Of a DNA stretch of 64,000 nucleotides, positions 1 through 64,000 are shown piece after piece. How positions within the stretch are numbered: position 1 is the first letter of the stretch; every line of letters begins with the position of its first letter. The DNA comes from Acididesulfobacillus acetoxydans (GTDB lineage: Bacteria > Bacillota > Desulfitobacteriia > Desulfitobacteriales > Desulfitobacteriaceae). Under the pieces are notes generated by a model. The model made no database searches. It had not been told where the DNA came from and worked only from the letters and a program-made list of their open reading frames with translations. The position numbers and the translations under genes are program-made. The stretch spans positions 2,170,001-2,234,000 of the forward strand of contig NZ_LR746496.1 of assembly GCF_902729405.1 (NCBI RefSeq). The letters are read 5' to 3'.

Positions 1-1272
1 CTGCCCGCCGTGGAACGGGCCGGGTATTTGCATAAGATTGCTGATGGCCTGCGGGAAAATGCCGAAGATTTAGCGAGAACGATTGCGGAGGAACAAGGAA
101 AGATACTCCCGTTATCGCGGGTGGAAGTGGATTTCTCCGCTGATTATCTGGACTATATGGCTGAGTTTGCCCGTCGCTATGAAGGCGAAATCATTCAAAG
201 CGATCGCCCCAATGAGAATATCCTGCTCTACAAAATGCCGATTGGCGTTGTGGCGGGAATCTTGCCCTGGAATTTCCCCTTTTTCCTCATTGTCAGGAAG
301 ATGGCTCCTGCCTTGGTCACCGGGAATACGATCGTGCTCAAGCCCAGTTCGGAAACCCCCAATAACGCTTTTGAATTTGCCAAGATAGTGGAAAAATCTT
401 CTTTGCCCAAGGGGGTTTTCAACCTAGTATCCGGCTCAGGCGGAGTGGTCGGTGCGGCCCTGGCCGGTCATCCGAAAGTCGGGATGGTCAGCCTGACCGG
501 GAGCGTTGAGGCCGGTATCCAAGCTATGAAGGCAGCGGCCAACAACGTGACCAAAGTGTCCTTGGAACTGGGAGGGAAAGCCCCGGCTATTGTCATGGCG
601 GATGCGGATTTAGATTTGGCCGCGCAAGCCATTCGCGACTCAAGGGTGATCAATACCGGTCAAGTGTGCAACTGCGCCGAGAGAGTTTATGTTCATGAGT
701 CCGTGGCTGAGAAGTTTATCGCAAAGGTAACCCAGGCCATGCAGAACACCAAATATGGCGATCCTTTGACGGAAGCCGATCTGGACATGGGACCGCTGGT
801 AAGCAAACAGCAACTTGAGAATGTCGATGCCGCCGTGCGGCAGGCGGTCAAAGACGGAGCCCAAGTCGTTTTGGGAGGCAAGGCTTCAGAGCGTCAAAAG
901 GGCTACTATTATGAACCCACGGTCCTGACGAATTGCCGGCAGGAGACCGCTATCATGAGACAGGAGATTTTTGGGCCGGTTCTTCCCATCACCACGTTCA
1001 AGGATCTGGATGAAGCGATAGAGATGGCGAACGATTGCGAGTATGGACTGACTTCGTCCATCTATACACAAAACATTGATGTGGCCATGCGGGCCTGCAA
1101 CGAAATTAAATTCGGTGAAACTTATATTAACCGGGAAAACTTTGAGGCCATGCAGGGCTTTCATGCCGGGTGGCGTAAGTCAGGCATCGGGGGTGCCGAT
1201 GGCAAGCACGGGCTAGAAGAGTATCTCCAGACCCATGTGGTTTATCTGCAATACAATCGCAATGTGAAGTAG
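1..1272 (+). CDS. aldA: Lactaldehyde/glycolaldehyde dehydrogenase AldA, 5' end outside window
   Basis: NAD-dependent aldehyde dehydrogenase that oxidises lactaldehyde to lactate (and glycolaldehyde to glycolate) in the cytoplasm. The frame is open from base 1, so roughly 55 N-terminal residues of a ~480-residue enzyme lie upstream of the window; the GTG at 10 is internal. Visible signatures are GILPWNFPFF, the catalytic-Glu motif LELGGKAP, the catalytic-Cys motif GQVCNCAERVYV, the FGPVLP motif and the C-terminal FHAGWRKSGIGGADGKHG. The last two and the Cys motif match the E. coli AldA subgroup rather than generic aldehyde dehydrogenases. A terminator follows. The lactate racemase gene at 8477 is the next metabolic gene on this strand, suggesting a lactaldehyde/lactate module now split by mobile DNA. 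Confidence 0.93.
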   Translation: MPAVERAGYLHKIADGLRENAEDLARTIAEEQGKILPLSRVEVDFSADYLDYMAEFARRYEGEIIQSDRPNENILLYKMPIGVVAGILPWNFPFFLIVRKMAPALVTGNTIVLKPSSETPNNAFEFAKIVEKSSLPKGVFNLVSGSGGVVGAALAGHPKVGMVSLTGSVEAGIQAMKAAANNVTKVSLELGGKAPAIVMADADLDLAAQAIRDSRVINTGQVCNCAERVYVHESVAEKFIAKVTQAMQNTKYGDPLTEADLDMGPLVSKQQLENVDAAVRQAVKDGAQVVLGGKASERQKGYYYEPTVLTNCRQETAIMRQEIFGPVLPITTFKDLDEAIEMANDCEYGLTSSIYTQNIDVAMRACNEIKFGETYINRENFEAMQGFHAGWRKSGIGGADGKHGLEEYLQTHVVYLQYNRNVK

Positions 1273-1305
1273 AATCAGGTGCTGATAAAGAAAGAAAGGA
1301 AAACA

Positions 1306-1335
1306 AAAACCGGCGGTGTGCTTCCGCCGGTTTTT
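1306..1335 (+). terminator. Rho-independent terminator of aldA
   Basis: A 7-bp GC stem CCGGCGG/CCGCCGG (1310-1316 and 1324-1330) with a 7-nt loop, preceded by an A run and followed by TTTTT, 38 bp after the aldA stop. Confidence 0.85.
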
Positions 1336-1563
1336 GTCTATTTGTCTGTTCTCTTTCGACATGGGTATACTTTAGTTCTTCCTTCCTATTCCGGGGCTAT
1401 CCGTAATTTTTTAACGTTGATATCGGTGAGTAGGCATAATGTCCCGTAAGCAGAGATTTCCCGGTCCAGCTCATGGGCTTCATTTCCCCAGTTGTGTGTT
1501 AGCCCTCTTGAAAATGAGCCCACGCTCAATAGAAATGGCACCAAGAAATATTTAAAGAGTTAC

Positions 1564-1609
1564 TGAATCTCCCCATGGCTAAAGCCGGCTTTTGCCATGG
1601 GGAGATTCA
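1564..1609. other. Perfect 16-bp hairpin
   Basis: Arms at 1564-1579 and 1594-1609 are perfectly complementary around a 14-nt loop. It lies just beyond the 3' end of the Rpn-like gene on the minus strand. It could be its terminator (no U tract is obvious) or the right-end hairpin of a lost IS200/IS605-type element, since the loop has the CTAAAG pattern seen at such ends. No gene is visible between the aldA terminator and this hairpin. Confidence 0.5.
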
Positions 1610-1631
1610 AAAGACGAGAACAAGGACGGGA

Positions 1632-2165
1632 TTACTGCGGGGTCGCTGGTTTATAGGATGTGAAGCGTTTTATGGCAGCTTGGGCTTCAGAGAAATTCGC
1701 AGCGGCGTAGAGGGCTTTCAACAATTGTTCCAGAACGTTCAAGTCCTGGAGCCGCTGGACCGTGTCCTGGAGCGATTTTGAAGCTTCACCGTATCGTATG
1801 GTCAGATAGAGAGCAATGGCTTCTTGCGTAGCTTTGATTTCTCCGGTCAAAAGGCCCCTTTGCAGTAACCGGGCATCGTAGAGTACGAAACGCTTTAAGT
1901 CTTCAAAACCAGCGGTGGTCATGAACTCGAGATGGAGCAGGGTCTCGTCTTCCAAGAGGAATATGTAGTCTGTCCGGTTTTCTTTAACCTCCAGAACAGG
2001 TAGAACCGTGGGGATCACAGCTTTGATTCCGGCGGTGTTCAGTCCGAAGACCTTGAGAGATTTGTCCTTAAAGGTTTCGGCCATCGCCTTCATGATCACG
2101 TCGTTATTCTGCCGGGTTATTTTGGTTTCCTTGAATTCACCCCTCGCAAATAGGAAAATCGGCAT
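1632..2165 (-). pseudogene. Rpn-family PD-(D/E)XK nuclease/transposase-like gene, internally deleted
   Basis: The N-terminal part carries the Rpn-family (recombination-promoting nuclease) signature FLLEDETLLHLEF, with acidic residues of the PD-(D/E)XK fold. After about 95 residues the protein jumps to a C-terminal tail rich in Leu/Glu, and the central ~130 residues present in the related gene at 7448-8352 are missing, so this is an in-frame deletion derivative. The start is uncertain: ATG 2165 or the conserved internal ATG at 2093 (MKAMAETF). The open frame continues upstream into the insertion sequence at 2176, which sits 10 bp upstream of the 2165 ATG and has probably displaced the native promoter. 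It lies divergent to its paralogue at 7448. Confidence 0.65.
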
Positions 2166-2175
2166 TTGATAGTTA

Positions 2176-3832
2176 GATTGCCCTGAAAAAGTAGGTTTGC
2201 AAACCGTCCCTTGACCGACCCCCTGGGATCGGAATACATCAGTATGAATCCCCGGCATTGTAGAGGGGTATTCCTTGCCATTTCCTAATTCATGGCGGCC
2301 AATCTTCTTAAATTGTAGGTCAGTATGCCAAATCCCACCCAGATGCTAACTCCGCGGTGTCCTCTGAGCAGACTCCTCCCCAGGCCATATTTACGTTTCA
2401 AGATGCTAATGGTTCCTTCTCCACCAGCACGCCATGCTTGCAGACGTCGAAACCATCTTTGCCTTTCATGGGTTTGTCGCTTCTGAGTTTTCTTGCCCTT
2501 CTTTGGGATGGATATTCGTTTTATCCCCAGTTCGGTTAAAGCTGCTTCATTCTTACCACTGCTGTAACCACGGTCAGTGGCAACAGCGTAAGGGATCCGC
2601 CCAGTGTTTTCGATGTGGCGTCTCACGGTGCCCAAGAGCAAACTTTCATCGCTGGGGTTGCCTATATGGATTTTGTAATCCGTAACCAGACGGTCTTCAT
2701 TCTCTGTGATTTCGGTCTTATAGCCAAATTCCGTCGGGCTCTTCAACTTGCCCTTCTGGATAGGCCTCGCGTCAGGATCATAGAGGCTAATTACCCGTTG
2801 CGGGATGTGTGTTTTTCCGCTGTTCACCTGAAGCGTTTGATTGACAATCTTGTCCGTGGTATGAATGAGCTTGTCCAATTTCTCGATCGTATTTTTTAGA
2901 GCTGGGCTTATTTGCTCGCCCCAAGTCTCTTCAACTTTATCCATTATCCGATGGGCATCGGAAATCGTCTCAATCGCTTTATCCACAAGCTTATCCGTGA
3001 TGTTGCGAACCTCCTGTACCGCCTCATGGCTTCGCCGTTTCAAGGTCTTGCCGATTTCCAGTATCCGTTTTTTCGTTGAACGAAAACGATTCCTCATCTT
3101 AGGAACTGTGCCACTCACTTGATCGCAAAGGCGGTTCGCCTGTCGGGTTATGGTTTTTACTGCATCCGCCAGCAGATGGGCATCCGTTGGGTAGTGAACA
3201 TTGGATTCGGTTACTGTAGTGTCCGTACGCAGCCGCCGGTTCCGTGTCATCTGTTCCTGACTCGCCTTAGTAACAAGTTTTTTGTTCAGATCCTCAATGA
3301 TTTTGTCCCCGTATTTCTGGCTCAGCTTGATCAATGTCGTACTGTGCGGCACTAAGGCATCGAGATCAACGCGGCAGAACCGCCGCCATTTGATACTGTC
3401 ACTGACTTCGCTAACAAGTGTTTCATAGCCAAATCCATAACAGAATTTGAGAAACATTAGACGGAGATAAGTTTCCACCGGAACAGTTGGTCGGCCAATA
3501 CGAATATTCCAGTGAGAGAGAAAGGGCTCCATAAATCGCTCATCATCCAAGAGACGATCAACCGTCTTGAGTTCTGGGCTTAGTTCCAGCACTTCCTTCG
3601 GCAAAATGGAGTCCCAAATTGTAAGCTGTTCGTTGCGAAGTCGTAACATTTTTTGCCCCCCAAAAAAGGATTTTCATGTCCCTTTGGAGAACCACAGGAA
3701 CGAGGAATTCTCTAAAGGGTGGTTGTGGAGTTTCGTTGTTTGGTCACTTCTAAATTTCCACAAAATCCTAGTGAATTCCTTTTTGTTTCGAGGGATTTTT
3801 GCACAGAGTTTGCTTAGTTTTTCAGGGCAATC
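2176..3832 (-). mobile_element. DUF772/DDE insertion sequence, copy 1 (1657 bp)
   Basis: Both ends read GATTGCCCTGAAAAA inward (15-bp perfect inverted repeats) and are flanked by the 6-bp direct repeat TAGTTA (2170-2175 and 3833-3838). The same element occurs at 21236-22892 and 22903-24559 with identical length. I would place it in the ISNCY (IS1202-like) group from its transposase, without a database check. Confidence 0.92.
2285..3649 (-). CDS. DDE transposase (DUF772 N-terminal plus DDE_Tnp_1), copy 1
   Basis: The 454-residue transposase catalyses excision and insertion of its element. The N-terminal ~130 residues are DUF772/InsH-like (IGRPTVPVETYLRLMFLK). Catalytic acidic residues are visible in RTDTTVTESNVHYPTD, VATDRGYSS and WRAGGEGTISILKRKYGL. 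A long alpha-helical insert (about residues 170-270) separates the first two. It differs from the two copies near 21-24 kb by a single base (Lys for Glu in KYGDKIIEDL), so all three are recent copies and this one should be functional. Confidence 0.92.
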   Translation of the reverse strand: MLRLRNEQLTIWDSILPKEVLELSPELKTVDRLLDDERFMEPFLSHWNIRIGRPTVPVETYLRLMFLKFCYGFGYETLVSEVSDSIKWRRFCRVDLDALVPHSTTLIKLSQKYGDKIIEDLNKKLVTKASQEQMTRNRRLRTDTTVTESNVHYPTDAHLLADAVKTITRQANRLCDQVSGTVPKMRNRFRSTKKRILEIGKTLKRRSHEAVQEVRNITDKLVDKAIETISDAHRIMDKVEETWGEQISPALKNTIEKLDKLIHTTDKIVNQTLQVNSGKTHIPQRVISLYDPDARPIQKGKLKSPTEFGYKTEITENEDRLVTDYKIHIGNPSDESLLLGTVRRHIENTGRIPYAVATDRGYSSGKNEAALTELGIKRISIPKKGKKTQKRQTHERQRWFRRLQAWRAGGEGTISILKRKYGLGRSLLRGHRGVSIWVGFGILTYNLRRLAAMN

Positions 3833-4012
3833 TAGTTAATGTTAGTAAAAGGAAACCCGCAGGGTCACTCTTATTATATTACCTTGATTCCCGGCAAAAA
3901 TTATACCTACAGGACTTTTGATTTCATTTAGCCAATTTAGTTGGAAAATAGCCTGCTTTCAAGCTTGTTTGTTGCAGAATCTCTTGAAGTTTATTGTTTT
4001 TTCCTTGTATTC

Positions 4013-4056
4013 CCCCTCGCTTGTAGGTATAATAATTTATACCTACAAGCGAGGGG
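4013..4056 (+). promoter_or_regulatory. 20-bp perfect stem overlapping the transposase ribosome binding site
   Basis: Arms 4013-4032 and 4037-4056 are perfectly complementary with a 4-nt loop. The 3' arm ends in GAGGGG, part of the Shine-Dalgarno sequence (GAGGGGAGGGG), and the GTG start follows 10 nt later. RNA made from outside promoters would fold and bury the ribosome binding site, a known type of protection against impinging transcription in IS10 and IS50; its role here is inference. Each arm also contains the terminal motif TATACCTACA. Confidence 0.7.
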
Positions 4057-4066
4057 AGGGGTTACC

Positions 4067-5558
4067 GTGACTTCCATCATTAGGCAAAAGGTTGGGGATA
4101 AGATTTATCTTTACGAGTCAGTTTCTTTTCGCAATGCCGACGGCAAGCCGAGAAACAAACGTGTCCCTATCGGCAAAATTAATCCCATAACCGGAAATCC
4201 GGTGTATAAGCCTGAATACCTGGCCCGTATGGCTGAACAAGGAACTCCCATTGAAATACCAGCAACCAACATGACCTTTTCTATTGAGGAGATCCAGCGT
4301 TCATCCATCAAGGATTATGGAGCCTTTTATCTCTTTCAGAGCATTGCGCAAAGCATTGGATTGCTCAGGGCTCTGGAGAGAGCCTTACCGAATTACTGGC
4401 AAGAGGTATTCAATCTGGCCTGTTACCTTATTTCCTCCGGAGATCCGTTTCTTTATTGTGAGGATTGGATTAACAGTACCGAATGCCTTCCGGTCGGCAG
4501 CATGTCGTCGCAACGCATCAGTGAATTGTTGGCGGCCATAAGCCCAGACTCAAGAGAGGCTTTTTATCAGGAATGGTGCCAGTGCCGGAGTGAACAGGAA
4601 TACCTTGCCCTCGACATCACCTCTGTCTCCTCCTATTCTAACTTGATTGAAGACGTTGAATGGGGATACAACCGGGACAAGGAAGCGCTTCCCCAAATCA
4701 ACCTTTGCATGCTGATGGGGGAAAAATCAGGGCTTCCTATCTATCAGACCGCGTACAGCGGCAGCCTCAAGGATGTCTCAACGTTGAAAACTACCTTGTC
4801 CAAAATGAATGCCTTATCGAAAGGTAAACCCACCCTGATTGTGATGGACAAGGGTTTCTTCAGTACCAAAAATGTAAACGCCATGTTGAATGATGCGGCC
4901 AAACTACGCTTCGTCATCTCGGTTCCCTTCACCTCCGGCTTTGCGAAAAAGCAGGTGGAAAGCGAACGCAAAGATATTGACAGCCTTCAGAACACAATGG
5001 TTTTAGGGGAAGATTCTGTTCGCGGGGTCACCAAACTTAGAGCGTGGAACAAAGACCATAAGATTTATACGCATGTTTACTATAACGCCATGAAGGCGAT
5101 GAAGCTTCGCGAGAACCTTTATGCGCATGTCGCACTTCTGAAAGAACGGGCAGAGGCCCATCCTGCAGCTCACCTGCAGGAAGAAGAATATAGCAAATAC
5201 CTTCTCATCCGCAACTCGGAGAAATCTCCCTCAGGCTATACCGTCAGCATTAAAGAGGAGGCCATCAGACAGGAGCTGGAGACAGCCGGTTGGATGACCC
5301 TCATAACGAATGATGTGGCCAACGCTAAAGCAGCTCTCCGAATATACCGGGAAAAAGATGTTGTGGAAAAGGGCTTCCTTCGCTTAAAAAATAGTCTAGA
5401 CCTTGGAAGATTAAGGGTACATAAGGACGGTATTATGCAGAACAAGATCTTCATTGGTTTTATCGCACTCATACTTGCCGCACATATCCACAAGGTCATG
5501 CTGGAAAAGGATCTTTACAAAAAGATGACCATGAAGAAATTGCTCATCACCTTATCTA
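4067..5558 (+). pseudogene. IS1634-family transposase, 5' part (interrupted)
   Basis: A GTG start at 4067 follows GAGGGGAGGGG; the upstream open frame crosses the hairpin and is not coding. Catalytic motifs are LALDITSVSSYS (first Asp), LIVMDKGFFS (second Asp) and YREKDVVEKGF (Glu, of the Y-R-E-K type typical of IS4-like families including IS1634). The nested element enters 33 codons before the end. Joining 4067-5558 with 7209-7309 gives 530 codons, the same as the intact copy at 28597. The truncated product lacks only the C-terminal tail. Confidence 0.9.
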
Positions 5559-7202
5559 GATTCTGGTGAAAAACTCTTTAGAAAACTTCCTCGGATAAAC
5601 CGAAAAAATAAAGGAATCCCCTTGGAATTGGTAGAAATTTAGAAGTGTCAACAAACTAAATTCTGCCAAAGCTCCCCCGGAAGATTCCTAGTAGATAGAT
5701 TCTCCGGGAGGAGCAAAAATCCTTTTGGGGGTCAAAGAAATGTTGAAACTTCGCCAAGATCAAATGACTATCTGGGACTGTGTTCTGCCAAAGGAACTTT
5801 TGAATCTTAATGAGGAGCTTGCCTCAATCGATAAAATATTGGACGACGAAGTTTTCATGAAACCATTTCTTAAACATTGGAATGTGAGAATTGGACGCCC
5901 AACTGTACCGGTGGAAACTTACTTGAGAATGATGTATTTGAAAACCCGGTACAAATTTGGCTATCACACCCTCGTTGATGAAGTGAGGGATAGCTTCCAA
6001 TGGCGACGTTTTTGCCGTATCTCCATTGATGAAAAGGTCCCTGACCATTCAACTTTGGTTAAGCTAACCCAAAAGTATGGAGAGAAAATAGTTCAAGAGC
6101 TAAATCAGGCTCTGATAACCAAAGTAACTCAAGAGAAAGTTATCCGCAGCCGGAAACTCCGGGTTGATACAACTGTTGTAGAGTCCAATATCCATTATCC
6201 AACAGATTCCCACCTCCTGGCAGATGCTATCAAGGTTATAACCCGCAAGGCGAAGAAAATTCAAAAGGCTCTTGGAGAGGCCGGTCCGACAGTAATGGAT
6301 CGCAGCCGTTCAGCCAAGAAACGTATCCTCGCGATTGGAAAGCTTCTCAAGCGTAGAAGCGGCCAAGCCGTTGAAAGTGTTCGGGAAATTACTGAAGAGC
6401 TAGTCGATAAAAGTATACAGACAGTCCTTGAAGCCAAGGAGATGTTAAATCATGCAGAAGAGAACTTAAAAGAAAAGCTGGATAAATCGGTAAAACGGCA
6501 AATTCAGAAACTCGATACCATTGTCCAGACGGCCGAAAAGGTGATCCGCCAATCACGGAAAGTAAACCGTGGGGAGACTCACATCCCTAATCGTGTTGTA
6601 AGCTTGCACGATCCCGATGCCCGCCCTATCCAGAAAGGTAAGCTCGGTGTCAAAACAGAATTTGGCTTCAAGTTGGAGATTACCGAAAATGAAGATCGGA
6701 TGGTCACTGACTACAAGGTCCATAAGGGAAACCCTAACGATGAGACGCTTCTTGAAGATGCAATCAAACGGCATATTAAGTTGACTGGGACAGTCCCTCA
6801 TAGCGTGGCAACCGACAGAGGATTTACGAGCAGAGATAATGAAAAAGCTCTGACTTCGTTAGGTGTAAAGAGAGTCAGTATGCCCAAGCGTGGCAAAAAG
6901 TCCAAGGAACGTGCTGAACTGGAAAAGAACAGATGGTTCAAGAATCTTCAACGATGGCGGGCCGGCGGCGAAGGAACAATTAGTGTTCTCAAACGCAAAT
7001 ATGGCCTTGATAAAAGTTTGTCCCGTGGCCACCAAGGGGTAAGCACATGGGTGGGCTTTGGAATTTTGACCTACAACTTGAGACGAGTTGCTGCTATAAA
7101 ATAGAAAATAGAGAAAGAAGACAAAAGATGAAGAGGCCATTTTAATCCACAGAATTTTATTAGAAGATATGGGTTTTAATCAGTGACTTTTTCACCAGAC
7201 AC
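5559..7202 (+). mobile_element. DUF772/DDE insertion sequence, divergent relative (1644 bp)
   Basis: Ends are GATTCTGGTGAAAAA and (reverse complement) GTGTCTGGTGAAAAA, with the 6-bp direct repeat TATCTA at 5553-5558 and 7203-7208. It is inserted in the transposase gene of IS1634 copy 1. The intact IS1634 copy shows the uninterrupted target CTTATCTAAATT, confirming the boundaries. End architecture and TANNTA target match the 1657-bp element, although transposase and end sequences differ clearly. Confidence 0.92.
5740..7104 (+). CDS. DDE transposase (DUF772 plus DDE_Tnp_1), divergent type
   Basis: 454 codons from the ATG at 5740 (after TTTGGGGGTC), the same length as the transposases at 2285, 21419 and 23086; the upstream GTG/TTG extensions are not needed. 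It shares with them IGRPTVPVETYLR, RVDTTVVESNIHYPTDSHLL, VATDRGF and WRAGGEGTISVLKRKYGL, which contain the presumed D, D and E catalytic residues, but differs in many other residues. It is intact and probably active; it serves the nested element. Confidence 0.9.
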   Translation: MLKLRQDQMTIWDCVLPKELLNLNEELASIDKILDDEVFMKPFLKHWNVRIGRPTVPVETYLRMMYLKTRYKFGYHTLVDEVRDSFQWRRFCRISIDEKVPDHSTLVKLTQKYGEKIVQELNQALITKVTQEKVIRSRKLRVDTTVVESNIHYPTDSHLLADAIKVITRKAKKIQKALGEAGPTVMDRSRSAKKRILAIGKLLKRRSGQAVESVREITEELVDKSIQTVLEAKEMLNHAEENLKEKLDKSVKRQIQKLDTIVQTAEKVIRQSRKVNRGETHIPNRVVSLHDPDARPIQKGKLGVKTEFGFKLEITENEDRMVTDYKVHKGNPNDETLLEDAIKRHIKLTGTVPHSVATDRGFTSRDNEKALTSLGVKRVSMPKRGKKSKERAELEKNRWFKNLQRWRAGGEGTISVLKRKYGLDKSLSRGHQGVSTWVGFGILTYNLRRVAAIK

Positions 7203-7208
7203 TATCTA

Positions 7209-7309
7209 AATTACGCATCCAAGTAGTAAATGGAACACGAATCCTGTTCCCGCTTACTAAAAATCAAAGCACTATCTACAAAGCGTTTAATGTTAAAGAA
7301 CCCGTGTAG
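7209..7309 (+). pseudogene. IS1634-family transposase, 3' part
   Basis: This encodes the C-terminal 33 residues of the interrupted transposase (ends AFNVKEPV). It has no start of its own. It matches the end of the intact copy at 28597. Confidence 0.9.
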
Positions 7310-7447
7310 GTATAATTATCGACGGGATTTTAGGATATTATTATAGGGGATCTTACCAGTCACGGGAAGAGAAGTCTGGAAATTATTTGCTCTTTGTAAC
7401 GGGGAAAGTTGGCCGCCAATACTGAAAAGAGGAAGTAGTCGCGCGGC

Positions 7448-8352
7448 TTGCCTTATAGTATAATATTGACAGGAAGGCAGGTGGTCTCTCTGGAGACAGA
7501 AATCACTGGACACAATAATGACATTATCATGAAAGCCACCGCGGAGATCTTCAAAGATCAAACTCTGGAAGTGTTTGGGCTGAAGACGGCCAAGATCGTG
7601 GATATCGTGCCTGCGGTACTGCCGGTCGTGGAGGCCAAGGAGAAGCGACTGGACTTTGTTTTTCTGCTAGAGGACGAGACTCTGCTGCACCTTGAGTTCC
7701 AGACTACGGTCCCGGAAAACATCCTGCGCCGGGCGGCCTATATTATGGAGCCCGAATTGTCGAAAGACATAACCGTGATGTAAATACGGCCATTATCTAT
7801 TCCGGGTGGATCGAAAGTGCTCCTGATGTGCTGCGGAAAGGATCCTTAACCTATCGAGTGACCAATGTCTATTTCAAAGGTATGGATGGAGACGAAGAAT
7901 ATCGTAGGATCAAAGCAAAAGTGGAGCGATTAGAACCCTTGGCAGAAGTGGATTTGTTAAAGCTTATATTTCTGCCTCTGATGAAAAGCCAGCAGACGGA
8001 GGCCGAAATGGCGGTACAAGCCGCGGAATTAGCTAAGGCCTCCCAGAGCAAGTACATGAACTTCGCCATTGCAGCCATCGTGGCAATTACCGACCGATTT
8101 CTTCCCGAAGAGTATAAGAAAAGATTACTGGAGGTGCTTCGCATGACCCAAATTGAACAATGGTTGAGAGAAGAAGGCCGGGAAGAAGGTTTGAAAGAAG
8201 GTTTGAAAGAAGGTGAGATGAAAGGTAAGCTGGAGACGGCCCGCAAGGCCTTGTTGAAGGGGATCTCACCGCAGGATGCTGCTGATATTACGGGGTTGCC
8301 TTTAGAGAAAATCATCGAGATCAAGCGAGAATTGGCAAAGGCCAGCTGCTAA
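7448..8352 (+). pseudogene. Rpn-family PD-(D/E)XK nuclease/transposase-like gene, frameshifted
   Basis: Family members are nuclease-like proteins linked to RecA-independent recombination. The first frame (to 7783) encodes FVFLLEDETLLHLEFQTT. At about 7740 the homologous reading shifts frame and continues as GARIVERHNRDVNTAIIYSG, then through 7828-8352 to a C-terminus with KEG repeats (GREEGLKEGLKEGEMKGK) typical of the family. One single-base change therefore breaks the gene. The start is unclear: the GTG about 30 bases into the track or ATG at 7529 (MKATAEIF). It is a paralogue of the deleted gene at 1632, in opposite orientation across the insertion-sequence nest. Confidence 0.75.
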
Positions 8353-8376
8353 CTCGGCGATGGTCGCTGAAACCTA

Positions 8377-8431
8377 AGAGTATCTCCAGACCCATGTGGT
8401 TTTATCTCAATACAATCACAACGCTTAGTAA
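8377..8431 (+). repeat. Fragment duplicating the 3' end of aldA
   Basis: About 50 bases closely match aldA 1222-1270 (codons for EYLQTHVVYLQYN) with small indels that break the frame. It lies between the Rpn pseudogene and larA. Either a second aldA-like gene once preceded larA, or the region was duplicated during the insertions. Confidence 0.75.
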
Positions 8432-8476
8432 GGTCCAAGGCGCGGCTGCCGAGGGCTGAAGGGGGAGGGCTTTCCT

Positions 8477-9751
8477 TTGCTCGTCAAATTACCTTATGGT
8501 CATTCGTTTCTCGAAGCGGAGATTCCCGATGAGCGCTTGGCGGGCATTCTCACAACAAGGGCCGAACATCCCAAGGCCGGTGGCATGGCTGTGGTCGAAG
8601 GGGCCTTGGCAAATCCAATCCAAAGTGTCAAGCTGAGCGAACTTGCGAAAAATGCTCGCAAAGTGGTCATCGTGACCAGCGACCATACCAGGCCTTTACC
8701 CAGTCGGGAAACTATGCCCAGTCTTTTGCGGGAGGTTCGGAAAGGAAATCCTCAGGCTGAGATCACGATCTTAATCGCCACGGGCTTGCATCGGCCGCCC
8801 ACTTCCGAGGAATTGGACGCCAAGTTTGGCGCTGAGGCGGTAAAACGGGAGAAATTTGTTTCCCACAAAGCAGAAGACGCGAAAAGCCTGGTCCGTTTAG
8901 CCGATCTTCCGTCCGGAGCGCCTTTCCTGGTAAACCGCTTGGCGTTGGAAGCCGATCTGCTGATCGCCGAAGGGTTCATTGAGCCTCACTTTTTTGCCGG
9001 TTATTCGGGCGGCCGCAAAAGCATTCTGCCGGGAATCTGCGGCCGGGAGACGATTCTGGTCAATCACTCCGCTCCCTTTATCGATCATCCCAGTACGCAG
9101 TCCGGCACGCTGTCAGGCAATATCTTTCACCGGGACATGGTGGATGCCGCCAGGCAGGTCAAGCTTCAGTTCATTCTTAATGTGGCTTTGGATGAAGAAA
9201 AAAGCATAGTGGCAGCCTTTGCCGGTCATCCGGAAGAGGCGCATGCCCGAGGGGTGCAATTCGTCGAAAAGATGACCAAGCTGACTTGCCGGCGGGCTGA
9301 AATCGTGCTCACAAGCAATGGTGGCTATCCCCTTGACCAAAATCTCTATCAAGCGGTGAAAAGCATCCGGACTGCTGAGTATGCGGCCAAGCCAGGCGGA
9401 GTGATCATCACGGCGGCCTCCTGCTTGGACGGGATCGGAGGGGTGACCTTCCAGCGCATGCTGACCAACCCCGGCGGAGCCCCAAAGATCTTGGAAGAGA
9501 TTAGAGCTACCCCACCGGCTGCGACAAGTTTAGATCAATGGCAGGTTCAGGTCCTGGCCCGCATTCTCGTGGAATACCATGTCATCATCGTCACAGAAGG
9601 CGTGAAACCGGAAGTCCTTTCTGCCATGGGACTCGACAGTGCCTCGGATCTTAAGCAAGCTTTGACGAAAGCTTATGCCCACATGGGGCCGGAAGCCAAA
9701 GTCATGGTCATTCCGAACGGTGCCGGTGTTTTCATCGAAAGCCAAGACTGA
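8477..9751 (+). CDS. larA: Nickel-dependent lactate racemase LarA family
   Basis: Interconverts L- and D-lactate (or a related 2-hydroxy acid) using a nickel-pincer nucleotide bound to a conserved lysine; the cofactor genes larB, larC and larE are not in the window. 424 residues, usual length for the family. Signatures are TSDHTRPLP and TGLHRPPT near residues 67 and 97, and PHFFAGYSGGRKSILPG near residue 170, containing the lysine that should carry the cofactor. The TTG start is supported by GGGGGAGGG 8-14 bases upstream. With aldA upstream it suggests lactaldehyde-lactate metabolism. Related LarA homologues racemise other 2-hydroxy acids, so the exact substrate is not certain. Confidence 0.88.
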   Translation: MLVKLPYGHSFLEAEIPDERLAGILTTRAEHPKAGGMAVVEGALANPIQSVKLSELAKNARKVVIVTSDHTRPLPSRETMPSLLREVRKGNPQAEITILIATGLHRPPTSEELDAKFGAEAVKREKFVSHKAEDAKSLVRLADLPSGAPFLVNRLALEADLLIAEGFIEPHFFAGYSGGRKSILPGICGRETILVNHSAPFIDHPSTQSGTLSGNIFHRDMVDAARQVKLQFILNVALDEEKSIVAAFAGHPEEAHARGVQFVEKMTKLTCRRAEIVLTSNGGYPLDQNLYQAVKSIRTAEYAAKPGGVIITAASCLDGIGGVTFQRMLTNPGGAPKILEEIRATPPAATSLDQWQVQVLARILVEYHVIIVTEGVKPEVLSAMGLDSASDLKQALTKAYAHMGPEAKVMVIPNGAGVFIESQD

Positions 9752-9872
9752 CAGGGAGGCCACGGACTTACAGGGCACGGGTTCACGTGGACAGCGAGGA
9801 TCGGCCAAGACTGTATGGAGAGCGAAGAAAAACATGGACAGCAAAAGCAGACATGGTTCTCCGAAAAAACAC

Positions 9873-9905
9873 ACCGGCGGAGTTTGGTGTTTCCGCCGGT
9901 CTTTG
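9873..9905 (+). terminator. Probable terminator after larA
   Basis: A 9-bp stem ACCGGCGGA/TCCGCCGGT (9873-9881, 9892-9900) followed by CTTTG. The T tract is weak. It resembles the aldA terminator in its stem sequence. Confidence 0.65.
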
Positions 9906-9917
9906 TAAGTCCTATCC

Positions 9918-10070
9918 CTATCTTTTCAGCTCATCAATGCGTCGTTTTGCCTGTTCTCCTTTGGCATTGATATACTTTATTTTTTCTTCCCTTGTCATGT
10001 TTCGGGTTCTTTCGTAGTTCTTTAACCTAATTTGATGTATTTCCTTCATGGTTAATGATTCCTTCATCAT
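9918..10070 (-). CDS. Small basic protein partnered with the PIN-domain gene
   Basis: A 50-codon frame beginning ATGATGAAGGAA overlaps the stop of the PIN gene (stop 10067-10069) and has AGGAGG just upstream within that gene, so translation is coupled. The product is helical and highly charged, ending KGEQAKRRIDELKR. Size, overlap and position suggest an antitoxin or accessory protein for the PIN toxin. I recognise no named domain. Confidence 0.65.
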   Translation of the reverse strand: MMKESLTMKEIHQIRLKNYERTRNMTREEKIKYINAKGEQAKRRIDELKR

Positions 10071-10549
10071 TCATCCTCCTCCACTTCAATCAGACTATCT
10101 GGCGATAAGATTTCCAGTTCACCGTACCCAAGCATTTTATTGGTTCCATTTACCCCGAAGATAGTCTTTGCTCTGACCATGTGTTTGAAATTCCATGAAA
10201 CAACAACGTTGCAACCACGAACACTGGCTGCCGCAATATGGAGAGCATCATCTTCGTACTTAGCCGGGATGATTCCATTCCGGATATATTCTTGGGCAAG
10301 ACGATAAGTTTCCTCATCGATCAGAATTTCATCATATTTAAGCAAAGAGATAAGTTTGAACAACTCTGTCCTTTTCGGCTCTGGGCAATCCCCAAGTTCA
10401 GCAGTGACTAAACTGGAGATAAATACCTCGTAAACCTCATTCTTCATCTCTACCCACATTTGCCGGGTACTTTCCATCCTCTCTGGAACATCATCCGCTT
10501 TCAAATGGCTGATGACCGATGTATCGAGGTATATTTTTAGTTTCTTCAT
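10067..10549 (-). CDS. PIN-domain (VapC-like) ribonuclease
   Basis: 160 residues. The N-terminus KIYLDTSVISHL carries the first PIN aspartate, TAELGD the conserved acidic centre, and YEDDALHIAAA the second acidic cluster, followed by WNFKHM; this is the usual PIN arrangement for a metal-dependent RNase. It probably acts as the toxin of a type II module with the overlapping 50-residue frame downstream. The ATG start follows GAAAGGCGGA by about 10 bases. The order (toxin first) is less common for VapBC. Confidence 0.85.
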   Translation of the reverse strand: MKKLKIYLDTSVISHLKADDVPERMESTRQMWVEMKNEVYEVFISSLVTAELGDCPEPKRTELFKLISLLKYDEILIDEETYRLAQEYIRNGIIPAKYEDDALHIAAASVRGCNVVVSWNFKHMVRAKTIFGVNGTNKMLGYGELEILSPDSLIEVEEDE

Positions 10550-10559
10550 GTGTATAAAT

Positions 10560-10856
10560 CCGCCTTTCTGCGAAAGGCACCGATGGGGTTATGAAACAAA
10601 AACCCATCATCCTTTCACTCTTTTTGTGCTATCCTCCTCTTGTAGGTCGCTGGTATACTACAGAACCCGAGGAGGTGAGTGGCGGGGCTGTATAGCGGCA
10701 ACCCCGTATGTGTATATGGTGTCGGTCATCCGTTAAGGCATCAATGAATGGCGCAAAACAGTAGCCCGTAAACTTATCTCTTCCGAAGTTGACTCGATTT
10801 CGCCGGATGACCAGTCCCTGCCATCCCTACAAGTATTTTTGCTGGAGGTACTTCTT
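10560..10856 (+). ncRNA. Candidate bridge RNA / left end of the IS110 element
   Basis: The 300 bases before the IS110 transposase have no gene but several potential stems, for example CGGGGC...AACCCCG near 10683-10708 and GAGGAGGTGAG paired with CTCCTC. In IS110 elements the non-coding left end encodes a bridge RNA whose loops pair with target and donor DNA. I have not folded it or fixed the element boundary. Confidence 0.4.
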
Positions 10857-12110
10857 TTGTTCAAAATCTTTCGTAAAAACTGCTGTGGACTTGATGTCCA
10901 CAAAACCTGGATCTATGCCTGCATCGGTATTACTGATACAAATGGCCGTACTGAGTATAAGCAAGCTCGCTTCTCTTCCTTTTCCAAGGGCCTTAGAGAG
11001 TTGGCTGATTGGCTTGCGAAATTCTCCTGTATCGAAGTTTGTATGGAATCTGCCGGCAAGTTTTGGATTCCCGTATTCAACATCCTTGAAAAAACCTGTT
11101 TTGTTACCCTGGCACATCCCAAGTACACAAAACCTCAAAAAGGAAACAAAACGGATCGCAAAGATGCCAAATGGATCTGTGACCTCTTTATGTGCGATAT
11201 GATCAAACCCAGCTTTATCCCTTCTCCTGTAATCAGGCATCTCCGTGACCTGATGCGTTACCGCTTCAAGATCACAAATATGCTGACTGGCGAGAAGAAC
11301 CGTGCCCAGAACTGCCTGACTGTTTCCAACTTAAAGCTTGATGATGTCTTCAGTGATGTCTTTGGAAAGTCTGCCAGATCTATCACTACCTACATACTTG
11401 ACCATCCCGGTGAACCCTTTGATGTCGCTCCCTTTGTCAATGGACGCTGCAAAACCCCTATCGAAGAGATCCAGGATGCCGTTGATGGTGCGATTTCTCC
11501 CGAGCAGGCTGTCAAGCTGCGTCAATGTCTCGCACACATTGATGAACTTGAAAACCACAAAAGGGAAATCGAGCAGGAAATACTTTTACTTGTACAACCT
11601 TTTTCAGCCATTCTAGATTTACTTCGTACCATTCCCGGGCTCAATTCCAATCCGATGACTGCCATTGCCATTCTCTCTGAGATTGGTCCGGACATGTCCG
11701 TGTTTCCGTCATCTAAGAATCTTGTTTCCTGGGCTGGATGCTGTCCACGCAATGATCAAAGTGGAGGAAAAGTAAAATCCACCCGTATATCTCGTGCCGG
11801 CTGTTATTTGAAACCTCTTCTTGTTCAGGTTGCAAATGCACTTCTCAAGTCTAAGAAACACCCTGAATTCAAAGAGAAGTATCACAGAATCAAGACCCGC
11901 CGGGGTCACAAAAAGGCTATCATCGCTGTCTGCAAGATGCTCTTGACCGCTATCTGGAATATCTTGAATAAGCTGGAGCCATATACCCCCGAAGGCTTTC
12001 TGGAGCACCGCCCTGTCAATGAATCTAAGGTTCTTACAAAGGCGCAGGCTCTGGAACTTCTCAGGAAAAGAGGTTACACAATAACAGACGAATCTCCCGT
12101 AATCGTTTAA
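10857..12110 (+). CDS. IS110-family transposase
   Basis: 417 residues from the TTG at 10857, which follows GGAGGT by 7 bases. The N-terminal RuvC-like DEDD domain shows CCGLDVHKTWIYAC (Asp), CMESAG (Glu) and NKTDRKDAKWI (two Asp). The C-terminal Transposase_20 domain has LVSWAGCCPRNDQSGG and the Ser region. IS110 enzymes use an RNA guide and leave no target duplication, so the ends cannot be read directly. It appears intact. Confidence 0.92.
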   Translation: MFKIFRKNCCGLDVHKTWIYACIGITDTNGRTEYKQARFSSFSKGLRELADWLAKFSCIEVCMESAGKFWIPVFNILEKTCFVTLAHPKYTKPQKGNKTDRKDAKWICDLFMCDMIKPSFIPSPVIRHLRDLMRYRFKITNMLTGEKNRAQNCLTVSNLKLDDVFSDVFGKSARSITTYILDHPGEPFDVAPFVNGRCKTPIEEIQDAVDGAISPEQAVKLRQCLAHIDELENHKREIEQEILLLVQPFSAILDLLRTIPGLNSNPMTAIAILSEIGPDMSVFPSSKNLVSWAGCCPRNDQSGGKVKSTRISRAGCYLKPLLVQVANALLKSKKHPEFKEKYHRIKTRRGHKKAIIAVCKMLLTAIWNILNKLEPYTPEGFLEHRPVNESKVLTKAQALELLRKRGYTITDESPVIV

Positions 12111-12462
12111 TCCTAAAACTCCCAATGTTATTTTTTGCCACCCGCAAAATGTGAATGGTTTGTTTGCTGTACGCTTTTTACTCCCTAGCCACTACCTCTT
12201 TGTTTCAAACTTCCCTCTCCAATCTCTATCCTCAAATTATATTATACCGGACAGGCCCAACCCGGACAAGCCGGAAGGAAACAGGATTTTGTAAGCACTT
12301 GTCGAACCAACAGAGTTCCTCCTGTTAACTTTCCCGCCGAATACAACCTTCGTCCTCAACACGAAATAAGGAAGTCGGCGCCCCCAAAGTCCACCTCTTT
12401 GTCGGGGCGGGCGGGAAGGGAGGGTATGGCGGGATGGATGCTTCTTGCTTCTATCTTGGTTG
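12111..12462. other. No gene recognised (IS110 right flank)
   Basis: About 350 bases between the IS110 transposase and the DUF89 pseudogene. I see no coding signal. It includes the right end of the IS110 element, whose exact end I cannot place. Confidence 0.5.
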
Positions 12463-13027
12463 CAGTGGCCGGGAATATTATCGACATGGGGATCTTACCC
12501 CAGTATGATTTGGAGGCGAGCCTTCGGGATGCCTTGTCCGCCGGTTTTGCCCTTGACGACTATCCCGCCTTCCGGGAGAAGTTGAAAACAGCCCGAAGTG
12601 TACTGATTCTTGGAGTGTACTGATTCTTGGCGACAACAGCGGGGAAATCGCCTTTGACACCCTTTTGATCGGAGAGTTGCGTCGCGGGGGGGTGGAAGTC
12701 GTCTGCGCCGTGAAAGGTAAGCCTATTCTCAATGATGCGACCTTGGCAGATGCCCAGCAGGTGGGCATGGCTAAAACGGCAAGGGTCATCACGAATGGAA
12801 ACAGTTTTTTTAGGAACGATTCTCAAATACTGTTCTGCTGAGTTCTTGAGGGCCTTTGAGGAGGCCGACATTATTATTAGCAAGGGCCAAGCCAACTATG
12901 AGTCCCTGGAGTTCACTGAAGAAGCGGGGGAGAAGACTTTCTTTCTGCTCAGAGCCAAGTGTGAAGTGGTGGCTCAGAACCTGGGAACGGAATTTGGAGT
13001 CATGGTGTTTCGGCAAAATCAGCCACG
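12463..13027 (+). pseudogene. DUF89 phosphatase-like gene, truncated and frameshifted copy
   Basis: Nearly identical to codons 103-282 of the intact gene at 19063 (GNIIDMGILPxYDLEASL onward). The first third is missing at the IS110 side. A 17-bp tandem duplication at 12606-12639 shifts frame, and an extra-T run near 12806 shifts it again. It ends where the intact copy has its last residues, so it is a dead duplicate. Confidence 0.88.
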
Positions 13028-13193
13028 CCATTGGGATAAGCTGATGATGGAAGATGATGGAGGCTAACCAGGATGATGGGTGTGGAGTATATGATGCAAA
13101 CCCAATGTTTTATGATTATGAGGATGCGGCAGCACACTTTACGGGGTGTCGTTCAGCATGTGCAGGCAAGGAGTGGGGGAAAGAAATGGGGAT

Positions 13194-13218
13194 GAAAAAG
13201 CAGCCGGAATCGGCTGCT
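13194..13218 (-). terminator. Terminator of the YtfJ/DUF2953 operon
   Basis: Read on the minus strand: 8-bp stem AGCAGCCG/CGGCTGCT with a 4-nt loop, followed by a T run. It lies 27 bp after the ytfJ stop. Confidence 0.85.
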
Positions 13219-13244
13219 CTCCCGGGAGCTATTTCACTCACTTA

Positions 13245-13625
13245 TTATCCTCGGCATGGTCCTTCCTTGGCCCCATGATGGGCGTTCGCTTTTTCCACCA
13301 GCTCAGGAACCATTTCTATGAGCTTTTCCAGGCTGCCCGCTTTTTTAATGGGCAAAAGTTGTACTTGGTCTCCTTTGATGACGAGAACTGCTGATGGAGC
13401 TATCCTCGCGCCTGTACCTGCACCACCGCCGGTTCCCTTGTCGCCCTTGGCATCCGTTCCGCCCCCGCCGCCTGTACCGAGACCAAAAGAGATATCAATA
13501 AATGGGATCAGGGTTGTTTCGCCTACAGTTAGGGGTTCGCCGACAACAGTCTTGGTTTTGATGAAATTCTCCAGTTTCTCAAAAAGGGTATTGATGTTTT
13601 CACTAACACTAAAGTCATCTGACAT
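13245..13625 (-). CDS. ytfJ: YtfJ (GerW-like) sporulation protein
   Basis: 126 residues matching the Spore_YtfJ family: an N-terminal helix (NINTLFEKLENFIKTKTVVGEP), a strand region TLIPFIDISFGLGTGGG, a Gly-rich loop, then VLVIKGDQVQLLPI and a final helical tail. Family members localise to the forespore or are needed for germination in some Bacilli; the biochemical role is unknown. It overlaps the DUF2953 gene upstream by 11 bp, an arrangement common in Firmicutes. It is the last gene before the terminator. Confidence 0.9.
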   Translation of the reverse strand: MSDDFSVSENINTLFEKLENFIKTKTVVGEPLTVGETTLIPFIDISFGLGTGGGGGTDAKGDKGTGGGAGTGARIAPSAVLVIKGDQVQLLPIKKAGSLEKLIEMVPELVEKANAHHGAKEGPCRG

Positions 13626-14298
13626 ATAGAGACCCTCCTTTGATTTTCCTTCTGAAATTAGAGATGAATATATTTCTAATTGGTTGGGTGAAGAGGAACC
13701 CTATCACAACTAGTATTAGATAGGGCAGCCAGATCCCGCCGCCAATCAAAAATCTTCCCTCGATGATTTCCTCATCGAACACAGGCTGAATGTCAATATC
13801 ATATCTGTGCCATAGAAGATAGATTTGACTCTTCAAAGCGTACAATAAGCCAGTATACATGGGGTCCGCAAAACCTATCCTGGCCCGCACAGACACGATT
13901 TTGGGCCGGCAGTGCTTAAGCAGCTTAACAATTGCAGAGACTGCTTTTTGGATAACGTCTCTGTCAAAGTATCGGGCCAAGCCGGCAAGTTGCTTACTTC
14001 TGACCGTCTTTCCCTTTTTGCGTGCTTCAGTCTTCTTTTCGGACTTTGCTCCGGGCGATCCCGGTCCGCGCTTGGTCTTCTTCGTGAGGCCACAGAGCGT
14101 AACATCCAGGGCGATGTTTGCATCAGAGCCTTTATAAAAATCTATCCTTACCCCGCCAAAAAGCCAGGATAGAGAGCCTTCGATCTCTGCTTCGTCAAAA
14201 TATTCCCCGGAAACATGATAGCTGTAAGGTATAAAGACAATAGCGAGCAGAACTAGGCCGATAATCAGCAGAACATAACCCACGATCGATAACAACAT
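13615..14298 (-). CDS. DUF2953 membrane-anchored protein
   Basis: 227 residues. One N-terminal transmembrane helix (residues ~3-25, LLIIGLVLLAIVFIPY), a beta-rich segment (GSLSWLFGGVRIDF), a basic linker rich in Lys, then a helical C-terminal half ending in a second hydrophobic helix near residue 190. The DUF2953 family is usually encoded next to ytfJ in spore formers, as here. Function unknown; likely membrane-associated during sporulation. Confidence 0.85.
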   Translation of the reverse strand: MLLSIVGYVLLIIGLVLLAIVFIPYSYHVSGEYFDEAEIEGSLSWLFGGVRIDFYKGSDANIALDVTLCGLTKKTKRGPGSPGAKSEKKTEARKKGKTVRSKQLAGLARYFDRDVIQKAVSAIVKLLKHCRPKIVSVRARIGFADPMYTGLLYALKSQIYLLWHRYDIDIQPVFDEEIIEGRFLIGGGIWLPYLILVVIGFLFTQPIRNIFISNFRRKIKGGSLYVR

Positions 14299-14327
14299 GC
14301 CGGTCTCCTCTTCGCACCTGTGAGATT

Positions 14328-14387
14328 GTGGAAGTTACTTGGGAAGTTACTGTGGAAGTAACTGTGGAAGTAACTGTGGAAGTTACT
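14328..14387. repeat. Five tandem copies of a 12-bp unit
   Basis: Unit GTGGAAGTTACT repeated five times with one or two substitutions, between DUF2953 and the anti-sigma gene. The last unit supplies the anti-sigma stop codon. A single related unit (GGGAAGTTACT) recurs at 15592-15602 beside the MITE. Confidence 0.9.
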
Positions 14388-14814
14388 TTGCCAGAAAGAA
14401 CTTCGTAGCTTTGACTAAACCTTTGGATATTCTCAGCATGGCTGATGGCGCGGCCTTGACACTTTCTTTAACGAGCATATTGCCGGTCTTGAGCCCAGGC
14501 ACATAGTCAAGAAACATTCCGGATGCCCGGATATTTTGACGTTGGATGTCACAAATGATTTCTGCTGTGCTCTTGGCTGGCTGTTCAGCTGCATTTGCCA
14601 AGATCAAGTCTTTTATCTGGTCCAGTTCTGACGGCAGACTGACCTCATAGTTTGATTTATCAAAAAGGTCCCAGAAGAGAAGTTTTAGCTCGGTTAGCTC
14701 TTGGCGGCACTCTCTGCATGTCTTTAAATGTTCTTCGACAAATAGCTTTTCAACCGGATCAATCGTACCTTCCAATAGATCTTGGAGTAAAACCTTATCA
14801 AGTTTGCAGTCCAC
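14383..14814 (-). CDS. Zinc-finger anti-sigma factor (zf-HC2), soluble
   Basis: 143 residues starting with GTG right after the sigma gene (stop 14817, GAGGGG as Shine-Dalgarno). The zf-HC2 motif is FVEEHLKTCRECRQEL (His-x3-Cys-x2-Cys), followed by helical regions. No transmembrane helix is visible, unlike most ECF anti-sigma factors, so it would act in the cytoplasm. Its partner is the sigma factor immediately upstream. The signal it senses is not evident. Confidence 0.85.
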   Translation of the reverse strand: MDCKLDKVLLQDLLEGTIDPVEKLFVEEHLKTCRECRQELTELKLLFWDLFDKSNYEVSLPSELDQIKDLILANAAEQPAKSTAEIICDIQRQNIRASGMFLDYVPGLKTGNMLVKESVKAAPSAMLRISKGLVKATKFFLAK

Positions 14815-14816
14815 TT

Positions 14817-15386
14817 CTACCCCTCCCAGATTCCGTCTTTGACCATGCTGACCTTGACGGTTTTCCTAGCTCTATGTAGAAGAGTTTTCACCGTGCCGAG
14901 GGGCACGTTCATGATTCTGGCGATCTCCTCATATTTCATTCCCTTCATGTGCCTCAGAAGGAGCGCCATACGCTCTTGCGGCGGCAGTTCCTTTATGGCC
15001 TTTGCCAGGGACTGACGCGTATCCTGATAGAGGGTGGTGCTCTCGGTGTTGTTGGGGGCACCTATCAGGTCCTGGATCTCGCTTCCGGCCGCAACCGTCT
15101 GGTTCAAGGATACGGCTTCCTTCTTGTCCCGGGCGAAATTCAAACACTTATTGACAGTGATCCTTTTTACCCAAGGAAGAATGGAAAACTCCTCCTTGAA
15201 ATTGTCCATGGATTTAAGAATAGATATGAATACCTCCTGGGTTAAGTCGAGGGCATCCTCTTTGTTATGGGTATAGTTGTAAGCGATGGTATAAACGTAT
15301 TTCTTATACCGATCATAAAGGAGTTCCAGCCCCTGATGTTTATTCTTTTTGTATATTTTAAGAATAGCGGCATCTGAAACATCCAA
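14817..15386 (-). CDS. ECF RNA polymerase sigma factor
   Basis: Region 2 is seen as LYDRYKKYVYTIAYNYTH followed by the core-binding DALDLTQEVFISILKSM; region 4 as LPPQERMALLLRHMKGMKY and the helix-turn-helix YEEIARIMNVPLGTVKTLLHRAR. The frame is open further upstream to an ATG at 15533, but those 49 residues look non-coding and repetitive, so I prefer the TTG at 15386 (after GAAGGA); this is uncertain. It heads a four-gene unit with its anti-sigma factor, DUF2953 and ytfJ. Confidence 0.87.
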   Translation of the reverse strand: MDVSDAAILKIYKKNKHQGLELLYDRYKKYVYTIAYNYTHNKEDALDLTQEVFISILKSMDNFKEEFSILPWVKRITVNKCLNFARDKKEAVSLNQTVAAGSEIQDLIGAPNNTESTTLYQDTRQSLAKAIKELPPQERMALLLRHMKGMKYEEIARIMNVPLGTVKTLLHRARKTVKVSMVKDGIWEG

Positions 15387-15605
15387 GGCCCAGGACCATC
15401 CTTCATACGATTCTGCCTTGTGGTCTTTTTGCGGGTTTGTAGGTTTGCTTAACAATGCACGGGGTTTGGCCAAAAGTTTTGGCTGCTGCGTACTTTTTTC
15501 GAAGAAATAGCTGGAACTTAATAATCGACACAATCAACATAATCGACACAATCAGCATAACCGTATAATATGTTTGTGTGATATGCTAGGGTGGGAAGTT
15601 ACTTA

Positions 15606-15736
15606 GATTCCCCTGAAAAAGTCCGTATTTTATAACATCCAGCCAACGCCTCCGCTGGTAAACCCTTTATTCATGCGGGTTGGGTTGGATATCTTTGGCC
15701 GAAATTTCTTCGAATTAGCAGTTTTTCAGGGGACTC
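15606..15736. mobile_element. 131-bp MITE, copy 1
   Basis: Ends GATTCCCCTGAAAAA and (reverse complement) GAGTCCCCTGAAAAA; 6-bp direct repeat TACTTA at 15600-15605 and 15737-15742. It encodes nothing. The ends match those of the 1657-bp DUF772/DDE element at 14 and 13 of 15 positions, so that transposase is the likely driver. It lies directly before the ribosome binding site of the permease gene. Copy 2 is at 37198. Confidence 0.9.
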
Positions 15737-15754
15737 TACTTAGAAGGAGGAAGC

Positions 15755-17002
15755 GTGGTCATCTCAGCAACGATTATCTCAGGCCTCATTCTCACCGCAG
15801 TCTTAATCATCTTTACGCTTGGCAAGAGCCCTGTCTTCCGTGTCGACCGGGCGGGGGCCGCCATCATTGGCGCGACCATGACAGTCGCCACGGGAGTCCT
15901 GACGTTTGCTCAGGCGACAAGGGCTGTGGATTATCGGACTATCATCCTGTTGTTTGCCATGATGCTCATAACCTCTTATATGAACATCATAGGGCTATTT
16001 GAACACCTGAGCAACTGTGCGATGCATAGACTGAAGACCCCCCGGGGCTTACTGGGGGTCGTGATCGTCCTGTCGGGGCTGTTGTCGGCGGTCCTTGTCA
16101 ATGATATCGTCTGCCTGCTTATCACACCGATTATTATTTCAGTCTGTCGTCGGGCAAGAATTAACCCGGTTCCGTATCTGTTAGCCGCAGCAATGGCTTC
16201 CAATATTGGCAGCGCAGCCACACTAATCGGGAATCCGCAAAATATCTTAATCGGCAGCCTTTCCCATCTGGCCTTTGCCTGGTATTCCCTGATCGCTTTG
16301 CCGCTATCGTTAATGGGTCTGCTTTTGACGTATGTCATTTTAGAGAGAGTTTATGCTCAAGAACTTAGGGGGTCCCTTGTGTTCGCCCCTGACCAAGCCG
16401 GCCAAGCCGATCAAGCCGGGGTCAAGCCCCTGCACCGGTTTCTTCTGTTCAAAGGGGTCGTCGTTCTTTTGGGGGTTCTGACAGGATTTTTATTGGGGAT
16501 CGATCCGGCGATCGTCGCCAGCCTGGGCGCTACAGTGCTTCTGATCACGCGGCGTTTGAAACCAAACACGATCTATGAAGGGATCGATTTTAACCTCCTG
16601 GTGATCTTTGTTGGTCTGTTTGTTATCGTCGGAGGTGTTGAGCACAGTGGTTTGCTGAAACGGTTTTTGGGGGAAATAGGCCAAGGTGCTCACTTGCCGG
16701 TTTTTATGCTCCTGACTCTCGTCCTTTCAAATATCGTGAGCAACGTTCCGGCCGTTATGCTGATCAAGTTCGTCATCCCGGCGGCGCACAATTCGGTCTG
16801 GTGGGCCAATCTGGCCTTGTTCAGTACTTTTGCCGGAAACCTGACCATCACGGGGTCCATTGCCAACCTGATCGTGGTAGAAATTGCCAAGAAGAACGGG
16901 ATAACCATTCGCTTTTTCGATCATCTCAGGATCGGCTTTCCGGTTACACTCGTTCTTGTGTTAGTGGGAATGGGGTATTTTAAAGTCCTCTTTGGAGTAT
17001 AG
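15755..17002 (+). CDS. SLC13/ArsB-NhaD-type anion permease
   Basis: 415 residues, about ten to twelve hydrophobic helices, with the ArsB/NhaD/citrate-transporter pattern: a first domain with LVNDIVCLLITPII and ASNIGSAATLIGNPQNILIG, and a repeat-like second domain with LSNIVSNVPAVMLIK and FAGNLTITGSIANLIVVE. These paired hairpin signatures form the substrate site in this fold. The substrate (anion, or H+/Na+-coupled) cannot be told. GTG start after GAAGGAGG. A short run DQAGQADQAG in the central loop comes from a small DNA repeat. The MITE just upstream probably replaced or moved the promoter. Confidence 0.85.
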   Translation: MVISATIISGLILTAVLIIFTLGKSPVFRVDRAGAAIIGATMTVATGVLTFAQATRAVDYRTIILLFAMMLITSYMNIIGLFEHLSNCAMHRLKTPRGLLGVVIVLSGLLSAVLVNDIVCLLITPIIISVCRRARINPVPYLLAAAMASNIGSAATLIGNPQNILIGSLSHLAFAWYSLIALPLSLMGLLLTYVILERVYAQELRGSLVFAPDQAGQADQAGVKPLHRFLLFKGVVVLLGVLTGFLLGIDPAIVASLGATVLLITRRLKPNTIYEGIDFNLLVIFVGLFVIVGGVEHSGLLKRFLGEIGQGAHLPVFMLLTLVLSNIVSNVPAVMLIKFVIPAAHNSVWWANLALFSTFAGNLTITGSIANLIVVEIAKKNGITIRFFDHLRIGFPVTLVLVLVGMGYFKVLFGV

Positions 17003-17838
17003 GACCCAAGTCCAGTCAAGATCTAAGAAAGCATTCAACACCGCTGATAAACTTCCGTGCATCAAACAGCGTTTTCTCTGCATCTTGCGTATGAGCCTGG
17101 GCAGGAATGATGGCTGGCGGATCTACTGCAGATTGTTGGGGTAGTGGAGACAATGGCTGACAATGGTAAGGATGTTTATGAAATATGGCAGATCCTTGAG
17201 GGAATAAGATGAATCGCCGTAATCATAGGCTATAGGGGATGGGAAAAGGGCTGTACGGATTGTTCAAGATATCAGCAGCTTGCTAATAATGTGCTTCCAG
17301 GACTTCACGGGTAGAGGCAGGAGACAGAGCAAAAACTTCATCCCGATTATGGAGAGAAGTTCCCGGCATTTTTCCGGAAATGCTGCGCACGGAAATAATA
17401 CCCCTGCTCGCTCAGAAGCGCTATGTCCCTCAAGAAGGCTTAAGCTATCTGTTTTTCAGCCGGTCAGGAGTGCCACTTGGGGATGTAAAATTCAGAAGCT
17501 GGGTAGGAGAGGCCTTAACAGGTTTGTTTACTCACTTCAATCATTCTAAGGATTTTTGGCAGGAAGTTGAACTTTATGTTCCCAAGCACCGAAGCCTGTG
17601 CCGTTGGCTCAGAGAGAATGGGCCGAGCCTCAAGTTTTTAAGCAGACACATGTCATCTACAAGTTTTTCAGACCGGTATTGCTGCCGACCTGCGTTCTAT
17701 TGGATAAGCCAAATGGATAAGCCAAAACTTGTCTTTTGTAATTTCGCACAGTACAATAAAGGCAAAGGCACGCTAAATATGAGGTTGAAAGAGCAGCAAG
17801 GGCCTCTTTATTAGCCAGGACAGGTATGGAGACGTGAA
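17003..17838. other. No confident gene; possible degraded coding sequence
   Basis: An open frame at 17380-17814 (144 codons, part readable as RYVPQEGLSYLFFSRSGVP) has no clear ribosome binding site and no family I recognise. Its frame is open upstream to about 17310 without a start. It may be a remnant of a lost gene. Confidence 0.3.
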
Positions 17839-18504
17839 ATGTTTGAAGAAAAAGATTATTTCATGAAGATAGTTCAACAATTTTCAACGGCCATTGGCAG
17901 AATTATGGGATTGAAGGCTGAAAACAAAATCGAAGAGAGCCAAGATGTTTTAAATGAGACATTGACAAATTTCACCGGTCTGAGCAGAGAAGTCTTAGAG
18001 GTACTGCCCTATGAGATTCTCATTCAAAAGGTGAGTGGAAGTAGACGGACAAATACCGAAAAGTGTCTTATGCTTGCTGAACTATTAAGTCAACAAGCAG
18101 ATATTTATGAGTTTGAGGGAAAGATGTCTAAGGCCAAGAATTTGTACTTGAAAAGTTTGAATATCATGATCAGTGTTACTTTCGACCATAACGATGAGCT
18201 TTTAGAACAAAATAGGGAAAAGGGTAGTGAACTGTTAAAGAAAATTGGAAAGTCCGAACTTCCCAAGGAAAGTAAACTTTTGCTATTCAAATACTACGAA
18301 AATGTTAAAGATTATGCCAAGGCTGAGGACGTGCTTTTTGAATTAATGGATGCTGATGAGGTAAACGATGATCTTTTGGCTCAAGGTACGGCTTTTTACA
18401 AAAGATTAGTAAAGAGGGAGCCGATTGAACTCGAAAAAGGCAATTTGCCCCTTGATGAAGTGTTAGAAGGATTAGCGAACTTAGATGAATATCGAAACCC
18501 GTGA
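17839..18504 (+). CDS. DUF6483-like TPR-type protein
   Basis: 221 residues, all helical, beginning MFEEKDYFMKIVQQFSTAIGR; the pattern resembles the DUF6483 family of Firmicutes, with TPR-like repeats (ADIYEFEGKMSKAKNLYLKS, YYENVKDYAKAEDVLFELM). Function unknown; probably a scaffold or regulatory protein. The final codons (DEYRNP) appear to come from the TnpB relic that abuts the gene, so the native end may have been altered slightly. Confidence 0.65.
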   Translation: MFEEKDYFMKIVQQFSTAIGRIMGLKAENKIEESQDVLNETLTNFTGLSREVLEVLPYEILIQKVSGSRRTNTEKCLMLAELLSQQADIYEFEGKMSKAKNLYLKSLNIMISVTFDHNDELLEQNREKGSELLKKIGKSELPKESKLLLFKYYENVKDYAKAEDVLFELMDADEVNDDLLAQGTAFYKRLVKREPIELEKGNLPLDEVLEGLANLDEYRNP

Positions 18505-18935
18505 CTTTCGGCGGTATAAGGCGCTGCACGAAGGGATCGTGGTCAACCGGGTCAGCCCCAGGAATACATCCAAAGAATGCCCTACTGCGGTGGGACACTC
18601 ACTCGTTACCAAGGCGTGGCTCTCGCTAAGTGCCCGACCTGTGGCGTCAAAGACGTGAACGCGGACTACATTGGTTCACTCTGTATTGGCCGGAACTTCA
18701 GAAAAAAATGGTTTGCCTAAATAAGCTTTAAGCCCTGGCCGGTGACGGCTAGGCGTTCGGTTAGCCTATAGGGTTAACAGGATGAGGCACGAACCCGCTG
18801 GTCTTTTGGACTGGGTAAAATGCGAAATCAGCAGTGGGGCCTACGGCCCGATCACTTCGGTTAACGTGTACCCCAGGCAGAGGCGAAGTCCCCGGAATCA
18901 ACCGGGAATCCTCTGACTTCAGTCCGGAGAGGTTC
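18484..18935 (+). pseudogene. TnpB (IS200/IS605) 3' relic with right-end hairpins
   Basis: One frame encodes the TnpB C-terminus: VNRVSPRNTSKECP, then (after a 1-base deletion at about 18582) CGGTLTRYQG and KCPTCG, completing the zinc finger, then VNADYIGSLCIGRN with the last RuvC Asp. Only the last ~75 codons remain. Beyond the stop (18718) follows a structured stretch ending in a hairpin CCTCTGAC...GGAGAGG, very like the hairpin at 25816 after the other tnpB, which marks the element's right end. Confidence 0.8.
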
Positions 18936-19062
18936 AAATAGCAGGAGATATGGTAGAATGAGAATGGGTTCAGAACTAACGATCATAGAGAAAGCGTGGT
19001 GAACTCCCGGTTTTTTGAAACCATGGGTTTTGGAAACACGGGTCCTTTTAGTGCAAGTTGTG

Positions 19063-19926
19063 ATGGAATGCATACCCTGCTACTTCAAACAAATTGTGAA
19101 CACTCTTAAAGTGTTGAAAATCAACGATCAGGAAGGGCAACGTGTCCTGCTTGGGGTTTTGCCCCTCCTCCCTGGGCTTGATCCGGAGGCTACTCCGGCG
19201 GAGAATTCCAGTCTGATCTTCCGGAAGGTATACGAGCTCATAGCAAATGAGGATCCTTATGCGCAAGCGAAGGCCGAATCGAACAGCCTTGCCTTGGGCA
19301 TGCTGCCAAAACTGCGTGAGGTCGTCTCAGAGAGCGCCGATCCTCTCCATACCGCCTGTTCGGCTGCAGTCGCCGGGAATATTATCGACATGGGGATCCT
19401 GCCGGACTATGATTTGGAGGCTAGCCTCAAGGATGCCCTGTCCGCGGGTTTTGCCCTCGACGACTATCCCGCTTTCCGGGAGAAGTTAAAAACGGCCCGA
19501 AGTGTTCTTATTCTTGGCGACAACAGTGGGGAAATCGCCTTTGATACCCTTTTGACCGGCGAGCTGTGCCGCCGGGGGGTGGAAGTTGTCTACGCCGTGA
19601 AAGGTGAACCTATTCTCAATGATGCGACCTTGGCAGATGCCCGGCAGGTGGGCATGGATGAAACGGCAAGGGTCATCACGAATGGCAACGGTTTCTTAGG
19701 CACGATTCTCAAACATTGTTCTCCTGAGTTTTTGAAGGCTTTTGAGGAGGCCGATATCATTATCAGCAAGGGCCAAGCCAACTTTGAGTCCTTGGAGTCC
19801 ACCGAAGAAGCGGGGGAGAAGACTTTCTTTCTCCTCAGGGCCAAGTGTGAAGTGGTGGCTCAGAACCTGGGAACGGAATTTGGAGTCATGGTGTTCCGGC
19901 AAAATCAGCCCAGGAGGGAGAACTGA
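19063..19926 (+). CDS. DUF89-family metal-dependent phosphatase
   Basis: DUF89 (ARMT1-like) enzymes hydrolyse phosphometabolites, a proposed damage-control activity. The start at ATG 19063 gives the family-typical N-terminus MECIPCYFKQ; upstream residues in the longer frame (from 19015) look unrelated. Metal and phosphate ligands should lie in ILGDNSGEIAFD, KGEPILNDAT and SKGQANFESL. 287 residues, expected length for prokaryotic members. Start choice is moderately sure since no strong Shine-Dalgarno sequence is visible. A decayed copy lies at 12463. Confidence 0.83.
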   Translation: MECIPCYFKQIVNTLKVLKINDQEGQRVLLGVLPLLPGLDPEATPAENSSLIFRKVYELIANEDPYAQAKAESNSLALGMLPKLREVVSESADPLHTACSAAVAGNIIDMGILPDYDLEASLKDALSAGFALDDYPAFREKLKTARSVLILGDNSGEIAFDTLLTGELCRRGVEVVYAVKGEPILNDATLADARQVGMDETARVITNGNGFLGTILKHCSPEFLKAFEEADIIISKGQANFESLESTEEAGEKTFFLLRAKCEVVAQNLGTEFGVMVFRQNQPRREN

Positions 19927-19984
19927 AAAAGAAGCGCCAGGTCGGGTTCGACGGGTGAACGATCAGGGAAAAGAAGTAAAGAGC

Positions 19985-20983
19985 TTATCGCTCGTCGTCC
20001 AGTTCTCCGTCGAGTTTTTCTTTGAGGTCCTCATCAAGGTTTTCTTCGAGGTCCTCATCAAGGTCGTCCACCAGGTCCTGAGCCATATATTCATCCACAT
20101 CCACACCCAGATCGTCCAGGAGAGCGATGGCATCCCAGCGGGTCTCTCGATCGATGTGTGTTTCGGACAGAAGGTCCGTGAGGACTTTCTTGGCATCCTG
20201 TTTTCGTTCCTGCTTAAAGAGCATGGAGGCATAGCGCAGACGTCCTTGGGAAAAGTTCGGAAAGGTCATAAAGAGTTTGGCATATTCGGCCTTGGCAGCC
20301 TCCAGGTCACCCATGCCAGATAGACGATCCCCTTTGTCACAGAGAAGCGTACCTTTTTCCCTGTCAGTTTTGACCAGAGAAAGCAGATGGTTGATTGCTC
20401 TCAGACCTTCTTTGCGAAACTCCGTGTGGTTCTGACACAAAAGCAAATAGTGCTGCCAAGCATCTTTAAGAAATATTCCCCCTTTGTAAGTCTCGGCGAG
20501 GGCGATGTTTTCTTTTAGCACGGTCAGGGCGCCTTCGGAGTCGTGGTGGCTTTCCATATAAGCGGCAATATGGACGCGGGCTTCAAGTCGGAAGATTGGG
20601 TCCAGGGGATCTACAGTAGCTTCAAGTTCTGCTTCGGGATAGGCTCCGTGGCCCAGGTCCAGTGCTCCGGCAAGCGGAAAAACTCCAAAAGAATCCTTGT
20701 AGGGCGCGCAGCAGCGTTTAAACTTGATCCCGCTTCCACAGGGACAAGGGTCGTTGCGGCGCACTTTGCTGACATCCGTAGCGATTAATCGGAGACTTCG
20801 CAGATAAGCTTCCTGGTGAAAAGGCTGGTGATCCTTCAAAACCGGAAAGAAGTGATGTATAAATACAGCCGTTATACAGGCCCTGGCCGCATGTGGAGTA
20901 AGGCCTTTGGCCTTTTGCAGATGTTCCCAGATGTCCCGGACGGCTGGGTCAGCCTGAAGTTGGTTTTCGACCGCCCCTTCCAT
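19985..20983 (-). CDS. SEC-C motif protein with TPR-like repeats
   Basis: 332 residues from ATG 20983. The SEC-C zinc motif is RRNDPCPCGSGIKFKRCC (residues ~74-91); the following 200 residues form helical TPR-like repeats (DLEAAKAEYAKLFMTFPNF). The C-terminus is a strongly acidic repeat of DLDEDL/ENLDEDL units. A DUF1841-like region (TEHPEVK...NPIFHVQMEGAVENQL) begins upstream of the ATG in the same open frame (back to about 21133) but has no ATG, GTG or TTG, so the N-terminus may use a rare start or be damaged. Role unknown; SEC-C binds zinc and often ribosome or protein-targeting partners. Confidence 0.75.
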   Translation of the reverse strand: MEGAVENQLQADPAVRDIWEHLQKAKGLTPHAARACITAVFIHHFFPVLKDHQPFHQEAYLRSLRLIATDVSKVRRNDPCPCGSGIKFKRCCAPYKDSFGVFPLAGALDLGHGAYPEAELEATVDPLDPIFRLEARVHIAAYMESHHDSEGALTVLKENIALAETYKGGIFLKDAWQHYLLLCQNHTEFRKEGLRAINHLLSLVKTDREKGTLLCDKGDRLSGMGDLEAAKAEYAKLFMTFPNFSQGRLRYASMLFKQERKQDAKKVLTDLLSETHIDRETRWDAIALLDDLGVDVDEYMAQDLVDDLDEDLEENLDEDLKEKLDGELDDER

Positions 20984-21217
20984 CTGGACGTGGAAGATCG
21001 GATTGACTCCGTGAATTTCCAGAAAGTCAGGGTAGTTGCTTCTGCGCTCGTAGAGTATTTTAACCTCAGGATGTTCTGTGAGGACCGTGTTAAAACCGTC
21101 TTCATGACCGTCGCGGCCTGGATACTTCTGAATTCATTCAGGAGGGGAAAGGCCGCCCCTTTACATCTTCAACCATTGTTTTGTATAATTTAGGAAGGGG
21201 TGGAAGGGGGTGAAATA

Positions 21218-21235
21218 ATGAATGAACCCTATGTA
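21218..21235 (+). pseudogene. tnpB: tnpB, first six codons (5' piece of interrupted gene)
   Basis: ATG AAT GAA CCC TAT GTA after GGAAGGGGGTG. Joined to 24562-25842 it gives a continuous 432-codon TnpB frame beginning MNEPYVVKDSLTLS. The two insertion sequences entered here. Confidence 0.85.
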
Positions 21236-22892
21236 GATTGCCCTGAAAAACTAAGCAAACTCTGTGCAAAAATCCCTCGAAACAAAAAGGAATTCACTAG
21301 GATTTTGTGGAAATTTAGAAGTGACCAAACAACGAAACTCCACAACCACCCTTTAGAGAATTCCTCGTTCCTGTGGTTCTCCAAAGGGACATGAAAATCC
21401 TTTTTTGGGGGGCAAAAAATGTTACGACTTCGCAACGAACAGCTTACAATTTGGGACTCCATTTTGCCGAAGGAAGTGCTGGAACTAAGCCCAGAACTCA
21501 AGACGGTTGATCGTCTCTTGGATGATGAGCGATTTATGGAGCCCTTTCTCTCTCACTGGAATATTCGTATTGGCCGACCAACTGTTCCGGTGGAAACTTA
21601 TCTCCGTCTAATGTTTCTCAAATTCTGTTATGGATTTGGCTATGAAACACTTGTTAGCGAAGTCAGTGACAGTATCAAATGGCGGCGGTTCTGCCGCGTT
21701 GATCTCGATGCCTTAGTGCCGCACAGTACGACATTGATCAAGCTGAGCCAGAAATACGGGGACGAAATCATTGAGGATCTGAACAAAAAACTTGTTACTA
21801 AGGCGAGTCAGGAACAGATGACACGGAACCGGCGGCTGCGTACGGACACTACAGTAACCGAATCCAATGTTCACTACCCAACGGATGCCCATCTGCTGGC
21901 GGATGCAGTAAAAACCATAACCCGACAGGCGAACCGCCTTTGCGATCAAGTGAGTGGCACAGTTCCTAAGATGAGGAATCGTTTTCGTTCAACGAAAAAA
22001 CGGATACTGGAAATCGGCAAGACCTTGAAACGGCGAAGCCATGAGGCGGTACAGGAGGTTCGCAACATCACGGATAAGCTTGTGGATAAAGCGATTGAGA
22101 CGATTTCCGATGCCCATCGGATAATGGATAAAGTTGAAGAGACTTGGGGCGAGCAAATAAGCCCAGCTCTAAAAAATACGATCGAGAAATTGGACAAGCT
22201 CATTCATACCACGGACAAGATTGTCAATCAAACGCTTCAGGTGAACAGCGGAAAAACACACATCCCGCAACGGGTAATTAGCCTCTATGATCCTGACGCG
22301 AGGCCTATCCAGAAGGGCAAGTTGAAGAGCCCGACGGAATTTGGCTATAAGACCGAAATCACAGAGAATGAAGACCGTCTGGTTACGGATTACAAAATCC
22401 ATATAGGCAACCCCAGCGATGAAAGTTTGCTCTTGGGCACCGTGAGACGCCACATCGAAAACACTGGGCGGATCCCTTACGCTGTTGCCACTGACCGTGG
22501 TTACAGCAGTGGTAAGAATGAAGCAGCTTTAACCGAACTGGGGATAAAACGAATATCCATCCCAAAGAAGGGCAAGAAAACTCAGAAGCGACAAACCCAT
22601 GAAAGGCAAAGATGGTTTCGACGTCTGCAAGCATGGCGTGCTGGTGGAGAAGGAACCATTAGCATCTTGAAACGTAAATATGGCCTGGGGAGGAGTCTGC
22701 TCAGAGGACACCGCGGAGTTAGCATCTGGGTGGGATTTGGCATACTGACCTACAATTTAAGAAGATTGGCCGCCATGAATTAGGAAATGGCAAGGAATAC
22801 CCCTCTACAATGCCGGGGATTCATACTGATGTATTCCGATCCCAGGGGGTCGGTCAAGGGACGGTTTGCAAACCTACTTTTTCAGGGCAATC
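21236..22892 (+). mobile_element. DUF772/DDE insertion sequence, copy 2 (1657 bp)
   Basis: Same perfect 15-bp inverted repeats as copy 1. Direct repeat TATGTA at 21230-21235 and 22893-22898. Inserted in codons 5-6 of tnpB. Confidence 0.93.
21419..22783 (+). CDS. DDE transposase (DUF772 plus DDE_Tnp_1), copy 2
   Basis: 454 residues, identical to the copy at 23086 and one residue different from the copy at 2285 (Glu instead of Lys in KYGDEIIEDL). Start ATG after GGGGGGC. All catalytic motifs are present (RTDTTVTESN, VATDRGYSS, GGEGTISILKRKYGL). Confidence 0.92.
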   Translation: MLRLRNEQLTIWDSILPKEVLELSPELKTVDRLLDDERFMEPFLSHWNIRIGRPTVPVETYLRLMFLKFCYGFGYETLVSEVSDSIKWRRFCRVDLDALVPHSTTLIKLSQKYGDEIIEDLNKKLVTKASQEQMTRNRRLRTDTTVTESNVHYPTDAHLLADAVKTITRQANRLCDQVSGTVPKMRNRFRSTKKRILEIGKTLKRRSHEAVQEVRNITDKLVDKAIETISDAHRIMDKVEETWGEQISPALKNTIEKLDKLIHTTDKIVNQTLQVNSGKTHIPQRVISLYDPDARPIQKGKLKSPTEFGYKTEITENEDRLVTDYKIHIGNPSDESLLLGTVRRHIENTGRIPYAVATDRGYSSGKNEAALTELGIKRISIPKKGKKTQKRQTHERQRWFRRLQAWRAGGEGTISILKRKYGLGRSLLRGHRGVSIWVGFGILTYNLRRLAAMN

Positions 22893-22902
22893 TATGTAGT
22901 TA

Positions 22903-24559
22903 GATTGCCCTGAAAAACTAAGCAAACTCTGTGCAAAAATCCCTCGAAACAAAAAGGAATTCACTAGGATTTTGTGGAAATTTAGAAGTGACCAAACAAC
23001 GAAACTCCACAACCACCCTTTAGAGAATTCCTCGTTCCTGTGGTTCTCCAAAGGGACATGAAAATCCTTTTTTGGGGGGCAAAAAATGTTACGACTTCGC
23101 AACGAACAGCTTACAATTTGGGACTCCATTTTGCCGAAGGAAGTGCTGGAACTAAGCCCAGAACTCAAGACGGTTGATCGTCTCTTGGATGATGAGCGAT
23201 TTATGGAGCCCTTTCTCTCTCACTGGAATATTCGTATTGGCCGACCAACTGTTCCGGTGGAAACTTATCTCCGTCTAATGTTTCTCAAATTCTGTTATGG
23301 ATTTGGCTATGAAACACTTGTTAGCGAAGTCAGTGACAGTATCAAATGGCGGCGGTTCTGCCGCGTTGATCTCGATGCCTTAGTGCCGCACAGTACGACA
23401 TTGATCAAGCTGAGCCAGAAATACGGGGACGAAATCATTGAGGATCTGAACAAAAAACTTGTTACTAAGGCGAGTCAGGAACAGATGACACGGAACCGGC
23501 GGCTGCGTACGGACACTACAGTAACCGAATCCAATGTTCACTACCCAACGGATGCCCATCTGCTGGCGGATGCAGTAAAAACCATAACCCGACAGGCGAA
23601 CCGCCTTTGCGATCAAGTGAGTGGCACAGTTCCTAAGATGAGGAATCGTTTTCGTTCAACGAAAAAACGGATACTGGAAATCGGCAAGACCTTGAAACGG
23701 CGAAGCCATGAGGCGGTACAGGAGGTTCGCAACATCACGGATAAGCTTGTGGATAAAGCGATTGAGACGATTTCCGATGCCCATCGGATAATGGATAAAG
23801 TTGAAGAGACTTGGGGCGAGCAAATAAGCCCAGCTCTAAAAAATACGATCGAGAAATTGGACAAGCTCATTCATACCACGGACAAGATTGTCAATCAAAC
23901 GCTTCAGGTGAACAGCGGAAAAACACACATCCCGCAACGGGTAATTAGCCTCTATGATCCTGACGCGAGGCCTATCCAGAAGGGCAAGTTGAAGAGCCCG
24001 ACGGAATTTGGCTATAAGACCGAAATCACAGAGAATGAAGACCGTCTGGTTACGGATTACAAAATCCATATAGGCAACCCCAGCGATGAAAGTTTGCTCT
24101 TGGGCACCGTGAGACGCCACATCGAAAACACTGGGCGGATCCCTTACGCTGTTGCCACTGACCGTGGTTACAGCAGTGGTAAGAATGAAGCAGCTTTAAC
24201 CGAACTGGGGATAAAACGAATATCCATCCCAAAGAAGGGCAAGAAAACTCAGAAGCGACAAACCCATGAAAGGCAAAGATGGTTTCGACGTCTGCAAGCA
24301 TGGCGTGCTGGTGGAGAAGGAACCATTAGCATCTTGAAACGTAAATATGGCCTGGGGAGGAGTCTGCTCAGAGGACACCGCGGAGTTAGCATCTGGGTGG
24401 GATTTGGCATACTGACCTACAATTTAAGAAGATTGGCCGCCATGAATTAGGAAATGGCAAGGAATACCCCTCTACAATGCCGGGGATTCATACTGATGTA
24501 TTCCGATCCCAGGGGGTCGGTCAAGGGACGGTTTGCAAACCTACTTTTTCAGGGCAATC
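22903..24559 (+). mobile_element. DUF772/DDE insertion sequence, copy 3 (1657 bp)
   Basis: Same element, with direct repeat TAGTTA at 22897-22902 and 24560-24565. Its left repeat overlaps the right repeat of copy 2 by two bases: the undisturbed target read TATGTAGTTA, hit twice four bases apart. Confidence 0.93.
23086..24450 (+). CDS. DDE transposase (DUF772 plus DDE_Tnp_1), copy 3
   Basis: 454 residues, identical to copy 2 and in the same orientation, so the pair forms a 3.3-kb tandem array able to recombine or move together. All motifs are intact. Confidence 0.92.
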   Translation: MLRLRNEQLTIWDSILPKEVLELSPELKTVDRLLDDERFMEPFLSHWNIRIGRPTVPVETYLRLMFLKFCYGFGYETLVSEVSDSIKWRRFCRVDLDALVPHSTTLIKLSQKYGDEIIEDLNKKLVTKASQEQMTRNRRLRTDTTVTESNVHYPTDAHLLADAVKTITRQANRLCDQVSGTVPKMRNRFRSTKKRILEIGKTLKRRSHEAVQEVRNITDKLVDKAIETISDAHRIMDKVEETWGEQISPALKNTIEKLDKLIHTTDKIVNQTLQVNSGKTHIPQRVISLYDPDARPIQKGKLKSPTEFGYKTEITENEDRLVTDYKIHIGNPSDESLLLGTVRRHIENTGRIPYAVATDRGYSSGKNEAALTELGIKRISIPKKGKKTQKRQTHERQRWFRRLQAWRAGGEGTISILKRKYGLGRSLLRGHRGVSIWVGFGILTYNLRRLAAMN

Positions 24560-24561
24560 TA

Positions 24562-25842
24562 GTTAAAGACAGTCTCACGTTGTCTATAAAACTAAACCTT
24601 TCCGCAAACTACGAACAAAAAGCACTGCTACTCCGCACGATGGACTCCTACAGGGATGCGATGAACTATGTTAGTCGATACGCTTTTACCCAGCTTGACA
24701 AGCGCGCTAATAAGCGAAAGTTAAACGATCTGCTCTACAGAGAATTGCGTATCCGGTATAATCTTCCGTCTCAGTTGGCTCAATCGGCGATTCGCAGAGT
24801 CGCGTCCACTTACCAAGGAGAGTGGACAAAAATAAAACAAAACGCCGAGCATCGCAAACTTGGGTACACCAAGAAATATTACCACGGTTTGGAGAAAGCT
24901 CCCGAATTCAAATCGCGCACGACTGAAATAGTCTACGGCAGGGATTATTCGTTCGGCAAGAACCAAACGGCCTCGGTCAATACATTGGAAGGCCGAGTTC
25001 GCGTTGCTTATGAGGGGTGGACTCCTCACGTTGAGCGGTTGCGTTCGGGCGAGTGGAAAATTGGCACTGCTAAGCTCTGGTATGATAAAGGACGCAAGGC
25101 GTTATATCTGATCGTCCCGATCACACGTGAGCAAAGCGTTGACTTAAACGATATGACTCAAGTGCAGGGTGTTGATGTCGGGATGCGCTACCTGGCGGTG
25201 GTTGATACCGGTGAAAAGCCAATCTTTGTCAAGGGTTCGCCTATCCATCATAAGAAACGGCACTTGCAGCGGCTAAGAAAGCGGCTCCAGGAGAAAGGCA
25301 CTCGTTCAGCTAAACGCCGGTTAGCGGCTTTAAGCAGGCGAGAGAGACGGTTAACCCCCGATGTGAACCACCGGCTAAGCCGCAAGATCGCCCAACCCCA
25401 GGTTCTGGTGGGAATTGAAGACTTAACTCATATACGGGTAAAGATCAATACGAAGCGTAAAGACACAGAGGAACGCCGCCAAGCGGAGCAATGGGCGTTT
25501 GCTGATCTCCATAGCAAAATACTCTATAAGTCATCGCTGTACGGAGGGTACGCTACCCGCCAGGATGCCCATTATACAAGCCAAGGATGCCCCCGTTGCG
25601 AGCATAAGAGCAAGAACAACCGGCCAGGAAAGGGACTGCTCTTCACCTGCGAAGCTTGCGGTTATACGCTGCATGCTGACTTGGTAGGCGGACGTAATGT
25701 AAGGCTTAGAACGTTGGTCGCCCGGCAGGGCCGGACGATTACGGGGCGCGTTTCAACCGTCCCTGATGTGGATTCCAATGATACTGGGCCGGACCCGGTG
25801 GAGGAAAGCCGCAATCCTCTGACTTTAGTCAGGGGTAGTTGA
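24562..25842 (+). pseudogene. tnpB: TnpB RNA-guided nuclease (IS200/IS605 type), 3' piece of interrupted gene
   Basis: RNA-guided DNA endonuclease of IS200/IS605 elements and relative of Cas12. RuvC catalytic residues appear intact: Asp in VQGVDVGMRYLAVVDTG, Glu in VLVGIEDL, Asp in YTLHADLVGGRN; the zinc finger is CPRCEHK...CEACGY. Apart from its first six codons at 21218 it is complete, but it has lost its ribosome binding site; the open frame extends back into the insertion sequence to 24454, so a fused protein could be made if read from there. No tnpA is present. Confidence 0.88.
25816..25835 (+). other. Right-end hairpin of the TnpB element (guide RNA 3' region)
   Basis: Stem CCTCTGAC/GTCAGGGG (one G-T pair) with a TTTA loop, overlapping the last tnpB codons. 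The same hairpin type ends the relic at 18900. In TnpB elements the guide (omega/re) RNA covers the tnpB 3' end and runs to the right end, so its guide would be the bases from about 25840 on. Inference. Confidence 0.5.
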
Positions 25843-26077
25843 ATCTCTGTAAGACGAAGTTGCCCCATATCTGCACCGCTTGGGAATGTGAATAAATCTG
25901 CCATTTTTAAAATATCCTCCCTCAATAAATTAAGATTTGCTCGCTAATAGTCGCATTTTCATAGAATCAAACCCCCAATTCTTTCTTTACAGGAATGCTC
26001 CTTGTAAAAAATTCGGCGTAAAACATCCGGCCAAATCTACATTTCCTCCGGGGCTGAGTCCGGCGATCCGGTGGAAG

Positions 26078-26434
26078 TTAGCTTCGGGCCACAAAAACGA
26101 CTCCCGCAATAATGAGAAGGATGCCAAACAACCTTATTAGATTAATGTTTTCATGAAATAGAAAATATGAAAATATCATAATGAGGACATACCCCAGACT
26201 GACCATCGGGTATGCATAACTCAAGGGCACTTTGCTTAAAACTTTAATCCATAGCAAAAAACTTAAGCCATATATAATCACTCCACTCATGATCGGGACA
26301 TTTTTCAAGATCAATAAGAGCGAGTAGATAATCTTAGAACTTTTAAAGCTAAGATCCAGGTTTTCCGCTCCCAGTTTAACCAGGATTTGGCCTATGGCGC
26401 TCAGAATCACGGAAACTATCGTTAGCAAAAGCAT
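26078..26434 (-). CDS. Small EamA/SMR-like four-helix membrane transporter
   Basis: 118 residues with four hydrophobic helices (MLLLTIVSVILSAIGQILVK at the start, ending IRLFGILLIIAGVVFVARS), the size and pattern of ArnE/ArnF-type flippase subunits and SMR proteins. Directly downstream of the glycosyltransferase gene (17 bp gap) on the same strand, so a role in moving a lipid-linked sugar across the membrane is plausible. A multidrug-efflux role is the alternative. Confidence 0.7.
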   Translation of the reverse strand: MLLLTIVSVILSAIGQILVKLGAENLDLSFKSSKIIYSLLLILKNVPIMSGVIIYGLSFLLWIKVLSKVPLSYAYPMVSLGYVLIMIFSYFLFHENINLIRLFGILLIIAGVVFVARS

Positions 26435-26451
26435 AGACTTTAAGTCCTTCC

Positions 26452-27738
26452 TCAGCTGTTATACCATTCATATTTTATCAGGGAAAACAGGCTCTGCAAT
26501 CCCACATAAGCAAAATAGAGTAGGATAAAGACAACAGGAAAAGCATACCTCGGTTGGCCTTCCGTTAAGAAATAGACACTGAAGAACATCAAAAAAGTTA
26601 TTGTGAAATAGGCGGGTAAAAGATTGTCACCCCTATTAGAGTTTTTGAAGCGGTTCTTAGAAACTAAAAGTCTAACGATATATAAGATGCTCGCCAAAGC
26701 CATGGTTATTAGGCCGGCACTAAAGAAAAGGCCACGCATGATGGTTGTCAGGGAACTTAATAACTTTTGCACGCGCAGAGGAATCTGAGCCCCATAAAAG
26801 CTGATGCGCAGCTCTGATTTAGGGCCGAAGGTTTTCGACAATCTCTTCAAGCCCAAAATCACATATTGTCTGGGGTGGGAAAGAATCCATTTTTCCGCCG
26901 CCTGGGTCAGCATATGATTACGCTGCGTTAGGTTGGCCCTTTTATATTCCGGGGTCAGAACCAGAGAATTCTTCACCTTTTCGGCCGGCATCCAACCGCC
27001 TGTATGATTCTGTGAGTTGTTATTGATATAGAGGACGATCCCGCCATTATTTGACACATAAGTAAATTCGCCCATTAAGCGGGAATTGCGGTATAACCAA
27101 GGAGTGATTGTTACGATACTCACACATAGGATAATTAGGCTGTTTTTCAGGCTTTTTATAAAGTTGTTCTTGCCGGTAACATATTCGGTTAGAAAGACAA
27201 CCAGAAAAAATACCAGAAAAAACGGCTTAATCAGTGTATCAAGCCCGGCCAGTAATCCTATGAACCAGTACCTATACCGGTATTTCGCAATATATAAATA
27301 CGTAATCAGGAGGAGAATTGTCGTGAATACGATTTCTGTCGCAACCATACTATTGTAAAAAATCGTGCTCGGAAAGAAAACGAATAGGACAAAAACGATT
27401 TTCCGTCCGTATTCCCGGACATTAGCCACTTTAAGAATTTGGTAAAGCAATAGATTGCTTACAACAGTCAGGAAAACATTGAGCCACTTAGCGACCATAA
27501 TGCTAGACCCGAAAAGCTTGTAGAAAAGCCCCAGAATCATGGAATAGCCCACCGTCGTATAGGTATTACCCCATTGCCCCCCGTTGGCTACATTCATGGC
27601 TATGCGCTGGTAATACAAGAAATCAGAAAAGGGTTGAGTGTTGACCAAGAAAATCCAAAGGACACTGAGCATAAAGCCTGCTAAAATAGTGAAACCATAG
27701 AAACGTTCGATTCTTTTTACCACATAACCACGTCCCAA
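26452..27738 (-). CDS. ArnT/PMT-like (GT39) membrane glycosyltransferase
   Basis: 428 residues with about ten membrane helices. The first periplasmic loop has the acidic pair region TQPFSDFLYYQRIAMNVANGG, matching the GT-C fold with its catalytic acidic residue after helix 1, and the C-terminus ends in a helix followed by LFSLIKYEWYNS. It probably transfers a sugar from a polyprenyl phosphate donor to an envelope acceptor. It lies between the flippase-like gene and the prenyltransferase gene, suggesting one pathway. Confidence 0.75.
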   Translation of the reverse strand: MGRGYVVKRIERFYGFTILAGFMLSVLWIFLVNTQPFSDFLYYQRIAMNVANGGQWGNTYTTVGYSMILGLFYKLFGSSIMVAKWLNVFLTVVSNLLLYQILKVANVREYGRKIVFVLFVFFPSTIFYNSMVATEIVFTTILLLITYLYIAKYRYRYWFIGLLAGLDTLIKPFFLVFFLVVFLTEYVTGKNNFIKSLKNSLIILCVSIVTITPWLYRNSRLMGEFTYVSNNGGIVLYINNNSQNHTGGWMPAEKVKNSLVLTPEYKRANLTQRNHMLTQAAEKWILSHPRQYVILGLKRLSKTFGPKSELRISFYGAQIPLRVQKLLSSLTTIMRGLFFSAGLITMALASILYIVRLLVSKNRFKNSNRGDNLLPAYFTITFLMFFSVYFLTEGQPRYAFPVVFILLYFAYVGLQSLFSLIKYEWYNS

Positions 27739-27779
27739 ATTACCTGTCGAATGTTGCTAACCATACTTAAAGTGTGACT

Positions 27780-27866
27780 TCGATGATTAAAGTGTTAAGA
27801 TGTTTATGATTGAAATATCTATGATGGAAGCATTTATGAGGGAAATATTTATGATTGAAATAGCGA
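27780..27866. repeat. AT-rich imperfect tandem repeat
   Basis: Variants of TTTATGATTGAAATAT recur about four times at 15-33-bp spacing between the prenyltransferase stop and the glycosyltransferase start. The repeat overlaps the last codons of the prenyltransferase gene. Confidence 0.7.
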
Positions 27867-28571
27867 TGGTTCCAAAATAAAAATAACACTGAGAAGCCAT
27901 AGTATACACACTGTCACAAGGTGCCAATCTTTGAGTATCAGTTTGGTAGGGTCACAGCCTTCACTGCTGTTTTTGATAATATAGAGAAAGCGAAAGACGC
28001 CATAGATGACCAAGGGCACCGTATAAATGAGCGCATCTGTACCATGCAACTTCACGGTAGCAAAATTGACCGTATACAGGCTGTAGGTAATGATAACACC
28101 CCCAGCCGTAATTCCCATCATCTGTTCCAACAAGCTCTCGCTGTAACTTTCCAAAACAGCCCGGTGACTTGAGGCCCGATCCGCTAATTCTTTCAACTCA
28201 GCCTTTCGTTTGCCAAAGCCGATAAATAGGGTGAGCATTAAGCCGCAGAGCAGCAACCAATGTGAGGGTTCTATGCCAACCCCTAAGGTACCCGCCAGAA
28301 TGCGCAGCATGAATCCGCTCGCCAACAGAAAGACATCTAGGATCACAACGTTTTTCAGATACTTGGAGTAAGCGATGTTTTGCACAAAATAGAGGATTAG
28401 AAGGAGCAGGGCACTCAGAGAAATAAAATAGCCCATCGTTAAGCCGGCAAAACAAAGGACGGTTGTCAAGACGATGGCCAGCCAGGGAGATACGAGGCCT
28501 GCGGCTAAAGGCCTGTTTCTTTTCTTGGGATGCAACCGGTCTTTATGCCGGTCAAACCAATCATTTAAAAT
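27849..28571 (-). pseudogene. UbiA-family decaprenyl-phosphate phosphoribosyltransferase, 3' piece
   Basis: This is the larger, C-terminal part of a membrane prenyltransferase that makes polyprenyl-phosphoribose for arabinose-type sugar donors. It begins with the first Mg/prenyl-phosphate motif NDWFDRHKDRLHPKKRNRPLAAG and continues through seven or so membrane helices to LEPSLFQS. It is separated from its first ~70 codons (30375-30585) by the IS1634 element. Joining both parts and removing one copy of the 7-bp repeat gives a continuous 308-codon gene. In its present form it has no native start. Confidence 0.87.
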
Positions 28572-28596
28572 CCTAAAATCCCGTCGATAATTATAC

Positions 28597-30189
28597 CTAC
28601 ACGGGTTCTTTAACATTAAACGCTTTGTAGATAGTGCTTTGATTTTTAGTAAGCGGGAACAGGATTCGTGTTCCATTTACTACTTGGATGCGTAATTTAG
28701 ATAAGGTGATGAGCAATTTCTTCATGGTCATCTTTTTGTAAAGATCCTTTTCCAGCATGACCTTGTGGATATGTGCGGCAAGTATGAGTGCGATAAAACC
28801 AATGAAGATCTTGTTCTGCATAATACCGTCCTTATGTACCCTTAATCTTCCAAGGTCTAGACTATTTTTTAAGCGAAGGAAGCCCTTTTCCACAACATCT
28901 TTTTCCCGGTATATTCGGAGAGCTGCTTTAGCGTTGGCCACATCATTCGTTATGAGGATCATCCAACCGGCTGTCTCCAGCTCCTGTCTGATGGCCTCCT
29001 CTTTAATGCTGACGGTATAGCCTGAGGGAGATTTCTCCGAGTTGCGGATGAGAAGGTATTTGCTATATTCTTCTTCCTGCAGGTGAGCTGCAGGATGGGC
29101 CTCTGCCCGTTCTTTCAGAAGTGCGACATGCGCATAAAGGTTCTCGCGAAGCTTCATCGCCTTCATGGCGTTATAGTAAACATGCGTATAAATCTTATGG
29201 TCTTTGTTCCACGCTCTAAGTTTGGTGACCCCGCGAACAGAATCTTCCCCTAAAACCATTGTGTTCTGAAGGCTGTCAATATCTTTGCGTTCGCTTTCCA
29301 CCTGCTTTTTCGCAAAGCCGGAGGTGAAGGGAACCGAGATGACGAAGCGTAGTTTGGCCGCATCATTCAACATGGCGTTTACATTTTTGGTACTGAAGAA
29401 ACCCTTGTCCATCACAATCAGGGTGGGTTTACCTTTCGATAAGGCATTCATTTTGGACAAGGTAGTTTTCAACGTTGAGACATCCTTGAGGCTGCCGCTG
29501 TACGCGGTCTGATAGATAGGAAGCCCTGATTTTTCCCCCATCAGCATGCAAAGGTTGATTTGGGGAAGCGCTTCCTTGTCCCGGTTGTATCCCCATTCAA
29601 CGTCTTCAATCAAGTTAGAATAGGAGGAGACAGAGGTGATGTCGAGGGCAAGGTATTCCTGTTCACTCCGGCACTGGCACCATTCCTGATAAAAAGCCTC
29701 TCTTGAGTCTGGGCTTATGGCCGCCAACAATTCACTGATGCGTTGCGACGACATGCTGCCGACCGGAAGGCATTCGGTACTGTTAATCCAATCCTCACAA
29801 TAAAGAAACGGATCTCCGGAGGAAATAAGGTAACAGGCCAGATTGAATACCTCTTGCCAGTAATTCGGTAAGGCTCTCTCCAGAGCCCTGAGCAATCCAA
29901 TGCTTTGCGCAATGCTCTGAAAGAGATAAAAGGCTCCATAATCCTTGATGGATGAACGCTGGATCTCCTCAATAGAAAAGGTCATGTTGGTTGCTGGTAT
30001 TTCAATGGGAGTTCCCTGTTCAGCCATACGGGCCAGGTATTCAGGCTTATACACCGGATTTCCGGTTATGGGATTAATTTTGCCGATAGGGACACGTTTG
30101 TTTCTCGGCTTGCCGTCGGCATTGCGAAAAGAAACTGACTCGTAAAGATAAATCTTATCCCCAACCTTTTGCCTAATGATGGAAGTCAC
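28597..30189 (-). CDS. IS1634-family transposase, intact copy
   Basis: 530 residues from GTG 30189, preceded by GAGGGGAGGGG within the long hairpin. DDE motifs LALDITSVSSYS, LIVMDKGFFS and YREKDVVEKGF are present. Only one amino-acid difference from copy 1 was noted within the coding part they share (WMILITN versus WMTLITN), so the copies are recent. Confidence 0.92.
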   Translation of the reverse strand: MTSIIRQKVGDKIYLYESVSFRNADGKPRNKRVPIGKINPITGNPVYKPEYLARMAEQGTPIEIPATNMTFSIEEIQRSSIKDYGAFYLFQSIAQSIGLLRALERALPNYWQEVFNLACYLISSGDPFLYCEDWINSTECLPVGSMSSQRISELLAAISPDSREAFYQEWCQCRSEQEYLALDITSVSSYSNLIEDVEWGYNRDKEALPQINLCMLMGEKSGLPIYQTAYSGSLKDVSTLKTTLSKMNALSKGKPTLIVMDKGFFSTKNVNAMLNDAAKLRFVISVPFTSGFAKKQVESERKDIDSLQNTMVLGEDSVRGVTKLRAWNKDHKIYTHVYYNAMKAMKLRENLYAHVALLKERAEAHPAAHLQEEEYSKYLLIRNSEKSPSGYTVSIKEEAIRQELETAGWMILITNDVANAKAALRIYREKDVVEKGFLRLKNSLDLGRLRVHKDGIMQNKIFIGFIALILAAHIHKVMLEKDLYKKMTMKKLLITLSKLRIQVVNGTRILFPLTKNQSTIYKAFNVKEPV

Positions 30190-30199
30190 GGTAACCCCT

Positions 30200-30243
30200 C
30201 CCCTCGCTTGTAGGTATAAATTATTATACCTACAAGCGAGGGG
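30200..30243 (-). promoter_or_regulatory. 20-bp perfect stem before the IS1634 transposase, copy 2
   Basis: Same structure as at 4013-4056 in mirror image: arms 30200-30219 and 30224-30243, 10 bp upstream of the GTG start. Confidence 0.7.
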
Positions 30244-30374
30244 GAATACAAGGGAAAAACAATAAACTTCAAGAGATTCTGCAACAAACAAGCTTGAAAG
30301 CAGGCTATTTTCCAACTAAATTGGCTAAATGAAATCAAAAGTCCTGTAGGTATAATTTTTGCCGGGAATCAAGG

Positions 30375-30585
30375 TTAAAATGTATACGGAACTGGAAGTC
30401 AGGGAAAAGGCCACGGCCAGCTCCACAACACGTAAAAGTAAAGAAGAGTTACCCCAATCCTGGGAAAATAGAAACCCTAAAAAGACAAAGAGGTTTTTAG
30501 CCCACTGCCAGGGACGCAATAATTGTATTAAAGCCAGAGGGGAATTTCTCTTCATAAGGGGCACGATTTTTGTTATAATCTTCAA
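30375..30585 (-). pseudogene. UbiA-family phosphoribosyltransferase, 5' piece
   Basis: First 70 codons, starting MKIITKIVPLMKRN, with the family motif LLRPWQWAKNLFVFLGFLFS and ending SSSVYIL just before the NDxxD motif. The remainder is at 27849-28571. Confidence 0.85.
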
Positions 30586-30834
30586 CCCGGTTTAGAGGCG
30601 ATGAGGTTTTCAAATCTCTCGACCTTTCTCAAAAAAATATAATGATGTATTGAACGGAAGTAAGCAAAGACTTTTATCCTAGGAGCAAGCAAAGATCCCA
30701 TGCCAAGTCATTCCTGTATATCATACCACTCCCGTATCATTATACCAAGACATCTTGACCTAACCAACTACCAACCTAACCAACCTACCGACCTGGCCGG
30801 GTCAAGCGGATCTTCGGCATTTTCAAGGTCAGCT

Positions 30835-30873
30835 AAGGCGGCACATCATTCCGAAGAGTTGATGTGCCGCCTT
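30835..30873. terminator. 14-bp perfect hairpin, probable terminator
   Basis: Arms 30835-30848 and 30860-30873 (AAGGCGGCACATCA and complement) with an 11-nt loop, 82 bp beyond the stop of the secreted-protein gene on the minus strand; no long U tract. No other feature is visible in 30586-30954. Confidence 0.6.
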
Positions 30874-30954
30874 CTGTTTGGGTCGAGAAGGGGCTCCGTC
30901 CTAGGGAAGGAAGCCCACTCCCTTGGGTAGGCGTCCTTTATGTCTTACACCTTC

Positions 30955-31329
30955 TTATTGCTGAACTTGGACTTGCAGGGTATCTGTATCGGGACCGGAA
31001 GGAGAGGCTTCACTGGATTTCTTCTCAACGGGAGATGTTCTCGCTTTCTCGGGAGCCCCATTGTTCCCCTGATGATTTCCCTGTTCCTTATATTGGTAAT
31101 TGACTTTGTCTGTTTCCGGGGTTTTGCTTTCCGCCGAGGGTTTCTCGGTGTCGGATTTGGCCACTGAGGTGGGAGTTGTCGTTACAGGAGTAGACGGGCT
31201 AACCACTGCGGTGGGTGTCGAAACAGGGGTGGGCGTGGCGGCAAAAGCCATGCTGCCGAAAGTGCCAAGACCGGCCAAAGCACCGGCCAAGGCCAGAGTT
31301 CCTGTGGCGACGATGAAAGACTTTTTCAC
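30955..31329 (-). CDS. Small secreted Pro/Thr/Ser-rich protein
   Basis: 124 residues with a clear signal peptide: KKSFIVATGTLALAGALAG, then cleavage likely after MAFAA. The mature part is low-complexity (TPTPVSTPTAVV, ESKTPETDK) and ends VQVQQ. The GTG start follows CAGGAGGTAAATCAAC. No family recognised; likely an exported or wall-associated protein. Confidence 0.75.
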   Translation of the reverse strand: MKKSFIVATGTLALAGALAGLGTFGSMAFAATPTPVSTPTAVVSPSTPVTTTPTSVAKSDTEKPSAESKTPETDKVNYQYKEQGNHQGNNGAPEKARTSPVEKKSSEASPSGPDTDTLQVQVQQ

Positions 31330-31726
31330 GTTGATTTACCTCCTGAATTTTTTGTGGGTTAATTCCTAACCCCAAGGAAAGCATAACCGTAAAAGATTAA
31401 TCCTTCCTGTAAACAGGACTAAACCTAAATTAAACCTCAGAGTTTGAGAAACCAGCCCATGATAGCCATAGCCTAAGCCCTAAAGTGAGTAAGAGTTTTT
31501 CGGGAAGGCTTTCATCCCATTTAGATCCCCTTTTTAAATAATTTTTTGGACGGTTAGATAAATGGTCGGCTGGGGAAGGATTCGCCTGATTGCCGGAGAA
31601 TTAGAATTTAGGGGATGCTTAGTCCCTTTGTGGAGGCGGTTCGTGAAAGCTTTATGAGCGCAGTGATCCAGCGGCGGAGTGAGCGAATATCCTCCATCCT
31701 ACTTTTGACAAAAAGGAGAAATTTGC
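31330..31726. other. Intergenic, nothing recognised
   Basis: About 400 bases between divergent genes. It must hold both promoters, but no clear -35/-10 pair stood out. Confidence 0.4.
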
Positions 31727-32185
31727 ATGTTAAAGGTCAGACGCACACTGGTTCGTAGGACCAAGAAATTTCAAGAAGGCACCTACCTCATCAAAGTATC
31801 TTGGCGTAAGGGAGTTTGGCGGAAAATCGAACTGGCGGCTCATCATACCCTTGAGGATTTGCATCAGGCCATTCAACAGGTCTTCGATTTTGATGATGAT
31901 CACCTGTACAGTTTTTTCATGGATAACAAAAAATGGTCGCATGCAAGTTATTCGTCTCCACTGGATGAGAGTGGCCCTCATGCTGATCAAGTCACACTGG
32001 GGGAGTTAGCCCTGGAGCCGGGCCAGAGTTTTCTTTACCTTTTCGATTATGGCGATGAATGGGAGTTTAAACTGAAGGTGGAGGGGATTGATCCCGCTAA
32101 ACCTTTGCCCTTGAAACCCCGCCTTGTTGCCGAGCGCGGTGCGGCTCCCGAACAATACCCCGACAATGAAGACTGGGATGAATGA
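31727..32185 (+). CDS. Plasmid pRiA4b ORF-3-like protein
   Basis: 152 residues matching the PRiA4_ORF3 family: KVSWRKGVWRKIEL, FDFDDDHLYSFFMDNKKW, then LFDYGDEWEFKLKVEGI. ATG start after AAAAGGAGAA. The family has no assigned biochemical role and is common on plasmids and in variable chromosomal regions. Confidence 0.85.
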   Translation: MLKVRRTLVRRTKKFQEGTYLIKVSWRKGVWRKIELAAHHTLEDLHQAIQQVFDFDDDHLYSFFMDNKKWSHASYSSPLDESGPHADQVTLGELALEPGQSFLYLFDYGDEWEFKLKVEGIDPAKPLPLKPRLVAERGAAPEQYPDNEDWDE

Positions 32186-32364
32186 GGGACAGTATAAAAA
32201 ACTGGTTGTCGATATCCAGGATGACAGTTACCATTCCCGGGATTCGTCCAAGAATTATCGCGCCCGTTACAGCCGAGGAATTGGATGCATATCGGCGTTT
32301 TCGACACATGTTTCGCCATGCCTATAGATCGGAGTTGACGAGAGAGACAAGAGAGGAGGGATGA
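32182..32364 (+). pseudogene. HepT-like RNase toxin, C-terminal fragment
   Basis: The 60-codon frame starts inside the stop of the pRiA4b gene. It encodes TAEELDAYRRFRHMFRHAY, the conserved HepT-type Rx4-6H catalytic region, plus a short tail. HepT proteins are normally ~110-150 residues, so the N-terminal helices are missing. No MntA-like nucleotidyltransferase partner is present. Confidence 0.6.
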
Positions 32365-32367
32365 GAC

Positions 32368-32595
32368 TTGCCTGTACCGACTGAAGCGCAAACCGAGGGG
32401 GTTATTTCTTTTGCTCCGGCTTGTTCCATAGATACAGTTGAGGCCGGGGGTTCTCAACCAGAAAAAGGGGGGCTGCGGATTAGACAGGCCTTGCCGGAGG
32501 ATTTAGAAGATGTCCTAGGCCTGTACGGTCAGTTGGATTTAAACAAGAGAGAAGTTTTGCCGCCAGCGGTAGCGGCGGAATGGAGGTTAGCATGA
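32368..32595 (+). pseudogene. GNAT acetyltransferase N-terminal fragment
   Basis: 75 codons. The segment RIRQALPEDLEDVLGLYGQL resembles strand 1/helix 1 of GNAT enzymes; the rest of the fold is missing. TTG start. It overlaps the next gene by four bases and its end supplies the Shine-Dalgarno sequence GGAGG. Confidence 0.5.
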
Positions 32596-33794
32596 AAGAA
32601 AATGATGCACAACCAAGCGAGAAATGGCTCAGGGGGCGTATTTCACTGAGGCGTTTTGCCGACTGTCCACTGAAGCCGGAAGACGTGGACTGGATTGTGG
32701 AAGGAGCCATGAGGGCCCCCACCGCCGGAAACATGATGCTCTATTCCATGATTTTGATTACGGACCCTGTGAAAAAGCAAGTGTTAAGCGAAACTTGTGA
32801 TCACCAACCTTTCATCGCCAAGGCCCCCTTAGTCGTTGTCTTCTTAGCGGATTATCAACGGTGGTTTGACTATTATAGGAATTCCGGGGTCGACGCCTAC
32901 TGCCTGGAGCATGGTCTGGAATTCCGCGGCCCGGATGAAGCAGATCTCTTGCTGGCTTGTTCCGATGCGCTGATTGCTGCTCAGAATGCGGCGATCGCGG
33001 CCGAAAGCCGGGGAATCGGTTCCTGCTACATCGGAGACATCATGGAAAACTATGAAAGACATCGGGAACTACTGAACCTCCCCGCTTGGGTCTTCCCTCT
33101 CGCGATGCTCTGTTTCGGGTATTATCCCGAGGGAGAGCGTCCGGCTCCCCGGCCGCGTTTTGAGCGGAAATACATTGCCTTTACCGAACAGTATCAACGG
33201 TTAAATCCCGAAGAACTTGACGAGATGTTGGCCGGTCGGGCCGCAGCTTTTTCCCCGGCTAACCCCTATGGGGCAGCGAACTACGGTCAATGGATGTACG
33301 CCCGGAAAACGGGGGCACAGTTTGCGGCAGAGATGGCCCGGTCGGTGCGTAAAGCCTTGAAGAACTGGAAAGGGGAGCCGATTCCCATGGCTAACCACGC
33401 GAACGAGCATGAGTATGAGCATGAGCGGGAGCTTGAGCCGGCTCTGAGCCTAACAAATGTCGGGCAACCCATACAACGGGGAAACGCGAGTCGTTCGTTC
33501 CGTCAAGCTGAGGGCTTAACAAATATTGGCGAGCCCGGAGTCAGTGAAGACACGCCTTCTGTGCCTGAGTGGTCGCGCGTGCTCGAAATGATGCGTCAAG
33601 AACTTTCGCAGTCAGCCTTTGAAACTTGGATAGCCCCTTTGCGTCCGGTGTATTTGGAGGGCGGACTTTGCCTATATTGCCCAAACCTTTTTCAAAAAGA
33701 CTGGGTGGAGTCCCGCCACAAACAGAGCCTTGAACGCGCTATCCTTGCCGTCATGCCGGACATTGGCAGGATGATCACTTTTGCAGTGGCATAG
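32592..33794 (+). CDS. Nitroreductase-like protein fused to a DnaA N-terminal domain
   Basis: 400 residues from ATG 32592 (after GGAGG). Residues ~10-230 are a flavin nitroreductase: SLRRFADCPL, EGAMRAPTAGNMM, AAIAAESRGIGSCYIGD. Then comes a linker with acidic and repeated pieces (EHEYEHERE; LTNVGQP and LTNIGEP). Residues ~328-400 align with the DnaA N-terminal domain: LSQSAFETWIAPLRP, CPNLFQKDWVESR, ITFAV, where the FETW and PN-F-DW-E-R signatures of DnaA_N are all present. The DnaA domain normally binds DnaB and other DnaA partners; why it is joined to a flavoenzyme is unknown. The whole is one continuous frame. Confidence 0.82.
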   Translation: MKENDAQPSEKWLRGRISLRRFADCPLKPEDVDWIVEGAMRAPTAGNMMLYSMILITDPVKKQVLSETCDHQPFIAKAPLVVVFLADYQRWFDYYRNSGVDAYCLEHGLEFRGPDEADLLLACSDALIAAQNAAIAAESRGIGSCYIGDIMENYERHRELLNLPAWVFPLAMLCFGYYPEGERPAPRPRFERKYIAFTEQYQRLNPEELDEMLAGRAAAFSPANPYGAANYGQWMYARKTGAQFAAEMARSVRKALKNWKGEPIPMANHANEHEYEHERELEPALSLTNVGQPIQRGNASRSFRQAEGLTNIGEPGVSEDTPSVPEWSRVLEMMRQELSQSAFETWIAPLRPVYLEGGLCLYCPNLFQKDWVESRHKQSLERAILAVMPDIGRMITFAVA

Positions 33795-33905
33795 GCTCGC
33801 AACGATTACGATTGTTGCCCGTGTAATTTGACAGGAGCAGCCTGTAATCCCCAATTTGTGGTATAATAATGTTAGACAGACTACTTTAGACTGGAGAGCG
33901 TTAAA

Positions 33906-34284
33906 GTGATCCCTATCCAAAATCAAGGTCTCTTTTGGGATATTCACGTAGAAGATATCGATCCTATTGAACATAAAAAATGGCTGATCGAGCGAGTTGT
34001 GCAATGGGGAACTTTGTGATTCGTATGATTTGTGGAACGGAGTAAGGGTTGCTTCTATCGATGCCATTGTTGCCATGAAGCTTAAGGCCATTGCCGGACG
34101 CGGTGAGCGGAAAGATTTCATCGATCTTTATACCATTTGTCAAGAAGGTATGGATTTTGACGAGATGTTACGGGAATTGATAGAAAATACTAACAAGCGA
34201 GCCGAGGTTGTAAAAAAACGCTTGCTGGAACTAAAGCAAAAGAAAGCATCAAAAAGCCCTGGGAATGTAAATTATTTTGTGTAA
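33906..34284 (+). pseudogene. Collapsed AbiEii-type toxin-antitoxin module
   Basis: A GTG start at 33906 (after GGAGAG) begins a DUF6922-like N-terminus, LFWDIHVEDIDPIEHKKW, typical of the gene preceding AbiEii-type nucleotidyltransferases, and stops at 34019. In the next frame follows the C-terminal part of such a nucleotidyltransferase: VASIDAIVAMKLKAIAGRGERKDFIDLY. The middle of the antitoxin-side gene and most of the toxin, including its catalytic GS motif, are missing, so one large deletion joined them. The last codons run into the IS256 end. Confidence 0.6.
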
Positions 34285-34388
34285 ATGGAATCTTTGCTCA
34301 AACGATTTTTGGGTTAGAATATAGCTGGCTCTTGCCAATCTGGGAGGGCAGGGCTCTGCTGGAGAGCAACCTGAGCGCCCAGCTGGTT

Positions 34389-34456
34389 TCTGCCGGAGGA
34401 AATGGGAACTGTCTGTTCGAGGTTTCCCTTTCCAACTCCATTTCCTCACGGGCAGA
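34389..34456. other. Long stem-loop inside the IS256 non-coding end
   Basis: Arms TCTGCC..AGGAAATGG and CCATTTCCT..GGGCAGA enclose a 30-nt loop in the ~200-bp stretch between the transposase stop and the element end. A second short hairpin, CAGGGGC/GCCCCTG, follows. Possibly a transcription barrier. Confidence 0.5.
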
Positions 34457-34491
34457 ACCAAGGCGATAAACTCCAGGGGCGAAGCCCCTGA

Positions 34492-35703
34492 CTAGAGGGC
34501 ACCGCTGAGCCGGTCCCCATATTGTATCGCAAACTGTGAGATACATTCTGCCCAATTTTGAACGGGCATAGTCCATTTCTTCGTGATTTCCATGGTTGCC
34601 AGGTAAACGATTTTTCGTAGGGCATCATCCGTGGGAAAAGCCGTTTTCGTTTTCGTGATTTTCCGCAGTTGTCGGTGATAGGCTTCCACTGTATTGGTTG
34701 TATAAATCAGCCGGCGGATTTCTCGGGGGAAAGCAAAGTAAGTGGTGAGCTCCAGCCAGTTGTTTTCCCAGGAACGAATTACCAATGGAAATTTCTTACC
34801 CCATTTTTCTTTGAACATTTCGAAAGCAAATTCGGCTTCATCCAAAGTCGCCGCTTGGTAAACCTGTTTTAAGTCAGCCATCACCGGCTTTCGATCTTTG
34901 AAGGAAATATACTTCATGGAGTTGCGAATCTGATGAATCACGCACAGTTGAATCGATGTTCGGGGAAAAACGCTGTTTATGGCCTCTGAGAAGCCTGTCA
35001 GCCCGTCTTTGCTGGCAATTAGGATGTCTTCTACGCCCCGATTCTTTAAGTCGTTGCAGACACTGAGCCAGAAGCTGGCAGTTTCACTTTCGCCAATCCA
35101 GATTCCGAGAATATCTTTACGGCCTTGTACATCCAGGCCCAAAACAGAGTAAGCGGCTTTGGTGACAATCCGATTATCTTTGCGAACCTTGAAGTGAATC
35201 GCGTCCAGAAAGACGATGGGATAGATACGCTCAAGGGGTCTGCATTGCCATTCTGTGACGAGTGGCATGACCTTGTCCGTGATTTTACTGACCAACTCGG
35301 CTGAGACATCAATGCCGTAGATATCGCGCATATGGGCTTCAATATCCCGGGTCGACATGCCTTTGGCATACATCGCGATAATCTGTTGTTCGAGTTCACT
35401 GGCGTTTTTCTCGTACTTCTTGATGATGTGTGGTTCAAACTCGCCGTTGCGATCCCGGGGAATCGCCAGTTCTGTTTCACCCATACGTGTTTGAATGGTC
35501 TTTCTCGAATATCCATTGCGACTGTTGCCTGAATTGTTGCCCTCAACACTGTGTTTTTCATAACCAAGATGGTCGCTCATCTCGGTTTCCAGAATCTCCT
35601 GCAGGGTGCGTCTGAAGAGGTCTTTGAGCGTGTTGTGGACGTCTTCGACGGTCTTACAGTCCTTGGCGACTTCACGGGCTAACCGGTCTTTAACATCTTG
35701 CAT
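34492..35703 (-). CDS. IS256-family (Mutator-type) transposase
   Basis: 403 residues; ATG after AAGGAGTTG. Conserved regions: IPRDRNGEFEP, YAKGMSTRDIEAHM, then catalytic Asp in YPIVFLDAIHFKVR, second Asp in ASKDGLTGFSEAI, the C-x2-H signature CVIHQIRNS, and Glu in NTVEAYHRQLRK. Intact. Confidence 0.93.
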   Translation of the reverse strand: MQDVKDRLAREVAKDCKTVEDVHNTLKDLFRRTLQEILETEMSDHLGYEKHSVEGNNSGNSRNGYSRKTIQTRMGETELAIPRDRNGEFEPHIIKKYEKNASELEQQIIAMYAKGMSTRDIEAHMRDIYGIDVSAELVSKITDKVMPLVTEWQCRPLERIYPIVFLDAIHFKVRKDNRIVTKAAYSVLGLDVQGRKDILGIWIGESETASFWLSVCNDLKNRGVEDILIASKDGLTGFSEAINSVFPRTSIQLCVIHQIRNSMKYISFKDRKPVMADLKQVYQAATLDEAEFAFEMFKEKWGKKFPLVIRSWENNWLELTTYFAFPREIRRLIYTTNTVEAYHRQLRKITKTKTAFPTDDALRKIVYLATMEITKKWTMPVQNWAECISQFAIQYGDRLSGAL

Positions 35704-35786
35704 AAATGATCAACTCCTTATTGGTAGTTTTAACCATTTACACAAAACTTCATACGTCCTCAAAGCCCTATAACTTGTGCCCCGCC

Positions 35787-35815
35787 CGCTATTAAATGGC
35801 GGGTTTTGTTTATGC
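35787..35815 (+). terminator. Probable terminator
   Basis: Stem CCCGC/GCGGG with an AT-rich loop followed by TTTTGTTT, just beyond the IS256 element. It could be the original terminator of the disrupted toxin gene. The rest of 35816-36147 shows no gene. Confidence 0.6.
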
Positions 35816-36147
35816 CATAAATCACCAGCACAATTTTCGGAAATTACATGAACCGACATTTCTCAGTTTCAAGGGTCCCTCTACACTGTGAGTGACACCT
35901 TTTTCCCCTAACACTTTACGCTAAGACATGTTCCCATGCACACCAGTTCTTCTCTAAACACATCTTGCAATGCTGCTTCATGGCGAAGGCGGACCGAAAA
36001 TTGATGCGGGGGATAACACATACAAAGAGATAGTGAACTCGTTCAATCAACACAAATTAAGGGTTAATTAATGCAATTTATTTCAAGCCACTTATTGACC
36101 TTTACGTTTGGTCATGGTTTATGATGAGTCGTGAAGGAGGTGAGCAC

Positions 36148-36918
36148 GTGACCTACACCATCAACAAGATCGCACAATTCGCCGGTGTCACCCTGAGAAC
36201 CCTCAGGTTTTACGACAAAATCGGGCTTCTGACACCGTCGGGGCGAACAGAGGCCGGGTACAGGCTCTATTCGGATGAAGACGTTGAGCGACTTCAGCAG
36301 GTGCTCTTTTTCCGGGAACTGGACTTTCCCCTGGCCAAGATTGGGGAAATATTGAACGACCCGGATTTTGACCGGAAAGAAGCCTTAAGAAGACAGGCTG
36401 ACTTTCTGAAAAAAAGAGGCGACAGGTATCTGAAACTAGCACAGCTTGCCAAAGACACATTGTTTAATTTAGAAGGAGGACTGAAAATGACCAACACAGA
36501 TCTGTTTAACGGCTTTGACTACGACAAAATGGTGGAGGAACAAAAGCGCTACGAACCGGAAGTACAAGAACGCTGGGGGCAGACCGAGGCCTACAGGATA
36601 TCCAAAGAACGAACCGCCAACTACACGAAAGAAGATTGGGAACGGATCAACAAGATTCAAATGACAAATCTTAAAGAATTACGCGACTTATACACCGCCG
36701 GAGTCCCTTATGACGATCTCAGGGTGCAAGTGGTCGTGGAAAAAGCGCATAAGTTCATCCATGACACCTTTTATCCTTGCCCGTTGGATATGTTTAGCGG
36801 CCTGGGAAACATGTATGTTGCGGATGCGCGCTTTACGGCTCATTACGAAAAGTTTGCCCCCGGACTGGCGGCCTATTACAATGACGCCATTCAGCATTAT
36901 TGTATCACCAAGGCCTGA
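36148..36918 (+). CDS. MerR-family regulator with TipAS effector domain
   Basis: 256 residues from GTG 36148 (AAGGAGGTGAGCAC upstream; the ATG at 36121 is less likely). N-terminal MerR winged helix: INKIAQFAGVTLRTLRFYDKIGLL and YRLYSDEDVERLQQVLFFREL, followed by a coiled coil, then a TipAS-like domain from about residue 125 (NGFDYDKMVEEQKRYEPEVQERWG) to the end, which binds thiopeptides or other small ligands in TipAL. It probably activates genes on drug binding; the target is not evident. Confidence 0.88.
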   Translation: MTYTINKIAQFAGVTLRTLRFYDKIGLLTPSGRTEAGYRLYSDEDVERLQQVLFFRELDFPLAKIGEILNDPDFDRKEALRRQADFLKKRGDRYLKLAQLAKDTLFNLEGGLKMTNTDLFNGFDYDKMVEEQKRYEPEVQERWGQTEAYRISKERTANYTKEDWERINKIQMTNLKELRDLYTAGVPYDDLRVQVVVEKAHKFIHDTFYPCPLDMFSGLGNMYVADARFTAHYEKFAPGLAAYYNDAIQHYCITKA

Positions 36919-36931
36919 GCAGGGAGAAAAG

Positions 36932-37078
36932 ACAATTTGCGCCCCGCTGATTCCGGCAGAAAAATACCGGAAGCTCTTGCTGGAAAAGAGGTATTTGCTG
37001 GTTTATCAGATCAAGGAAAGCACCGTGTATGCAGACGCAGTTGTAGATACCCGCCAGGACTACGGCTGGTTATTGTAG
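36932..37078 (+). pseudogene. RelE/ParE-type toxin, C-terminal fragment
   Basis: The frame encodes PAEKYRKLLLEKRYLLVYQI followed by VYADAVVDTRQDYGWLL, matching the final strands of RelE/ParE toxins with the RxDY end. No start, N-terminus or antitoxin remains. Confidence 0.65.
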
Positions 37079-37141
37079 GCAGGATATGCAAATTAATATT
37101 GTAGTGATGTTCAACAGGTAATTATCTTCAATGTCGTTGGT

Positions 37142-37180
37142 AACAATGTGCCAGGACGATTAATCGTTCTGGCACATTGT
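37142..37180. terminator. Long hairpin, likely bidirectional terminator
   Basis: ACAATGTGCCAGGACGATT and its near-perfect complement (one G-T pair) abut each other with almost no loop; a weak T-rich tail follows. Confidence 0.6.
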
Positions 37181-37197
37181 CTATTGTCTGATACTTA

Positions 37198-37328
37198 GAT
37201 TCCCCTGAAAAAGTCCGCATTTTATAACATCCAGCCAACGCCTCCGCTGGTAAACCCTTTATTCATGCGGGTTGGGTTGGATATCTTTGGCCGAAATTTC
37301 TTCGAATTAGCAGTTTTTCAGGGGACTC
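37198..37328. mobile_element. 131-bp MITE, copy 2
   Basis: Differs from the copy at 15606 by one base that I can see; also flanked by TACTTA (37192-37197, 37329-37334). Confidence 0.9.
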
Positions 37329-37413
37329 TACTTATACTTGTCAATTTAGAGGAGAAGGGAGAAAGGAGGAGGGAGGAGGGAGGAGTGAATATGAGTAGTA
37401 TATTTCAAAACAC

Positions 37414-38793
37414 CTATTGATCTTTACGGTTGCCCAAGTCAATGTTTCCGGCCAACTCCCTAATCCGCTCTCTGCGAGACAGATTCATGTCGGCTAAAAA
37501 ACCTCTCAGCCTCCTTTGCCATTCCTTGGCGTTTTCCGTGATGTGCAGGTCTGTATCTGTGTCGTATGTGGGGAGTTTTCTTGCGAGGAGGGCAAGTTCC
37601 ATATCCCCAAGTGTCTGAAAAATCCCGGCAAATTCCTCGTCAAAGATGCAATACCCTTCGAGAAGATCCACTAAATCAACGAGGCTGTGAAGTTCATTTT
37701 GGATGATAGTGATTTTAGCGGACAGGTCTCTGCATTCCCTGATCTCATCCAGAATACCGCGAAATGCGTCATCGCTCAATTTCACACCGTCTTCAAATTG
37801 GACGAGATTTTGGACGGGGGCTTCCCGGAAAGGAATAAAGACGGATGCCAACTGCCGGGTTTCCAGAGCAAGCCGGATTCGCGGCGACAAGCCCGCGGCC
37901 GTCGTCGCTATGTGCTCTTGCAGGAAGCGGTCGGAAATTTTCAGCTGTTGGCAGAGCTCGCGTGCCGCCTCGTGCAACAAGTCATCCAGTGGGGCTTTGG
38001 TTTGATGACTGCTGAGTTTTTGCCGCAAATACAGGCTATCTGACGGCTCCAGCTTCAGGGAAAAAGGACTTTTGCGGGCCAATAGGGAACCTATGGCATT
38101 GGTTAATACCAGCCCGAAAATATTCACCAGCAGGTCTTGATAATGTTCGCTGTAGCCGTTCAATAAACGCAGGATCTCCTGAGGGGGAAAGAGAAGGCAA
38201 AACTGATTTTCCCGGAAGAGCTTTTGCACGTAACTGTGGATATACTCGACGCCAACCAAATCCATAGGATCATGGCTCAAGGGATAATCAATGGATCCGG
38301 GGGTATCGTGGGCGGCGAAATCCAGGTCGTAGGCCGAGAAAAAACCCGGTAAGCCCTCTTGAACCGTGTCATTATAAGCAACATGATCCGTGACAAAACC
38401 ATCATTTTGAATGGCACTGAGCAGTTCCCGGGCCCGGTTCAACTGTTCCCGCGCCATTTGCTTGCCGCTGCGGTAGAGATCCGCCAGAGTTTTTTCTTGC
38501 AACGCCTCGATAGCCAGGTCGGGATCCGGCAGACTCTTTAAATAAATTCCGATAGAATAAAAGATCGAGGACATGAGACCCTGTGCCGTTTCCACTTTGA
38601 CGGAACTGCTTTCCCCACCCGTGTAGCGCTCCGTTTGTTTAGACAAGAGTTGGAGGCTTTGCAACTGAATCTTTTCAAATTGCGAAGCGCTCAACAAGCC
38701 GAGACGATGACTTTCCTGCAAAAGGGATGGCAAAAAGGAAGCTTCGCTTAAATCTTTCCTTTGTATTAAATTTCGCCGGCTCAAAATATTCAT
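37414..38793 (-). CDS. DUF6179-like protein
   Basis: 459 residues, mostly helical, starting MNILSRRNLIQRKDLSEASF. I recognise it as a DUF6179-type protein from its length, helical content and its position directly after a DUF6323 gene (135-bp gap), the usual pair in Clostridia; the assignment is by memory of the pair, not by alignment. No catalytic motif is obvious. It runs away from the Wadjet operon. Confidence 0.6.
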   Translation of the reverse strand: MNILSRRNLIQRKDLSEASFLPSLLQESHRLGLLSASQFEKIQLQSLQLLSKQTERYTGGESSSVKVETAQGLMSSIFYSIGIYLKSLPDPDLAIEALQEKTLADLYRSGKQMAREQLNRARELLSAIQNDGFVTDHVAYNDTVQEGLPGFFSAYDLDFAAHDTPGSIDYPLSHDPMDLVGVEYIHSYVQKLFRENQFCLLFPPQEILRLLNGYSEHYQDLLVNIFGLVLTNAIGSLLARKSPFSLKLEPSDSLYLRQKLSSHQTKAPLDDLLHEAARELCQQLKISDRFLQEHIATTAAGLSPRIRLALETRQLASVFIPFREAPVQNLVQFEDGVKLSDDAFRGILDEIRECRDLSAKITIIQNELHSLVDLVDLLEGYCIFDEEFAGIFQTLGDMELALLARKLPTYDTDTDLHITENAKEWQRRLRGFLADMNLSRRERIRELAGNIDLGNRKDQ

Positions 38794-38928
38794 CGAGATT
38801 CTCCTCTCCCCAAATGACCTTCAAAACCCACTTCTATGGCATTTGTCCATCCGGGTCTTTCTTTACCGAACTTGGCGGCTAAAGGTTTCTGCGCGCAAAC
38901 CCGCTATTGACCTTCTTCTCCGTCCAGC

Positions 38929-39435
38929 TTACTCATCAAAATTTGCCTCTCTGAAGAATTTCCTGAAGTCTTCATGAATGTCATCGATCTCTTGATAAGC
39001 GTCCAGGCCATAGCGGATATTCCGGGCCAGAGCTTCTAAGTCCCGGTTTTGCAGAAGTTCAAGCGAACCTTGGCAATTTTCGTCAAAATGCTTCTTCATA
39101 AACGTGATTAACTCGTCATCACCTATTTCGTCCAATGTCTCGTTCTTGAAGTAGTAAAAAGTTTCGATCAAATCGCTTAATGTACTGACATAGTTGAATG
39201 GGGACAGGAAAGGCGAGTCACAAAAGTTCATAATCAGCTTATTGATAATGCCCCCGGCGAATTCGATGCGCCCCTGGTTGCTCAAGGCCCCGGCGCGCGT
39301 TTGAATGAGCTCCCGCGCCTCGCTTTCGGAAAGAATGAGTCCATAACGTGACGTCACTTCGTTGCACTTTATAACCTCATTGATAGCCAGTTTGTTCATG
39401 ATGGGAATGGGAATTAACATAAAATCATCCATCAT
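38929..39435 (-). CDS. DUF6323-like protein
   Basis: 168 residues. Sequence such as YGLILSESEARELIQTRAGALSNQGRIEF is characteristic of the DUF6323 family. ATG after GGGAGGG. Function unknown. First of a two-gene unit with the DUF6179 gene; divergent from the Wadjet operon with ~900 bp in between. Confidence 0.65.
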   Translation of the reverse strand: MMDDFMLIPIPIMNKLAINEVIKCNEVTSRYGLILSESEARELIQTRAGALSNQGRIEFAGGIINKLIMNFCDSPFLSPFNYVSTLSDLIETFYYFKNETLDEIGDDELITFMKKHFDENCQGSLELLQNRDLEALARNIRYGLDAYQEIDDIHEDFRKFFREANFDE

Positions 39436-40336
39436 GTTCGCATACCCTCCCGATGTTCACTCTTTTTTCTCTGCTAAAGTACTGAAGGTATTGACAAAAG
39501 AAACATCATGTGATAAGCTATAGTAGGATTAATGCAAATGTGGTCATTTGCGGTCTCAAACTTTAGTGTATCATGGATCTTTTTTGTAGTCAACGGGATG
39601 TTTCGTTATGGTTATAACCATGGATTAGGAAAAACGGTCGGTCATGAGAGTAATCTTGTGGTCGTTTTTCGTTTTTGCGGAGCGGAATATAATGGATTCA
39701 AGAAAATTGGCGGGGTAAGGGAGCTGATGGCAAGTGCTTGGCAGGGTATAAAAGACAGGGTATGATAATACAAGAAGTTCAAGCGCTGCTGCGCAAGGAT
39801 TAGAAAAGACGTTAAAGGACGGGTAAGGAGTGAAACGATGCCTGCAGGATCGAGCCAGACTTTTTTTTCAAGTCAAAGAATCGGCAGAATTAATGACCTT
39901 CCTATTAGCCGCGCAGATTGCTTGAATGATATTGATGATTACGGGAGGCGCATGGCTCTCCGTTCAGAACACCCGGCAAGGGGTAGATCCCTTGTTTTCT
40001 AGGAGTTTGCGCAGCTTTTCCGGTTGCGAGCGGCACAAAACACGACCTCTGAAAAATAATTCAACCTTCACGTTTTTCGACAAGAATCCGCGAATTTCCT
40101 GTCAAATTAAGGACGGGAGGCCTTTGCTGCTTCTGTAAGAATGACCAAGAGGCTTAGCCGCTTGGTCCTGGCTTGAGGCATTGGGAGATTCAGAGCGAAT
40201 GCTTCGTCTGGGCAAGTTGTCGGGTGCACAGAAGTGACAGAAATCGTCAAAAAAGGTATAATGGCGGCAAGAGACAGGCGAGTGCTTGTGGCGGCGCCGG
40301 GGAAGCAGTTTGGAACTTGAAAGGACGACGGGTCGG
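39436..40336. other. Long upstream region of the Wadjet operon
   Basis: About 900 bases. A TTGACA at 39491 with TATAGT 22 bp further on is a poor promoter candidate. One small frame with a good ribosome binding site is listed separately (39838). The stretch 39532-39765 is open but lacks a ribosome binding site. No domain is recognised. Confidence 0.4.
39838..40002 (+). CDS. Small open frame with strong ribosome binding site
   Basis: 54 codons starting MPAGSSQTFFSSQRIG, with AAGGAG 8 bases upstream of the ATG. No family recognised. It precedes jetA on the same strand by 334 bp. It could be a real small gene or the remains of one. Confidence 0.3.
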   Translation: MPAGSSQTFFSSQRIGRINDLPISRADCLNDIDDYGRRMALRSEHPARGRSLVF

Positions 40337-41854
40337 ATGGACGAGCGGGTACTTAAACCCATACAGGAAGCGACTTATTTGACAGTCGGGAACGCTTGGC
40401 GTTATCGCTCGATTTTGCGCTATTGTTATCGCCAGCATGAAAGGTTGCAGCATTACCTGCTTCTGGAAACGATTTATTCCCACCTGAAAACGAGCCCTTA
40501 TTTTGACGATTACAGCGAGGAGATGCTGCAGCAGGATCTTAATCAACTCGTGGCTTGGCAGAACCTGATTCCCCGCCAGGAGACAGGCCGTGTCGGAACG
40601 ATTGAAGAGTTCAAAAAAAGGCAGTACCGTTATCAGCTGACGCCCTACACTATTGAAATAGAGCGTATGGTTACCGGGCTGGAAAACCTGGGTGAGGGCT
40701 TCGGCGGTTCTTTGGAACGCACCCTCTTCGACCGCCTCTTGCAGGGGCTGATACGCTTGAGCGGGCAGGCGGAACGGGCCTCAGGCTATACTATTTTTGC
40801 GGAAAGTGACGAGGATATCCACCTCGCTTGGCAGGATCTGTATCAGGACTTTCGCAAGCTTACGGAAAACGCGACGGATTATCTTGCCCATCTTCAGAGT
40901 GAAAAAGTAGAAGAGAAGATGATGACCGAGGCTTTCTTGGTTTATAAGGAAGCCATAACCGAGTATTTGCGTAATTTCATGCAAAGCCTGCAGCGCACGG
41001 CTTTTCGCATTGAAGGAATTCTGAAGGATACCCCGCCTTCTTTTGGTTTAGAACTGGCTGAGCGTCTAACGAACTACGAGCTTTCCATTCCCCGGTTGGA
41101 TCTTACCCCTGAGCCGGCAGTATTGAAGGAGAGATTTTTGGCGGAATGGGAAAGTCTTAAGGTATGGTTTACGGGGGATGCTACGCGCGAAAGCGATCTG
41201 CTCTATCTTCAGAATGCCACGAATGACGCGGTCCGCCGGCTCACCCGTTTCGCCCAGCGTCTGGGGGAAAATCATCACCATATTCGCAGTCGCCGGACGG
41301 ACTATTTGCATTTAGCGCACTGGTTTGCGGGTCTTAAACATCTGGAGGAGGCCCACGAACTCTCCGCTTGTGTTTTTGGTGTTTTTCATACCCGGCAGCT
41401 GTTGGTGACCAGGCCCAAAGAGACGGAGAGCTTTGAGCAAGAGGTTTGGGATGTGGCTCCCGTGCACTTGACCATCCGACCTAAAATTCGCAGTTACCAT
41501 GAAAGGACGAAGGCTTCGGCCGTGCAAAATCGCATGCGGGAAAAGAAGGCGGCTTGCGAGGCCTATCTTAAAGAAAAAGAAGCTGAAGATCGTCTGCTGC
41601 GCAGCCTGATGAGCCAGGAACGCATTGTGATCAGGGATTTGCCGGTGGTCAACCCCGCCGTGCGCAAAGCGATCCTGTATTGGATTACGAAATGCATGGC
41701 CAATCCCGAACACAAGGGGAAGACCGATGCCGGGGAGGTTTTTCGGTTGCACCTGGCCAGTTCACGCCGGATTCGCCTGCAAGCGGACGACGGTAGCCTG
41801 GAGATGCCGGACTACGTGTTAGAGTTTGAAAGCGCACTGGAGGCGGCCAGATGA
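40337..41854 (+). CDS. jetA: Wadjet subunit JetA (TIGR02677/DUF2397)
   Basis: Kleisin-like subunit of the Wadjet plasmid-defence condensin. ATG 40337 (GAAAGGACG upstream) gives the family-typical start ending AWRYRSILRYCYRQHERLQH; the longer frame from 40286 is unlikely. 505 residues. The internal VGTIEEFKKRQYRYQLTPYTIEIER region and long helical C-terminal half match the TIGR02677 family. Stop overlaps the JetB start (ATGA), so the four genes are translated together. Confidence 0.92.
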   Translation: MDERVLKPIQEATYLTVGNAWRYRSILRYCYRQHERLQHYLLLETIYSHLKTSPYFDDYSEEMLQQDLNQLVAWQNLIPRQETGRVGTIEEFKKRQYRYQLTPYTIEIERMVTGLENLGEGFGGSLERTLFDRLLQGLIRLSGQAERASGYTIFAESDEDIHLAWQDLYQDFRKLTENATDYLAHLQSEKVEEKMMTEAFLVYKEAITEYLRNFMQSLQRTAFRIEGILKDTPPSFGLELAERLTNYELSIPRLDLTPEPAVLKERFLAEWESLKVWFTGDATRESDLLYLQNATNDAVRRLTRFAQRLGENHHHIRSRRTDYLHLAHWFAGLKHLEEAHELSACVFGVFHTRQLLVTRPKETESFEQEVWDVAPVHLTIRPKIRSYHERTKASAVQNRMREKKAACEAYLKEKEAEDRLLRSLMSQERIVIRDLPVVNPAVRKAILYWITKCMANPEHKGKTDAGEVFRLHLASSRRIRLQADDGSLEMPDYVLEFESALEAAR

Positions 41855-43062
41855 GCGACAGGGAGTTCGATGAGACGGCTCGGGTCGGTTTAAAGGCATT
41901 GCTGGAGAACTTTTGGATCATTCGGGAAGAAGACCCGGAAACCTACCAACTCATCCGTGACCGGGAAAAAACTTTGCGGCAATACGTACTGGACAAGCTG
42001 GGCTATCATTTGATTGTCCACCGCCATTTTGCCAAACTGGAAAAGATCCCGGCTCGGCCGGAGGCCTGGATGGGGATTGAAACCTTCCAGCGGCCGTTGG
42101 ATTATGCCATTTTGGCCTGTGTCCTGGCTTATCTGGAAAATAAAAGCGTAGATGAACAGTTCTTGCTCAGTGATCTTTGCTCGGAACTGGTGGCACTCTT
42201 TCCGGTGTCGGAGGGAGAACCGGGCTTGGACTGGCGCCACTATGAGCAACGCAAGTCCCTGGTGCGTGTATTGCAGTTTATGGACAGTCAGGGCCTGCTG
42301 AGGGTGGTGGACGGAGAAACAGGGGCTTTCAACCAGAGCGAAGAATCCGAAGTGCTCTATGAAGCAACCGTGATGGCGCGCTACTTTATGCGTTCCTATC
42401 CCAAGGATCTTTTCCGGTTTCAGTCCAAAGAAGAACTCCTGGCGGCAGACCTGGAGGAAGGCGACGATGAAAGCGGGAGTTCCCGACGCCGCAATCGCGT
42501 CTACCGCCAGTTGCTCCTCTCTCCGGCGATGTACCGCGAAGAGATGGAGGAAGGGGATTTTCTTTATTTGCGCAACTTCCGCCGTCGCTTGCTGGAGGAC
42601 ATTGAATTCCACACCGGCCGGCAGCTCGAACTTTACCGGCATACGGCCATGGTGGTGGCTCCGGAGTATGATCATGCACTCACTTTGTTCCCGGATCAAA
42701 AAGGGATTACAGATCTAATCTTACAGTGGTCCGGCGAGTTGCGCCGGCGCTGGGATGATTTGAGCTTTGCCCGCGATGCGGAAGGATGCCCCGTACTTAC
42801 GCCTTTCGAATTCGAGCAAGAAGTCAGAGCACTCAAAACGCGCTACAGCGCGGGCTGGAGCAAAAAGTACCGGGAAGGGTTGATTCAAGAGATCGCCCGC
42901 GAGCTTTTAACCACGATGAGAGACTGGAAAATGGCTGAGCGTGAAAAAGAGACCGGGCGCATCCGCCTCCGCCCGGCTCTTCTCCGTTTGGAAGGGGAAT
43001 ATCCGGAGGATTTCAGGGCAGAAGAGATGGCAAGAGGGAGCGGAGGTGAGTCTGTTGACTGA
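41851..43062 (+). CDS. jetB: Wadjet subunit JetB (TIGR02678/DUF2398)
   Basis: 403 residues, winged-helix KITE-like subunit that bridges JetA and JetC. Typical sequence blocks are LLENFWIIREEDPETYQLIRD, HFAKLEKIPARPEAWMG and FLLSDLCSELVALFPV. ATG overlaps the jetA stop by four bases. Ends eight bases inside jetC. Confidence 0.92.
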   Translation: MSDREFDETARVGLKALLENFWIIREEDPETYQLIRDREKTLRQYVLDKLGYHLIVHRHFAKLEKIPARPEAWMGIETFQRPLDYAILACVLAYLENKSVDEQFLLSDLCSELVALFPVSEGEPGLDWRHYEQRKSLVRVLQFMDSQGLLRVVDGETGAFNQSEESEVLYEATVMARYFMRSYPKDLFRFQSKEELLAADLEEGDDESGSSRRRNRVYRQLLLSPAMYREEMEEGDFLYLRNFRRRLLEDIEFHTGRQLELYRHTAMVVAPEYDHALTLFPDQKGITDLILQWSGELRRRWDDLSFARDAEGCPVLTPFEFEQEVRALKTRYSAGWSKKYREGLIQEIARELLTTMRDWKMAEREKETGRIRLRPALLRLEGEYPEDFRAEEMARGSGGESVD

Positions 43063-46000
43063 GCGTTGGCATGCCAACCGGGCGGGACTGTTTAATTTTT
43101 GGTATTATGATGAGGATGTCTTCGAGTTTTCCGGGGGTAAACTTCTCCTCCGCGGTTCCAATGGTTCCGGAAAGTCCGTCACTATGCAAAGCCTGATTCC
43201 GGTCTTGCTGGACGGGCGCAAAAGCCCGGACCGCTTGGATCCTTTTGGCTCCCGCGCTCGTCGGATGGAGGATTATCTTCTGGGCGAGCATGAGGTTTTG
43301 GATCTTGACGAGCGGACAGGCTATCTCTACTTGGAGTTTAAGCGGGGCAAGAACCAGTATCTGACGATAGGGATGGGACTGAAAGCGAAACGCCAGACAC
43401 GTCTCGATTTTTGGGGATTTGTCCTTTGGGATAACCGCAGGATCGGACGTGATCTGTTGCTCTATAAAACAGAGGCCAATGCGGCCGGGGGGCAGGAGAA
43501 AATTCCAATTGGCCGGAAGGAACTGGAGAACCGCCTGGGCGAGGGTGGTAAAGTGGTGCGCACTCAGGAAGAATACATGAGCTTAGTCAATCGCTACCTC
43601 TTCGGTTTTAAATCCTTGGAGGAGTTTAACGACCTCATGAAACTCCTCATTCAAGTGCGCAGCCCGAAACTTTCCAAGGATTTTCGTCCCACAGTCATTT
43701 ATGAGATTCTCAATGAGTCTTTGCCGGCGCTTGCCGACGAAGAATTGCGCCCCCTATCCGAGACAATCGAGAATATGGACCAGACGAAGAGCCAGCTCGA
43801 TCAGTTGGTGCGGGAAGAGAGCGCAGTCGGGCGTTTGGGGAAAGTCTACACCGCATACAATCAGAAAGTTCGCTGGGAGAAAGCGCAGGGACTGGTTCAA
43901 GCCGGCCGCTGGCAGGGGGAATCCGTACGCAAGCTGGCAGAGGAGCAAAACGCCCACGCTCAAGGGGAAGCGGATCTTAGCCGGATAGCCCGGGAAGAAC
44001 GGGAACTCAAAGAGGAAAAAGAGGTACTGGAACGGGAGGAAGAGGCCCTCAAAAAGCACGACGTCTTCAAAGCAGAGGAAGAAAAAACGGAGCTTGAGGC
44101 GAAGCTGCGGGAAGTTCAAGCCGAAACCGATAAGAAAACACATCAACTGGAAGCTAAGCAGAAAAAAGAGCACGAACTTCAAGAGAGTATCCAAGGGACG
44201 GAAGGAAAGCTGGACAAAGCGGAGGCTGCGCTGGGTAAGAACCTGGATGAGATGGACGACTTGGGTGAGGCAACCGCTTTTCTTAACCACGAAGTGGCCG
44301 CTTCGGAATTCCGCGCTGCGCAAGGGAGCTTTTCTTTTGCTCTCTGGCATAAAGAAGCGAAGGATTATGCCGACAAGATCGAAGCGGCTTTAGAGGCATT
44401 TCGCTCGGAGGGCAGAGCGAAAGAGAAGCATGCGGAGGCGGACCGGGAGCTGGGCGAGGCGCGCCTGGTCTGGGACAATACCCGGCATGCAGAGCAAAAG
44501 TGTGCGGAAGGGTTGACCGAGGAACGCAAGAACTGGCTGAACGCGTTTTTTGCTTGGCAAGAGGGCAATCAGGAACTAAAGCTTCAAGATGTGATTATGC
44601 AGACGGTGGCCGGGCGTATCTGGCACTGCCCGGAAGAGAGCGGTTGGGAAAGCCTGAAAGAGCCGGTGGCCGAGGCAAAGGAAGCAATCCGGCAAAGTTT
44701 GGGAACGGAACTCGTGCGGCAAAAACACGCTTTGGAGCAAAAGGGGGAGGAAATTGCCGGGGTCAGTGCCGAACTGGAGGGCTGGCGCCGGAAAAAAGAG
44801 CCTGAACCCCCGCGTCACCCGGCGACGGAGGAGGCCCGCCGTCTCCTGGCCAAAGAAAAGGTGCCTTTTGTTCCTTTCTATGCCGGAGTGGAATTCCGAG
44901 AACAAGTGACACCGGAAACGCGTGAACGACTGGAAGCCGCCCTGACAGAAGCCGGGATTTTGGATGCTCTGATTGTACCTTCCGCTGCGCTGAGCGTGGC
45001 AGGGGCTCTGTCGCAAGGCGGAGCGGAGGGGCAGGGTGCTTTCCCGGAAAATGATCGCATTCTGCGCCCCGTGCCTCAGGTATTAGCCCACACCCTGGCG
45101 GATTACCTTTACCCAACACCGGTTGAAGGCCAGGGAGTTGGGGCGGAGGCGATCGATGAAGTGCTCCGTTCCGTCTTTGTCGGGGACACTCCGGAAACCC
45201 CGGGGGAAACCGGCGTCTCCCTCCGGGGCGGTTACCGTATAGGGCTTGTGGAGGGGCAGGCGCCGGCGAGAGAGGGTTCGATCTACATCGGTAAAGAAGC
45301 GCGCTCGCGTTACCGCCGGCAGGAAATAGAGCGGCTGGAGAGAGAACTGGCTCGTCTGGGGGAGGAGAAGGCGGGTCTGCTGGCGGAAAAGGAGTACCTG
45401 GAACAGCGGCTGCGGCAAGTGGAAGAAGAGTATCGGGGCTTTCCGGCGGAACGAGGGCTGCGGCAAGCTTATGATCGATTAGACGTTGCCCGGCGGGACG
45501 TACGACAGAGCGAAAAGGAGGTTGCCAAAAAGGACCTGCGTTTGAAAGAAGCGCTTACGGCTTGGGAAACCGCCAAAGCCGTCTTGCGCGAACAGACGCG
45601 GCTGATTACGCTTCCTTTGCGCCAAGAGGCCTACGAGAGCGCGCACCTGGACTTTAAAGCTTACCGCGAACTGCTGCGGCAGATTGAATTAGGATATCAG
45701 CAGGTGCTAAGCGACCGCTCGGCTTTGCAACTGTACCGGGAGAATTTGGATGATGTGTCTTTCGAAGTCGATGAGCTCAAAGGAGAGATCTACTCTTTGG
45801 ACGGCAAGGCGAGTCTCATGAACAAGGAACTCGCCGCCGTGGCAAGACGCTTGCAGGACTTGGGGGCGGAGGAGATCCGTGCCCGTGTTGCCGAAGTGAT
45901 CAAGCGTCTGCATGAGTTGCCTTCTATCCTGGAAGCTAACCGCGAGAGTTACCATGCGCTCAAAAGTGAACAGTCATTGCGCCTGGCCAGGATCGAACGA

Positions 46001-47416
46001 CTGGAAAAGGATGGGCAAAAAGCCCAACTTTTGGCCCAAGCGTGGGCAGGGGTATTCAAAGAGGAAGAAATATTGCAGCAGGCCTTTCAGCCGAGACAAG
46101 AGGGAGTCCGTGGGAAAGTCTCGGATGGACTCCGTGAGAAGGAGCCGGATGAAATCCGCGGGCGTGTTCCTCTTGATGAAACCGAAGTTGGGGACGAAGT
46201 CGGAGTACCGGTTGGAGTTCGGGACCAAGTCTCGGGCGAGGTTCCCGGCGTGGTTCCGGATGAGATTCCGGATGAAATATCCCTGTTGCTCAAACGGGCG
46301 AGCAGGGTACTCAGCCGGGTCCGCGCGGAAAAAGCCGGCTCAAACCTTGACCGGGAAACTTTACATGGGCGCTTGCAGCAGGCAGTCTTTCAGGAAATGG
46401 GCGGTCTGATGGAATACCGGCTGGCACAACAGAGCGTGGGGGAGTTGCCGGATTCCTTGGTTCCCAGGTTCGCAGAGAGCGACCAGGACAGCCTTTGGCT
46501 CAGCCGCTGGGAGGACCTCAGAAACAAGGCCCACCGCACACAGTTGGTACTGGAATATGACGGCAAAAAGGTCAGCCCGTACTACGTGCTGGCACGTATG
46601 GCCCAGGAAATCTCTCTACAGGAGCAGATTCTCAGTGAAAGGGACCGCGAACTCTATGAAGAGATCATTATGAACAGCGTGGGGCGCATCATCCGGGCCC
46701 GCATCGAGCGGGCGGAGCACTGGGTGGAGGTTATGAACAGCCTGATGGGAGAGCGGGACACTTCCAGCGGGCTGAAACTGGGAATCCGTTGGAAAGCTCG
46801 CACGGCTGAGCATGAGGACGAACTGGATACGAAGGACCTGGTGGATCTATTGAAGGCGGACCCACGCCTGTTGAAAGAAGACGACATGAACCGGATTACG
46901 ACCCATTTCCGGCAGAAGATCGAGCGGGCGAAAGAAGCCCTGGAGCAAAAGGGATTTGGTGAAAGCCTGCATCAAGTCATCAAAGAAATGCTTGATTACC
47001 GCAAGTGGTTTGCGTTTTCCCTTTTGTACCGCAAAGATGCCGGCATTTGGAAAGAATTGACGGATCGAGCTTTTTATACTTTCAGCGGCGGGGAGAAAGC
47101 GATGGCTATGTATATTCCTCTTTTCTCCGCAGCCTACTCCCGCTATTCGGACGCCCGGCCCGACGCTCCCCGCCTAATCTCCTTGGATGAAGCTTTTGCG
47201 GGGGTGGATGAAAATAACGTGCGGGATATGTTTGACCTGGTGGAGAAGCTTGGCTTCGACTATATCATGAATTCGCAGGCTCTTTGGGGAGATTACGATA
47301 CCGTTTCCCGGCTCTCGGTCGTGGAATTGGTGCGCCCCAAAAATGCCTCTTTTGTCACCCTGATTCGTTACCTATGGGACGGCAAAGTCCGTCACCTGGT
47401 GACCGGGGAAGCATAA
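43055..47416 (+). CDS. jetC: Wadjet SMC-like ATPase JetC (TIGR02680)
   Basis: 1453 residues from TTG 43055 (GGAGGTGAG upstream, within jetB). SMC-type motor that extrudes DNA and presents circular plasmids to JetD. Walker A is GSNGSGKS (residues 34-41); the ABC signature FSGGEKAMAM is near residue 1341; Walker B RLISLDEAFAGVD near 1373. Two long coiled coils flank a central domain (about residues 590-760). An acidic, Val/Pro/Gly-rich insert at residues ~1010-1075 (DEVGVPVGVRDQVSGEVPG) is built from a short DNA repeat and interrupts the second coiled coil. Confidence 0.93.
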   Translation: MTERWHANRAGLFNFWYYDEDVFEFSGGKLLLRGSNGSGKSVTMQSLIPVLLDGRKSPDRLDPFGSRARRMEDYLLGEHEVLDLDERTGYLYLEFKRGKNQYLTIGMGLKAKRQTRLDFWGFVLWDNRRIGRDLLLYKTEANAAGGQEKIPIGRKELENRLGEGGKVVRTQEEYMSLVNRYLFGFKSLEEFNDLMKLLIQVRSPKLSKDFRPTVIYEILNESLPALADEELRPLSETIENMDQTKSQLDQLVREESAVGRLGKVYTAYNQKVRWEKAQGLVQAGRWQGESVRKLAEEQNAHAQGEADLSRIAREERELKEEKEVLEREEEALKKHDVFKAEEEKTELEAKLREVQAETDKKTHQLEAKQKKEHELQESIQGTEGKLDKAEAALGKNLDEMDDLGEATAFLNHEVAASEFRAAQGSFSFALWHKEAKDYADKIEAALEAFRSEGRAKEKHAEADRELGEARLVWDNTRHAEQKCAEGLTEERKNWLNAFFAWQEGNQELKLQDVIMQTVAGRIWHCPEESGWESLKEPVAEAKEAIRQSLGTELVRQKHALEQKGEEIAGVSAELEGWRRKKEPEPPRHPATEEARRLLAKEKVPFVPFYAGVEFREQVTPETRERLEAALTEAGILDALIVPSAALSVAGALSQGGAEGQGAFPENDRILRPVPQVLAHTLADYLYPTPVEGQGVGAEAIDEVLRSVFVGDTPETPGETGVSLRGGYRIGLVEGQAPAREGSIYIGKEARSRYRRQEIERLERELARLGEEKAGLLAEKEYLEQRLRQVEEEYRGFPAERGLRQAYDRLDVARRDVRQSEKEVAKKDLRLKEALTAWETAKAVLREQTRLITLPLRQEAYESAHLDFKAYRELLRQIELGYQQVLSDRSALQLYRENLDDVSFEVDELKGEIYSLDGKASLMNKELAAVARRLQDLGAEEIRARVAEVIKRLHELPSILEANRESYHALKSEQSLRLARIERLEKDGQKAQLLAQAWAGVFKEEEILQQAFQPRQEGVRGKVSDGLREKEPDEIRGRVPLDETEVGDEVGVPVGVRDQVSGEVPGVVPDEIPDEISLLLKRASRVLSRVRAEKAGSNLDRETLHGRLQQAVFQEMGGLMEYRLAQQSVGELPDSLVPRFAESDQDSLWLSRWEDLRNKAHRTQLVLEYDGKKVSPYYVLARMAQEISLQEQILSERDRELYEEIIMNSVGRIIRARIERAEHWVEVMNSLMGERDTSSGLKLGIRWKARTAEHEDELDTKDLVDLLKADPRLLKEDDMNRITTHFRQKIERAKEALEQKGFGESLHQVIKEMLDYRKWFAFSLLYRKDAGIWKELTDRAFYTFSGGEKAMAMYIPLFSAAYSRYSDARPDAPRLISLDEAFAGVDENNVRDMFDLVEKLGFDYIMNSQALWGDYDTVSRLSVVELVRPKNASFVTLIRYLWDGKVRHLVTGEA

Positions 47417-47435
47417 TTCTTTAGGGGTGTATGCC

Positions 47436-48986
47436 ATGGCTGCGGCTTATAATGACAGGGAGAAGGCGGCGCCTCAGAGGCCGGGGAATAGTCAGGCGAT
47501 TGAGTATTTTCGCCAGAGCGGATTCAGACGTCTGCTGGATGGCATTCTAAAGAAATATCAAGGGCTGGGACGCCTGGCCGGAAGCGTGAGACTGACCGCG
47601 CTCAGCGCGGAAGAGCAGGAGGCTTTGTCGAGTTTCTTTCGTCGGGATTTTCGGCGCCGGGCCCAGGCTGTCATCCGTTTGTCCGACTTCACCCGGGCCT
47701 TGGAGGAGACAAAGTTTGCCGGAGTTGACTTTATTTCCGTTATGGAGGGGATTTATGGCCCGATTCTCACTCATGCCGAAGCTATGGCCGCCAGGGAAAG
47801 GGACAGACGGGATTTTTTTGCCGAGTTGGCGCAGGAGTTCAAAAGCAAGAGCTGTCTGGCTTGGCTGCAAGCGCTCGAGTCTGGGCAGGAAGGGACGCGC
47901 AGCGTCCAACTGGCTTACGAAAAAGATGCCGCCGCCTTATTGCCGGGTTTGCGCGTGGTTCTGCAGGCCTTGAGCGAGTTGGATGAGTGCGGCAGGGGTT
48001 CTGGGCATCCAGACGCTGGGTGCCCCTCGGGTTTTGGCTATCCGGGCGATGAGTATTGCCAAGGTCACGGGCATCCAGGCGATGAGTGTCTCCGGGGTTA
48101 CGAGCGTCTTCCTGTCTTTGCCCGCCGGGTTGCCAAGAATCCTCATGCTTTTGATCCAGGCTCTGAGACGGGGAAATTCTTCATTAACGCGTTAACCTTC
48201 TTGAGAACCAGGGAAAGCGCCGCATATGCGGGTCGGTCGACCGACCGGATTTCCAACACTCTCAGCGGTGGGGAAATCTTGACAGAACTCTATTATCAGT
48301 TTGGTCTTTTGCGCGACGATCTCTGGAATTTTGCCAGCTGTGCCGGCCTGCAGGCAAGAGACAGCAGCGGACGTGATTTCGGCGTCTGGTCCGCTGCCGT
48401 TCGCGAAAGGTCCGTTCTCAATGTACCATTGAGAGAAATGGTGAAAGTGACGGAGGTTTATCCGGCCGCGCCGAGCTTGGATGCAGAGGAAGATGTCCAT
48501 TCTGCGCGTTCGGCTCGGGGTGTGCTTTCAGTTGACGAAAGGACGGGGAGCGTTTTTGTCGTCGAAAATCCCGCGGTGTTCTCCAGCTTGCTGGATGAGG
48601 CAGATAAGACAGGCGTGCCCTACCCGCCACTTGTCTGTACGCACGGGCAATTTAAACTCGCGGCACTCCTCCTTTTAGACAAGCTGGTGACACGGGGAGT
48701 GCGCATTTATTACTCGGGAGACTTCGATCCCGAGGGTTTATCAATGGCCGAGGCTCTCCTCCACCGTTACGGCGACCATGTCTGCCCCTGGCGCTTTGAC
48801 CTGGAGGACTATTTGTCTTCAGAGCCCGGTGATCCCCTTTCCGAACTGCGTTTACGCAAGCTCGGCGGGGTTCAAGCCCCCGACCTGCTGCCGGTAAAAA
48901 GAGAAATGCTGCGTTTGAAAAGGGCAGGGTATCAGGAAGGGATCATTGGTTTATTATGGCAAGATATCAAAATTTCGCGCCTTTAA
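47436..48986 (+). CDS. jetD: Wadjet nuclease JetD (TIGR02679/DUF2399)
   Basis: 516 residues; ATG 47436 with AGGGGTG 7 bases upstream, 19 bp after jetC. Topoisomerase-type (TOPRIM) nuclease that cleaves the plasmid: the Glu in VFVVENPAVFSSLL (near residue 376) and DxD in YYSGDFDPEGLS (near residue 428) are present. N-terminal half is DUF3323-like. A Gly/Pro-rich insert at residues ~184-225 with repeated GHPGDEC-like units, derived from a DNA repeat, interrupts the DUF region; I infer it is a surface loop. Confidence 0.93.
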   Translation: MAAAYNDREKAAPQRPGNSQAIEYFRQSGFRRLLDGILKKYQGLGRLAGSVRLTALSAEEQEALSSFFRRDFRRRAQAVIRLSDFTRALEETKFAGVDFISVMEGIYGPILTHAEAMAARERDRRDFFAELAQEFKSKSCLAWLQALESGQEGTRSVQLAYEKDAAALLPGLRVVLQALSELDECGRGSGHPDAGCPSGFGYPGDEYCQGHGHPGDECLRGYERLPVFARRVAKNPHAFDPGSETGKFFINALTFLRTRESAAYAGRSTDRISNTLSGGEILTELYYQFGLLRDDLWNFASCAGLQARDSSGRDFGVWSAAVRERSVLNVPLREMVKVTEVYPAAPSLDAEEDVHSARSARGVLSVDERTGSVFVVENPAVFSSLLDEADKTGVPYPPLVCTHGQFKLAALLLLDKLVTRGVRIYYSGDFDPEGLSMAEALLHRYGDHVCPWRFDLEDYLSSEPGDPLSELRLRKLGGVQAPDLLPVKREMLRLKRAGYQEGIIGLLWQDIKISRL

Positions 48987-49022
48987 ATGATTTTTGTTTT
49001 TTTGGCACTAAGGAGGGCTTAA

Positions 49023-49064
49023 ATGAGTAAATTATTATTAAAAAACATCGAGTATATTATTACT
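49023..49064 (+). pseudogene. 8-oxoguanine deaminase-like gene, first 14 codons
   Basis: ATG 49023 after AAGGAGG (49011-49017); encodes MSKLLLKNIEYIIT and would continue in frame with [10 protein letters not shown] at 51787 if the IS66 element and one 8-bp repeat are removed, giving 454 codons. Confidence 0.88.
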
Positions 49065-49178
49065 GTAAGTATTCACTGAACCATTCATGTAAATTGCCCT
49101 TTTAACTTTTCTCTTAAATTTTGGCCAATTGGTATTTTTTGACTGGCGACGTGGCCTGTTCTTTGCTAGAATAAGGTC

Positions 49179-50849
49179 ATGGATACAGATGAGAAGAAGC
49201 TGTCAAAAACTGAATCGAAGAGGAAACCCAGATCGGAGAAGTCCCTGTGCACGTTTCCAAAGTGTGGGCCGGTCAAAGCACTGAAAGAGCATGTTAAGAA
49301 GCTCGCAGAAGAGAACGCTCGGCTTCAGCAGCAGCTGGCGGACCGGGATGCCCGGATTGAAAAACTGGAAGCACAACTGCGCAACCTGCGCGGTGATTTG
49401 TTTGGGGCTTCTTCGGAAAAGTCTCAGCCAGAAAACCTCCATTTAGCGACGAAGGATGGCGTGACGGTTGAACCTCCAAGTGACAGTGCGGATTCCTCCT
49501 GCGCTTTTCCGAAGAAAGAGAAGAAGAAACGGGGCGCTCAGAAAGGTCATCGGGGTCACGGCCGCCAAATTCCCAAGGACCTTCCACTGACAGAAGTGAT
49601 TCACGAGATTCCGCCGGAGCAGAAGGTTTGTCCTCACTGCGGCAAGCCCTATCGTGATCTGAATCTCACGGAAGACTCAATTGAGATCGACTATGAAGTC
49701 GGGGTCATCCTCAAGAAGCACGTTCGGCGTAAGGCAGCCAAGACCTGTGAGTGCCTAGGACCGGCCATCATTACGGCCCCCAAGCCGCCGCAGCTTATTC
49801 CCAAGGGCCTATTTAGTCTCGACTTTTTGGTGTTTACGATTGTGCAGAAATACTTCTTTCAGATCCCACTGAACCGTCAGATCCGGCAGTGGGAGCTTGA
49901 AGGCTTAGATATCCATGCCGGGACGCTGACCGGCTGTTTTCAGACGATCGGTGCTTTTCTCGTCCCCCTGTATGCCTTGCTGATCGAGACGAGCCGCAGT
50001 GAAACCCACTGGCACGTCGATGAGACACGCTGGATGGTCTTCGCTGAGAAGGAAGGGAAGCAGGGGTATCGCTGGTGGCTCTGGACGTTCGTATCAAAGC
50101 GGGCCACCGTGTTCGTCCTGGATCCCCACCGTTCGAAAGAGGTCCCTCAGAAGTTCTTTGGTCAGACAGCCCGGGGCATTATCAATGTCGACCGTTACGG
50201 TGCCTACTGCGTTTTAGACGGTCAGATGCTGCGTCAGCTGTGTTGGCTTCATGTCCGTCGGGACTTCATCCGGGCAAAAGAAGGCCTTTTATCCCTGAGA
50301 GACTGGGCGGATGACTGGATTGATGACATTCATACCCTAATGGCAGTCAATGATGAACGGGTCGCGTGCCAGAATCATCCGGTTCAATTCGCCGAGAAGC
50401 AAGCGGAACTGGAAGGTCAGATGGAGAAAATGGCGACTAAACGGGATGCTCAACAGACACTGACCACGAATAAACCGGTGCAAACCAAGATCCTTAAGAG
50501 CTTAAGCCGTAACTGGGCGCACTTAACGGTCTTTGTCGATCATGTCGATATTCCTATGCACAATAATGTCGCAGAATCAGCCCTGCGCGGTGCGGCGGTC
50601 GGGCGTAACAACTACTATGGGAACCATTCCGAACGGGGTGGCCAGTTTGCGGCGATGAGTCTGTCCATTCTTCAGAGCGCTGTTCAAAACGGTCTAAACC
50701 CCCAAGCATATCTCCTTTACTACTTAGAGGCCTGTGCCCGTTTGGGTAAAGCCCCCCAGAAACCCGAGGAGTTAGCCTCCTTCCTACCCTGGAACATCAC
50801 CGGCCCGGACCGTGAGGCGCTCCTTTTAAAGAAAGGAAAGAGCCCATGA
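49179..50849 (+). CDS. IS66-family transposase (TnpC-like)
   Basis: 556 residues: N-terminal coiled coil (ENARLQQQLADRDARIEKLEAQL), zinc-binding region CPHCGKPYRD, then the DDE core with HWHVDETRWMVF, IINVDRYGAYC and NNVAESALRGAAVGRNNYYG, and the C-terminal YLEACARLGKAPQKPEEL tail. No obvious Shine-Dalgarno before the ATG. Overlaps the next gene (ATGA). Confidence 0.93.
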   Translation: MDTDEKKLSKTESKRKPRSEKSLCTFPKCGPVKALKEHVKKLAEENARLQQQLADRDARIEKLEAQLRNLRGDLFGASSEKSQPENLHLATKDGVTVEPPSDSADSSCAFPKKEKKKRGAQKGHRGHGRQIPKDLPLTEVIHEIPPEQKVCPHCGKPYRDLNLTEDSIEIDYEVGVILKKHVRRKAAKTCECLGPAIITAPKPPQLIPKGLFSLDFLVFTIVQKYFFQIPLNRQIRQWELEGLDIHAGTLTGCFQTIGAFLVPLYALLIETSRSETHWHVDETRWMVFAEKEGKQGYRWWLWTFVSKRATVFVLDPHRSKEVPQKFFGQTARGIINVDRYGAYCVLDGQMLRQLCWLHVRRDFIRAKEGLLSLRDWADDWIDDIHTLMAVNDERVACQNHPVQFAEKQAELEGQMEKMATKRDAQQTLTTNKPVQTKILKSLSRNWAHLTVFVDHVDIPMHNNVAESALRGAAVGRNNYYGNHSERGGQFAAMSLSILQSAVQNGLNPQAYLLYYLEACARLGKAPQKPEELASFLPWNITGPDREALLLKKGKSP

Positions 50850-51721
50850 TATCCGTTGTGAAAGCCAGGGGACGCACCTTCAGCGCGGAGGATCTGGAAC
50901 TCATCCGCAGCCTTATCCGCCAAGGGAATCTGAACCGGCAGCGAATCTCTCAGGAGGTCTGCCGTGCTTTGAATTGGCGTAAGCCGGACGGAGGACTCAA
51001 AGACATGAGCTGCCGTGTGGCCTTGTTGCGTTTGCATCGAGACGGCATCATCGAACTCCCTCCTCCCCTAAGCAAAGATAACAACCGGCTGCGCCCAATT
51101 CAGTTTACCCCGGCGAGTGACCCCGGAGAACCGATCACGGTCCCCCTCCATCACTTGGGCTCTATCCGGTTCATCCGAGTCAGTGGGTCAAAACAATCGC
51201 GCTTTTGGAACGAACTGATTGAGCGTTATCACTATCTCGGCTACACGCGCTTGCCCGGAGCTCAAATTCGCTACCTCATTTATACCGACTCCGGCGTGCT
51301 TCTGGGAGCCATCGGCTTTTCATCACCGGCCTGGGCTTTGCGGCCTCGCGACGAACTCGTCGGCTGGACTAAGGAGCAACGCCTGAAGCACTTGAACCTA
51401 GTGGTAAACAATTCCCGCTTTTTACTTCTACCCTGGGTTCACGTCAAGAACTTGGCATCCAAAATCCTATCCCTCACTGCCAAGCGCCTGCCGCAAGAAT
51501 GGCAAGCGACCTATGGCCACACCCCCGTATTACTCGAAACGTTTGTTGACAAAGAGCGCTATAGGGGAACCTGTTACAAAGCGGCCAACTGGTCTTACGT
51601 GGGGGAAACGCAGGGACGGGGTAAATGGGATCGGCTCAACGAGTACAAACTGCCCGTTAAAAGTATTTACCTCTATCCACTCCATAAGAACTTTCGTCAA
51701 ATTCTCGCCGGGTCGGACTAA
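50846..51721 (+). CDS. DUF4338 (DruA-like) protein of the IS66 element
   Basis: 291 residues. N-terminal winged-helix-like region (RGRTFSAEDLELIRSLI), then the DUF4338 core: SRFWNELIERYHYLGYTRLPG, AIGFSSPAWALRPRDELVGW, LNLVVNNSRFLLLPWVHVKN. DUF4338 is also the DruA domain of Druantia defence systems, but in many genomes it travels with IS66-like transposases, as its placement inside these inverted repeats shows. Start overlaps the transposase stop by four bases. Role in transposition unknown. Confidence 0.88.
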   Translation: MISVVKARGRTFSAEDLELIRSLIRQGNLNRQRISQEVCRALNWRKPDGGLKDMSCRVALLRLHRDGIIELPPPLSKDNNRLRPIQFTPASDPGEPITVPLHHLGSIRFIRVSGSKQSRFWNELIERYHYLGYTRLPGAQIRYLIYTDSGVLLGAIGFSSPAWALRPRDELVGWTKEQRLKHLNLVVNNSRFLLLPWVHVKNLASKILSLTAKRLPQEWQATYGHTPVLLETFVDKERYRGTCYKAANWSYVGETQGRGKWDRLNEYKLPVKSIYLYPLHKNFRQILAGSD

Positions 51722-51747
51722 GTCCGGCCCGTTTCGTTGACTTTTAA

Positions 51748-53109
51748 ATGTTCATTGAATGGTTCACTGAACATTTACTTATTACTTATAACGACAGAGA
51801 AGAAATATTTGAGAAATCGGACATTCTTCTAGAAGAACCCAAGATTGAGAGGATTGGGAAAGAACTTGCCGTACCTGAAGAAACCGAAGTGATTGATTGT
51901 ACTGGATTAGTTGCGTTGCCTGGCTTTGTTAATACTCACCACCATTTATATCAAACGATGTTTAGAGGAATCAAGGAGGTTCAGGAGAAACCTCTTTTCC
52001 CGTGGCTTATTGGACTATATGAATTTTGGAAGTATCTGACCCCAGAAGCGGTTTACTATAGTGCATTGGTAGGCTTTAGTGAGTTATTGAGGACAGGTTG
52101 TACATTAACATCCGATCACCATTATGTTTTCCCCAATGGTCAGCCGGGAACACTGATAGACGATCAAATTAGAGCAGCTAAGGATATTGGTATAAGATTT
52201 CATGCAACGAGGGGCTCTATGTCACTTGGCAAGGATCAGGGAGGACTTCCTCCTATGAGTGTAATCCAAACTGAGGCTCAGATATTAGAGGACAGTGACC
52301 GGCTTATCTCAAAATACCATGATGCAAGCGATTTCTCCATGCTCAGAATAGCGCTTGCACCGTGTTCCCCATTTTCAGTTACAAAAAGGCTTATGTCTGA
52401 AACTAAAGATCTTGCCAGAAAAAGAGGCGTCATGATGCACACTCATCTTGCAGAAACAACGGATGAGGAGGCTTTTTGTATAAGTAAGTTCGGAAGAAGA
52501 CCTTATGAATTGATGGATGAGTTAGAGTGGCTGGGATCTGATGTATGGTTTGCACATGGCATACATTTCAATGATGAAGAAGTGATTAACCTCAAAGGTT
52601 CAGGTATCGCTCATTGTCCTTCTTCCAATATGAAGTTGAACAGCGGGATATGCAGAACATCAGAAATTGTTAAAGCTGGAGGAAAGCTAAGTATTGCAGT
52701 CGATGGAAGTGCGAGTAATGATGGCTCTAATATGTGGGAAGAAGTGAGAAGAGCATATCTTTTGAATCACCTTAAATATGGAACAGAAGGTCTTAACGCA
52801 TATGAAATCTTAAAAGTTGCAACGCGAGGTGGTGCCGATGTACTTGGACGAAACGATACAGGAAGACTTGATACAGGAAAAGCAGCAGATATAATTCTGT
52901 TTGACCTAAATGGCATCGAGTACGCTGGATGCCATGATCCTCTAGTTTCTTTGGTATGTCTGGGAAACTCAAGTCTGACTAAAATGACTATTGTTAACGG
53001 AAAAATAGTTGTTAAAGATGGAGTTCTATTGACTCTGGATTCCAATGAAATAGGGAAAACTGCCAATAAAATAGCAAATGATATCGTTCAATACCATAGG
53101 AACAGCTAA
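51748..53109 (+). CDS. Amidohydrolase, 8-oxoguanine/guanine deaminase type, N-terminus replaced by insertion
   Basis: Metal-dependent deaminase, close in pattern to 8-oxoguanine deaminase and hydroxyatrazine ethylaminohydrolase. Metal and active-site motifs: [62 protein letters not shown]. The native start is at 49023; the present frame begins in the IS66 right end with [13 protein letters not shown], almost the same length as the lost MSKLLLKNIEYIIT, so a near full-length protein (453 residues) can still be encoded. Its ribosome binding site is weak; translation would depend on the upstream DUF4338 gene 27 bp away. Confidence 0.85.
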
Positions 53110-53523
53110 AAAGGATTTTCCGGGCCAGCACCTGGGCGGCATTCGGCACCAAGGACTTGGAGGGGGCCGACTTTAGGGCTTGCGCCAACTTTGGGCCGAT
53201 TTACGGGAAAAAGTGAGGAGGGAGGGAATTTGGCCCCTGTCGATAGAGTTCTTGCCGCACTTATTACATTTTTCGGTAGGATGATGTAAGGGCTGACCTG
53301 GGGCAAGATACAGATCGGTTAGCAGGGTAGGGCAGGACAAGTCGGTGGCGTACGAAAGACTCCATGCTGCCGACTCGCCCCACGTCACGTTTTCCCGGGC
53401 CTGCACTAACGGTTATCAAAATACCTTGTAATATTAGCTGCGAGAGTGCCATCGTAGTGACAGTGATGAAATTTACTGGATGGCAATAACTAGCCAATGT
53501 TCTAAACGTCTAAGGGGGGACTC
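53110..53523. other. Intergenic, nothing recognised
   Basis: About 410 bases after the deaminase. A short frame (about 53124-53215, readable as [20 protein letters not shown]) may be a gene fragment but has no start. No promoter or terminator was clear. Confidence 0.3.
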
Positions 53524-54150
53524 TTGAACAGCGTAAACCTCTACTTGAAGGTTGCCTACGGAAAGATTAGAAATGCGCCGGCATATGCCGCCTTTATCGG
53601 TGAGATGGACGATAGGAACGTTCAAGAAAAGGCCGGGCGTTTGGGCGAGTTTTTGATCCTCGAAGCGACATCTCTCGGCTTGGGGACGTGTTGGGTAGGT
53701 GCATCTTTTAGGCCCGATGCCGTCCGGTCCCAGATTGAGCTCAAGAGCGATGAACAAGTCCTCGCAGTATCTCCGCTCGGATTTGTGAAGGAGCAGTATT
53801 CACTGGAAGAAAAACTGATGGCAGGCTTGGTCAAAAGCAGCAAGCGCAAAAGCCTGGAAGAACTGTGGCTGGAAAAGCCCATAGGGCCTGTCCCTCGGTG
53901 GATCAGTACTTCACTGGAAGCGGCTCGCCTTGCCCCCTCCGCGGTCAACAGACAGCCGTGGCGCTTTTCCGTGGAAGATAAATCGATTAAACTCTCGGTT
54001 GACAACGTGAAGGATTCCTACCATATCTCCAAAAGATTGGATTGCGGGATAGCCATGGCCCACGTGGAGATAGCGGCGGTTCATAGTGGCGAAGCAGGCA
54101 TATGGGAGTATCTCAGCAATCCTGGAGTGGCCCGATTTAAGAAGGTCTGA
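53524..54150 (+). CDS. Putative nitroreductase (TM1586-like), probably 5'-truncated
   Basis: 208 residues, matching the TM1586-type nitroreductase family: GEFLILEATSLGLGTCWVGASF and LEAARLAPSAVNRQPWRFS are flavin-site blocks of two half-domains. Family members have ~50 more N-terminal residues including the RKSVRxY start, so the beginning seems lost; the TTG start follows AAGGGGGG and may be fortuitous. Possibly still folded but without the first flavin-binding segment. Confidence 0.65.
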   Translation: MNSVNLYLKVAYGKIRNAPAYAAFIGEMDDRNVQEKAGRLGEFLILEATSLGLGTCWVGASFRPDAVRSQIELKSDEQVLAVSPLGFVKEQYSLEEKLMAGLVKSSKRKSLEELWLEKPIGPVPRWISTSLEAARLAPSAVNRQPWRFSVEDKSIKLSVDNVKDSYHISKRLDCGIAMAHVEIAAVHSGEAGIWEYLSNPGVARFKKV

Positions 54151-54245
54151 CCGTGACGCCGCTGGCGCTCAGAAGACAGTTGAGAATATTGAGGGAGCAG
54201 GTCAGAATCCTGAGAGCCGGCAAATGAGATTTTGGGGAGGATCTG

Positions 54246-54980
54246 ATGGATTTAAGCATGATGAAACAGTACATAAGATGTATTGAATTGATGAGGGAGA
54301 AGGTCCCGTCATTTGCCGAATATCCGTTCAATCTACCTGCAATCAGAGAACTGCGTTCATTGCCGTTCGATCCCAAAGTTACATTCATCGTCGGCGAAAA
54401 CGGCTCGGGCAAGTCGACGATCTTGGAATCCATAGCCGTCGCTTATGGATTCAATGCCGAAGGAGGAACGAGGAATTTTAACTTTTCCTCCAGGGCCACC
54501 CACTCCGAGCTAAACAACTATATTAGGATAGTGAAAGGTACAAAAAGGCCCCGCGACGGCTTTTTCCTGCGCGCGGAAAGCTTCTACAATTTCGCGACCA
54601 ATGTGGACGAGCTTGGCCCGGACTTAATCAACTACTACGGCGGTCGCCCGCTGCACGAACAATCCCACGGAGAGTCCTTCTTTGCCGTACTTCAGAACAG
54701 ATTTCAGGGTGAAGGGGTATACATTCTCGATGAACCCGAAGCCGCGCTGTCGCCCTCCCGCCAGATGACGATGCTGGCAAGAATGCATGAATTGGTTCAG
54801 GAAGGGGCGCAGTTCATTATTGCCACACATTCTCCGATCATCATGGCCTATCCTGGGGCAGTGATCTATCAAATCGGGGACGGGCTTGAGCGGGTGGACT
54901 ATGAAGATACGGAGCACTACCAAGTGATGCAGGCCTTTATGAAGAATAGGCAGAAAATGCTCAGCGTGCTGTTGGAGTAA
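54246..54980 (+). CDS. AAA-family ATPase (ABC/SMC type)
   Basis: 244 residues; ATG after GGGGAGGATCTG. Walker A FIVGENGSGKSTILE, ABC-signature-like SHGESFFAVL, Walker B YILDEPEAALSPSRQ and the His switch IIATHSPIIM. Small single-domain ATPases of this type (COG3910-like) are of unclear role. Alone in its unit. Complete. Confidence 0.87.
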   Translation: MDLSMMKQYIRCIELMREKVPSFAEYPFNLPAIRELRSLPFDPKVTFIVGENGSGKSTILESIAVAYGFNAEGGTRNFNFSSRATHSELNNYIRIVKGTKRPRDGFFLRAESFYNFATNVDELGPDLINYYGGRPLHEQSHGESFFAVLQNRFQGEGVYILDEPEAALSPSRQMTMLARMHELVQEGAQFIIATHSPIIMAYPGAVIYQIGDGLERVDYEDTEHYQVMQAFMKNRQKMLSVLLE

Positions 54981-55127
54981 ACAGGGGAGTGTTTTGGACA
55001 AGGCTTTTTTGGAACACACCGAGCCAGTCAAGTGCGGACGTCGACGTTAAGGGAACAAAAGAGACCCATATTTAGGCGTGGAAGGCACCTCTGGGTTTTT
55101 GGAGTTAGACCGATTGGGGGAACAGTA

Positions 55128-55634
55128 ATGGCAGAGGCTACAAAAAGATCGTGGTCCAACTGGATAATTCGGAGAGCGACCAAGGACGACATTCCCATAT
55201 TGGTGCGCATGAGGCAGAATCTCCAGTTTCACATGGAGACTGCAAACGAACGAATCCTAAAGCATAGTGAAGTCTGGAAGCAAAGGCTGCCCGAATATTA
55301 CGGCGAGATTCTCTGTAAGTCCGATTTTCTGGTTCTCGTGGCATCCGGTGAGGAAAGCGGACAAGTTGCGGGAATGGCGGTAGGTCAACTCATCGAAGAC
55401 AGAAACATGGAAGTATGGCGGTATGTAAAGATAGGCGATGTCTGGGTAGACGCAGGCTTTAGAAGGCACGGCATCTGTTCTCTGCTTTTGAACGAGATGA
55501 TGCGTGCTTTTCAGGAGCTTGGGGTCAACACATTCACGCTGAACTATGTCGTGAACAATATCGAAGCCGAGAGTGCGTGGAAAGCCCTGGGTTTTGAACC
55601 GGTCATTCGTGGATGTGTAGCAGAAAGACAATAG
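55128..55634 (+). CDS. GNAT N-acetyltransferase
   Basis: 168 residues from ATG 55128 (after GGGGGAACAGTA); the longer frame from 55032 is unlikely. GNAT pattern: IIRRATKDDIPILVRMR at the start, the acetyl-CoA site VDAGFRRHGICSLLLNEMM and the C-terminal YVVNNIEAESAWKALGFEPV. Substrate unknown. Confidence 0.85.
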   Translation: MAEATKRSWSNWIIRRATKDDIPILVRMRQNLQFHMETANERILKHSEVWKQRLPEYYGEILCKSDFLVLVASGEESGQVAGMAVGQLIEDRNMEVWRYVKIGDVWVDAGFRRHGICSLLLNEMMRAFQELGVNTFTLNYVVNNIEAESAWKALGFEPVIRGCVAERQ

Positions 55635-55681
55635 CTGGTTTAAGCGTATGAGAAAGAGTTGGCGAAAAGAGAGGAGTCTCT

Positions 55682-55786
55682 GTGGACAAGGAATCCATTG
55701 CTGAAAGTGTCTCCTATTGCGGGCTAATCTGCGGCTTATGTCTTTTGGCAGACAACTGTAACGGCTCAAGTCTACTATTTGTCTAA
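55682..55786 (+). pseudogene. DUF3795-like protein, N-terminal fragment
   Basis: 34 codons: ESVSYCGLICGLCLLADNCNG has the Cys pattern of DUF3795 proteins, then the frame stops. GTG start; the Shine-Dalgarno-like AGAGGAG is 7 bases upstream. The remaining zinc-binding part is lost. Confidence 0.6.
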
Positions 55787-56004
55787 CTTCCACCAACTGG
55801 CCTTTGACGATGTTTCCCGGAGATATGACTTCTTCGGGATTTTCGACGGGGGCATCCTTGTTGCCGGTCGCTTTATCCTGGACTAGATCCGTCTGTCGGT
55901 CAAATTAAAATGGACTAAAAAATAACCCTGTGGGTTGGGAGACCGGCAGGTTTTTTTGGATGTGCGTTGTATTATTCCTCATAAAAGGAGCGGGTCAATA
56001 GAAA

Positions 56005-56052
56005 TGCCCTTCTGGCTTCCATAGACGTAGCAGTCAGCAGCCAAAAGGGCAT
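56005..56052. other. 14-bp hairpin before the zinc-ribbon gene
   Basis: Arms ATGCCCTTCTGGCT and AGCCAAAAGGGCAT (one mismatch), with about 20 nt between them. May belong to the left end of the ParB/DDE transposon. Nothing else seen in 55787-56060. Confidence 0.4.
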
Positions 56053-56060
56053 ACCCACTA

Positions 56061-56825
56061 ATGAAAGTGAGTGATATAGATGGGATAAATTTACCATACG
56101 TCTATCCATATTGCAACCTATGGAACGCGCAAAAAGCGAAGAATATCGCTCAAGATATTGACGCATGTCCGTATTGCTTGGCCATTCACAGCCTAGAGTA
56201 TCAATCCATGGCTCCTATTTTTTGCTGGGATCTGGAGCTCCCCGAGAATTGGCAGGTTCCCGAGTGGGAATCGGCACGATTGGTTCTCAAGCAAGTTCCT
56301 CAACCGGTTTTACGCTGCTGTCAGTGCGGTACGCTTATTAAGGTCATCCCTTCATTTCTAGTGCAAGGGACAAAGTTAACGCTTTCTGCGCTGATCTTTG
56401 TTGCTCTGGCCTATGAAGCTTCCGAGCTCACTTGGCGGGAGTTGCCGCAGAAGTTCTGTGATCCAGTGAACCGGATGGCCCACAGTACCCTCTACAAAGC
56501 CGTACAGGCTTTAGGACGATTCATCCATTCCGATGCCGAATTTCGCAAGCTTTGTGAAGAGCACCTTCCGGCCGTGAAGACGATCCCTGGATGGCCCATC
56601 CCCCATTGGCCGCCCCCAAAATCCATCTATACCCACACGGTCATCCGGGAAAAGGGAGTACGCCTTCTTCTTCGCTTCCTATGGCCGTATCAGCCCCATA
56701 TTCCCGAGATTCTCGGCTATTTTCTCTCAGCCTTAGAGCGTCTTTTCGTGAATTCAAAGAAGCAAATACCCATGCTTTATCCTAAAGAAGGGCGGAAAAA
56801 GGACCGTGTTCTCAACACGGCCTGA
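56061..56825 (+). CDS. Zinc-ribbon protein of the ParB/DDE transposon
   Basis: 254 residues. Cys pairs CPYC (36-39) and CCQC (86-89) suggest a zinc ribbon; the rest is helical, with ALAYEASELTWRELPQKFCDPVNRMAHSTLYKAVQALGRF resembling a helix-turn-helix. I know no name for it. It precedes a ParB-like gene and a DDE transposase on the same strand, so it is probably an accessory protein of one mobile element; a relation to the DUF6431 protein at 60104 is possible. Confidence 0.6.
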   Translation: MKVSDIDGINLPYVYPYCNLWNAQKAKNIAQDIDACPYCLAIHSLEYQSMAPIFCWDLELPENWQVPEWESARLVLKQVPQPVLRCCQCGTLIKVIPSFLVQGTKLTLSALIFVALAYEASELTWRELPQKFCDPVNRMAHSTLYKAVQALGRFIHSDAEFRKLCEEHLPAVKTIPGWPIPHWPPPKSIYTHTVIREKGVRLLLRFLWPYQPHIPEILGYFLSALERLFVNSKKQIPMLYPKEGRKKDRVLNTA

Positions 56826-56969
56826 ACACTATTGAACATAGGCTCTAAAACCCAAAAAAGAAAAAGAAACCCCTGGAAGTCCATCTCTCTTGGTAGACTG
56901 AAGCTGGCCCAAGAATTTTAAATTTAAGGCCAAAACCACCGAGAGTTTTGGCCGGAAGGGAGAAGGACG

Positions 56970-57857
56970 ATGAATAAGAAGGACAACTCCACCTTGGATC
57001 CGCCAGATAGGGGAAGTGTTCTGGCTTTGCCCTGCCACAAATTAGCGGATCACCCCTTGCGCCTCGCTTATTACCATCAAGGCCACCTAAATAGCTTAAC
57101 GCACTCCATCCGAGTCAGTGGGCTCTTGGAACCGATCCTGGTGCAACCTCTGGAAGAGGGCAGCTACCAAATCCTCAATGGACATTACCGGGTACGGGCC
57201 GTACGCCAGTTGCGGCAGAAAACGATCTTGGGCCACGTTTACCCCTGTGACCCGCGTACGGCTTTAATCATCTTTTGTACAGCGAATTTACTCACGAAAG
57301 CTCTCAGTGCCTTAGAAGAGGCCATGATGATGCAAGGGCTGATCCGGGAAGGCGGCTTTAGCCTGGCCGAAGTCGGTGACCTGTGGGGGCACAGCAAGTC
57401 TTGGGTCAGCCGCCGCTTAAAATTGCTCACCGGCTTAGACCTCACGGTGAAGCGGGCCCTGGATGAAGGCCAGCTGAGACCTCGCCTGGCTCAGGAACTC
57501 GCCCGGTTGCCCCAGGGCAACGACCAAAGTCGGGTCATGGCTCTGGTGAGGCGCCTTTACCTGACCAAAGATCAAACGGCCCACCTGATTGACTGGTGGC
57601 AGGAAGCGACGGAAGAGGAACGCCTGCAACTGGAGAAGAAAGGAAAATTGCCGCCCACCGTCAGTCCCCGCACTCTATCCGTGGATCCAGGCCATTACAC
57701 GGCCGAGCTCCTGCGGCGTTCGACCTTGAGTGTGGATGAATTGGCGAACTTCTTAAACCATCTGCAGCCCCCCTTTCCCTGGTGGCCACACTCCACCTAC
57801 CAAACATTCATGCAGGCTGTACAAGGACTCGCCACTCTAGCTCCTCGTAAGTCTTAA
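56970..57857 (+). CDS. ParB-like nuclease-domain/HTH protein linked to a transposase
   Basis: 295 residues. ParBc-like N-terminal domain (LPCHKLADHPLRLAYYHQGHL, then IRVSGLLEPILVQPLEEGSY and ILNGHYRVRAVRQL, the usual NGHxRxxA signature), then the HTH FSLAEVGDLWGHSKSWVSRRLKLL. ATG after AAGGGAGAAGG. The gene ends 10 bp before a DDE transposase, so it is probably a DNA-binding accessory of the element, not chromosome partitioning. Confidence 0.8.
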   Translation: MNKKDNSTLDPPDRGSVLALPCHKLADHPLRLAYYHQGHLNSLTHSIRVSGLLEPILVQPLEEGSYQILNGHYRVRAVRQLRQKTILGHVYPCDPRTALIIFCTANLLTKALSALEEAMMMQGLIREGGFSLAEVGDLWGHSKSWVSRRLKLLTGLDLTVKRALDEGQLRPRLAQELARLPQGNDQSRVMALVRRLYLTKDQTAHLIDWWQEATEEERLQLEKKGKLPPTVSPRTLSVDPGHYTAELLRRSTLSVDELANFLNHLQPPFPWWPHSTYQTFMQAVQGLATLAPRKS

Positions 57858-57867
57858 GGGAGGTGCC

Positions 57868-58724
57868 GTGGTGTATCGTCTGAACCATGAACGACAGAAG
57901 ATTCAGGAATTCAGAAAAACCATCGTCTTAAAGCTTCGGGATTTAGAGCCGGCCGAGCGTTCCCGACTCATTGACGAATTGACTGAAAAGACCTTTTCCA
58001 TTCCCTTTTCCCGTAAAAGAACCTTAAGCCGGTCACTCCTCTACCAATGGCTAAAGGAATACCGGGAAAATCCGGATCAGGGGAAAGCCTTATGGCCCAA
58101 AGAGCGCAAAGACCGGGATACCTTCCGGAATCTAGGGGAAGAACAAAAAGCCGCTTTAAGGACATGGCGCCAAGAAAACACCTATCGCAGTGTCAGCCAG
58201 TTACGTGAAGAACTGATGGCTCATCCGGAAACGAGTACTCCGTCGATCCCTTCGGAATCGACCATTGCCCGCTATTTACGCTCTCTGAGTCTAGACCGTC
58301 ACACCCTAAGGCAACAGGCATCCTCCCCAGCCACAACAACAGCGCCAAAGTCCGGCTTTCCTATGAGTCTCCCTATCCGCAATGGCTCTGGCTGGCGGAT
58401 ACCAAAGGACCTAATCTCTACGTCGTCGATCCGACTCAGCCGGAGAAGACGCGGCTGGCCAAGCCGATCGTATTTATCGACGACTTTGCCCGCTTTGTGG
58501 TTGCGGCCTGGTATGTCTTTGAGGACAATGAAGCGTGGGTCATGCACCTCTTTAGGGGAGCCGTGGCCAACTATGGCATTCCCAATAGTTTGTATGTCGA
58601 CCGAGGTTCTCCGTATATGGGCAAATCCTTAATGCGCTCTGCCACCTTACTGGGCTGTAAACTGATCCATACTTCACCCCAGGATGCCGCTGCCAAAGGT
58701 TATGTTAAGACTTCCGTTATGTAA
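57868..58724 (+). pseudogene. DDE (rve-type) transposase, frameshifted and truncated
   Basis: GTG start after AAGGGAGGTGCC. The first frame (helix-turn-helix and linker, to ~58320) shifts to the next frame, which continues HNNSAKVRLSYESPYPQWLW, then IVFIDDFARFVVAAWYVF and NSLYVDRGSPYMGKSL with two catalytic Asp. It ends at AAAKGYVKTSVM, exactly where the third catalytic residue (Glu of KGxVE) should come, replaced by a mobile element. A one-base indel and a truncation inactivate it. Confidence 0.82.
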
Positions 58725-59290
58725 AGATTTTCGGTGAAATCCTTGAAATAACGAAAGTCCCAACGAGATTTCTTTACATAATCATCTTCGGTTGAATGTT
58801 TTCAGCCACTGTTTCAAATCAGTATTGTTATCCCATTCCGCTGTCTCTGCTGGAACGATTTCTTTACTGGCTGCCTCAATCGCTTCACGTTTTCGCCTCG
58901 CATCTGCTTTTCCGTACACCTCCGTTGTTTTAACACTGACATGGCCAAGCAAATCCCGTATGTAAATCAAATCCACCCCGGAATCTACAAGCCCATTGAT
59001 TCGGAAAAAGTCGTGTAGTTCTGCAGTTCCATCCAATTAGCGAGATTTTCCCATTCTGCTTTGATTCTGCCGAGGTGTATAGCGGCATACTCCCGACTGT
59101 TTAGCTCGTCTTCGCATAAAGAAACCAATGTTTTAAAGTCAGTTACCATAAATCAAACCCTCCTTGATGTTTTGATCTATGAGTAACACTTCCTGATTAT
59201 TATGTAAAGATATATAACACCAAAACAGGGTGCTTCCGCATTTTGGAATCGCATTTCTTTACATAACGGAAGTCTTAACATAACCTTTGG
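58693..59290. mobile_element. Small tyrosine-recombinase element with 35-bp inverted repeats
   Basis: Positions 58693-58727 and 59256-59290 are perfect inverted repeats of 35 bp. Each end also holds an inverted pair TTATGTAAAGA...TCTTTACATAA (58717-58727/58771-58781 and 59200-59210/59256-59266) spaced 43 and 45 nt, a layout expected for recombinase core sites. Inside lies a tyrosine-recombinase gene with its middle deleted. Both flanks are DDE transposases cut at KGYV. The outer ~12 bp (AAAGGTTATGTT) are read as part of both transposases, so the true element may begin a little further in. Confidence 0.7.
58782..59151 (-). pseudogene. Tyrosine recombinase (phage-integrase family), internally deleted
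   Basis: An ATG at 59151 starts an N-terminal core-binding-like segment (DFKTLVSLCEDELNSREY, AEWENLANWM) of 54 codons. An overlapping frame gives the catalytic C-terminal end VDLIYIRDLLGHVSVKTTEVY, with the LGH motif and the Tyr nucleophile, then an Arg/Lys-rich tail. The first catalytic Arg, Lys and His segments are missing, so it is a non-functional deletion derivative. Confidence 0.75.
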
Positions 59291-60059
59291 ATTCTGCGGC
59301 ATATGGCCTTGCATAGAGTAAACGGATGCCAAGTTTGGAGCAGGTTCGGCTCATTGCTTTGGTTCTATACTGCTTTCCGTTATCAAAGAACACCCCCTGC
59401 GGCAATCCCCACTTTTGAATAGCCATTCGAAAACAGTCTTCCACGATCATTTGATCAAGGGTCGGATAGAAGGCCCCATGCAACACATGCCGTGTCGCAT
59501 CATCTATGAAGGTGACCAGATACACTTGTTTCATGGAGCCTTTGAGGCCAATCGGAAGGTATGGGCCAAATTTGATATCGGATTGCCATAATTGATTACG
59601 ATGCCGCTTTTGAAAACGTCGGGAAGCGATGTCTGTACTGGCATACATCCGCATCTGGCGCGTGCTGTAACCGCGCTCTGTGAGTTTTTCCTGCAAGGTG
59701 GAGCGTTTGAGTTCTCCAGGGTTCGCTTTGCCTTCCCATTCTAAGATCTGAATGATCTGGGCAATGCTCCGGCGGGGTACCTCCCGACGCAACAGAATCG
59801 CTTGTTCCAGAAGCTCTGGGGCGATCGTCTCCGTTGGTTTTCGACCTTTTCCTTGGGGTTTGAGACCCTCAAATCCCTTTTGATGATAAGTCTCTAAGTA
59901 ACGCCGTAGGGTTCGCTCGGAAATTCCGTGGGCAAGGCACAGTTGGTACTTGAGCTCCCGTGCTTTGGCCGGATCGAGCCCTTCCGTCAGGAGAGGCGAC
60001 AAAAGCTGAACACGCTCGGCCGCAATCTCCTCGGCTTTTCTTTGATCTTTCATCCGCAA
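59259..60059 (-). pseudogene. DDE (IS481-like) transposase, 3'-truncated
   Basis: 266 codons. N-terminal helix-turn-helix LCLAHGISERTLRRYLETYHQKG and LKPQGKGRKP, then the DDE core with QLWQSDIKFGPYLP (first Asp), VYLVTFIDDATRHVLHG and GVFFDNGKQY (second Asp). It ends AAESKGYVKTSVM: the catalytic Glu of KGxVE is replaced by the recombinase element. It belongs with the DUF6431 gene just upstream. Confidence 0.82.
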
Positions 60060-60103
60060 ACACCTTTCCTCTCTCTTAGGTAGACTTCGATTTTCAGTCT
60101 ACC

Positions 60104-60637
60104 TCAGGCGTTTCCGGACAGAAATGCAGAACGGGTCTGTACCCAGGAATTTGTGTTGACGAGGGGGCGGACAATTCTCGCCAGCCAACCGGATGTATGT
60201 CCAACGTAAAGTCCAATTCTTTGGTGTGCAGAAAGTGTGGGGACGGACGGCTCCTCCACAGGGTCTTGCCCAAGACGAATCGCAATGGCATTTAAACAGC
60301 TCAGAAAATACGGGAGGATCGTGATAAACCACACTCGCAGACGGTACAATGTGGCATTATCTGCCGCAACGTCGGTAGGCTCAGAACCCTCCAGAACGAC
60401 GCATTCGATACAGGAAGATTCATAACGTTTGTAGGGCACGATACAGTCAGGCAGTTCGTGATGAATTCGCCTGCACTGCGCACAACGCAATCTACGAATG
60501 ATTAGCACCCGGGTTTGCCCAGAACGGGTTTTTATTTTCCTTCTTCGACTTCCGATGACGCTGAGCTGTTCTCCGCAGCAAGGACAAGGGACGGACTCTG
60601 CACACCTAACAAAAAACTTTAGTAAGGGGGTCTTCAA
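60104..60637 (-). CDS. DUF6431-type zinc-finger protein of the DDE element
   Basis: 177 residues from TTG 60637. Zinc motif VPCPCCGEQLSVIGSRRRK and second pair LRCAQC, then RIHHELPDCIVPYKRYESS, the typical DUF6431 sequence. It lies 44 bp upstream of the DDE transposase on the same strand, the common pairing. Probably a DNA-binding accessory. Confidence 0.75.
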   Translation of the reverse strand: MKTPLLKFFVRCAESVPCPCCGEQLSVIGSRRRKIKTRSGQTRVLIIRRLRCAQCRRIHHELPDCIVPYKRYESSCIECVVLEGSEPTDVAADNATLYRLRVWFITILPYFLSCLNAIAIRLGQDPVEEPSVPTLSAHQRIGLYVGHTSGWLARIVRPLVNTNSWVQTRSAFLSGNA

Positions 60638-60747
60638 TTAGATCATATTTTGATATAATAACCATGATCCTTTTTGAGGGATGCCTCTCGTGAATCTGTT
60701 GATGGCGGATTTACGGTTAACGAGGCATCCTTTTCCTTTCCAAAGAT

Positions 60748-61002
60748 ATGGTCATTATATCGGGCAATTCCTGGACAGGCAATACCGCCAGCTTTCGGAC
60801 TTTATACTCTAGCCCAAACAGTTTAGGGTATGACCCATCCGAAATGATCGAGGCGATATGTAAGGTGAACGATAAGTTCTGCCAGTATCCGCCCACCCGA
60901 AACAGAACCGTCTGGTTTCGAAAAGTCTTTGTGGAGAAATTACGCGAGGCAAGGGGGGATATCCTAACCTTTAGGGCTAGAATGAGTTACTACGGAAAAT
61001 GA
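60748..61002 (+). pseudogene. Unidentified C-terminal gene fragment
   Basis: Only the second half looks like real protein: GYDPSEMIEAICKVNDKFCQ followed by WFRKVFVEKLREARGDILTF. I cannot name the family. It has no convincing start and lies in debris. Confidence 0.35.
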
Positions 61003-61115
61003 ACCGTTAAGTGTTTAGGAGCCGGTACCCTAGGGTAACCGGCCCTTTTCTTTGCTATGCTATGCCCTTTTGACAGACGGACGGACTGACGGACACAGTC
61101 CAGAATAATTCGCTT

Positions 61116-61370
61116 ATGCCGGTCCAGATTAGAGTGGCTGCTAACAGCATCCTCTCGTTCAAAGAGAAACTCCTGAAACCAGAGAAAGAGATTTTTGATC
61201 GACTTATCGGGATGTATAGAATCAAGGCGAACGGGCGAAAGAATCATTGTTTATTGACGACACAGAGGAAAACGTTCTTGGAGCAACTCCTTCGGGCTTC
61301 CCTAGCATACACTTACGACACCTTTTGCTTTGAGAGAGGCGTTGGGAAATATGGGAGTTCTTTAGAATGA
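61116..61370 (+). CDS. Hypothetical small frame
   Basis: 84 codons, MPVQIRVAANSILSFKEKLL at the start. No ribosome binding site seen, no family recognised. Could be spurious. Confidence 0.2.
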   Translation: MPVQIRVAANSILSFKEKLLKPEKEIFDRLIGMYRIKANGRKNHCLLTTQRKTFLEQLLRASLAYTYDTFCFERGVGKYGSSLE

Positions 61371-61511
61371 GAGGCACTGGTTCCTCTTTGCCGCTTGGCG
61401 GAACCGGAATAAATTGCGGATATCGCCCTGTTCCTAGCCTCAGAGCAGGCGAACTACTTAGTAGGGGCTGTCATTCCGGTCGATGGAGGCTACAGGGTGT
61501 ATAAGGAGTAG
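61371..61511 (+). pseudogene. Short-chain dehydrogenase, 3' fragment
   Basis: Encodes PLCRLAEPE, a stop codon, then IADIALFLASEQANYLVGAV and IPVDGGYRVYKE: the C-terminal PVDGG signature of SDR enzymes. Only the last ~46 codons remain and one is a nonsense codon (TAA for GAA). Confidence 0.75.
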
Positions 61512-61553
61512 GCGGCTTTTTCGAGGATCTCCGGGCTTGCCTAAGATTATGAA

Positions 61554-62219
61554 ATGTGTTGGGAGGACAAGTTGTCATGCTGGATAAAAGAATGCTCGGT
61601 ATGTGCTGGACTTATTGCGAGGTTTGCGAGTGGAGTGAGCAGACAAGCTGTCCCGACTGCCAGACAGCGGGCAGCCGAATGTATCAACGAAGAAGTGAAA
61701 CGCCGGCTGGGTGGTCTGCACTCGGCCAAGTGTATTCTGTACAGTGTGGATTTCTTGCTCATTTTGACGAATACCATGCACAAGGTCGCAACGGAAGTTG
61801 AAGCAAGAGTCCGGATTCCTTTGCTTCATATTGCGGATATTACGGCCCGGCGCGTGCTTGCGGACGGCAAAAAGACGGTGGGGCTCCTGGGAACAAAATA
61901 CACCATGGAACAGGACTTCTACAGAGCGCGTCTTGAAGCTCAGGGCCTAAAGGTTCTGGTTCCGGAGGAAAGGGACCGGGGTTTTGTCAATACGGTCATC
62001 TTTCAGGAACTTTGCCTAGGACGTATTGTGGACGAATCAAGAGCAAAGTACCGAAGAATTATCTCAGATTTAATTGAACGAGGGGCTGACAGCATTGTTC
62101 TGGGCTGCACCGAAATCGGACTGTTGGTTAAGCGGGAGGACTCCAGTGTCCCGATATTCGATACCACGTTGCTTCACGCGCAAGGGGCGGTCGAATTTGC
62201 GCTTAGCCAGCAATCGTAG
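61554..62219 (+). pseudogene. Aspartate/glutamate racemase-like gene, degraded
   Basis: Blocks recognisable as the YgeA-type racemase: INEEVKRRLGGLHSAKCILYSVDF, then LTNTMHKVA, RVRIPLLHIADITARRVL, VGLLGTKYTMEQDFYRARLE and IVLGCTEIGLLV. The first catalytic Cys (expected in CTNTMH) is missing: the frame jumps from YSVDF to LLILTNTMHK, a loss of about 40 codons. The N-terminus is also replaced by unrelated sequence. The second Cys (GCTE) remains. A racemase of this form should be inactive. Confidence 0.75.
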
Positions 62220-62407
62220 AGATCCTTGCGCTAAAGACGAGGGAATCCGTTGTACCAAGGTTAGAGTTTCTTTGGAGTCGGCTGTCAGGGATAGGTTTGT
62301 CACACAGAGGGTTTGCGACATCGGGTGATTGCACTATGAGCTATAACCCGAGATCGTGAACCCTTAGATGTTAGAGACGCGGTGCCAGAACTGAGGAGGA
62401 TGATGGA

Positions 62408-62740
62408 GTGAAAATTACGCTGAGAGAACTCACAAGAGAAGATCTTCCGAACGTCCAGGCTCTGCTCGAGAGATGTTCCGATTACCTCACGTTCGAGGAC
62501 GAAGAGCCGGTTAGACCCGGTGCGGCTCTGGAACTGTTCAGTGAAAGGCCTGATGGCGTAGAGGAAAGTCACAAGGTGCTATTTGGCATAGCCAATGAAG
62601 CACAAGAATCGGTGGGTTTGTTTGACGTGCTCCGGGGCTATCCGGACCCGAAAACCTTGAACCTTGGCTTAATGCTGTTGGAGCTGCCCAGTCTGGGAAA
62701 GGGGATCGGGGAAAAGGCCTATCTGGCTTTGGAAGAATGA
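62408..62740 (+). CDS. GNAT acetyltransferase, 3'-truncated
   Basis: 110 codons; GTG after GAGGAGGATGGA. N-terminus ITLRELTREDLPNVQALLERCSDYL and the following LNLGLMLLELPSLGKGIGEKAYLALEE cover the fold up to the acetyl-CoA loop, then it stops where about 50 more residues are expected. Probably inactive. Confidence 0.6.
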   Translation: MKITLRELTREDLPNVQALLERCSDYLTFEDEEPVRPGAALELFSERPDGVEESHKVLFGIANEAQESVGLFDVLRGYPDPKTLNLGLMLLELPSLGKGIGEKAYLALEE

Positions 62741-62905
62741 ATCATTTCGCATACGGTTGTCTCGAAGATAAGCGGCCGAAAGGGAAAGGTCGGTGGTTTT
62801 CATAAAAGCAAAGCCGTTTTTCTTGATTTTGAGGCATAAAAGAAGACACTGATCTTTTTTCAGTGCCTTTATTGCCTGTAGTGCCATTAACACTTTCCTA
62901 CGGTT

Positions 62906-63190
62906 CTATTTTAATGTAACCTGTACCTCCTTCCCAAGGCAACGGGCAATTTTGGCCAGGAAGTCAAGGGATGGATTGTACGTTCCGCTTTCCAGGCGGC
63001 TGATATTGGATTTCTGAGTTCCAACCCGGAGTGCCAATTCTTCCTGGGTAATGTTCTGGCTGGTTCTCGCTTCAATGATTTGGGAAATCACATCATAACG
63101 CGGTTTTAGCTTTTCATATTCCGTTTTGAATTCTTCATCCTTCATTAAAAGCTCTTTCACTTCGGAAAACTTTACTCCTGCTTTACTCAT
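62906..63190 (-). CDS. higA: HigA-type XRE antitoxin
   Basis: 94 residues from ATG 63190 (AAGGTG upstream; GTG 63196 is an alternative). The helix-turn-helix is ITQEELALRVGTQKSNISRLESG, with the C-terminus SLDFLAKIARCLGKEVQVTLK. It would neutralise the upstream HigB-like toxin and bind the operator; since the toxin is broken it may now only act as a regulator. Confidence 0.85.
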   Translation of the reverse strand: MSKAGVKFSEVKELLMKDEEFKTEYEKLKPRYDVISQIIEARTSQNITQEELALRVGTQKSNISRLESGTYNPSLDFLAKIARCLGKEVQVTLK

Positions 63191-63192
63191 CC

Positions 63193-63427
63193 TCACACCT
63201 TCGACGCAAATTTAACGCGCAGTTCGAAAATTCCTTTATATCGAATACCCTTCACCGGCTTTACATAGGGTTCCTTTAATTGGGAGCGATGTTTTTCAAG
63301 AAGCTCAATTTCACTATAGGCTTTTGCCCGCATTTTTGCATCTCATTTTTGCATCTAAGGTTAGCAAATAATCAAGGACGGGAATGCTGCTATTTTCCTT
63401 TTTGTAGTATTCCACTGGCCACTCCAT
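63193..63427 (-). pseudogene. HigB-like RNase toxin, broken by a 13-bp duplication
   Basis: ATG 63427 starts MEWPVEYYKKENSSIPVLDYLLTLDAKM, the N-terminus of phage-Gp49/HigB-like toxins. A 13-bp tandem duplication (AGATGCAAAAATG, near 63340-63365) then shifts frame. Without it the reading continues RAKAYSEIELLEKHRSQLKE and PYVKPVKGIRYKGIFELRVKF, matching the family. It stops three bases before higA and lacks the last ~30 residues as well. Confidence 0.8.
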
Positions 63428-63470
63428 GGATACACCTCTAATCTTAGTATATGCCGAGTCCCGCTTTGAT

Positions 63471-63490
63471 TGTTATCATATATGATAACA
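63471..63490. promoter_or_regulatory. 20-bp perfect palindrome, candidate HigA operator
   Basis: TGTTATCATATATGATAACA, 44 bp upstream of the toxin start. Palindromes at this position normally bind the antitoxin to autoregulate the module; binding here is inferred. Confidence 0.6.
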
Positions 63491-64000
63491 GAAATCAAGA
63501 AGTTTGAATTTGTGTGTAAGGGCAGAAAAAACTTATTCGCGTTCCAATGCTGCCGTATCTTCAGGATGATTTTCAAATAGTCGTTCATATTCTTTCCGCG
63601 CTTGGGTGGTCTGTCGGAAACAGTGTAGATGGGCGGGAGGACCGATTGCTCAGACGAGGTAGGGTGTTGACGTCTGGCAAATTCGTGACAGGGCTTTTTT
63701 ATTTGTCGCGCCCTGGGAGGAATACGCTGAAACATGTAGAAATGCTACATATGGGGCCAACCCAAGCGCGGAGCGCTCTGTCGAGGGTGGGTATTTGGCT
63801 CTGTTCTTCACTTTGCAAAAGAAGGTGTGACGCTCCCTATCGAAGGTAAATCTCCCGCTGGGAGCGTTGTGGAAAGTGAGGCAGTCATTTTGGCTCCAAC
63901 CCATAGCCAAAATCGGCGGTATTCCGGGGGCACTATTTTGAAAGCTAATTGCCGCCGGGAGCGTTTGGGGGAGTGGGGGATGAGGAACGTTTCCCCCGGC
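63491..64000. other. No gene recognised
   Basis: About 510 bases. A 100-codon plus-strand frame (63547) lacks a ribosome binding site. Several short hairpins are visible, for example ATTTTGGCT/AGCCAAAAT at 63887-63914. Possibly the edge of another element. Confidence 0.35.

Follow-up and report, generated by a model that had tools for sequence, protein, structure and literature searches.

Recombinase in trio (RIT) elements carry the tandem genes ritA-ritB-ritC, are about 3.5 kb long and end in inverted repeats of 28-34 bp that contain palindromic sequence (PMC3414803; PMC2864759). They have been reported on plasmid pHG1 (PMC3414803), and published insertions include one in the radC gene of Tn6054 and one that interrupts the transposase of a Tn6049-like transposon in Acidithiobacillus ferrooxidans (both PMC3414803), besides one in an IS66 tnpA gene (PMC2864759). 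A table from 2023 gives RIT target specificity as "not formally tested" (PMC10214605). RIT elements are widespread, and the family is already known and little studied; the part of this work that appears to be new is the rule by which its members choose their targets. In the openly readable RIT literature we did not find a common active-site rule, the anatomy of a palindrome with two spacers described below, or target heritability, part of which may be in print.

The DNA analysed here (the window) is a stretch of 64,000 nucleotides from Acididesulfobacillus acetoxydans. The first-pass annotation placed an element between two convergent transposase genes that are both cut at the motif of the catalytic Glu. 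We confirmed this at window positions 58693-59290, where two rve-type DDE transposase genes, here called tpase1 and tpase2, converge on a 598-bp element of RIT type and retain only their 5' halves. As the annotation had also seen, each gene ends ...KGYVKTSVM-stop with codons read from the element. The features of the locus are as follows.

56970-57857, plus strand: ParB-like gene (domain matches to HTH_ParB and ParB_N), directly upstream of tpase1
57868-58699, plus strand: tpase1, 5' part of an rve-domain DDE transposase gene, cut after AAAKG; the catalytic Glu motif is KGKCE in an intact relative (L144)
58694-58699, plus strand: CAAAGG, 6-bp spacer/target at the left (RitC-side) end and K-G codons of tpase1; also duplicated around the full copy
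58700-58727, plus strand: left terminal inverted repeat of the RIT element, 28 bp, TTATGTTAAGACTTCCGTTATGTAAAGA
58771-58781, minus strand: inner inverted recombinase-site-like repeat of the left end, TCTTTACATAA
58782-58997, minus strand: RitC C-terminal remnant, residues 228-298, including the catalytic Tyr region GHVSVKTTEVY
58989-58994, no strand: deletion point with a 6-bp overlap; 5.97 kb of the full RIT element gone
58995-59149, minus strand: RitA N-terminal remnant, about 51 codons
59200-59210, plus strand: inner inverted recombinase-site-like repeat of the right end, TTATGTAAAGA
59256-59283, minus strand: right terminal inverted repeat of the RIT element, 28 bp
59284-59289, minus strand: CCTTTG (CAAAGG on the minus strand), spacer abutting the 5' half of tpase2
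59284-60059, minus strand: tpase2, 5' part of a Tn6049-like rve DDE transposase gene, cut after AESKG; KGKIEKF is read across the joined flanks of the full copy
60104-60637, minus strand: DUF6431 gene of the tpase2 transposon

The ends of the element had been described as 35-bp inverted repeats. A perfect 35-bp repeat is indeed present (58693-58727 and 59256-59290), but just 28 bp of it derive from the element; the remainder is the 6-bp crossover/target spacer CAAAGG and an outer C, whose match between the two sides is due to chance. The paired TTATGTAAAGA sites were found as claimed, at 58717 and 59200, with inverted partners that end at 58781 and 59266. Between the ends lies a recombinase remnant that matches PF00589 weakly and is 99% identical to RitC residues 228-298 of a full copy described below. 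It had been taken for a deletion derivative of a recombinase gene, and a 5.97-kb deletion did occur; however, the product fuses the N-terminus of RitA to the C-terminus of RitC and does not derive from one gene. The deletion removed the rest of ritA, all of ritB, the rest of ritC and two ISs. Published RIT elements have three recombinase genes, whereas the window copy retains fragments of RitA and RitC; 58693-59290 is a 0.6-kb deletion derivative of a RIT element and is predicted to be non-autonomous.

The two transposases had been called unrelated. We found 28% identity over 114 aa (E 3e-14), and this alignment marks them as distant homologues. The tpase1 gene is also frameshifted near 58340, upstream of the element (ORFs 57868-58632 and 58497-58724). 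The ParB-like gene in front of it (56970-57857) is probably a component of the tpase1 transposon; it is an unusual companion for an rve transposase.

A search of the genome with the window element returned a full copy, whose existence the first-pass annotation had predicted. This 6.6-kb copy lies at G000:C1:1354289-1360857 (locus L012) in a tpase2-type transposase gene that is interrupted at the same codon as tpase2 of the window, and a DUF6431 gene is again found upstream (L012:5943-6476). The window element is 100% identical to it over the left 302 bp and 99% identical over the right 301 bp. Finding a full copy elsewhere in the genome excludes chance as the source of the window structure. 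L012:7379-13718 encodes RitC (298 aa), RitB and RitA (416 aa); an IS3-type insertion splits ritB, and another of IS256/Mutator type lies between ritB and ritC. The three proteins each have PF00589 or the RHxxR...GH...Y signature, and all are tyrosine recombinases. The stop codon of ritA overlaps the probable start of ritB as ATGA (L012 near 12470), and the order ritA-ritB-ritC recurs in most of the 20 RIT relatives fetched. The best pHG1 matches of the three proteins are their namesakes (RitA 30%, RitB 29% and RitC 30% identity). Gene order, PF00589 domains, the ATGA overlap, inverted ends and the matches to the pHG1 namesakes together identify the element as RIT. Near-identical IS3-family copies are present at L012:10922-12195 (inside ritB) and 15572-16845, about 3.4 kb apart. 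Comparison within genomes also revealed identical RIT copies at two sites of one genome in three cases (L049/L050, L053/L054 and L136/L137), which is comparative evidence for mobility. A RIT with an 83%-identical RitC occurs on a contig binned as Bacteroidales (L063, JAAYKX010000196.1), which may be a recent lateral transfer or a binning error.

The RIT ends consist of 28-bp inverted repeats plus a 6-bp spacer. CAAAGG is duplicated around the full copy (L012:7291 and 13879), and when the flanks are joined at this repeat the sequence ...YAAESKGKIEKFNRLVDAF... gives an open frame that reads KGKIEKF. An intact relative of 86% identity (in G006) has the uninterrupted site ...YAAESKGKVEKFNRLIDAF..., which reads KGKVEKF. 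As the joined flanks and the intact site show, the insertion targets KG in KGxxE, the motif with the third catalytic residue. KGYV, the target motif proposed earlier, must be shortened accordingly: only KG (within KGK[IVC]E) belongs to the transposase, and Y and V are encoded by the end of the element (TTATGTT). The missing 3' halves of the transposases were recovered in part. For tpase2 the 3' half was found at the full copy and the empty site in G006. The 3' half of tpase1 was sought in the source genome and not found; the sole intact tpase1 relative among 61 genomes (L144) has DGAAKGKCERAF at the corresponding position.

We then surveyed the targets of RIT relatives drawn from 151 kin genomes, 80 named public-genome loci and further contigs and plasmids, all loci being found through similarity to one RitC subfamily. 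The interrupted gene was identified from its two halves, and Pfam served as an independent check that confirmed most assignments; L108, L125, L083, L110, L161 and L163 lack a Pfam match and were assigned by reading the sequence. A target could be named for 69 insertions, chiefly in Bacillota and Bacteroidota, distributed as follows.

Tn6049-like rve transposase: 7 insertions, five at KG.xE, one at D1 and one at D2
IS21 IstA: 10 insertions, eight at the Glu motif and one at the second Asp
IS21 IstB: 11 insertions, nine at Walker A
IS66: 6 insertions
IS4-type: 5 insertions, all at the catalytic-Glu motif (YxKRWxIE in most)
Group II intron reverse transcriptase (RT): 8 insertions, all at PQGG
Tyrosine recombinase: 3 insertions, two at RHxxR and one chimera at the catalytic Tyr
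Serine recombinase: 1 insertion
Topoisomerase III: 4 insertions, three at Toprim EKPS
RadC: 2 insertions (L125, L131), at HNHPSG
Amidoligase: 3 insertions, at GIHxHxD
C5-methyltransferase: 2 insertions, one at PCQ
AbiEii, ParA-type ATPase, ORF6N-like genes and small DUFs: 7 insertions together

Enzymes of transposition or recombination made up 51 of the 69 targets, compared with 1 of 18 control ORFs located 4-8 kb from RIT elements. Most of the insertions are at motifs of active sites or of nucleotide binding; the broader class of conserved motifs in mobile-DNA genes is partly the analyst's own grouping. On plasmids, further targets are IS110 (KRNKTDAADAEA), IS256 (immediately ahead of the Glu), IstB at Walker B and strawberry-notch helicases; on pHG1 of Cupriavidus necator H16 an IS66 transposase is cut between SNNAV and E, adjoining nested RITs. 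The published insertions in a Tn6049-like transposase, radC and IS66 tnpA agree with the same rule. Two RITs (L170 and L161) sit in tyrosine-recombinase genes, one at LRHS and one as the chimera at the catalytic Tyr, so that recombinase elements here strike their own enzyme superfamily.

The idea that the element recognises a conserved site in transposase genes, as a parasite of other transposons, therefore extends well beyond this locus, but its targets are not confined to DDE transposases. The survey suggests a specialised parasite of other jumping genes; however, 18 of the 69 targets are non-transposition genes (topoisomerase III, RadC, methyltransferase, amidoligase, AbiEii, ParA and DUFs), and "parasite of transposons" is thus too narrow. 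About ten flanked elements (L056, L074, L113, L164, L174 and others) had no recognisable target. L056 had been a candidate for insertion in a serine recombinase and was rejected, its flanks being two different genes (ArdA and a serine recombinase). The source genome has at least nine near-identical group II intron RT genes of 494 aa, all uninterrupted; related RIT lineages target that gene.

Within a gene family the cuts fell at nearly the same place. Cuts clustered within 6 Pfam profile positions for 8 of 11 IstB, 8 of 8 RVT_1 and 4 of 4 DDE_Tnp_1 insertions, and in 200,000 random draws such clustering was reached 0, 0 and 12 times, respectively; for some RT and IstB loci (L052, L054, L134, L136, L059, L086 and L247) the position was set by the motif and not by Pfam. 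On the profiles the cuts lie at 102-106 of 238 (IstB), 122-125 of 205 (RVT_1) and 164-167 of 200 (DDE_Tnp_1), at 267-268 (three), 154-156 (two) and 73 in IS66, at 3-8 in Toprim and at 109-111 in the amidoligase. Across 15 uninterrupted IstB genes, no 18-nt DNA window is more conserved than the Walker A stretch. PQGG of RVT_1 ranks 135 of 1360 windows at its centre, which is in the top tenth and is not the most conserved part of the RT gene. Such motifs may be targeted because few DNA stretches vary as little in genes that occur in many copies and move laterally, as with inteins and homing elements. We counted 20 target changes on a RitC tree (51 leaves, 11 target classes), whereas 2000 shuffles gave 36.2 on average and never fewer than 31. 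This indicates that target choice is inherited with the recombinases.

Aligned ends gave the anatomy of an integrated RIT as T1-[N6]-L=RIT=R-[M6']-P-[N6]-T2, where the inverted repeats L and R measure 28-35 bp, N6 is target sequence that recurs on either side and M6' is a third copy of the spacer that may differ from N6. P is a near-perfect palindrome of 20-22 bp (consensus NTTATGNAAAGCTTTNCATAAN) found beside one end in about 40 elements, and most elements show both the 6-bp target duplication and the palindrome. Roughly half of the elements carry P next to the RitA end, the others next to the RitC end. Relative to the target its side is constant within a target class: P is 3' of the target in 7/7 Tn6049/IstA-Glu, 6/6 IstB Walker A, 3/3 amidoligase and 3/3 IS4 cases, and 5' of it in 6/6 RT cases. 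We infer that the product excised by RitA, RitB and RitC would be circular, R-[M']-P-[N]-L, with interchangeable crossover sites at its two junctions, and that either site could recombine with a target at the 6-bp spacer. Because such a circle has two equivalent sites, the RIT body could land in either orientation while P keeps its fixed side of the target. In the IS21 istA insertion L043, N is GAAGGG and M is CAAAGG, the Tn6049-type target spacer of its close relative L012; the middle spacer is possibly a record of the previous insertion site.

We also looked in the elements for a guide sequence matching their own target and found no preference (score 9.6 for own targets versus 9.1 for other targets). 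The top-scoring matches proved to be half-sites of the P palindrome or short coincidences, and a guide was rejected. Dyad-symmetric arms of the dif/loxP kind were not seen in the targets (mean background fraction 0.67 over 19 sites). With neither dyad symmetry in the target nor a matching guide in the element, the site is probably recognised by protein. Our guess is that the three recombinases might correspond to three kinds of half-site (L/R, P and target).

The window copy departs from this anatomy. P and the 3' half of tpase2, which follow the right end in the full copy, are missing, and R-[CCTTTG] abuts the reversed tpase2 directly. We propose that the R end of a RIT in tpase1 would have recombined with a tpase2 site lying the opposite way round; alternatively, its partner may have been a RIT copy already inserted at the tpase2 site. 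Either way two 5' transposase halves would come to face one RIT, which an internal deletion would then have shortened to 598 bp. Similar two-headed structures were found at L163, L161 and on pHG1. In L163:1238-5736 the RIT lies between inverted duplicate 5' halves of a Tn6049-like transposase cut at the first catalytic Asp (LWQSD). In pHG1 (L249:8345-17678) a RIT is nested in the ritC of another RIT at TPHTLRH, and the ritA-ritB-ritC' part of the host RIT flanks it on either side as inverted duplicate copies.

The two-headed form fits use of the second crossover site, and it equally fits ordinary homologous recombination. An assembly or duplication artefact, or homologous recombination of two RIT copies through their 28-bp inverted ends, has a little less than an even chance of accounting for the window structure: recombination of the R end of one copy with the L end of another in opposite orientation would yield exactly the window sequence, and the inner ends of the window element are 99-100% identical to those of the full copy. 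However, the contig is a single 4.5-Mb chromosome, which argues against an artefact, and two-headed forms recur in unrelated bacteria (L163, L161 and pHG1). The earlier suggestion of recombination between two inserted copies is plausible and unproven; we searched the source genome for the reciprocal T2-P-T2 junction and it was absent.

However the chimera formed, the targeting rule is independent of it, and two other explanations bear on that rule. RIT might insert at one DNA word, an AARGG-like spacer, wherever it occurs, and the bias to mobile genes would then reflect their abundance and dispensability. Many spacers are AAAGG, AAAAGG or GAAGGG, including those in AbiEii FKGGT and IstB ELKGES, and mobile genes tolerate insertion. 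Nevertheless, we consider a single word unlikely, as other RIT lineages have unrelated spacers (CGCCAT, CACCAT, ATTCTT, CGCAGA and GTGGGT) and still hit conserved motifs, a 6-bp word would scatter over each gene where the observed cuts stack at one profile position, and control ORFs 4-8 kb away are seldom mobile-element enzymes. Insertion might instead be unselective, with insertions in catalytic motifs surviving since they inactivate the host transposon and spare the host. The listed insertions do interrupt their target genes and should inactivate the products, but a transposase gene is inactivated equally by insertion at any point in its first two thirds, so selection for inactivation cannot pile insertions up on the same codons, and the reuse of spacers and the phylogenetic clustering by target point to recognition. 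We regard survival as a very improbable cause of the pattern.

Our preferred reading is that the window element is a RIT deletion derivative and that the RIT family, by means of a two-site circle, targets the most conserved coding motifs, mostly those of active sites or nucleotide binding, in enzymes of other mobile DNA, to which we assign a probability of about 0.78. We lean, with less assurance, to the wider view that RIT elements are bacteria-wide, active-site-seeking hyperparasites whose recognition can evolve and tracks conserved protein motifs through unrelated mobile-element enzymes, whose circle carries two crossovers around a palindrome, and which retain the spacer of their previous home. 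A sequence rule of conserved motif codons and clade-specific targets makes the open questions on RIT targets, on the need for three recombinases and on movement testable. Under this rule transposases, IstB ATPases and group II intron RTs would be inactivated by a natural layer of parasites, and clade-specific natural targets of tyrosine recombinases are useful for learning how specificity is encoded and changed.

RIT elements resemble GInt/SE elements in having tandem tyrosine-recombinase genes, site-specific insertion and core sites at the ends (PMC5385486, PMC10214605). GInt/SE elements differ in carrying four-gene sets with cargo, whereas between the RIT ends of L012 we found two ISs besides the trio and no further gene of its own (ginD or cargo). 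Tn554 is a tyrosine-recombinase transposon with a conserved target in radC, and some RIT copies (L125 and L131) are likewise in radC. However, Tn554 has TnpA, TnpB and a non-recombinase TnpC and one fixed target, while RIT has three tyrosine recombinases; the L012 genes are all of this kind and their target is a DDE transposase. Inteins and homing introns reside in widespread genes, at the codons of their best-conserved active-site motifs, and RIT elements also lie at codons of conserved active-site motifs. The difference is that inteins and homing introns use a homing endonuclease and splice out, so that the host gene works, whereas RIT uses recombinases and destroys the gene.
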